This document shows, in pieces, positions 1 through 32,074 of a stretch of 32,074 nt of DNA. The stretch comes from Balneolales bacterium (GTDB lineage: Bacteria > Bacteroidota > Rhodothermia > Balneolales > HLUCCA01): NCBI GenBank assembly GCA_024711145.1, contig JANJTJ010000043.1:1-32074 (forward strand). The letters are read 5' to 3'. Position numbers and translations under genes: made by a program. The notes beneath the pieces were generated by a model. The model was not told where the DNA came from and did no database searches. It saw nothing but the letters and a program-made list of their open reading frames with translations. How positions within the stretch are numbered: the stretch's first letter is position 1; each line of letters begins with the position of its first letter.

Positions 1-573
1 CCCGGCCGTGTCGGCCGCCGGCCGCACGAAGGCCGCTCCCGCGGCCTTCAGCTCCACGGGCAGGCCGTTCGGCCCGCCCGCGGGTTCCGGTCGTCGTCTC
101 GCCGACGACCGGTCCGGGGCCGGAATGGCCCGCAACGGCCGGTTCCAGGTGGTCCCGTTCACATGCACCCGGGGTACGACCCGGTAACGCCCGGCCGGCA
201 GATCCACCGCCGCCACGCCCTCGACCGCCAGGTCGCGGGTCTGCGTAGCCTCGAAATCGGTCACGGTCCGGCTTCCGCTCCACACCACGCGGGTCAGGGC
301 GGCCGGGGGCTCGTCGCGCCGCCCACCCCGCACCTGGTCGGGGAAATAATCCAAGGTGATCTCCACATCCACTTTCCAGACCGAATCCGATTCCTTCTGG
401 AACACCAGGGAAGCGTACGGCAGTCGGAAATGCACCTGCCCATCGGTGTGGTCCAGATACCAGGCCGGTTCTGGGTTGAACCGACGCAGCAATTCGTAGC
501 GGTCGGGGACGGTTTGGGCCTCGGCGGTAGCTGCCAGGCAGCCAACCGCAACCAACAGGAGCAATGCACGCAT
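1..573 (-). CDS. Secreted protein of unknown function, N-terminal part (possibly GWxTD-type)
   Basis: This is an open minus-strand frame of 191 codons with no stop before the window edge, so the C-terminus is missing. It starts at ATG (573-571) with a clear Sec signal peptide: MRALLLLVAVGCLAATAEAQ, with cleavage probably after the last Ala-Glu-Ala. The mature part has a beta-rich pattern (HFRLPYASLVFQKESD, then DLPAGRYRVVPRV) followed by an Arg/Pro/Gly-rich linker. The 'Y-x-L-x-F' strand and the later 'LPAGRY' strand resemble the N-terminal module of GWxTD-domain proteins of Bacteroidota, but the GWxTD motif would lie outside the window, so this is only a suggestion. It is divergent from the carboxylase gene, with only 29 bp between the two start codons. 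Coding sense is supported by the signal peptide and the uninterrupted frame. The product name is uncertain. Confidence 0.75.
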   Translation of the reverse strand, partial: MRALLLLVAVGCLAATAEAQTVPDRYELLRRFNPEPAWYLDHTDGQVHFRLPYASLVFQKESDSVWKVDVEITLDYFPDQVRGGRRDEPPAALTRVVWSGSRTVTDFEATQTRDLAVEGVAAVDLPAGRYRVVPRVHVNGTTWNRPLRAIPAPDRSSARRRPEPAGGPNGLPVELKAAGAAFVRPAADTAG

Positions 574-602
574 GGGATGGATGATAGGCATATTTTCAGG
601 GT

Positions 603-2186
603 ATGAATCCATGGAACGACACGCTGGATGCGATCAGACTGGGCGGCGGCCCTGCACGTATCAAAGCGGAACATGCCAAAGGCAAGAAAACCGCCCGCGA
701 ACGCATCGCCCAACTCATCGACCCCGGTACATCGTTCGAGGAATTCGGTATCTGGGCCGGTTTCGGGCAATATGCCGAAGCGGGAGGGTGCCCGGCGGGA
801 GGGGTGGTCACCGGCATGGGTTCGGTATCGGGCCGCCGCTGCGTGATCGTGGCCAACGACGCCACCGTGAAAGCGGGTGCCTGGTTTCCCATCACCGCCA
901 AAAAGAACCTGCGTGCCCAGGAAATCGCCCTGGAGAACCGACTGCCCATCCTGTATCTGGTGGATTCGGCCGGGGTGTACCTGCCCATGCAGGACGAGAT
1001 CTTTCCGGATAAGGAGCATTTCGGACGCATATTCAGGAACAACGCCATCATGTCGGCCCAGGGTATTCCGCAATTGGCGGCCATCATGGGAAGTTGTGTG
1101 GCCGGCGGTGCCTATCTGCCCATCATGAGCGACGAAGCCTTGATCGTGGACGGTACGGGAAGCGTGTTCCTGGCCGGCAGTTTCCTGGTACGGGCCGCCA
1201 TAGGTGAGCAGGTAGACAACGAAACCCTGGGCGGAGCCACCACCCACACGGAAATTTCGGGGGTCACCGATTACAAGATGCCCGACGAGGACACCTGCCT
1301 GGCCACCCTGCGCGACCTGGTGGGCCGCATAGCCCCCGCGCCCCGGCACGGCTTCGGGCGGGAAGAGGCCATAGCACCGCTGCGAAATCCCGAAGAGATC
1401 GCACAGATCCTGCCCCAAGACCGGACCAAGCCCTACGACACCTATGCCTTGCTCGAAACCCTGGTGGATGCCGGCAGTTTCATCGAATACAAGAAGGGTT
1501 ACGGCCAGACCATCATCACCGGGTATGCCCGCATCGATGGGTGGAATGTGGGTATCGTGGCCAATCAACGGGCCATCGTGAAGGCCAAGAACGGCGAAAT
1601 GCGCATCGGTGGAGTGATCTACAGCGACAGCGCCGACAAAGCCACGCGCTTCATCCTGAATTGCAACCAGAAGAACGTGCCCCTGCTCTTCCTGCAGGAT
1701 GTGACCGGATTCATGGTAGGCACCCGAAGCGAGCACGGCGGCATCATCAAGGACGGAGCCAAGATGGTGAATGCGGTAGCCAATTCCGTGGTGCCCAAGA
1801 TCACCGTCATTGTCGGCAATTCGTATGGCGCGGGCAATTACGCCATGTGCGGCAAGGCGTACGACCCGCGGTTCATCTATGCCTGGCCGTCGGCGCGCAT
1901 CGCCGTCATGGGGGGGGCGCAGGCCGCCCAGACCTTGCTCCAGATCGAAGCGGCCGCCCGGGAAAAGAAGGGCGGACCCCTGGACGAAGCCGGCCGTGCC
2001 GCCCTGCTCAAGGAGATCACCGAGCGGTACGAGGCCACTACCGACATCCGCTATGCGGCCAGCCGCCTGTGGGTGGACGAGATCATAGATCCGGCCGAAA
2101 CCCGGGCCCGGGTATCGGCCGCCATCGACGCCGCCGACCACAACCCGGAGCGGCCCGTCTTCCGCACCGGGGTCATACAGGTCTGA
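603..2186 (+). CDS. Acyl-CoA carboxylase, carboxyltransferase (beta) subunit, methylcrotonyl/geranyl-CoA type
   Basis: The 527-residue product is the carboxyltransferase half of a biotin-dependent acyl-CoA carboxylase. It moves CO2 from carboxybiotin to an acyl-CoA in the cytoplasm. Family blocks are present in order: KKTARERIAQLIDPG near residue 30, IVANDATVKAG near 85, LVDSAGVYLPMQDEIFPD near 120, the oxyanion-hole type MGSCVAGGAYLP near 165, and in the C-terminal half GYARIDGWNVGIVANQ and VGNSYGAGNYAMCG. The 'MQDEIFPDKEHFGRIF' block is closer to methylcrotonyl-CoA and geranyl-CoA carboxylases than to propionyl-CoA carboxylase. The length is normal. No biotin carboxylase or biotin carrier gene is visible. 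An AtuA-like DUF1446 gene lies 5 kb downstream, which fits leucine/isovalerate or terpenoid catabolism. The substrate is inferred, not shown. Confidence 0.9.
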   Translation: MNPWNDTLDAIRLGGGPARIKAEHAKGKKTARERIAQLIDPGTSFEEFGIWAGFGQYAEAGGCPAGGVVTGMGSVSGRRCVIVANDATVKAGAWFPITAKKNLRAQEIALENRLPILYLVDSAGVYLPMQDEIFPDKEHFGRIFRNNAIMSAQGIPQLAAIMGSCVAGGAYLPIMSDEALIVDGTGSVFLAGSFLVRAAIGEQVDNETLGGATTHTEISGVTDYKMPDEDTCLATLRDLVGRIAPAPRHGFGREEAIAPLRNPEEIAQILPQDRTKPYDTYALLETLVDAGSFIEYKKGYGQTIITGYARIDGWNVGIVANQRAIVKAKNGEMRIGGVIYSDSADKATRFILNCNQKNVPLLFLQDVTGFMVGTRSEHGGIIKDGAKMVNAVANSVVPKITVIVGNSYGAGNYAMCGKAYDPRFIYAWPSARIAVMGGAQAAQTLLQIEAAAREKKGGPLDEAGRAALLKEITERYEATTDIRYAASRLWVDEIIDPAETRARVSAAIDAADHNPERPVFRTGVIQV

Positions 2187-2202
2187 AGATTAACATCTTT
2201 TT
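2186..2202 (+). terminator. Weak terminator-like hairpin after the carboxylase gene
   Basis: AAGAT (2186-2190) pairs with ATCTT (2195-2199) across a TAAC loop. The pairing is followed by Ts to 2202, and the stop codon forms the first base of the stem. The stem is only 5 bp and A/T-rich, so termination would be inefficient at best. Confidence 0.3.
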
Positions 2203-2210
2203 ATCGGTCA

Positions 2211-2291
2211 GAGGTGGGTAGGTGGCGCGCGGAATCGGTTACTTCCGAGCTTTCCGATACCACTCCAAGTCAACCACCTATGACCCACCTC
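2211..2291 (+). promoter_or_regulatory. Leader stem-loop enclosing the amidohydrolase start codon
   Basis: GAGGTGGGT (2211-2219) is exactly complementary to ACCCACCTC (2283-2291). The adjacent AGGTGG (2220-2225) is exactly complementary to CCACCT (2274-2279). The only unpaired bases between the two helices on the 3' side are 2280-2282, the ATG start codon. The enclosed 48 nt offer competing short pairings: CGGAA at 2230-2234 with TTCCG at 2243-2247 or at 2252-2256, and ATCGG at 2234-2238 with CCGAT at 2254-2258. That the structure forms in RNA and controls initiation is inference. Confidence 0.55.
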
Positions 2292-3614
2292 CGAAACGGC
2301 CTCGCGGCTGCGGTGCTGGCCGGTTCCGTCCTCACGGTACAGGCACAAACCCCGCCCGCGCACGCCTTCCGAAACGTGACGGTGCATCAGGCGGACGGCA
2401 CCGTGATCACCAATGCGTCCATCGTGTGGCGCAACGGCATCATCGAAGCCGTCGGTCGGGGCATCACCATTCCCTTCGACGCCCGGGTGACCGACGGCGG
2501 CGATTCCCTGCATGTCTATCCCGGCCTCATCGACGGTTTGGGCGACTGGGGTACCCCCGATCTGCCCCGCACCTTCGAACGGGCGCCCGACCCCGGAAAT
2601 CCCACCTACGAACGGGCAGGCATCCAACCCGAGCGCGATGTGCGGCCGCTCCTGAAAGCCGATGCGCCCGAGTTCACCGCCTTGCGAGCCAACGGGTTCA
2701 CCCTGGCTTCCATCGCACCCAAAGGGTTCATGCTGCCCGGCCGGGCTTCCGTATTCCATGTGAAGGGCAACCAGACCGCCCAATCCGAATACCGGACCGG
2801 AGTAGGAGTGAAGGCCAGCATGACGGGGGCCCGTGGGGCCTACCCGAGCACTCCCATGGGCGTTTTGGCGCGTTACCGCCAGTTGTTCTGGGATTCCGAA
2901 GCCTTGCAGACCCACCAGGCCGGTTATGCGGCCAATCCCGGTGGGTACAGCCTGCCCGGCCGCGACCCGGTGCTCGAGTCCCTCTTCGCCGTTCGCGACA
3001 AATCCATGCCGTTCCATTTCGTGCTGGACACCCGCGCCGAAATCATGCGGGCCATCCGCCTGAGCGACGAACTCGGCTTCCGTTTCGTCATCGTATCCGG
3101 CAAAGAAGCCCATACCGTGGCCGACGAGCTCAAGCGCCGCAACATACCGGTATTGGCCAGTTTCGATGTGCCCGACAAGCCGAAATGGATGACCCAACCG
3201 GCAGACAGCACCAAGACCCTTACCGAAGAGGAGACGGCCTGGCGTGAGCGCCAACAGGAGGCCTGGACCGCTTCGGTGCGCAACGTGCGGACCCTGATCG
3301 ATGCGGGCGTAACCGTAGGATTCGCATCCAACGGCCTCAAACCGGCCGATTTCGGGAAAAAATACACCTTGTTGACGGCTGAAGGTGGGCTTACCGCGGA
3401 CGACCTCGTCCGTGTGATGACGGCCAACACGGCCGGCATCCTGGGTATCGGCTCGCACGCCGGCGACCTGCGGGTGGGCCGGTTGGCCGACCTGATGGTG
3501 ACCACCGGCACCTTCGCCGGAACCGACACCCGGGTGGCCTACACGGTAACCGCGGGCGAAACCACCGAACACGCCGCCACCGGAGGCGCCAACCGCCGGA
3601 GGATGAACCGATGA
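2280..3614 (+). CDS. Secreted amidohydrolase-family protein lacking the metal-binding HxH (probable pseudoenzyme)
   Basis: The product is 444 residues. The ATG at 2280 was chosen because it gives a signal peptide ending in VLTVQAQ; an in-frame GTG at 2214 would bury that signal. The fold is recognisable as an imidazolonepropionase/dihydroorotase-like amidohydrolase: an N-terminal beta-strand region (FRNVTVHQADGTVITNAS), the YPGLIDG block near residue 85, and a C-terminal MTANTAGILGIGSHAGDLRVGRLADLMV block typical of the family. However, the position that should read D-x-H-x-H after PGLID reads GLGDWG, and the later catalytic Asp region reads ASNGLKPAD. Metal-dependent hydrolysis is therefore unlikely. 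The stop overlaps the next start in ATGA. It is the first of three tandem paralogues, probably exported to the periplasm. It may be a structural partner of the middle gene, but that is inference. Confidence 0.85.
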   Translation: MTHLRNGLAAAVLAGSVLTVQAQTPPAHAFRNVTVHQADGTVITNASIVWRNGIIEAVGRGITIPFDARVTDGGDSLHVYPGLIDGLGDWGTPDLPRTFERAPDPGNPTYERAGIQPERDVRPLLKADAPEFTALRANGFTLASIAPKGFMLPGRASVFHVKGNQTAQSEYRTGVGVKASMTGARGAYPSTPMGVLARYRQLFWDSEALQTHQAGYAANPGGYSLPGRDPVLESLFAVRDKSMPFHFVLDTRAEIMRAIRLSDELGFRFVIVSGKEAHTVADELKRRNIPVLASFDVPDKPKWMTQPADSTKTLTEEETAWRERQQEAWTASVRNVRTLIDAGVTVGFASNGLKPADFGKKYTLLTAEGGLTADDLVRVMTANTAGILGIGSHAGDLRVGRLADLMVTTGTFAGTDTRVAYTVTAGETTEHAATGGANRRRMNR

Positions 3615-4999
3615 ACAAATACCTGCTTCTGACCTTCGCATTGGCCGCCGGATCGGTGGCCGCACAACCCACCGGTTCCGTACTGGTGCGCAACGCCACC
3701 GTGATTACCGTAACGGACGGCACCCTCGAAGACACCGACATCCTGGTAGTGAACGGCAAGATCGCCGGCATCGGCCGCGACCTGCCGGCCCGAGCCGGTG
3801 TGCAGGAGATCGACGCCACCGGCAAATTCGTGCTTCCGGGCATCATCGACGCGCATTCGCACCTGGCCTTGGCCAGCGTGAACGACGCATCCAGCCCGGT
3901 TACCGGCGAGATGGACATGCGCGACGTGGTCGATGCCGAAGACATCGGCATGTACCGGGCGTTGGCAGGTGGCGTTACCGCCATCCATTCCATGCACGGC
4001 TCGGCCAACGTGATCGGCGCCCGTGGTGCCACCTTGAAACTGCACTATGGCCAACCGGCCGAAGTGCTGCTCATGCCGAACGCGCCCCGCACCATCAAAT
4101 TCGCACTCGGCGAGAACCCCACCCGGGTGCATGGCCAGGGTTCGGGCGTGCAACCCCGCACCCGCATGGGTGTGGAACAGGTGATCCGGGCCGAATTCGA
4201 CGGCGCACGCGATTACCGCCGCGCCCGCACGGCCTATCTGGAGGCGCAACGCGCCTGGGAACGCAACCGCCGCCGGGGTCCGGCTCCCGAACCTGTGGCC
4301 ATCGACGGCCGCAAGGAAGTGATGGCCGACATCCTCGAGGGCAAGATCCTGGTGCATTGCCACAGCTACCGCGCCGATGAGATCCTCATGCTCATGCGGG
4401 TATTCAATGAGTATGGGGTGAAGAACTACACCTTCCAGCATGCCAACGAAGCCTTCAAAGTGGCTCCCGAACTGGCACGAAACGGCGCGAATGCCTCGGT
4501 ATTCGCCGACTGGTGGGCCTACAAGTTCGAAGTGTACTACAGCACCTCCTACAATGCGGCCATCCTGAACCGATACGGGGTGAACACCTCCATCAATTCC
4601 GACAGCGAGGACTATATCCGCCACCTGAACCACCAGGCCGCCAAAGTGGTGCGCTATGGCGGGGCCAGCCAGGAGGACGCCCTGCGCATGATCACCATCA
4701 ACCCGGCCATCCAACTGGGTATCGGCGACCGCACCGGATCCATCACGGTGGGCAAAGATGCCGATTTCGCCATCTGGAACGCCCATCCGCTCAGCATCTA
4801 CGCCATGGCCGAAATGACCTTCGTGGATGGCGTGAAACGGTTCGACCGCGCCGCCGACCGGGCCGACCAACGCCTGCGTGTGAACCCGACCGACTCGTTC
4901 ACTCCCGGAACCTTCGCCACCGAGCACGGCCGTCATGAAGACGCCTGCATGGAGGGCGTCTTCGAACTCTTCGCCACGGAGACCCATTCCCATGAATAA
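3611..4999 (+). CDS. Secreted metal-dependent amidohydrolase (middle of three paralogues, ligands intact)
   Basis: The product is 462 residues with a signal peptide (MNKYLLLTFALAAGSVAAQ). It keeps the amidohydrolase ligand set: H82 and H84 in PGIIDAHSH, histidines at about 249/251 (VHCHSY) and 277 (FQHANE), and D331 in INSDSED. The C-terminal block NPAIQLGIGDRTGSITVGKDADFAIW returns the chain to the small beta domain. It probably hydrolyses an amide, peptide or cyclic substrate in the periplasm; the substrate cannot be read from sequence. An Arg-rich insertion (RRARTAYLEAQRAWERNRRR, near residue 205-225) lies before the second His pair. The start overlaps the previous stop by 4 nt (ATGA), and its last 8 nt overlap the next gene, so the three are very likely co-translated. 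Confidence 0.92.
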   Translation: MNKYLLLTFALAAGSVAAQPTGSVLVRNATVITVTDGTLEDTDILVVNGKIAGIGRDLPARAGVQEIDATGKFVLPGIIDAHSHLALASVNDASSPVTGEMDMRDVVDAEDIGMYRALAGGVTAIHSMHGSANVIGARGATLKLHYGQPAEVLLMPNAPRTIKFALGENPTRVHGQGSGVQPRTRMGVEQVIRAEFDGARDYRRARTAYLEAQRAWERNRRRGPAPEPVAIDGRKEVMADILEGKILVHCHSYRADEILMLMRVFNEYGVKNYTFQHANEAFKVAPELARNGANASVFADWWAYKFEVYYSTSYNAAILNRYGVNTSINSDSEDYIRHLNHQAAKVVRYGGASQEDALRMITINPAIQLGIGDRTGSITVGKDADFAIWNAHPLSIYAMAEMTFVDGVKRFDRAADRADQRLRVNPTDSFTPGTFATEHGRHEDACMEGVFELFATETHSHE

Positions 5000-6317
5000 A
5001 CGCATTCTCGCATTGGCCCTGTTGCTGGCCATGGGCACCGGGCTTTCCGCTCAGGTGACCGAAAAACCCGGTTTCGGGAAATATGCCCTTGTCGGCGCCA
5101 CCATCCATACCGTTACCGACGGAACCATCGAAAATGGTACGGTACTTGTGAACGGCGAAACCATCGAGTTCGTGGGAGCCAATGGCCAAGTGCCGGCCGG
5201 CTACCAACGGCTCGACCTGACCGGCAAGCACATCTGGCCTGGCATGATCGATGCCGGCACGGTGCTTGGCTTGATGGAAGTGGATGCCGTGCCCGTAACC
5301 GTCGATTCCGACGAACTGGGCGATTTCAACCCGCACATGCGGGCGTTCACGGCCATCAACCCCGCTGCGGTCGCCATTCCGGTGAACCGCGTGGAGGGCG
5401 TCACCACGGTGATCTCCCAACCGGGGTCAGGCATCATCTCCGGCATGGCCACCCTCATCGACCTGTTCGGTTACTCGCCCGATTCCATGGCCGTGGTGGC
5501 CGACGCGGCCCTGGTGCTGCAGTTCCCCACCAAAGGCCGCCGGTTCGGTGGTTTCTTCTTCTTCGGACCCCCACAGACCGAGGAGCAGATCGAGGAAGCC
5601 TATCGGAACCGGATCAAATCGCTCAACGAGTACATCGCCAAAGCCCGCTTCTATGATGGGATGATGGATGCCTACGAGGCCGCTCCGGCTGGCAAGCGGC
5701 GCCCCGACCGCGACCCCGCCATGGAAGCCATGCGACCCGTTGTGGATGGCACCATACCCGTGATGATCCAGGTGGATCGCGAACCCGACATCATCGCCGC
5801 ATTGGATTGGATCAAGACCCAGGAAGGCCTGCGGTTCATCCTGTCGGGGGTTTCGGAAGGATGGCGCGTGGCCGACCGCATCGCTGCGGCCGGTGTGCCG
5901 GTGGTCACGGGTCCCGTGATCGGCATGCCCACCCGCGACTACGACGTGTACAGCCGCCCTTATGAGAACGCCGGCCTAATGGCCAAAGCGGGCGTTATGG
6001 TGGCCTTGCGTACCGACGATTCCGAGAATGTGCGCAATCTGCCGTTCAATGCGGGTATGGCGGTGGCCAACGGCATGACCCATGCCGATGCGCTCAAAGC
6101 CGTGACCATCAATCCGGCTACGATGTTCGGCGCTGCCGACCGCTTGGGCTCCGTTTCGGTGGGCAAGCAGGCCAACCTGGTGGTTACCAACGGCGACCTG
6201 TTCGAAACCATGACCCAAGTGGAACATGTGTTCATCCGCGGGCGGAAGATCCCGCTGGTTTCCCGCCACGAGGAACTCTGGCGCGAATACCGCGACCGCG
6301 ACGCCACCACCAATTAA
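4992..6317 (+). CDS. Secreted amidohydrolase-family protein lacking HxH (third paralogue)
   Basis: The product is 441 residues. The ATG at 4992 was chosen over an in-frame ATG at 4935 because it starts a signal peptide (MNKRILALALLLAMGTGLSAQ) and overlaps the preceding gene by only 8 nt. Family landmarks are an N-terminal strand region (YALVGATIHTVTDGTIENG), WPGMIDAG near residue 80, and the C-terminal TINPATMFGAADRLGSVSVGKQANLVV block. The HxH expected after PGMID is replaced by GTVLG, so the first metal site is gone, although the late Asp region (ALRTDDSEN) still carries acidic residues. A Gly/Phe-rich patch (RRFGGFFFFG) lies near residue 185. It is probably periplasmic and likely acts with the intact middle paralogue. 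Its stop codon overlaps that of the convergent merC-like gene. Confidence 0.87.
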   Translation: MNKRILALALLLAMGTGLSAQVTEKPGFGKYALVGATIHTVTDGTIENGTVLVNGETIEFVGANGQVPAGYQRLDLTGKHIWPGMIDAGTVLGLMEVDAVPVTVDSDELGDFNPHMRAFTAINPAAVAIPVNRVEGVTTVISQPGSGIISGMATLIDLFGYSPDSMAVVADAALVLQFPTKGRRFGGFFFFGPPQTEEQIEEAYRNRIKSLNEYIAKARFYDGMMDAYEAAPAGKRRPDRDPAMEAMRPVVDGTIPVMIQVDREPDIIAALDWIKTQEGLRFILSGVSEGWRVADRIAAAGVPVVTGPVIGMPTRDYDVYSRPYENAGLMAKAGVMVALRTDDSENVRNLPFNAGMAVANGMTHADALKAVTINPATMFGAADRLGSVSVGKQANLVVTNGDLFETMTQVEHVFIRGRKIPLVSRHEELWREYRDRDATTN

Positions 6318-6328
6318 TGGTGGTGGTG
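6302..6328. terminator. Palindrome spanning the shared stop codons of two convergent genes
   Basis: CCACCACCA (6304-6312) pairs with TGGTGGTGG (6318-6326), and the helix extends by a G-U and a C-G pair to 6302/6328. The 5-nt loop ATTAA holds the TAA of the plus-strand amidohydrolase (6315-6317) and, read in reverse, the TAA of the minus-strand gene (6316-6314). It could be a two-way transcription barrier, but there is no T-tract on either side, so terminator activity is uncertain. Confidence 0.4.
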
Positions 6329-6706
6329 CTCCGGCACCGCACAAACGTGGGTATGGCGGTTGTTTCGGTATATGGTCACGGCTACCACCAAGGTGCCCGT
6401 GACCATCACCGCATACCGCCAGAACCCGTGTCCCGCATGGAAAAGGGTCTGTGACGTAAGAATGAGCGCCAGACCGACCAGGAACGAAGCCAACAACCGG
6501 CCGTTCCTGTGTTTGAGCCAGGTGGGGACAAATGCCGCGGCACTGACCGGAACCACCAGCAAGACCAGCAACCACTCCACGGTTTCAGAGAAGAATCCGG
6601 CCAGGGAGGGCAGGGCCAATACCAGGAACGGCGTGGCCAGGCAATGCACGATGCACAGCGTGGAGAAGAACCAGCTCGACCGGCTCAACAGGGTAGGGGC
6701 GTTCAT
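6314..6706 (-). CDS. MerC-domain inner-membrane protein with a His-rich C-terminus
   Basis: The product is 130 residues. The start at 6706 was chosen because it overlaps the upstream fur-like stop as ATGA and begins just before the conserved block; a longer in-frame start at 6832 would lie deep inside the fur-like gene. The N-terminus carries the MerC signature C-x2-H-C (STLCIVHCLATP, C18/H21/C22), and there are about four membrane segments in all (for example WLLVLLVVPVSAAAFV, LLASFLVGLALILTS, YAVMVTGTLVVAVTIY). The tail HTHVCAVPEHHHH is a plausible metal-binding site. MerC was defined as a mercury carrier, but in Bacteroidota such genes often sit beside Fur-family regulators without any mer genes. 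Handling of zinc or another divalent metal is therefore the better inference here. Confidence 0.85.
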   Translation of the reverse strand: MNAPTLLSRSSWFFSTLCIVHCLATPFLVLALPSLAGFFSETVEWLLVLLVVPVSAAAFVPTWLKHRNGRLLASFLVGLALILTSQTLFHAGHGFWRYAVMVTGTLVVAVTIYRNNRHTHVCAVPEHHHH

Positions 6707-7113
6707 GCGTGGCAATCGGGGCAATAGCCGTGCAGGCGCACGTCCTGGGTGGTTACCTGGAAACCGGCCGTCAAGGTGGGGGCCACCGGTCGGGCCGCTT
6801 CCGGCAGCGGCGTGCAATACACCCGTTCGCACCCGTCGCAGATGAAATGCGCGTGGGCGTCGTGCGAGAGCCGGAAGGCATACAATCCGTTGGGCCCGTC
6901 ACTGGGAACCTTATGGATCAGCTGGCGCTCGGCGAAGGCGTGCAAGGTGCGGTAGAGGGTCACTTTGTCCACCGAATCGTCGGAAAGACGGTTGGAGATG
7001 TCGTGATGCGACAGGGCGACCTCGCTGGTGGCCAACACTTCCAAGACCTGCAGGCGCACCGGAGTCACTTTCAGGTCGTGTTCTTTGAGGATGTCGCGAA
7101 GTCGGGCTTCCAT
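6703..7113 (-). CDS. Fur-family metal-dependent transcriptional repressor (Zur-like)
   Basis: The product is 136 residues, the normal length for the family. It has an N-terminal winged helix (LKVTPVRLQVLEVL, then the recognition region KVTLYRTLHAFAE at about 50-62) and a C-terminal dimerisation domain. Metal motifs are HDAHAHFICDGC (histidines at 84-89, C92/C95) and YCPDC near the end (C131/C134), that is, both structural CxxC pairs. Pairing with a MerC-like membrane protein and the absence of iron or mercury genes favour a zinc regulator, but Fur, Zur and PerR cannot be separated safely by eye. Its stop overlaps the MerC start by 4 nt, so the two are one operon. A perfect palindrome upstream (7144-7160) is a likely autoregulatory operator. 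Confidence 0.9.
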   Translation of the reverse strand: MEARLRDILKEHDLKVTPVRLQVLEVLATSEVALSHHDISNRLSDDSVDKVTLYRTLHAFAERQLIHKVPSDGPNGLYAFRLSHDAHAHFICDGCERVYCTPLPEAARPVAPTLTAGFQVTTQDVRLHGYCPDCHA

Positions 7114-7117
7114 GCCC

Positions 7118-7149
7118 GCAAGGTACGGCCCCTCCGTCTATTGATGCAA
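7118..7149 (-). promoter_or_regulatory. Candidate Bacteroidota-type promoter for the fur-merC pair
   Basis: Reading the minus strand, TTG (7149-7147) is followed after 21 nt by TACCTTGC (7125-7118), an imperfect match to TAnnTTTG. The -33 TTG lies inside the 17-bp palindrome, so a bound repressor would block it. The -7 box ends only 4 nt before the start codon, which would make the mRNA nearly leaderless. Confidence 0.35.
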
Positions 7150-7160
7150 CTCAGTTGCAT
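7144..7160. promoter_or_regulatory. Perfect 17-bp palindrome, likely Fur/Zur-type operator
   Basis: ATGCAACTCAGTTGCAT has arms ATGCAACT and AGTTGCAT around a single central C. A perfect 8-1-8 palindrome between divergent genes, 31 bp upstream of a Fur-family start codon, is the expected form and place for its operator. It could also control the DUF1446 gene at 7183. Binding is inferred. Confidence 0.6.
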
Positions 7161-7182
7161 GGCCATTTCCCGATATTCCGCC

Positions 7183-8559
7183 ATGGCAACCGACACCCTC
7201 CGCATCGCTTCCGGCCAAGGTTTCTGGGGCGACCTACCCATCGCCCCGATCCGGCAAGTCCGCAACGGCCCCATCGATTATCTGATGATGGATTACCTGG
7301 CCGAAGTGACCATGTCCATCCTGCGCAAACAGCAATTGCGCGACCCCGAAGCCGGCTATGCGAAGGATTTCGTAGGGGTGGTCACCGAGTTGTTGCCCGA
7401 GCTGGCGGCCGGCAAGGTGCGCATCCTGTCCAATGCCGGAGGGGTGAACCCCTGGGGTTGCGCCAAAGCCATCGCCGCCGCAGCCCGGGCGCGCGGCCAC
7501 CACGACCTGCGCATTGCGGTGGTGGAGGGCGACGACATCCTCGCCCGCATACCGGATCTGGTGGCGCAGGGGCACCTGCTCAAGCATATGGAAACCGGTG
7601 CCGAGGTGGCTACCGTGCGCGACCGGCTCCTGTCGGCCAATGTGTATTTCGGCGCCCGCCCCATGGTGGAGGCCCTGGAACAGGACGCGCAGGTGGTGAT
7701 CACGGGCCGCGTGACCGACACCGGCCTGGCATTGGCGCCGCTCATCCACCGTTTCGGATGGAAATTCGATGATTGGGACAAACTGGCCGCGGGTACCGTG
7801 GCCGGCCATATCCTGGAATGCGGTGCGCAGAGCTCCGGTGGCAACCTCACCGATTGGTGGCGGGTGCCCGCGTTCGGGCGTATCGGCTTTCCCATAGCCG
7901 AAGTACGTGCCGATGGCGGTTTCGACATCGTCAAACATCCGGATCTGGACGGCTGGGTGCACTCCATGTCGGTCAAGGAGCAGCTCCTGTACGAAATAGG
8001 AGACCCGGCTTCCTACATCACACCCGACGTGGTGGCCGATTTCACCAGCATCCGGGTATCCGACCCGGCCGACCAACGGGTGCGTGTGGAAGGCGTGCGG
8101 GGCCTGCCCGCCACCCCGTTCTACAAGGTATCGGCCAGCTATGCCGACGGCTACAAGTTGTCGGCCACATTGACCTATGCGTGGCCTTTGGCGGCCCGAA
8201 AAGCCCGCTTGGGCGCGGCCATCCTGGAGGAACGGGCGCGGGATTTGGGCCTGAAAATCCCTACCTTCCATTCGGATTTCATCGGGCACCAGGCGTGCCA
8301 CGAAGGTACCGGGCAAGACGCCGCGTACGACCCCGAAGAGGTGCAATTGCGATTCAACGCTTCGGGTACGGACCGCGCCGCCTTGGACCGGCTGGGGATG
8401 GAGATCGCACCACTGATTCTGACCGGGCCGGGCTCGGTCACCGGTTTCGCAGGTGGGCGGCCCAAAGCCAGCGACATCGTGGCATACTGGCCCGCCTTGT
8501 TGGACAAACGCGCCGTTCACCCCAAAGTGTCGGTATTCACGACTTCTACTCCTCTATGA
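7183..8559 (+). CDS. DUF1446 / AtuA-family protein
   Basis: The product is 458 residues. The ATG at 7183 was chosen because family members begin just before the block read here as DTLRIASGQGFWGD; in-frame ATGs at 7144 and 7159 lie in or overlap the palindrome. Recognisable blocks are PIDYLMMDYLAEVTMSILRKQ near residue 30, RILSNAGGVNPWGCAKAI near 85, VVITGRVTDTGLALAPLIH near 175 and GHILECGAQSSGGNLTDWW near 210. This family includes AtuA of the Pseudomonas acyclic terpene utilisation cluster; its biochemical role is not established. It often sits with acyl-CoA carboxylase subunits, and one lies at 603-2186. The stop overlaps the next start (ATGA at 8556), so the two are translationally coupled. 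Confidence 0.9.
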   Translation: MATDTLRIASGQGFWGDLPIAPIRQVRNGPIDYLMMDYLAEVTMSILRKQQLRDPEAGYAKDFVGVVTELLPELAAGKVRILSNAGGVNPWGCAKAIAAAARARGHHDLRIAVVEGDDILARIPDLVAQGHLLKHMETGAEVATVRDRLLSANVYFGARPMVEALEQDAQVVITGRVTDTGLALAPLIHRFGWKFDDWDKLAAGTVAGHILECGAQSSGGNLTDWWRVPAFGRIGFPIAEVRADGGFDIVKHPDLDGWVHSMSVKEQLLYEIGDPASYITPDVVADFTSIRVSDPADQRVRVEGVRGLPATPFYKVSASYADGYKLSATLTYAWPLAARKARLGAAILEERARDLGLKIPTFHSDFIGHQACHEGTGQDAAYDPEEVQLRFNASGTDRAALDRLGMEIAPLILTGPGSVTGFAGGRPKASDIVAYWPALLDKRAVHPKVSVFTTSTPL

Positions 8560-9596
8560 TCATCGCCGTCATCGGTGCGGGCATCTCCGGTCTGGTAGCC
8601 GGAAGCCGCTTGGCCCAAGCTGGCCACCAGGTCACCATCTTTGAGAAAAGCCGCGGGTTCGGCGGGCGCCTCGCCACCCGGTATGCCGGAGAGAACCTGC
8701 TCCAGCATCTGGACCATGGTAGTTCCTTCCTCGATTCGGGCAGCGGAGCCTACCAGGAATGGCTGGATGGGTTGTCGGCCGCCGGCGCCATCCGTCCCTG
8801 GACCGACCGGTTCTCGCTGCACGACGGCACCCAATTCTACCGGGAGCACGGCACCCAGGAGCGCCGCACCCGCTTTGTGGCGGTCGAAGGCATGAACAGC
8901 CTGGGCAAAGCGCTCAGCCGCTGGGTGGATGTGCGCATGAACGAACGGGTGGCCGGGATCACCCTGGTGGCGCCCAAATCCACCCGCAAACGGCCTTGGG
9001 TCGTCAATCTGGTGAGTGGCAGCGTGTTCGAGGCCGATGCCGTCGTGGTAGCCGCTCCCGCGCCTCAGGCGCAAGGTGTGATAGGTACCGCCCTCGATGA
9101 GGTCGGGGTCCGTTCCCTGATCGCGCAGCTCAAAAAGGTGACCTACGCGCCCGCCTTCGCCCTGATGGCTGGCTACGGTGGTCGCCAGAAACCCGAATGG
9201 CAAGGCATCCATTGTCAGAACCAGATCCTGGAATGGATCTGCAACGAATCGGACAAACGGGATTCGCTCACCGAAACCTGCCTGGTGGTACACGCCTCTA
9301 CCGAATTCACCCGTGCGAACCTGGATGCCGACCGGGAAGAGGTGCGTCTGCGCATGCTCGAGGCCCTGCCCGCCGTGGTTGGTCCCTGGGCCTCGCTTCC
9401 CGAATGGACCGAACTCCATCTGTGGCGGTACCGCACACCCGAAACGCCCTTGCAAGGAGTCGATTACCTGGAATTCGACAACCCGAACGCACCCCTGGCC
9501 TTGGTGGGCGATTATTTCGGTGAGGGAACGCTGGAATCGGCGTACCGGTCGGGTTGGGAATTGGCAACCGCCTGGTTGGCCCGTTTCACCAAGTAA
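8556..9596 (+). CDS. Renalase-like NAD(P)/FAD-dependent oxidoreductase
   Basis: The product is 346 residues. It opens with a Rossmann dinucleotide-binding motif (VIGAGISGLVAGSRLAQAG, G7-x-G9-x2-G12) and the FAD-binding continuation FEKSRGFGGRLATR near residue 35. The C-terminus has the second FAD block (LALVGDYFGEGTLESAYRSGWELA). The overall pattern matches the COG3380/renalase group of small amine-oxidase-like flavoproteins. It is cytoplasmic with no signal peptide, and its substrate is unknown. It begins inside the DUF1446 stop and ends 5 nt before the ABC exporter gene, so it belongs to the same transcript. A role in the same catabolic pathway as DUF1446 is a guess from position only. Confidence 0.88.
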   Translation: MIIAVIGAGISGLVAGSRLAQAGHQVTIFEKSRGFGGRLATRYAGENLLQHLDHGSSFLDSGSGAYQEWLDGLSAAGAIRPWTDRFSLHDGTQFYREHGTQERRTRFVAVEGMNSLGKALSRWVDVRMNERVAGITLVAPKSTRKRPWVVNLVSGSVFEADAVVVAAPAPQAQGVIGTALDEVGVRSLIAQLKKVTYAPAFALMAGYGGRQKPEWQGIHCQNQILEWICNESDKRDSLTETCLVVHASTEFTRANLDADREEVRLRMLEALPAVVGPWASLPEWTELHLWRYRTPETPLQGVDYLEFDNPNAPLALVGDYFGEGTLESAYRSGWELATAWLARFTK

Positions 9597-9601
9597 GCCT
9601 C

Positions 9602-11338
9602 GTGCGCGGCCTGCTCCGGCTCAACCGGTTCTTCCGCAAATACAAAGGCACGGTAGCCTTGGGCGTGGTGTACCTCACCGCTTCCAACGGCTTCCTGGTC
9701 TGGATTCCCATCCTCATCCGCCAGACCCTGGACGAACTCCAGATCAAAGGGGCCGATGCCGAGCTGGCTTGGTATTCGTTGTGGCTCACGCTGGCCGCAT
9801 TGGCGTACGGTGTGTTGCTGTTCCTCACACGCCAGACCCTGATCGTGACCTCGCGGCGCATCGAATACGACCTGCGCGACGAGCTCTACCGGCATCTGCA
9901 ACGCCTGCCCATGTCCTGGTTCGCCCAACGGAAGAGCGGCGACGTCTATGTGCGCCTCACCGAAGATGTGAACCGGGTGCGCGATTATTTCGGACCGGCC
10001 TTCATGTACGCGCTAAACACAGTGACCCGGTCGGGCATTGTGATCACCATGATGTTCGTGGTGAACGCCGAACTGACCTGGTGGGCCCTGGCTCCCTTGC
10101 CCATCCTCTCGGTGCTGGCCTATTGGATGAGCCGGTACGTGCACGAACGGTCCACCGAGATCCAGGAACAGTATGCCGTGTTGGCCGGTCGGGCTCAAGA
10201 GACGTTCTCGGGTATCCGCCTGATCAAGGCCTATGTCCGTGAAGCTTATGAAACCGCCCGATTCCAGGCCGATGGGGAAAACTATCGGAAACGCAAGCTC
10301 CGGTTGGATTTCGTGGAATCGCTCTTCCATCCGACCCTCAACCTGCTGATCGGATCGTCCATTGTTCTGGTGGTCTGGCAAGGAGGGGAGTTGGTCATGC
10401 GGGGCGTGCTCACCGTGGGCAACATCGCCGAATTCATCATCTACGTGACCTACCTGACCTGGCCTGTGGCCGCTCTCGGGTACACCTTGAACCTGCTGCA
10501 ACGGGCGGCCGCCTCCAACGACCGCATCCGCGAGGTGATGGAAGCCCCGGCCCACCAGGACCCACCCGATGCGCGCATGCCCGCAGGGCCCGGAATCCTC
10601 GAATTCCGCAACGTGGGGTTCCGGTATCCGGGTAGCGATGCCTGGGCCATCCGCCACATCCACCTGGTCATCCATCCGGGGGAACAAGTGGCTCTCATCG
10701 GGCGGACCGGCAGCGGGAAAACCACCCTGGTGCAGCTCATACCCCGGTTGTTCGACCCCACGGAAGGAGAGATCCTGCTGGATGGGCGCGACATCCGCAC
10801 CATACCGATCGCCGAACTGCGCGCCCGGATCGGATTCGTACCCCAGGAAACCTTCCTGTTCAGCGACAGCATCGGCGAGAACATCGCCTTCGGCCGGAGC
10901 GATGCCGACCAAGCCGCCATCGAAGCCGCCGCCGAACACGCCCAAATCAAGGAAAACATCTTGGATTTTGAGAAAAAATTCGAGACCATACTCGGAGAAA
11001 GGGGCATCACGTTGTCGGGAGGGCAGAAACAGCGAACCGCCATCGCCCGGGCCATCATCCGGGACCCCGCCATTCTCATCCTTGACGATTCTCTCAGCGC
11101 GGTTGACACCAAAACCGAAGACGCCATAGTCCGACAACTCTTGCGGGCCGAGCAACCCCGTAGCATCATCACCATCAGCCATCGCATCTCCAGCATCAAA
11201 AAAGCGGACCGCATACTTGTCCTCCAGGACGGCCGCCTCATCGAAGAAGGGTCGCACGACGAATTGATCCGAACCAACGGAGCCTACGCCACAATCTACC
11301 GGAAACAGCTTCTCGAAGACGAACTGGCCGTGCTTTGA
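9602..11338 (+). CDS. ABC exporter half-transporter with degenerate catalytic site (Asp in place of Glu)
   Basis: The product is 578 residues, a normal type IV exporter half. The GTG at 9602 was chosen because an in-frame ATG at 9554 would overlap the previous gene by 43 nt. The membrane domain spans about 1-330 (segments such as GTVALGVVYLTASNGFLVWI). The nucleotide-binding domain has Walker A GRTGSGKT (367-374), Q-loop VPQETFLFSD, signature LSGGQ (471-475), Walker B ILILDDSLSAVD with Asp496 where the catalytic Glu is expected, and H-loop ISHR. 'LDDSLSAVD' is typical of the degenerate subunit of heterodimeric exporters such as TM287 and BmrC/YheI. The partner with a normal Glu is at 12862-14658. 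It probably exports a hydrophobic compound or lipid; the substrate is unknown. Confidence 0.92.
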   Translation: MRGLLRLNRFFRKYKGTVALGVVYLTASNGFLVWIPILIRQTLDELQIKGADAELAWYSLWLTLAALAYGVLLFLTRQTLIVTSRRIEYDLRDELYRHLQRLPMSWFAQRKSGDVYVRLTEDVNRVRDYFGPAFMYALNTVTRSGIVITMMFVVNAELTWWALAPLPILSVLAYWMSRYVHERSTEIQEQYAVLAGRAQETFSGIRLIKAYVREAYETARFQADGENYRKRKLRLDFVESLFHPTLNLLIGSSIVLVVWQGGELVMRGVLTVGNIAEFIIYVTYLTWPVAALGYTLNLLQRAAASNDRIREVMEAPAHQDPPDARMPAGPGILEFRNVGFRYPGSDAWAIRHIHLVIHPGEQVALIGRTGSGKTTLVQLIPRLFDPTEGEILLDGRDIRTIPIAELRARIGFVPQETFLFSDSIGENIAFGRSDADQAAIEAAAEHAQIKENILDFEKKFETILGERGITLSGGQKQRTAIARAIIRDPAILILDDSLSAVDTKTEDAIVRQLLRAEQPRSIITISHRISSIKKADRILVLQDGRLIEEGSHDELIRTNGAYATIYRKQLLEDELAVL

Positions 11339-11414
11339 CCGGCCTGCCTTACCGCCGTCTGACCGCGGCGCATACCCTACAAATCCTTACATACATCAAT
11401 CTACAGGAACACAC

Positions 11415-12881
11415 ATGATCGTGATGCCCTTGGGTACGGGGTCTGCAACCCCGACCGCCGACCGCCACCTTGCTTCCGTCGCCTTATGGCGCGAAGGCCG
11501 CGTCTTCTTATTCGACTGCGGCGAGAACGCACAGATGCGCATGCTGCAAGCCGGCATGAAACGCTCCAAAATCGATTACATCTTCATCACCCATCTGGAT
11601 GGGGACCATTTCTTCGGGCTGCCCGGCCTGATCACCACCATGCAGTTGCAGCGGCGTGAGAAACCCCTGCACATCGTGTCGCCCGAGGGGCTGCAGGCGT
11701 TCGTGGAAGCCGCCATCGACGCGGTGAAACTGGAACTCGGGTTCGACCTCATCTTCCATGAAATACCGGTAGGCACCGACCACATGGTGGTGGTCGAAGA
11801 AGAGGATTTCACGGTCGAGGTCCGCAAGCTGGAACATCCCACCTACTGCGTGGGCTACCGGTTCGAGGAGCGGGGCAAACCCGGAAAGGTGAATGCCGAC
11901 CGCGCCGCCGAATTGGGCATCACCGAAGACCAGCAGTTCAAGGACCTGAAGGCCGGCCAATCCGTCACCTTGGCCGATGGCACCACGGTGCATCCCGACG
12001 AGATCGTGGGGCAACCCGTGCGCGGCCATGTGTTCGCCTATGTGACCGACACCCGCTTCTGCGAGAATGCGGTCCGGTTGGCCGAAAACGCCACCATTCT
12101 GTACCATGAGGCCACATTCGGGCAGAATCTGAAAGACAAGGCCGTGGATACGGGCCATTCGACCGCCCAGGAGGCGGGCATCGTGGCCAAGACCGCCGGC
12201 GTGGAGCGGCTGGTCATCGGTCACTTCTCGGCCCGTTACACCAACGCCTTCGTGTTGTTGAAGGAGGCCAAATCGGTGTTCGACAATACCTGGGTGGCTA
12301 CCGAATTGCGGCCCATCATGACCGACCCGGCCCAGGAGCACGACATCTTCAAGCCCTACCAACCCGACCAGGGCAAGCGCGGGTTCGGCAACCGCCCGCC
12401 CCAACGTGGGGGCCAGCGTCCGGGCGGGTATCGCCCGCAAGGCGGTGGCGGCGGCGGATACCGCCCCCAGGGCAACCGACCCTACAACAGCGAAGGCCCC
12501 CGGTACAACGACCGTGGCGACCGCCCGCAACGGCCTTACAACCCCGATTACAACCGGGACCGCGGGTACGACCGTGGCCCTCGCCAATTCGACCGGCAGG
12601 ATCGACCGGCACGGCCCTTCAATCCGGATTACAACCGGGACCGGCCTGCACGGACCTTCAACCCCGATTTCGACCGGCAGGACCGTCCGGCACGGCCCTT
12701 CAATCCGGATTACAACCGCGGTCCCCGGCAGTTCGACCGTACCGAGCGCCCGCCCCGCCGCGAATTCCCCGACACCCGTCCGCCCCGCCGCGAGTTTCCG
12801 GATAGCCGGCCTCCCCGCCAGGTGGAAGACAACCGACCCATAACACCGCGCAACCCGTTCGATGAGTTCGACCGGTTCTAA
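11415..12881 (+). CDS. rnz: Ribonuclease Z with a 170-residue Arg-rich disordered tail
   Basis: The product is 488 residues, against about 300-330 for typical RNase Z. Residues 1-318 are the metallo-beta-lactamase tRNA 3'-endonuclease. They carry MPLGTGSATPT, the Zn motif at 60-65, YVTDTRF near 209, YHEATF near 230, GHST near 248 and GHFSARY near 269. The metal motif reads HLDGDH instead of the canonical H-x-H-x-D-H, so one Zn-ligand His is Asp here. Residues 319-488 are low-complexity and rich in Arg, Pro, Asn, Asp and Gly, with repeated NPDYN/NPDFD (376, 403, 416, 430) and RREFPD (448, 458) units. Such basic tails usually bind RNA or drive clustering; that is inference. A 76-nt gap precedes it without an obvious promoter. 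Its end overlaps the next gene by 20 nt. Confidence 0.92.
   Translation: MIVMPLGTGSATPTADRHLASVALWREGRVFLFDCGENAQMRMLQAGMKRSKIDYIFITHLDGDHFFGLPGLITTMQLQRREKPLHIVSPEGLQAFVEAAIDAVKLELGFDLIFHEIPVGTDHMVVVEEEDFTVEVRKLEHPTYCVGYRFEERGKPGKVNADRAAELGITEDQQFKDLKAGQSVTLADGTTVHPDEIVGQPVRGHVFAYVTDTRFCENAVRLAENATILYHEATFGQNLKDKAVDTGHSTAQEAGIVAKTAGVERLVIGHFSARYTNAFVLLKEAKSVFDNTWVATELRPIMTDPAQEHDIFKPYQPDQGKRGFGNRPPQRGGQRPGGYRPQGGGGGGYRPQGNRPYNSEGPRYNDRGDRPQRPYNPDYNRDRGYDRGPRQFDRQDRPARPFNPDYNRDRPARTFNPDFDRQDRPARPFNPDYNRGPRQFDRTERPPRREFPDTRPPRREFPDSRPPRQVEDNRPITPRNPFDEFDRF
12590..12718 (+). repeat. 81-bp-period direct repeat inside the RNase Z tail
   Basis: A 32-bp stretch at 12606-12637 recurs exactly at 12687-12718. 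The flanking GACCGGCAGGA at 12591-12601 recurs at 12672-12682 with the same 81-bp offset (27 codons). Unit size and frame are preserved. The near-identity at DNA level points to a recent in-frame duplication or recombination within the tail-coding segment. Confidence 0.85.
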
Positions 12882-14658
12882 ACCGGAGGAGCGGAAACCG
12901 AAGAAAGGCGTCGATCGCACCCTGATCCGACGCCTTTCGGTTTTTCTCCGTCCGTATTTCGGCTGGATCGTCATCGCCCTGCTGCTCACCGTGGTGGTGG
13001 CATGGCTGGGACCGTTGCGGCCGTACCTGACCCAGATCGCGGTGGACGATCACATCGCCAAGGGCGACGTGCCGGGTCTGGCCCGCATCATCGGGCTGTT
13101 CGCCCTGGTGCTGTTCGGCGAATTCCTGTTGCTGGCCGTCACCACCTATCTCACCCGCTGGATCGGGCAGGGTGCCCTGTTGCGCATGCGGACGGCGGTG
13201 TTCGCGCACATCCAGTCCCTGCATGTGCAGTATTTCGACCGGAACCCCATAGGCCGGCTCATCACCCGCACCACCAGCGACATCGAAGCGCTCAGCGACC
13301 TGCTCTCCAATGGCGTGGTGAACATCATCGGCGATTCGTTGCGCATCCTGTTCATCGTCGGGTTCATGTTCCTGCTCGATTGGGAACTCACCTTGGTGGC
13401 GCTGGCCACCTTGCCCTTGCTCATCTGGTCCACCCTGGTCTTCAAACGGCTGGTCAGGGTCGCATTCCTCAACGTGCGCGACCAGGTGGCCCGGCTCAAC
13501 TCCTTCATGCAGGAGCACATCAACGGCATGTCCGTGGTGCAGCTGTTCGGGCGGGAGCGCCGCGAGGCCGAACGGTTCGACACCATCAACACAGACCATA
13601 CCGCCGCCCATATCCGAACCGTCTTCATCTTCGCGGTGTTCTGGCCGGTAGTGGAGGTGTTGTCCAGCATCGCCATGACCCTGGTGATCTGGTATGGGGG
13701 TGCCAATTCCCTGGAAAGCGGGGTTTCCTTCGGCGTACTGCTGGCGTTCATCCAGTACGTGCGCCAATTCTTCCAACCCATCCGCGACCTGTCGGACCAG
13801 TTCAACACCCTGCAGAGCGCCCTGGCCTCCAGCGAGCGCATCTTCGCCGTACTGGACGTGGAATCGGTGGTGAAGGAAGACCCCGACCCTTTGCCGGCAC
13901 CTACGGGATCGGGCCGCATCGAATTCCGGCAGGTATCGTTCCGCTACACCGAGCAGGAGCCCGTGCTCCGCGAGATCAGCTTCGACCTGGAGCCCGGCCG
14001 CATGGTGGCGGTGGTGGGGGCCACCGGTGCCGGCAAAACCACCCTCATCAACCTCCTGCTGCGGTTCTACGACGTGAACGAGGGGAGCATCCTGCTCGAC
14101 GGGCACGACATCCGCCGCTACCGCCTGCACGACCTCCGTTCCCGGTTCGGCCTCGTGCTGCAAGACAACGCCCTGTTCAGCGGCAGCATCCTGGACAACA
14201 TCACCCTGGGCGACCCGGCCATCGACCGCGACACGGTGGTCCGCACCGCGCGTCTCATCGAAGCCGACCGGTTCATCGAGCGCCTGCCCGGCGGGTACGA
14301 TTTCCAACTCAAGGAACGGGGCGGAAGCTTGTCTACCGGCCAGAAACAACTCATCTGTTTCATCCGGGCCATGGTGTACGACCCGCCCATCCTCATCCTG
14401 GACGAAGCCACCTCCAGCGTGGACACCGAGACCGAACATCTGGTCGTGAAAGCCTTCGACAACATGATGAAAGGACGCACCTCCCTGGTGATCGCCCACC
14501 GCCTGAGCACCATCCAGCACGCCGACCGGATCCTGGTCATGCACAAGGGGGAAGTGCGTGAGCAGGGCACCCATACCGAACTGCTCGCCGTGCAAGACGG
14601 CATCTACCGCCGCCTCTACGAACTCCAGTACCGCGACCAGGCCTCCGTATATTCCTGA
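12862..14658 (+). CDS. ABC exporter half-transporter with catalytic Glu (partner of 9602-11338)
   Basis: The product is 598 residues. The ATG at 12862 overlaps the rnz end by 20 nt and gives a short basic N-terminus (SKPEERKPKKGVDR) before the first membrane segment (GWIVIALLLTVVVAW). The nucleotide-binding domain has Walker A GATGAGKT (386-393), Q-loop VLQDNALFSG, signature LSTGQ (490-494) with Thr replacing the first Gly, Walker B ILILDEATSSVD with Glu515, and H-loop IAHR. Together with the first half, the canonical site would use this Walker B Glu with the partner's LSGGQ. The degenerate site would use the partner's Asp with this LSTGQ. That is the asymmetric arrangement known for heterodimeric exporters. 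An intrinsic-terminator-like hairpin lies within codons 13-28. Confidence 0.93.
   Translation: MSSTGSKPEERKPKKGVDRTLIRRLSVFLRPYFGWIVIALLLTVVVAWLGPLRPYLTQIAVDDHIAKGDVPGLARIIGLFALVLFGEFLLLAVTTYLTRWIGQGALLRMRTAVFAHIQSLHVQYFDRNPIGRLITRTTSDIEALSDLLSNGVVNIIGDSLRILFIVGFMFLLDWELTLVALATLPLLIWSTLVFKRLVRVAFLNVRDQVARLNSFMQEHINGMSVVQLFGRERREAERFDTINTDHTAAHIRTVFIFAVFWPVVEVLSSIAMTLVIWYGGANSLESGVSFGVLLAFIQYVRQFFQPIRDLSDQFNTLQSALASSERIFAVLDVESVVKEDPDPLPAPTGSGRIEFRQVSFRYTEQEPVLREISFDLEPGRMVAVVGATGAGKTTLINLLLRFYDVNEGSILLDGHDIRRYRLHDLRSRFGLVLQDNALFSGSILDNITLGDPAIDRDTVVRTARLIEADRFIERLPGGYDFQLKERGGSLSTGQKQLICFIRAMVYDPPILILDEATSSVDTETEHLVVKAFDNMMKGRTSLVIAHRLSTIQHADRILVMHKGEVREQGTHTELLAVQDGIYRRLYELQYRDQASVYS
12898..12945 (+). 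terminator. Intrinsic-terminator-like hairpin inside the start of the second exporter gene
   Basis: The 5' arm CCGAAGAAAGGCGTCG (12898-12913) pairs with CGACGCCTTTCGG (12928-12940), leaving a 3-nt bulge. ATC (12914-12916) can add pairs with GAT (12924-12926). Five Ts follow (12941-12945). It lies 17 nt after the rnz stop but in frame within the next coding sequence, so a ribosome entering that gene would melt it. Confidence 0.6.
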
Positions 14659-14662
14659 CCCT

Positions 14663-15776
14663 ATGCTTACCTATACCACCGATTTCACCCAAGAGCTCTT
14701 TCAGCGCCTCGATGCGTTGAGGAGGTATCTTTGACTACGACCACAAGAAACTGAGGATCGCGGAGCTCGAGCTCCAAGCCGCCGACCCCACCTTGTGGGA
14801 CCGCCCCGAGCAGGCCCAGAAACTCATGAAGGAACTCAACGGCGAGAAGGACTGGGTGCAATCCTGGGACCAACTCGACGAAATGCGTTCCAACATCCTG
14901 TTGTATCGGGAAATGATCGAGCTGGGGGAAGACGCCTCCAACGAGATCACCGAAGAGACCGCCCGGCTGATCCACGGCATCGAGGATCTCGAGCTGCGGA
15001 ACATGCTGGACGAACCCGACGACAAACGCGACGCCCTCATCACCCTGAATGCCGGAGCCGGTGGCACCGAAAGCCAGGATTGGGCCCAGATGCTCTACCG
15101 CATGTACCTGCGGTGGGCCGAACGCAAAGGGTTCGAGGTGTCAACCGTCGAATACCAGGATGGGGAGGTGGCCGGCATCAAAGGTGCCGCGCTCGAAATC
15201 AAGGGTCCCTTCGCGTACGGGTTCCTCAAAGCCGAAAACGGCGTGCATCGCCTGGTGCGCATCTCGCCGTTCGATTCCAACGCCCGCCGCCACACCTCCT
15301 TCTGCTCCATCTTCGTGGTGCCCGTAATCGACGACAGCATCGACGTGACCATCTCGCCCGACGACGTGGAGCTGCAACGCTTCCATGCCGGCGGCAAAGG
15401 CGGGCAGAACGTGAACAAGGTGGAAACCGGGGTACGCCTGATCTGGACCGGCAAACTCTCCAACGGCGAACCGCCACCGGGCGGCCGCGTGGTGGCCGAA
15501 TGCCAGCAGGAACGTTCCCAATTGCAGAACCGCGAGAAAGCCATGGTTCTGCTGCAGTCACGCATCTATCAGCTCGAGAAAGACCTGCGCGAAGCGGCCA
15601 AAGCCAAATTGGAAGGCACCAAGCTGAAAAATGAGTGGGGTTCCCAGATCCGCAGCTACGTCTTCGACGACCGCCGCGTGAAAGACCACCGCACCAACCA
15701 CGAAACCTCTGATGTGGACGGCGTGATGGACGGCGACCTGGACGAGTTCATCAAAGCCTATCTGATGTTGCCGTGA
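14663..15776 (+). CDS. prfB: Peptide chain release factor 2, expressed by programmed +1 frameshift
   Basis: RF2 reads UGA and UAA stop codons and triggers peptide release. The gene starts at ATG 14663, 4 nt after the exporter stop. Frame 1 encodes 23 residues ([14 protein letters not shown]...LRRYL) and meets TGA at 14732-14734. Frame 2 continues from GAC at 14733 ([13 protein letters not shown]...) to the stop at 15774-15776. The joined product is 370 residues, close to the usual RF2 length. The codon-recognition tripeptide S-P-F is at 201-203 and the catalytic GGQ at 246-248 ([12 protein letters not shown]); S-P-F marks RF2 rather than RF1. The frameshift is the classical autoregulatory device: low RF2 lets the ribosome slip instead of stopping. 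The stop overlaps the nadB start (GTGA). Confidence 0.96.
14720..14735 (+). promoter_or_regulatory. prfB programmed +1 frameshift site
   Basis: The stimulatory Shine-Dalgarno-like AGGAGG (14720-14725) is followed by TAT and then CTT TGA C (14729-14735). The slip is from CTT to TTT, and the stop context is UGAC. Spacing is the same as in the well-studied E. coli site. AGGAGG is notable because few genes in this window have a Shine-Dalgarno sequence at their start. Confidence 0.95.
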
Positions 15777-17359
15777 GCCGGCGCTTCGATTTCCTGGTGA
15801 TCGGGTCCGGCTCGGCCGGCCTCAATTTCGCCCTCCAGGTGGCCGACCATGGCACCGTGGGCATCATCACCAAGAAAGACCGGGCCGAATCGAACACGAA
15901 CTATGCCCAGGGCGGCATAGCCAGCGTGATGGACGCCGCCGATTCCTACGAGAAGCACATCGAGGATACCCTGGTGGCGGGAGCCGGCCTGTGCAAACGC
16001 GAAGCCGTGGAGCTCATCGTAACGGAAGGGCCCACCGTGGTGCGGGAGCTCATGGACATGGGCGCCGCCTTCACCGCCCACGCCGGCCGACTGGACCTGG
16101 GGCGCGAGGGGGGGCATTCGCACAACCGCATCGTGCATGCCGCCGACATGACCGGGCGCGAAATCGAGCGCGCCTTGCTCAGCCGTGTGGGTTCGCACCC
16201 GAACATCACCGTGTTGGAACATGTGTTCGCCATGGAGCTCATCACCGAGCATCATCTGGGCAAACATGTCACCCGCTACGACGACGATACCCACTGTTTC
16301 GGGGCCTATGTGCTCAACACCATCAGCAACCGGGTGGAACGCATACTGGCCAAAACCACCTTGTTGGCCACGGGCGGAGCCGGCCGCGTGTACGCGCACA
16401 CCACCAATCCGGAAATCGCCACCGGCGACGGCATCGCCATGGCCTTCCGTGCCAAGGCCCGGGTGGCGAACATGGAGTTCATCCAATTCCATCCCACCAG
16501 CCTCTACCACCCGGGCGCCGACGGATTCCTCATCTCCGAAGCCGTGCGCGGGCATGGCGCCATCCTCCGCAATGCGGACGGGGTGGCGTTCATGGAACAG
16601 TACGATACCCGCAAGGAATTGGCCCCCAGGGACATCGTGGCCCGTGCCATAGACGACCAGCTCAAGAAACGCGGTGAAGAGTGCGTCTATCTGGACCTGA
16701 CCCACCTGGATCCGGCCGATGTACGCGCCCATTTTCCCAACATCGCCGCCCAATGCGCCGAGTACGGGGTGGATATCACCACCGAGCGCATACCCGTGGT
16801 GCCGGCCGCACATTACATCTGTGGGGGCGTGGTTACCGATCTGGACGGTCGCACCTCCATACACGGCCTATTCGCCGCCGGCGAAGTGGCCTGCACCGGG
16901 GTGCACGGCGCCAACCGGCTGGCCTCGAACTCCCTGCTCGAAGCGCTCGTGTTCGCCAAGCGGGCGGCGGCCAAAGCCATCGCATACGCCAGCCGGGCCC
17001 ACTGGCACGAGCACGTACCCGAATGGGACTATTCGGGCACCATCAATACCGAAGAGTGGGTGCTCATATCGCACAACAAGCGGGAACTGCAGCAGCTCAT
17101 GTGGAACTACGTGGGCATCGTGCGGTCCGACCTGCGACTGGAGCGGGCGTTCCGCCGCACCCGGCTCCTGTATGAGGAAACCGAGAACTTCTACCAACGC
17201 ACCCGGGTGAGCGTGCCGTTGTGCCAACTGCGCAACCTCATCACCATCGCATACCTGGTGATCCGGTCGGCCATGGGTCGCAAAGAGAGCAGGGGGTTGC
17301 ACTACACCACCGACTACCCGCAGCCCGACGAACGGGAAAAGCGGGACAGCGTGATATGA
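15773..17359 (+). CDS. nadB: L-aspartate oxidase (NAD biosynthesis)
   Basis: The product is 528 residues. It oxidises L-aspartate to iminoaspartate with FAD, the first step of de novo NAD synthesis. It starts at GTG 15773 within the prfB stop. It has the FAD Rossmann motif VIGSGSAGL (G11-x-G13-x2-G16), [12 protein letters not shown] near residue 43, [20 protein letters not shown] near 115, and [26 protein letters not shown] near 240. Near 345 it has [13 protein letters not shown], followed by [30 protein letters not shown]. These separate NadB from fumarate reductase and succinate dehydrogenase flavoproteins, as do the length and the short helical C-terminus. NadA and NadC are not in the window. 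The stop overlaps the coaE start (ATGA). Confidence 0.95.
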
Positions 17360-17952
17360 AACGCATCTGGGTCACCGGGGGCATCGGCTCGGGCAAAACG
17401 GAGTTTTGTCGGAAGTTGGAAGCGCTTGGAGCCCATGTGGTTCATGCGGATGATCTCGCAAAGTCATTGATGACGGAGGATGCCGGATTGAAGGAGGCCA
17501 TCGTGGCCGCCTTCGGGCCGGCGGCCTACCGACCCGACGGCAGCCTGGACCGGGCCCATCTGGCTGCCGAAGCCTTCGGCAAGGGCCGGGTGGAGGAGCT
17601 CAACGCGTTGGTGCACCCGGCCGTGGGCCGGGCCATGCGCCGCCTCGCGCACGAAGCGGCGGCCTCCGGCGCGCCGCTTTTCGTGTACGAGGCGGCGCTG
17701 CTGCCGTCGGGCGCCAAGCCGGACGGCTTCGACGCGGTGGTGCTGGTGGTGGCGCCCGAAGCCGACCGCGTGGCGCGCGTTTCCGCGCGCGACACGGTCG
17801 GGGAGGGGGCGGTGCGCCAACGTATGGCCCGCCAATGGGACGAGGCCCGCTATCGGGCCGCCGCCGATCTGGTGGTTCCCAACTCCGGTTCGCTCGATGC
17901 GCTGCGGAACGAGGCGGAAAAGCGCTTCCAAGAGTGGACCGCTTCCCGCTAA
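17356..17952 (+). CDS. coaE: Dephospho-CoA kinase
   Basis: The product is 198 residues, normal for CoaE. It phosphorylates dephospho-CoA in the last step of coenzyme A synthesis. Motifs are the P-loop GGIGSGKT (8-15), [10 protein letters not shown] near residue 34 (substrate Asp), the lid region [21 protein letters not shown] near 143-163, and the C-terminal ADLVVPNSG. The start overlaps the nadB stop by 4 nt. The second half is visibly richer in GCG and CGC codons than its neighbours and contains a small GC-only hairpin (GCGCGCG at 17773-17779 with CGCGCGC at 17784-17790). I see no other sign of transfer. Confidence 0.93.
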
Positions 17953-17961
17953 CTTACCCCC

Positions 17962-18948
17962 ATGCACCGCCCCACCCGTCTCGTAACCCTCGACGAATTC
18001 ATCCTCCGCGGCCAGAACCGCTTTCCCGGCGCCCGTGGCGAATTGTCCCAATTGCTTCGGGACATCGGTCTGGCCGGCCGCATCATTTCCCAGGAAGTGC
18101 GCCGCGCCGGCATCGTGGACATCCTCGGATACACCGGTGACCGGAATGTGCAAGGCGAAGAGGTGAAACGCCTCGATCAGTTCGCAGACGACACCCTGGT
18201 CCGCATCCTGGGCGAGTCGGGACATACCTGCTTGCTGGTATCCGAAGAGAACGATTCCTTCCTGCGGACCCCGCATTCATCCGCCAAATACGTGGTCTTT
18301 TTCGACCCCCTGGACGGCTCCTCCAATATCGATGTGAATAGCCCCATCGGTACCATTTTCAGCGTGTTCCGCCGGGTTTCGCATCCGGCCGACGAGCCCG
18401 AAATGGCCGATTGCCTGCAGCCCGGCCGGCTGCAGGTGGCAGCCGGGTACATGCTGTATGGGGCCAACACGGTGCTGGTGTACACCACGGGCATGGGAGT
18501 CACGCAGTTCGTGTTGGATCCGCATCTGGGCGAGTTCTTCCTGTCCGATCCCGAAGTCCGTGTGCCACCCGACGGACGCACCTTCAGCGCGAACGAGGCC
18601 AACGCTTCCGGCTGGCCCGAGCCGGTCCGCGAGTTCGCGGCTACATTCCGGAATCCTCCATCCCCATCCCGATACATCGGGTCCATGGTGTCGGATGTGC
18701 ATCGCACGTTGGTGGAAGGTGGGGTGTTCGCCTATCCGTCCGACCGGAAGAACCCGCTTGGGAAATTGCGGCTCATGTATGAGGCCAACCCCATGGGTTT
18801 CATACTCGAGCAGGCCGGTGGACTGGCCCTGAGCGGACCCGATTCCATCCTGGACATCCGTCCCGCATCCCTGCACGAACGGGTACCGGTGTATCTGGGC
18901 TCGGCGGCACCCATGCGCCGCCTGCAGGCCGCGTTCAGAACTCGCTGA
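17962..18948 (+). CDS. fbp: Fructose-1,6-bisphosphatase, class I
   Basis: The product is 328 residues, the usual class I length. It hydrolyses fructose-1,6-bisphosphate in gluconeogenesis. Metal and substrate motifs are SEEN (94-97), FDPLDGSSNID (114-124, with D115 and D118 as Mg ligands), YMLYGANTVLVYTTGMGV near 150-170, IGSMVSDVHRTL near 230, and LRLMYEANPMGFILEQAGG near 270. It starts 9 nt after coaE and its 3' end overlaps the convergent DUF3299 gene by 14 bp. A weak -7-like TAACTTAC overlaps the coaE stop, but I do not see a good -33 partner. Confidence 0.96.
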   Translation: MHRPTRLVTLDEFILRGQNRFPGARGELSQLLRDIGLAGRIISQEVRRAGIVDILGYTGDRNVQGEEVKRLDQFADDTLVRILGESGHTCLLVSEENDSFLRTPHSSAKYVVFFDPLDGSSNIDVNSPIGTIFSVFRRVSHPADEPEMADCLQPGRLQVAAGYMLYGANTVLVYTTGMGVTQFVLDPHLGEFFLSDPEVRVPPDGRTFSANEANASGWPEPVREFAATFRNPPSPSRYIGSMVSDVHRTLVEGGVFAYPSDRKNPLGKLRLMYEANPMGFILEQAGGLALSGPDSILDIRPASLHERVPVYLGSAAPMRRLQAAFRTR

Positions 18949-19426
18949 ACATGTGGTAATTGGCGGGCAGGCCTTCCAGTTCGGCGTCGTCCTGGCTCAC
19001 TTTGGTCACGCGGGTGGCCCGGATGCTGTACAGGGCCACCAGATACCCATCCACATAGGTGGGTTCAATGGTGAGCACGCCGGTGATCAGCACGGGTTCG
19101 TAGGTCAGGTTGGTATCGATGTTCCTACTGTTCACCACGATGCTTTCGTTGGGTTGGGGCGGCGGTATGTGGAAACAACCCAGCAGCGGCGCCTGGATGA
19201 GCACGAAACGCTCCACTTTGTCCACGCTGTCGAACGGTACCATGAACCCCACGATGGAGACGGTACGCCCGTTCAGGGCCTGTACTTCGGCCGGCACGGT
19301 GCGGGCGTTCAGGGGATATTTGCGCAGGTCTTTGTAGTAGATGCGCCGGGGTTGGGCTTCGGTGTCGGCCGGGGTGGCCAGCACGCAAACGGCCGCCAGA
19401 AGCAGGAGGGATGCGAGGAATTTCAT
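18935..19426 (-). CDS. DUF3299-family exported protein
   Basis: The product is 163 residues with a signal peptide (MKFLASLLLLAAVCVLATPADTEA). The start at 19426 lies 4 nt after the permease stop. The core GRTVSIVGFMVPFDS, then VLIQAPLLGCFHIPPPQPN, matches the DUF3299 pattern (a 'GxxVPLD' strand, then a Cys-x-His-x-Pro-Pro-Pro loop). The Cys and His of GCFHIPPP could bind a metal. It is predicted periplasmic or anchored. DUF3299 genes commonly accompany a LolD-like ATPase and an FtsX-like permease, exactly as here. From memory, a comparable set in Vibrio is the zinc-regulated zrg locus; I cannot check that identity. A role in metal uptake or lipoprotein handling is inference. Confidence 0.8.
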   Translation of the reverse strand: MKFLASLLLLAAVCVLATPADTEAQPRRIYYKDLRKYPLNARTVPAEVQALNGRTVSIVGFMVPFDSVDKVERFVLIQAPLLGCFHIPPPQPNESIVVNSRNIDTNLTYEPVLITGVLTIEPTYVDGYLVALYSIRATRVTKVSQDDAELEGLPANYHMFSEF

Positions 19427-19430
19427 GGAA

Positions 19431-20717
19431 TCAGATGCGGTACAGGTCGTGGGCGGCATCGCTTCGGTAGGCGGTCCAGGCGGGCAGCACGCCGGCCAGC
19501 AGTCCGCCGGCGAACAGGATGCCGTATTGGATGCCGAGGTCGATGGAGGAGTGGAACGGACGGATGACCAGGCCGGCGGTCTCCAGGAAGAACGGAGCGA
19601 GCGCTGCCAACAGCGTATGCCCGCCCAGATATCCGAGCACCACGCCGGCCAGCACCACCAGCATCGATTCGCCCAGGATGAGCACGAACAGGGTGCCGCG
19701 GCGTACGCCCAGGGCACGGAATACGGCCAGATCGCGCCGCCGACCGTCCATGGTGGTGTACACGGCCAAAAAGACGGCGATGAGTGCCACCACGGCTACC
19801 AACCGGGCGATCCATACCAACGCTTTTTCCCCGTTTCCTACGATCGACATCAGATTGGCGATCTGTTGGGCCGGAATGACCGCCATCACGGCATCCTTGA
19901 AGGGAAAGAACGGGTCCCGTTCCATCTGGCGCCGCATGAGGGGGTGGTCCGGTGTCTTGAAGTTGAGGGTGCTCACCACCATCAGCGCCATCTGTGGCGA
20001 CTTGAACTTGACCATCACCGCATCCAGCTCGGTCACCTCGGCGGCATGGTCGTGGGGTTCGGGCCGGTACCCCCGGTGCATGTCGGCGGTGGACACCACA
20101 TCGGTGAACAGGACCCGGTCGTTGGCGGTACCCGTAGGCGCCAGAATGCCCGTTACCCGCAGCGGGTTGCCGTCGTGCTCGCGCACGTCGGCGCTGTCTC
20201 CGGGTTCGATGAGGCCGTGCGCGGCGATGATGGTGTCGCCTACGGCCAGTCCCAGGCGTTGGGCGGCAACCGATCCCGCCACCACTTCGCCGGCTTCGGT
20301 GAAGAACCGGCCCTCGGCGGCCTGGAACCGCCTGCCGCGCATGGGTTCGCCCATTTCCAGGAAGCTGGCGGATGTACCTATGATGCGTGACCCGCGATAG
20401 GAATCGCCCACATAAAGCGGAAATGCGCGTTCCACCCGGGGATCGCCCAGCGCGGCTTCATACAGCGCATAGGGCACGATGCCGGTCGAGGTCTCCAGGT
20501 GGTACACGGCATTGAGCACCGATTGCAGTGGGCTGCCTTTGGCGGCCAGCAACAGGTCGAATCCCGTACTGGTCTGCCGGTAACCTTCCTGCATCTGGAC
20601 CCGCACCGTGGTTACGGAGGTGATCAGTGCCGCACCAACGGCGACCGACAGCAGCGTGAGGGTGGTGGCCAGCGGGCGTTTGCCCAGTTGACGCAGCACG
20701 ATGCGCAACCCGTTCAT
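19431..20717 (-). CDS. FtsX/MacB-like ABC transporter permease
   Basis: The product is 428 residues. It has one N-terminal membrane helix (TTLTLLSVAVGAALITSVT), a large periplasmic MacB-type core (about 45-290), and three C-terminal helices (LVAVVALIAVFLAVYTTM; LFVLILGESMLVVLAGVVLGYLG; IQYGILFAGGLLAGVLP). The pattern is of the type VII (MacB/FtsX/LolC) class, which couples cytoplasmic ATP hydrolysis to movements in the periplasm. The core contains EPHDHAAEV (near residue 220), a small His-rich patch. The start overlaps the ATPase stop by 4 nt, so the two are translationally coupled. The substrate is not determined by sequence. Confidence 0.88.
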   Translation of the reverse strand: MNGLRIVLRQLGKRPLATTLTLLSVAVGAALITSVTTVRVQMQEGYRQTSTGFDLLLAAKGSPLQSVLNAVYHLETSTGIVPYALYEAALGDPRVERAFPLYVGDSYRGSRIIGTSASFLEMGEPMRGRRFQAAEGRFFTEAGEVVAGSVAAQRLGLAVGDTIIAAHGLIEPGDSADVREHDGNPLRVTGILAPTGTANDRVLFTDVVSTADMHRGYRPEPHDHAAEVTELDAVMVKFKSPQMALMVVSTLNFKTPDHPLMRRQMERDPFFPFKDAVMAVIPAQQIANLMSIVGNGEKALVWIARLVAVVALIAVFLAVYTTMDGRRRDLAVFRALGVRRGTLFVLILGESMLVVLAGVVLGYLGGHTLLAALAPFFLETAGLVIRPFHSSIDLGIQYGILFAGGLLAGVLPAWTAYRSDAAHDLYRI

Positions 20718-21367
20718 GCGGCTACCTCCGCAAGGTCCACCGTACGGGGGAAGGAGGCGGCGATGGCCGGATCATGCGTGACCAACACCAACGTGCGCCC
20801 CTCCGAACGCGCCTGCAACAGGTCCATCACTTCGGCCGCCGTGGCCGGATCCAACGAGCCGGTGGGTTCATCGGCCAGGATCACCGACGGGTTGTTGAAC
20901 AAGGCCCTGGCTATGCATACCCGTTGCTGCTGCCCCACGCTCAGCGCTCCCGGCGGATGGTGCATGCGGTCGGCCAACCCCACCGATTCGAGCACGGCCT
21001 CCGCCGCGGCACGGTCGGGTCGGTCGCCTTTGGCATAGGCCGCCATCAGCACGTTCTCCAAGGCGGTGAAGGCCCCCAGCAGATGGAAACTCTGGAACAC
21101 GTATCCGATGGTGGACGCCCGGAAGCGGTCCCGTTCGGGTTCCGACAGCGAGGTGATGGCGGTGCCCTGCACGGTGATGGTTCCCGAATCGGCGGCCAGA
21201 AGCCCCGAACACAGATGGAGGAAGGTGGTCTTGCCCGAACCCGACGCTCCCCGGAGCGCCACATGTTCACCGGAAGCCATTTCGAAACGGCCCACCCGCA
21301 ACACCTCGCGGAGCCGGCCGGTGAGGGGGTCGGGGTATCGTTTCACTACCTGGTCGAATTGCAGCAT
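20714..21367 (-). CDS. LolD/MacB-type ABC transporter ATP-binding protein
   Basis: The product is 217 residues, a single nucleotide-binding domain. It has Walker A GASGSGKT (near 40-47), Q-loop YVFQSFHLLGAFTALENV, signature LSVGQQQRVCIARAL (Val replaces the first Gly, which is common in LolD/FtsE relatives), Walker B VILADEPTGSLD and H-loop VTHD. 'ADEPTGSLD' is typical of the LolD/MacB/FtsE group. It is the first gene of a three-gene minus-strand operon with the permease and the DUF3299 protein, and it is divergent from the rimP operon. Catalytic residues are intact. Confidence 0.92.
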   Translation of the reverse strand: MLQFDQVVKRYPDPLTGRLREVLRVGRFEMASGEHVALRGASGSGKTTFLHLCSGLLAADSGTITVQGTAITSLSEPERDRFRASTIGYVFQSFHLLGAFTALENVLMAAYAKGDRPDRAAAEAVLESVGLADRMHHPPGALSVGQQQRVCIARALFNNPSVILADEPTGSLDPATAAEVMDLLQARSEGRTLVLVTHDPAIAASFPRTVDLAEVAA

Positions 21368-21370
21368 GGC

Positions 21371-21401
21371 GGAAACTACCGGCTCCCGACCACGCCTGAA
21401 A
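21371..21401 (-). promoter_or_regulatory. Weak candidate promoter for the ATPase-permease-DUF3299 operon
   Basis: Reading the minus strand, TTT (21401-21399) is followed after 20 nt by TAGTTTCC (21378-21371), a partial match to TAnnTTTG. The box ends 3 nt before the start codon. The spacing is right but both boxes are imperfect. Confidence 0.3.
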
Positions 21402-21425
21402 GCCCTTTACCACATTTAAAGCGTC

Positions 21426-21456
21426 TTGGAAAAACACGGGTTCGGCCGTACTTTTG
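21426..21456 (+). promoter_or_regulatory. Bacteroidota-type sigma-A promoter of the rimP-nusA-infB operon
   Basis: TTG (21426-21428), exactly 20 nt, then TACTTTTG (21449-21456). This is a full match to the Bacteroidota consensus (TTG, 19-21 nt, TAnnTTTG). Transcription should start near 21461, about 60 nt before the rimP start codon. Confidence 0.75.
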
Positions 21457-21466
21457 GGCACTGGAG

Positions 21467-21498
21467 AAAGTGAGCGCAGACCCGCCTCACTTTTTTTT
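21467..21498 (+). terminator. Intrinsic terminator hairpin in the rimP leader (candidate attenuator)
   Basis: AAAGTGAG (21467-21474) pairs exactly with CTCACTTT (21486-21493) around an 11-nt loop whose CG ends can pair further. A run of eight Ts covers 21491-21498. No plus-strand gene ends upstream (the neighbour is divergent), so the hairpin can only act on the rimP operon transcript itself, starting within about 10 nt of its predicted 5' end. Confidence 0.65.
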
Positions 21499-21520
21499 GT
21501 ATCTGGATTCCGGAACCGAC

Positions 21521-21985
21521 ATGACCATCGACCTCATTCAAACCGTTACCGACACCACCCGGCAATTGCTCGGGGAGGGAGAGATGTATCTGGTTGATGT
21601 GGAGGTCAAGGGTACCCCTGCCGCTCCCATCATCTGGGTGTTCGTGGATACCGTTGCCGGCGGGGTGGGCATAGACGCCTGCGCCAAGCTCAGTCGGGAA
21701 CTCAATTTCCACATGGGCACCATGGAGGGCATTCCGGACCAATTCACGCTGAACGTGTCCTCTCCCGGCCTGGACAGGCCCCTGAAGGACCTCCGTCAGT
21801 TCCAGGCCAATCTGGGCCGCACGGCTTCGGCCAAATACCGCGGGCCCGACGGCAAAACCCAGACCACCAAAGGGAAACTGGTATCGGTCGACGATACCGG
21901 CTTCACTCTGGCCGACGACAAAGGGGCCGAGCACCGCTTCTCCCTTTCCGAAACCGAACTCAAGATCATTCCGGTCTTTTCCTGA
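21521..21985 (+). CDS. rimP: Ribosome maturation factor RimP
   Basis: The product is 154 residues, the normal RimP length. It helps assemble the 30S subunit. Motifs are YLVDVEVKG near residue 23, WVFVDTVAGGVGIDACAKLSREL near 40-60, and the signature LNVSSPGLDRPLK near 82. A C-terminal SH3-like barrel follows (GKLVSVDDTGFTLADDKG). The ATG at 21521 was chosen because family members start close to this point. An in-frame GTG at 21470 would add 17 residues but would put the terminator hairpin into coding sequence. It is first in the translation operon, followed after 18 nt by nusA. Confidence 0.94.
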   Translation: MTIDLIQTVTDTTRQLLGEGEMYLVDVEVKGTPAAPIIWVFVDTVAGGVGIDACAKLSRELNFHMGTMEGIPDQFTLNVSSPGLDRPLKDLRQFQANLGRTASAKYRGPDGKTQTTKGKLVSVDDTGFTLADDKGAEHRFSLSETELKIIPVFS

Positions 21986-22003
21986 ACCTACCGCGCATCC
22001 GCC

Positions 22004-23263
22004 ATGCAAACGGATATCTCCAAACAGATTATCAGCTCCTTCGCCGAGATCGCCAAAGACAAAGGCATCAATCGGGACATGTTGCTCTCCATCCTGGAAG
22101 ACGTGTTCCGTTCGATGATCCGCAAGGTGTATGAAGTGGACGACTCCTTCGAAGTGATCCTGAACCCGGACCGGGGCGAACTGCAGATCCTGCATGTGCG
22201 CGAAGTGGTTCCCGACGAGGAGTTCCAGAATCCGGTATCCGAGATCAGACTCTCGGAGGCCAAGAAGAAAGATCCGGACCTGGGTCTGTACGACCAGTAC
22301 GCCCAGGAAGTCCATATCGAGGATTTCGGCCGCCGTGCGGTCATGATGGCCCGCCAGACCCTGGCCCAACGCATCCGCGAGATCGAGAAGGACAACGTCT
22401 TCACCGACTACTCCAAGCTGGTCGGTGAAATCGTGATGGGCGATGTGTACCAGGTGCGCACGAAAGACATCCTGGTGAACCACAACGGCGTGGAGCTCAT
22501 CCTGCCCAAGTCGCAACAGATCCACAAAGACCGCTACCGCAAGGGCGACACCATCCGTGCGGCCGTGATCGAAGTGAAACGCGAGAACGGCAACCCGGCC
22601 GTCATCATTTCCCGCACATCGCCCATTTTTCTTGAGCGCTTGTTCGAGAACGAGATTCCCGAAGTGTACGACGGCATCATCGAGATCGTGAAAGCCGTGC
22701 GCGAGCCCGGCGAGCGCAGCAAGGTGGCCGTACTGTCGCACGACGAACGCGTGGACGCCGTAGGCGCCTGCGTGGGCATGAAAGGCATCCGCATCCATTC
22801 CATCGTGCGCGAACTGTGCAACGAGAACATCGATGTGATCCCCTTCACCAAAGACAAGAAAGAGTTCATCAAACGCGCGCTCCAACCGGCCGATGTGCTG
22901 TCCGTGGACCTGACCCTCGATGGCAAACACGCCAAAGTGGTGGTTCCGGCCGACCAGGTCTCCCGGGCCATCGGCACCCGTGGGGTGAACATCCGTCTGG
23001 CATCCATGCTTACCGAGACCGAAATCGATGTGTATCGGGAGTTGGATGAAGAAGACGATATCGAAATCGATGAATTCGTCGAGGATTTCGGCAAGGAAGT
23101 CGTGGATCGCCTGCATTCGATCGGATGCGATACGGCCCGCGACGTGCTCGACCTCGGCGTTGATGAGATTGTGAAACGGACGGATGGAGAGATCGACGCC
23201 AAAACGGCCAAGCAGATCATCCAGACCATCCAGGCCGAATTTGAAGAGGAAGAATCCAACTGA
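22004..23263 (+). CDS. nusA: Transcription termination/antitermination factor NusA
   Basis: The product is 419 residues. It binds RNA polymerase and nascent RNA to modulate pausing, termination and antitermination. Domains in order are the N-terminal polymerase-binding domain (about 1-130), S1 (about 135-205, GEIVMGDVYQVRTKDILV), KH1 (AVISRTSPIFLERLF onward, with GACVGMKGIRIHSIVREL near 250), KH2 (SRAIGTRGVNIRLASML near 325) and an acidic C-terminal tail (DEEDDIEID; EFEEEESN) in place of the two acidic repeats of the E. coli protein. This shorter form is common outside gammaproteobacteria. NusA acts on hairpin terminators, so the hairpin in the operon leader could be a feedback target. infB follows after 2 nt. 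Confidence 0.96.
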   Translation: MQTDISKQIISSFAEIAKDKGINRDMLLSILEDVFRSMIRKVYEVDDSFEVILNPDRGELQILHVREVVPDEEFQNPVSEIRLSEAKKKDPDLGLYDQYAQEVHIEDFGRRAVMMARQTLAQRIREIEKDNVFTDYSKLVGEIVMGDVYQVRTKDILVNHNGVELILPKSQQIHKDRYRKGDTIRAAVIEVKRENGNPAVIISRTSPIFLERLFENEIPEVYDGIIEIVKAVREPGERSKVAVLSHDERVDAVGACVGMKGIRIHSIVRELCNENIDVIPFTKDKKEFIKRALQPADVLSVDLTLDGKHAKVVVPADQVSRAIGTRGVNIRLASMLTETEIDVYRELDEEDDIEIDEFVEDFGKEVVDRLHSIGCDTARDVLDLGVDEIVKRTDGEIDAKTAKQIIQTIQAEFEEEESN

Positions 23264-23265
23264 GC

Positions 23266-26076
23266 ATGTCGATAGACGCAACGAAAAAACTGTTCCAAGT
23301 CGCGAAGGAGTTCAACGTATCCACGGGTACCATCGTGGATACATTGGCTCAGGCGGGCTACAAGATCCAACCTTCGCCTTCCACCAAGGTGGATGGCGAG
23401 ATGTACTCCGCCCTGGAGAAGGCACTCGGATCGGACAAAGCCCGCAACCGCGAACACGAACGTACCCGCAAGGAATACGAAGAGAAGCGCGAGCGCATCC
23501 AGCAGGGGCGCAACGAGATCGTCAACGTGAATCAGAACGACGATCTTCCATTGGCGCCTCTGGATCTGGAGCCGTTGCCGTTGCAACCGATCGAAACGCC
23601 TCCTCCGGCTCCCAAACCCAAGCCCGAGCCGAAACCCGAGCCGAAGCCGGAACCTGTGGTCGAAGCACCACCGGCCCCGGCACCGGCTCCGACGCCCGCT
23701 CCGGAACCCGAGCCCGTGCCGGCTCCCGAGCCCGCACCCGCACCGGTTGCGGAAGCACCCGCGGCACCTGAAACTCCTGCCGCTCCCGTAGCGGCCGCCG
23801 CTCCCGCCGCAGAACCCGAACCCGAGGTGATGCGGGTGTCGGCTCCGAAACTGCGTGGTCCCAACGTGTTGGGCCGCATCCAGATTCCCACGCCAGCCGC
23901 CGGTGCCGACAGCGCCGACCGCAAGAAGAAAAAGAAGAAGAAGGTTATCGTAACCGGCCGGACAGGCGCCACCGGTACTTCGGGTACCGAAGGTGGCGAT
24001 GCCTCCGCTCCGCGTTCGTCAACCCCGGGCATTCCACGCCGCCCCGTAGGCGCGGGCGGCCCGGGCCGTCCCGCCGGCACAACCGGTGGCGGAACGGCCG
24101 GCGCTTCCGCCAATGCCGCGAAAAAGAAGAAAGGCAAGAGCGACGGACCCGACGACCGTCAGGTCAACAACAAGATGCGCGAGACCATGGCCGCCCTCAA
24201 AGGCAGTGCCGGGGCCAAGCGCCGCAAGAAGATCCGCAAACAACGCCGCAGCGATTTCGAGGCCGGCCGAGCCGAAGCCGAAGAATTGGCACGCATGAGC
24301 GAGGGCATCATCGAGGTGACCGAGTTCATGACGGTGTCCGACCTGGCGTCTTCCATGGATATCTCGGCTTCCAAAGTGATTGCCGCCTGCATGGGCATGG
24401 GCATGTTCGTGTCCATCAACCAACGCCTCGACAAAGAGAAGATCGAACTGATCGCCGCCGAATTCGACCAGGAAATCGAATTCGTGGATGCCGAAATCCT
24501 CACCGAAGAATTGGCCGAGGAGGAGGACGACGAACAGGATCTGGTGCCTCGCGCTCCGGTCGTGACCGTCATGGGTCACGTGGATCACGGGAAAACCTCC
24601 CTGCTCGATTACATCCGCAAAGCCAAGGTGGCCGCTGGCGAAGCCGGCGGTATCACCCAGCACATCGGCGCTTATGCCGTAACCCTGGACGACGGCCGCA
24701 AAATCACCTTCCTGGATACGCCGGGTCACGAAGCGTTCACCGCCATGCGTGCCCGTGGTGCCCAAGCCACGGACATCGTCATTCTGGTGGTCGCCGCCGA
24801 CGACCAGGTGATGCCTCAGACGGTGGAAGCCATCAACCACGCCCAGGCGGCCCAGGTGCCGATCGTGGTGGCCCTCAACAAGATCGACAAACCCGAAGCC
24901 AACCCGGACCGCATCCGCCAGCAGCTTTCCGAGCACAACGTGATTGTGGAAGAATGGGGTGGCAAAGCCCAATGCGCCGAAGTATCGGCGCACAAGGGTA
25001 CCGGTATCGATGCCTTGCTTGAGAAAGTGCTCATCGAAGCCGAACTCATGGACCTGAAAGCCAGTGCCAAGCGCCGCGCTTCCGGTCTGGTGCTCGAAGC
25101 CAAGGTGGACAAAGGCAAAGGAACCGTTGCCAACGTGCTCATCCAGCGCGGTACCATCCGCGTGGGCGATCCGTTCGTGGCGGGCCCCGTGCATGGCCGC
25201 GTACGTTCCATGGAGAACGAGAAAGGCCAACGCATCACCGAAGCCGGTCCGTCCACGCCCATCCAGCTCACCGGGTTCGACGGCATTCCCCAAGCGGGCG
25301 ACAAACTGCTCATCACGGCCGATGAGAAAACCGCCAAGGAAATCGCCACCCAACGCCAGCAGCTCCGTCGCGAGCAGGATATGCGCCGCGTGAAACACAT
25401 CACGTTGGACGAAATCTCCCGCCGGTTGCGCGAAGGCGACGTCTCCGAACTCAACCTCATCATCAAGGGCGACGTGGACGGTTCCATCGAAGCCCTGTCG
25501 GGTTCGCTGCAGAAACTGGGCACCAACGAAGTGGTGGTCAACATCATCCACACCGGCATCGGTGCCATCTCCGAATCGGACGTGTTGCTGGCATCGGCAT
25601 CCAACGCCATCATCATCGGCTTCCAGGTACGGCCCACCGCCAACGCCCGCAAGCTGGCCGAGCGCGAGGAAATCGACATCCGCCTGTTCAGCATCATCTA
25701 CGACGCCATCGATGTGGTGCGCGACGCCCTCGAAGGCATGCTCTCGCCCGAACTCAACGACAAGATCCTGGGCTCGGTGGACGTGCGCGAAACGTTCAAA
25801 GTACCCAACGTGGGTACCATCGCCGGTTGCTATGTGACCGACGGCAAGATCGTGCGCGCCAACAAGATCCGTCTCATCCGCGACGGTATCGTGATTCACG
25901 ACGGCAACATCTCCTCGCTCAAGCGTTTCAAGGACGACGTCCGCGAAGTGGCCGCCGGCTACGAGTGCGGTATCGGCATCCAGAACTACAACGACATCCG
26001 CATCGGCGACGTGATCGAGAGCTACGAGATCACCGAAACCAAACGGAAGCTGGAAGCCCAAACCAGCCACCGCTGA
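23266..26076 (+). CDS. infB: Translation initiation factor IF-2
   Basis: The product is 936 residues. It is a GTPase that brings initiator tRNA to the ribosome. It has an N-terminal IF2N helix domain (KKLFQVAKEFNVSTGTIVDTLAQAGY, residues 7-32). A long low-complexity linker follows (about 105-290) with Pro/Ala/Glu repeats and a run of seven lysines (residues 220-226). The second IF2N subdomain covers about 340-410. The G domain has G1 GHVDHGKT (437-444), G3 DTPGHE (484-489) and G4 NKID (538-541), and domains II-IV follow. The linker resembles Bacteroidota IF-2 (KLRGPNVLGRIQIP). Long antisense frames across this gene are composition artefacts. rbfA follows after 4 nt. Confidence 0.97.
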   Translation: MSIDATKKLFQVAKEFNVSTGTIVDTLAQAGYKIQPSPSTKVDGEMYSALEKALGSDKARNREHERTRKEYEEKRERIQQGRNEIVNVNQNDDLPLAPLDLEPLPLQPIETPPPAPKPKPEPKPEPKPEPVVEAPPAPAPAPTPAPEPEPVPAPEPAPAPVAEAPAAPETPAAPVAAAAPAAEPEPEVMRVSAPKLRGPNVLGRIQIPTPAAGADSADRKKKKKKKVIVTGRTGATGTSGTEGGDASAPRSSTPGIPRRPVGAGGPGRPAGTTGGGTAGASANAAKKKKGKSDGPDDRQVNNKMRETMAALKGSAGAKRRKKIRKQRRSDFEAGRAEAEELARMSEGIIEVTEFMTVSDLASSMDISASKVIAACMGMGMFVSINQRLDKEKIELIAAEFDQEIEFVDAEILTEELAEEEDDEQDLVPRAPVVTVMGHVDHGKTSLLDYIRKAKVAAGEAGGITQHIGAYAVTLDDGRKITFLDTPGHEAFTAMRARGAQATDIVILVVAADDQVMPQTVEAINHAQAAQVPIVVALNKIDKPEANPDRIRQQLSEHNVIVEEWGGKAQCAEVSAHKGTGIDALLEKVLIEAELMDLKASAKRRASGLVLEAKVDKGKGTVANVLIQRGTIRVGDPFVAGPVHGRVRSMENEKGQRITEAGPSTPIQLTGFDGIPQAGDKLLITADEKTAKEIATQRQQLRREQDMRRVKHITLDEISRRLREGDVSELNLIIKGDVDGSIEALSGSLQKLGTNEVVVNIIHTGIGAISESDVLLASASNAIIIGFQVRPTANARKLAEREEIDIRLFSIIYDAIDVVRDALEGMLSPELNDKILGSVDVRETFKVPNVGTIAGCYVTDGKIVRANKIRLIRDGIVIHDGNISSLKRFKDDVREVAAGYECGIGIQNYNDIRIGDVIESYEITETKRKLEAQTSHR

Positions 26077-26080
26077 CCCC

Positions 26081-26428
26081 ATGGGACTCCGTACCGAAAA
26101 ATTGGGTGCCCAGATCAAACGCGATCTGGCACCCATTCTTCAACGTCTGCAAAACGGTACCATCATCACGATTACCGGCGTGCGTGTTACGGAAGACCTC
26201 TACACCGCGAAAGTGTATCTGAGCATTTTCGCCCCGGGTGGCGACACCAAACCGACCTTCGACCGCATCCAGGAGAAGAACACGGAAATCCGTACCGAGT
26301 TGGCCGCCCTCATCCGCCATCAGGTACGCAGGGTTCCCGAAATCCTGTTCTACCTCGACGATACCGCCGAATACGTGAACCGGATCGAAGAGCTCTTCAA
26401 GAAGATCCATAAGGACGATCCCACGTGA
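26081..26428 (+). CDS. rbfA: 30S ribosome-binding factor RbfA
   Basis: The product is 115 residues, normal for RbfA, a small KH-fold protein that acts late in 30S maturation. It begins MGLRTEKLGAQIKRDLAPIL (the usual N-terminal helix), followed by the strand ITGVRVTEDLYTAKVYLSIF and then RVPEILFYLDDTAEYVNRIEELFKKI, the family's C-terminal signature. It lies between infB and truB, its conserved position. Its stop overlaps the GTG start of truB (GTGA). Confidence 0.94.
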   Translation: MGLRTEKLGAQIKRDLAPILQRLQNGTIITITGVRVTEDLYTAKVYLSIFAPGGDTKPTFDRIQEKNTEIRTELAALIRHQVRRVPEILFYLDDTAEYVNRIEELFKKIHKDDPT

Positions 26429-27153
26429 TCGTCCTGGACCCCGCAGGTTTCGACGGGGTGTTTCCCCCGGCCGACCCCGGCTTCCTCATTCCCATCGACA
26501 AACCGGCCGGTTGGACCAGTTTCCGGGTGGTGGGAGCCGTCCGCAAGCTTACCGGTGTGAAAAAAGTGGGGCATGGCGGCACGCTGGATCCCATGGCCAC
26601 CGGGCTGCTGCTGCTTGCCGTCGGCAAAGCCACCAAACAGTTGGAAGGCTTGCTCACGGGCGACAAGGAGTATCTGGCCACCGTGGTGTTCGGCCATTCC
26701 ACCCCCAGTTACGACGCCGAAACCGAACCCGATGCGGAGGGTCCGGTGGCCCATCTGACGGCCGAAACCATCCGGACCATGCTGGAATCCCGGTTCACCG
26801 GAGAAATCCGCCAGCGGCCACCCATCTATTCCGCACTCAAGCAGAACGGCGTACCGCTCTACAGGAAAGCCCGGAAAGGGGAGAGTGCCGACATTCCCGA
26901 ACGCGACGTCCTCATCCGCGAGGCGGAGTTGCTCGACTGGAATCCGCCGGTAGCCCGCATCCGCGTGGCCTGCGGCAAAGGCACCTACATCCGCAGCCTG
27001 GCGCACGATCTGGGCATCGCCCTGGATACCCGCGCCCATCTGGGCGGGCTGGTGCGCACCGGCAGCGGCGTCTTCCGCTTGGAACAGGCCTTCTTCCTGC
27101 CCGAACTTGTCCGAAAAGCCGATCCGAATGGCAAAACCGGTTTACCTCGCTGA
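26425..27153 (+). CDS. truB: tRNA pseudouridine(55) synthase
   Basis: The product is 242 residues. It makes pseudouridine 55 in the T-loop of tRNAs. The start is GTG 26425 within the rbfA stop. Motifs are IDKPAGWTSF (24-33), catalytic Asp55 in GHGGTLDPMATG (49-60), DKEYLATVVFG near 80, IRQRPPIYSALKQNGVPLYRKARKG near 127, and VACGKGTYIRSLAHDLG near 180. The C-terminal PUA domain seen in E. coli TruB is absent, as in many Bacteroidota. It overlaps ribF by 26 nt. Confidence 0.95.
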   Translation: MIVLDPAGFDGVFPPADPGFLIPIDKPAGWTSFRVVGAVRKLTGVKKVGHGGTLDPMATGLLLLAVGKATKQLEGLLTGDKEYLATVVFGHSTPSYDAETEPDAEGPVAHLTAETIRTMLESRFTGEIRQRPPIYSALKQNGVPLYRKARKGESADIPERDVLIREAELLDWNPPVARIRVACGKGTYIRSLAHDLGIALDTRAHLGGLVRTGSGVFRLEQAFFLPELVRKADPNGKTGLPR

Positions 27154-28057
27154 CATCCGCCCCGATCCGTTGACCGTGCTCACCGTCGGTACCTTCGACG
27201 GGGTGCACGAAGGCCACAAAGTGCTCATCCGAAAGGTGGTGGATAAGGCCAGAAGCATCGGTGGTCGGGCCTTGGCCGTCACCTTCGACCCGCATCCGCG
27301 CGAAATCATACAGCCGGGCAGCGGCGGCATCCGACTGCTCACCGATGTGCACGAGCGGGCCGAACTGCTCGGTGCCTTGGGCATAGACGACATGGTCATC
27401 ATCCCGTTCACGCGGGATTTCTCCCTGGTCGAATTCGACGTGTTCGTACGCGACTACCTGTACGCCCGCATGGGAATCCACACGTTCGTTACCGGGTACG
27501 ACCACCATTTCGGAAGGGACCGGAAGGGTGGGGCCGAAGCCCTGCAGACCTTGGCCGACACCTTGGGATTCCGGCTCGAAATCGTGGACCGGCAGGAGAT
27601 CGAAGCCACCACCATCTCGTCAACGGCGGTCCGCAAAGCCCTGGAAGAACAGGGGGATGTGGAAACCGCCGGCCGGTTCCTGGGGCGCCCGTACCGGTTG
27701 TCGGGCCTGGTGGTCCATGGCGACAAACGGGGCCGCACCATCGGTTTTCCCACCGCCAACCTGCGCATCGAAGACACCCGCAAGGCCATTCCGCTGAACG
27801 GGGTGTACAAGGTCCGGGTGGATGCCGACGGCAAATCCTGGCCGGGCATGATGAACATCGGCACGCGCCCCACCTTTTCCGAAGCCATGGGGCGCACCTT
27901 GGAGACCCACCTGATCGGATTCGACGGCGATCTGTACGGCCGGCGGCTCACCCTCCATTTCCTTCGCCGGGTGCGCGAAGAACGCACCTTCAGCGGGGTG
28001 GAGGCCCTCCGGGCGCAGTTGGAAGAGGACCGCAAGGTTTGTTCCTTGCCCGATTAA
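27128..28057 (+). CDS. ribF: Bifunctional riboflavin kinase / FAD synthetase
   Basis: The product is 309 residues, the usual RibF length. It phosphorylates riboflavin to FMN and adenylylates FMN to FAD. The N-terminal nucleotidyltransferase domain has TVGTFDGVHEGHKVLI (the GxxxGxHxGH-type motif), AVTFDPHPREI, TGYDHHFGRDRKGG and ISSTAVRKAL. The C-terminal kinase domain has VVHGDKRGRTIGFPTANL and PLNGVYKVRV. The ATG at 27128 was chosen; an in-frame TTG at 27107 would add seven residues not typical of the family. The promoter for rpsO lies across its last codons. Confidence 0.96.
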   Translation: MAKPVYLADIRPDPLTVLTVGTFDGVHEGHKVLIRKVVDKARSIGGRALAVTFDPHPREIIQPGSGGIRLLTDVHERAELLGALGIDDMVIIPFTRDFSLVEFDVFVRDYLYARMGIHTFVTGYDHHFGRDRKGGAEALQTLADTLGFRLEIVDRQEIEATTISSTAVRKALEEQGDVETAGRFLGRPYRLSGLVVHGDKRGRTIGFPTANLRIEDTRKAIPLNGVYKVRVDADGKSWPGMMNIGTRPTFSEAMGRTLETHLIGFDGDLYGRRLTLHFLRRVREERTFSGVEALRAQLEEDRKVCSLPD

Positions 28058-28069
28058 CCCCTATCTTTC
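28039..28069 (+). promoter_or_regulatory. Second Bacteroidota-type promoter, for rpsO
   Basis: TTG (28039-28041), exactly 20 nt, then TATCTTTC (28062-28069), which differs from TAnnTTTG only in the last base. It lies across the ribF 3' end and would start a transcript near 28074, about 59 nt before the rpsO ATG. It would let rpsO be made independently of the upstream operon. Confidence 0.6.
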
Positions 28070-28095
28070 GAATCTGTAACTGAACCATCCATCTA

Positions 28096-28119
28096 CTTTG
28101 GCATTGTGCTGATCCAAAG
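28096..28119 (+). promoter_or_regulatory. Stem-loop in the rpsO leader
   Basis: CTTTGG (28096-28101) pairs with CCAAAG (28114-28119) around a 12-nt loop. Directly downstream is GGAG (28121-28124), a Shine-Dalgarno-like sequence 8 nt before the ATG. S15 is known to repress its own mRNA through leader structures in several bacteria, using unrelated folds. A similar role here is inference. Confidence 0.4.
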
Positions 28120-28132
28120 CGGAGACCATTCC

Positions 28133-28402
28133 ATGCAATTCACCACCGAAGAGAAGAAGGCCGTATTCGAGAAATACGGTTCCAGCGCGAGCGACACCGG
28201 CTCCGTAAAAGGCCAGATCGCGTTGTTCACGAACCGCATCAATCACCTTACGGACCACCTCAAGGAACATAAGAAAGACTTTTCGACCCGTTTGGGTCTG
28301 TTGAAACTGGTAGGCAAACGCCGCCGGTTGTTGAACTACCTGATGAAGAAAGACATCGAAGCCTACCGGGTTTTGATCGCCGAACTCGGCATCCGGAAGT
28401 AA
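28133..28402 (+). CDS. rpsO: 30S ribosomal protein S15
   Basis: The product is 89 residues, the same length as E. coli S15. It binds 16S rRNA in the central domain early in 30S assembly. It has the family blocks YGSSASDTGSVKGQIALFTNRI (17-38), NHLTDHLKEHKKDFSTRLGL (39-58) and LVGKRRRLLNYLMKKD (60-75). The ATG at 28133 gives the canonical N-terminus; an upstream in-frame TTG at 28106 is not needed. It is preceded by its own promoter and followed by a strong terminator, so it can be a separate transcript between ribF and pnp. Confidence 0.97.
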   Translation: MQFTTEEKKAVFEKYGSSASDTGSVKGQIALFTNRINHLTDHLKEHKKDFSTRLGLLKLVGKRRRLLNYLMKKDIEAYRVLIAELGIRK

Positions 28403-28412
28403 CACCCCCACG

Positions 28413-28442
28413 AAAGGCACGGGACACCCCCGTGCCTTTTTT
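28413..28442 (+). terminator. Strong intrinsic terminator after rpsO
   Basis: AAAGGCACGGG (28413-28423) pairs exactly with CCCGTGCCTTT (28429-28439) around a 5-nt loop (ACACC). Ts continue to 28442. It is the clearest terminator in the window and separates rpsO from pnp. Confidence 0.9.
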
Positions 28443-28463
28443 CCATCCCGTGCCCGGAAGAGT

Positions 28464-28507
28464 TGATCAGCCGGTGCAGGCCCGTTCCGCCCCGGATCGG
28501 CTCATCA
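28464..28507 (+). promoter_or_regulatory. Stem-loop in the pnp leader
   Basis: TGATCAGCCG (28464-28473) pairs with CGGCTCATCA (28498-28507), nine of ten pairs with one C-C mismatch, around a 24-nt loop. It lies 45 nt before the pnp ATG. In E. coli, PNPase represses its own mRNA through an RNase III-cut leader stem; an analogous role here is inference. I found no convincing promoter between the rpsO terminator and pnp. Confidence 0.4.
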
Positions 28508-28552
28508 TCTCTTCCATACGCACGTGACATCTACACGCAAGACACACGTACT

Positions 28553-30652
28553 ATGAAAGCAGATTTCCGCAGCGTTGAATTCGCACCGGGCAAAGTTCTC
28601 TCCATCGAGACGAACCGCCTGGCCAAACAGGCCCACGGGGCCGTAATCGCCCGTATGGGCGACACCATGGTGCTGGCCACCGTGGTAGGCGCAAGCCAAC
28701 CCAAACCCGGGCAGGATTTTTTCCCGCTATCGGTCGAATACCGTGAGAACTACGCCGCCGGTGGCAAATTCCCCGGTGGGTACATCAAACGCGAAGGGCG
28801 CCCTTCCGAAAAAGAGATTCTCTCGGCCCGTCTGATCGACCGGGTGATCCGCCCGCTCTTCCCCGACACCTACTTCAACGAAGTGCAGGTGTATGTGCAG
28901 GTCATTTCCTCCGACAGCCAGAACGATGCCGATGTGCTCGGCGGTACGGCGGTTTCCACGGCCCTCACCCTTTCCGACATCCCCTTCGACAACCCGATGG
29001 CCGAAGTGCGCATCGGTCGGGTGGACGGCCAATTCATCGTGAACCCCACGGTGGATGACCTCAAAGTCTCCGACATCGACATGGTGATCGGTGGCACGAA
29101 AGATTCCATCGTGATGGTGGAAGGCGAAATGAACGAGATCTCCGAGAAGGAGATGGTCGATGCCATCCGCGTGGCCCACGAAGCCATCGTGAAGTTGGTC
29201 GATTTCCAAGTGGCCCTCCGCGCCGAGTTCGGCAAAGAGAAGCGCGTGTTCGAAACCGACGATTCGAACGCCGACCTGATGGCGGCCATCAAAGCCGTGA
29301 TCGGGGACCGTTTCACGACCGAATCGAAAGCCGGGCATACCAAAAAAGCCTATTCCAACGCCATCAAGGCCATTGTGGAAGAGGTCCAGGAGAAACTGGC
29401 CGAATCGCATCCCGACCAATCCGACCTGATCGACGAACTCTGCCACGAGTATCAGCGCGAAGTGCTCCGCGACCTGATCCTGCTCGAAAAACACCGCATC
29501 GACGGCCGCAAACCCGACGAGATCCGCCCGATCTGGACGGAAGTCGGGTACCTGCCCCGCACGCACGGTTCGGCCATCTTCACCCGTGGCGAAACCCAGG
29601 CCTTGGTGAGTGTGACCCTCGGCACCAAACGCGACGAGCAAGCCATCGACACCCTGTTCGACGCGGCACCCAAGCGGTTCATGCTCAACTACAACTTCCC
29701 CCCGTTCTCGGTAGGCGAAGTGAAACCCATGCGTGGCGTAAGCCGCCGCGAGATCGGGCACGGCAACCTGGCCGAGCGCGCCCTCAAGCGCATGCTGCCC
29801 AGCGCCGAAGAATTCGGCTACACCATCCGGATTGTCTCGGACATCCTGGAATCGAACGGTTCCAGCTCCATGGCATCGGTTTGCGGTGGGTCCCTGGCCC
29901 TCATGGATGCCGGCGTACCCATCCGGAAAGCCGTGGCCGGCGTGGCCATGGGCATGATCGTGGGTCATGGCAAAACCGTGGTACTCACCGACATCCAGGG
30001 TGAGGAAGACCATTTCGGCGACATGGACTTCAAAGTGACCGGTACGGCCGACGGCATCACCGCCTGCCAGATGGACATCAAGGTGAAGGGCATCGATTTC
30101 AACGTGCTCGAAGAAGCCCTGATGGAAGCCAAAAAAGGCCGCATGCACATCCTGGAGAAAATGGCGCAAACCATCTCCACGCCCCGTGCCGAAATCTCGA
30201 AATACGCTCCCAGCTTCCGTCGCATGGAGATCATGGCCGACCAGATCGGTGCGGTCATCGGGCCTGGCGGGAAAGTCATCCAAGGCATCCAGCGCGAAAC
30301 GGGTACCGAGATCAACATCGAGGAAGTGGGCGGAAAAGGCATCATCACCATCGCCGCATTCGATGGGGAAGCCGCCGAAGCCGCTGTGGCCCGCATCAAG
30401 GCCATCACCGGCCAGCTCGACGAGGGCGCCACGTTCATGGGCACGGTCCGCTCCATCAAGGAGTTCGGTGCTTTCGTGGAAATCGTCCCCGGCCGCGACG
30501 GCTTGCTGCACATCTCCGAGATCGACCACAAACGCATCAACCGCGTCGAGGACGTCCTCAAAGAGGGCGACAAGATCGAGGTGGTATTGCTGAAAGTGGA
30601 AGCCGGCGGCAAGTTGCGCCTGTCCCGTAAGGCATTGCTTCCCAAAGAATAA
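28553..30652 (+). CDS. pnp: Polyribonucleotide nucleotidyltransferase (PNPase)
   Basis: The product is 699 residues, the usual PNPase length. It is a phosphorolytic 3'-5' exoribonuclease in mRNA decay. The ATG at 28553 (MKADFRSVEFAPGKVLSIET) was chosen; the frame is open upstream to 28463 but without family similarity. It has a first RNase PH-like domain (MVLATVVGASQPKPGQDFFPLSVEYRENYAAGG), a central helical domain (about 235-320), and a second RNase PH domain (LPRTHGSAIFTRGETQALVSVTLGT; DIQGEEDHFGDMDFKVTGT). Then come KH (IGAVIGPGGKVIQGIQRETG near 560) and S1 (FMGTVRSIKEFGAFVEI near 630). It follows rpsO as in most bacteria. Confidence 0.97.
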   Translation: MKADFRSVEFAPGKVLSIETNRLAKQAHGAVIARMGDTMVLATVVGASQPKPGQDFFPLSVEYRENYAAGGKFPGGYIKREGRPSEKEILSARLIDRVIRPLFPDTYFNEVQVYVQVISSDSQNDADVLGGTAVSTALTLSDIPFDNPMAEVRIGRVDGQFIVNPTVDDLKVSDIDMVIGGTKDSIVMVEGEMNEISEKEMVDAIRVAHEAIVKLVDFQVALRAEFGKEKRVFETDDSNADLMAAIKAVIGDRFTTESKAGHTKKAYSNAIKAIVEEVQEKLAESHPDQSDLIDELCHEYQREVLRDLILLEKHRIDGRKPDEIRPIWTEVGYLPRTHGSAIFTRGETQALVSVTLGTKRDEQAIDTLFDAAPKRFMLNYNFPPFSVGEVKPMRGVSRREIGHGNLAERALKRMLPSAEEFGYTIRIVSDILESNGSSSMASVCGGSLALMDAGVPIRKAVAGVAMGMIVGHGKTVVLTDIQGEEDHFGDMDFKVTGTADGITACQMDIKVKGIDFNVLEEALMEAKKGRMHILEKMAQTISTPRAEISKYAPSFRRMEIMADQIGAVIGPGGKVIQGIQRETGTEINIEEVGGKGIITIAAFDGEAAEAAVARIKAITGQLDEGATFMGTVRSIKEFGAFVEIVPGRDGLLHISEIDHKRINRVEDVLKEGDKIEVVLLKVEAGGKLRLSRKALLPKE

Positions 30653-30680
30653 ACGGCTTCCACCTGAAGCCTGATTTTGG

Positions 30681-30710
30681 ACGGGCCGTCTCCGCAAGGG
30701 GATGGCCCGT
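30681..30710 (+). terminator. Hairpin terminator after pnp, GCAA tetraloop
   Basis: ACGGGCCGTCTCC (30681-30693) pairs with GGGGATGGCCCGT (30698-30710): 13 pairs, two of them G-U, closed by a GCAA loop of the GNRA type. The following T-tract is interrupted (TTCCGTTTCC), so termination may be partial. The stem may also protect the pnp mRNA 3' end. Confidence 0.65.
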
Positions 30711-30738
30711 TTCCGTTTCCACCGTATTTTCACACCCT

Positions 30739-31986
30739 ATGCATTCCCATGAACCGGAGACCGTACAACGGTCCCTGTTGGACGGCGGCCTGAAGGTCGT
30801 CACCGAGCGTATCGATACCGTGCGCAGCCTTTCGGTTGGCATCTGGGTGAAGACGGGTTCCCGTCATGAAACCCCCGCCCAGGCCGGCATCACCCATTTT
30901 CTGGAACACATGCTGTTCAAAGGCACCGACACCCGCTCGGCCTTGGACATCGCCCTTTCCATGGAAGCCGTAGGCGGATACCTCAACGCCTTCACCTCCA
31001 ACGAGCACACCTGCTACTACGCCCGTTGCCTGGATACCGAGCTCGATTCGGCCCTGGATGTCCTAACCGACATGGTGCTGCACCCCTCGTTCCCGACCGA
31101 TGAGATCGAAAAGGAGAAGAAGGTGGTGATCGAGGAGATGAAGATGTACCGCGATTCGCCCGACGATTACGTCTTCGAGGAGTTCACCCGGCAGATCTTC
31201 GAACCGCACCCGTTGGGAAGGCCCATCATCGGGTCCGAAACCACCGTTTCCGCCTTCACCCGTGACGACCTGTTCGCCTACATGCGCGACCAGTACGAGC
31301 CGGGCAACCTCATCGTGAGTGTGGCCGGCAATACCACGCACGAGCAGGTGCTGCACCGTGTGCAGGCCGCTTTCGATCGGAAATGGGAGGGAAGCGCCCG
31401 TGCCGACACCACCCCGTTCCCCGGGTATGAGGTCACGCATCGCACCCTCACCAAAGCCATCGAACAGACGCACCTGGTCATGGGGCGCCGTGCCCTGTCG
31501 AACGACGACCCGCGCCGCTACGCCCTGCTGTTGGCCAACACCGTGCTCGGTGGCGGCATGAGCTCCCGCCTGCACCAGAACATCCGGGAGAAATACGGCT
31601 ACTGCTATGCCGTGAACACCTTCCACCAGGCGTACATGGATAGCGGCATGTTCGGCGTGTATGTGGGCACCGATGCCGAATACGCCGACCACGTGCGCCA
31701 GCTGGTGAACACCGAATTCGACCGGGTCCGCCAGGACCGCATCGGCGACAAAGAGCTGCAGGATGCGAAAACCCAGCTCAAGGGCAAATTGCTCATGGCC
31801 CAGGAGAGCATGAGCACCCGAATGACCCGCCTGGCCAAATGCGAGATCTTCTACGACCGGTATGTTCCGCTCGATGAACTCGTGGAGCAGATCAACGCCG
31901 TTTCCGGCGACGATGTGCGCGATTTCAGCGGCGATTTCTTCGAACCAACCCAGTATTCCTCGACCCTGTTGACCCCGGAATCATGA
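30739..31986 (+). CDS. M16-family zinc metallopeptidase (processing-peptidase-like)
   Basis: The product is 415 residues, the size of single-unit M16B peptidases. The inverted zinc motif H-x2-E-H is at 53-57 (ITHFLEHMLFKGT), with the third ligand Glu near 132 in VVIEEMKMYRDSPDDYVFEE. The C-terminal half carries NTVLGGGMSSRLHQNIREKYGYCYAV, the usual Arg/Tyr substrate block of mitochondrial processing peptidase-like members. There is no signal peptide, so it is probably cytoplasmic. A location directly after pnp is widely seen for this family. Its stop overlaps the next start (ATGA). Confidence 0.94.
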   Translation: MHSHEPETVQRSLLDGGLKVVTERIDTVRSLSVGIWVKTGSRHETPAQAGITHFLEHMLFKGTDTRSALDIALSMEAVGGYLNAFTSNEHTCYYARCLDTELDSALDVLTDMVLHPSFPTDEIEKEKKVVIEEMKMYRDSPDDYVFEEFTRQIFEPHPLGRPIIGSETTVSAFTRDDLFAYMRDQYEPGNLIVSVAGNTTHEQVLHRVQAAFDRKWEGSARADTTPFPGYEVTHRTLTKAIEQTHLVMGRRALSNDDPRRYALLLANTVLGGGMSSRLHQNIREKYGYCYAVNTFHQAYMDSGMFGVYVGTDAEYADHVRQLVNTEFDRVRQDRIGDKELQDAKTQLKGKLLMAQESMSTRMTRLAKCEIFYDRYVPLDELVEQINAVSGDDVRDFSGDFFEPTQYSSTLLTPES

Positions 31987-32074
31987 CCACCATCACCGAA
32001 TTGAAGCACCATGCGGGTGCCACGGTCACCCTGAACGGATGGGTGTACAACCTGCGCACCGGCAAAGGCATCGT
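31983..32074 (+). CDS. asnS: Probable asparaginyl-tRNA synthetase, N-terminal fragment
   Basis: Only 30 full codons lie in the window: MTTITELKHHAGATVTLNGW, then VYNLRTGKGIV. The 'VTLNGWVYNLRTGKG' segment looks like the first strands of the OB-fold anticodon-binding domain of class IIb aminoacyl-tRNA synthetases. The wording fits AsnRS better than AspRS or LysRS, but the fragment is too short to be certain. The ATG overlaps the M16 peptidase stop by 4 nt, so it belongs to the same transcript. Confidence 0.6.
   Translation, partial: MTTITELKHHAGATVTLNGWVYNLRTGKGI

Follow-up and report, generated by a model that had tools for sequence, protein, structure and literature searches.

NusA stimulates termination at hairpins, and the original work on B. 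subtilis nusA, that of Mondal et al. in 2016, is said to have described autoregulation without an antiterminator. A review likewise presents B. subtilis nusA as autoregulated, with NusA stimulating termination in the leader (PMC12288461). For the rimP-leader, a previously described attenuator, NusA was named as the best candidate regulator, and RimP was also mentioned (Naville and Gautheret 2010, PMC2965389). Termination within the S. agalactiae gbs0413-gbs0418 operon (rimP-nusA-infB) was mapped 31 nt past the transcription start, at an intrinsic terminator, and feedback by NusA was proposed (PMC4448216). Finally, a structured 5′ element that has no Rfam match and is conserved in Flavobacteriaceae occurs upstream of rimP in F. 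psychrophilum (PMC9723704).

We analyzed a contiguous 32,074-nucleotide stretch of DNA from a Balneolales bacterium (contig JANJTJ010000043.1; hereafter, the window), in which a promoter, a hairpin and a T-run follow one another in a fixed and conserved order ahead of the same operon. The best explanation for this arrangement is probably a promoter-proximal, NusA-stimulated feedback attenuator of rimP-nusA-infB. The idea of NusA feedback had been raised in a sequence-only reading of this DNA and appears to be sound, but not new.

The operon begins with rimP (21521..21985, plus strand; Pfam RimP_N, 7.9e-12). After 18 bases comes nusA (22004..23263, plus strand; Pfam NusA_N, S1 and KH_5), whose product is the presumed feedback regulator, and then infB, encoding IF2 (23266..26076, plus strand; Pfam IF-2, IF2_N and GTP_EFTU). 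nusA is located downstream of the hairpin in the same operon, and the gene order is the same in the relatives that were checked. Immediately upstream, the genes at 20714-21367 and 19431-20717 encode an ABC transporter ATPase and an FtsX/MacB-type permease, respectively, and both are on the minus strand.

Bacteroidota sigma-A promoters are characterized by TTTG or TTG near -33 and TAnnTTTG near -7 (PMC7366714, PMC9723704). Both elements are present on the plus strand of the window: a TTG at 21426..21428 and, after exactly 20 bases, the -7 box TACTTTTG at 21449..21456. The sequence-only reading was right to propose a TTG-N20-TAnnTTTG promoter here, and this is the one promoter of its type in the window, when 0.05 per shuffle are expected (100 dinucleotide shuffles). 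A further 10 bases separate the box from the 5′ arm of the hairpin. The transcription start is predicted to lie at 21461..21463 (plus strand). If the box occupies positions -12 to -5, as in the Flavobacterium consensus (PMC9723704), transcription would start at 21461. In the alignment of the 81 loci described below, a CT-purine pattern is conserved at 12-14 bases from the first T in the -7 box; it suggests the start site, and would place it at 21463, 14 bases past that T. The predicted position is uncertain by about 2 bases.

The putative terminator, which would function as an attenuator, spans 21467..21498 on the plus strand. Its 5′ arm, AAAGTGAG (21467-21474), and its 3′ arm, CTCACTTT (21486-21493), enclose the loop CGCAGACCCGC (21475-21485), and a run of eight Ts occupies 21491-21498. 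This anatomy and its coordinates agree with the 8-bp stem and eight Ts described earlier, but the stem and the Ts are not separate: they share three bases, with three Ts pairing with AAA. Counted apart, they amount to five pairs (GUGAG/CUCAC) and eight Ts. RNAfold predicts two more inner pairs, and the folding energy over 71 nt is -20.8 kcal/mol (z -2.85). Terminators of this type are expected 0.06 times per shuffle of the window (100 dinucleotide shuffles), and the single one found is at this place. An automatic scan for terminators and promoters picked up neither element, because it had a loop limit of 8 and searched for E. coli type promoters. The terminated RNA is predicted to be about 36-38 nt long in the window and 30-41 nt across relatives; the conserved promoter geometry, which gives about 36 nt here, bears out the earlier estimate of 35-40 nt. 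Between the end of the T-run (21498) and the rimP ATG (21521) there are 22 bases. These begin with GTATCT (21499..21504, plus strand), directly past the T-run and outside the terminator; a similar GUAYYU tail occurs at the same position in most of the relatives (L001-L080).

A scan with NusA yielded 80 loci in relatives, the majority of which bear Balneolales, Balneolaceae or Balneolia in their titles, and the copy in the window makes 81. All 81 rimP leaders contain GUGAG or GUGGG, then 10-15 bases, then CUCAC, CUCGC or CCCGC, followed by T7-9. A minority has GUGGG...CCCGC rather than GUGAG...CUCAC (L059, L060, L070, L071, L073 and L075). When the loci are anchored on the -7 box, TAnnTT occurs in 81/81, its TA and TT being invariant, and TTG is nearly so. 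The full TTG-N20-TAnnTT promoter is present upstream in 80 of the 81, although the script that chose the box gave weight to TTG; when the box is chosen blind to TTG, a TTG is still found at the 20-base spacing in about 77/81. The box is 15-26 bases ahead of the stem, while the upstream neighbors vary. There is thus good support for the conclusion of the sequence-only reading that this operon is under the control of the hairpin. We regard conservation across all 81 loci as the strongest evidence that the element is real. A chance resemblance, which the shuffles and the presence of the element in all relatives argue against, is so improbable as to be negligible, and we rejected it given the hairpin in 81/81 and the promoter in 80/81 loci.

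The hairpin would form the very 5′ terminus of the mRNA, and a stem placed there can prevent decay that depends on the 5′ end. This raises the question of whether it is a terminator at all, or instead a 5′ stem with a role in mRNA protection or translational control. We consider the latter very improbable. A stabilizer would have no need of the T-run that is kept directly at the stem in every locus, and the distance from hairpin to start codon (usually 17-24 nt, but as much as 110 nt in outlying cases) varies in a way that argues against occlusion of the start.

If the hairpin is a terminator, it could be constitutive and unregulated, serving to fix operon output at a lower level or to insulate the operon from upstream transcription. 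The hairpin is indeed simple and its T-run good, and in 46/77 relatives the longest ORF upstream shares the strand of the operon, by a crude count that uses ORFs only. However, one would sooner expect an insulator ahead of the promoter than behind it with an almost constant spacing. A weaker promoter could also hold the output at a fixed level, yet the near-consensus promoter is retained in all but one locus. A constitutive terminator is consequently improbable, if less so than a mere 5′ stem.

Covariation of the stem had been suggested as a check. In 60 sequences the stem is 100% paired, with a two-sided exchange of A-U for G-C at one pair and a U-A/U-G wobble at another. There is little covariation elsewhere because the remaining stem positions are invariant, and support for the stem comes mainly from conservation. 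The MAFFT alignment misplaces gaps in the inner stem, and inner pairs were therefore counted by a fixed-position script. By this count, 45 of 58 distinct hairpins have a mismatch (C.U, C.C or C.A) just above the five-pair stem, and GNRA sequences make up 35 of the 44 four-base loops. The imperfection of the hairpin thus seems to be maintained, which could be fitting for a terminator that responds to a factor. The window’s own loop (21475-21485) departs from this pattern of a kept mismatch and a GNRA loop.

The stem sequence is more strongly conserved than termination alone would require, perhaps because another protein recognizes it. Given that the near-invariant GUGAG/CUCAC stem and the frequent GNRA tetraloop with its kept mismatch resemble a protein binding site, we considered a leader attenuator with a sensor other than NusA, such as RimP (the other regulator mentioned for the rimP-leader in PMC2965389), NusG, a ribosomal protein or the levels of nucleotides at the start site. 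No sequence feature points to another protein, however. NusA generally stimulates hairpin terminators, and in B. subtilis it is NusA that has been reported to act (PMC12288461). We therefore view a different sensor as unlikely, but as the most plausible of the competing explanations.

The element is usually present in one strong copy per genome. A covariance model (R1) matches the window hairpin with 41.2 bits (E 1.3e-5), and the next match in the same genome has an E of 0.3. The model matches 55 of the 60 relatives searched, in most cases a single time. At the 30 best loci and the window’s own (L082 and L084-L113), rimP and nusA adjoin the match in all cases. We rejected the possibility of a regulon, i.e., the same element at other genes: the weaker matches examined, which come from the genome of the window, from several relatives and from two further genomes of the phylum, occur behind genes, have no promoter and resemble ordinary 3′ terminators. 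R1 found no leader in other families of the phylum, and the strongest matches compared there are not at nusA (G363, G145, G349 and G224).

We infer that polymerase terminates at this hairpin, but only part of the time, and that the extent of termination is set by NusA. In the proposed feedback attenuator, RNA polymerase would start at about 21461-21463, and the hairpin would form within the first ~30 bases. Two outcomes would then be open to polymerase: a stop at the T-run, with release of a transcript of about 36 nt, or read-through into rimP, nusA and infB. More NusA would lead to more termination and lower operon expression. Across relatives the stem starts about 2-15 nt past the predicted start, which would therefore leave almost no upstream RNA for an antiterminator, riboswitch or aptamer. 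Since the downstream RNA would not yet have been made when the decision falls, a protein on the polymerase or on the hairpin would have to decide. NusA, itself encoded in the operon, is the most likely sensor, and the B. subtilis (PMC12288461), S. agalactiae (PMC4448216) and rimP-leader (PMC2965389) precedents make it the best candidate. The uninterrupted T-run might, however, make the terminator efficient even without NusA.

The anatomy of the element also prompts a more speculative idea, to which we give a low probability. The terminator might be met at promoter escape, while sigma leaves and NusA arrives, and would then serve as a counter of NusA. The fraction of polymerases that carry NusA after about 30 nt would directly measure free NusA, and there would be no upstream RNA for the S1 and KH domains of NusA to hold.

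We also examined the region upstream of nusA or rimP in a wider sample of 40 genomes from other families of the phylum. A hairpin with a T-run occurs in the sense direction in 38/40 of these regions, versus 10 in the antisense direction and 7.1 expected from shuffles. In 29 of the 40 regions the terminator is 12-40 nt past a TAnnTT box, versus 0.4 expected. Stems in these families are often GAGGGGAC...GUCCCCUC or GCCCG...CGGGC, with GGGG...CCCC in many of the families, and are close to the published GGGc...gCCC. It seems that a promoter-proximal rimP terminator is general in Bacteroidota, and that the Balneolales version combines a diverged stem with the shortest distances.

Some loci in other families of the same class have tandem terminators upstream of rimP (L156, L159, L160, L162, L165, L166, L168, L170 and L171). 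The first hairpin in these tandems is GGGG...CCCC, and the second, about 40-85 nt later, is of the GCGCCCG...CGGGCG type and is followed by a T-run. By eye, the arms of the two hairpins look mutually complementary. The arrangement is reminiscent of the Gammaproteobacteria tandem with inverse motifs, with the order swapped.

These results suggest that rimP-nusA-infB is subject to feedback attenuation throughout Bacteroidota, and that Balneolales has a near-minimal form of it, consisting of a promoter, a hairpin and a T-run. So small a system is suited to studying in vitro how the level of NusA alone would set termination, without a riboswitch or antiterminator, and to asking whether the terminator acts at promoter escape. 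The Balneolales element also falls outside the coverage of current Rfam families. An Rfam search of the window gave no match at either threshold. The Rfam rimP family (RF01770), a model of 102 positions, corresponds to the same gene position, but in 60 genomes of the class it had no match above the cut-off; its sub-threshold matches do not include the window’s genome.

Compared to the known systems, the element shares with the rimP-leader an intrinsic terminator (a hairpin with a T-run) in the rimP-nusA-infB 5′ UTR, a strongly conserved stem and no visible antiterminator, for which there would be only about 2-15 nt before the hairpin if the predicted start is right. The stems differ: the published GGGc...gCCC is absent from the window and most relatives, where we find GUGAG-C-GYC-GNRA-like loop-GRY-Y-CUCAC, although the GUGGG...CCCGC minority (e.g., L059 and L070) approaches it. 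The leader in B. subtilis is also long, 180 nt as cited in PMC2965389, whereas the Balneolales hairpin begins at most about 15 nt from the predicted start. In both cases leader termination sets, or would set, transcription into the nusA operon, but the B. subtilis mechanism was shown by experiment and that in Balneolales is deduced from sequence. The S. agalactiae leader has a Firmicute promoter and hairpin, and its likeness to the Balneolales element is one of anatomy and not of sequence comparison. The F. psychrophilum element occurs at the same gene in the same phylum, and its function and termination were not worked out in PMC9723704; the hairpins of the other Bacteroidota that we sampled, often GGGGAC...GUCCCC, differ in sequence from that of Balneolales. 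Judging from these comparisons, the proposed attenuator is of a kind already known, in a Balneolales form outside the published stem motif and Rfam model that seems unusual in its compactness and its near-invariant stem.
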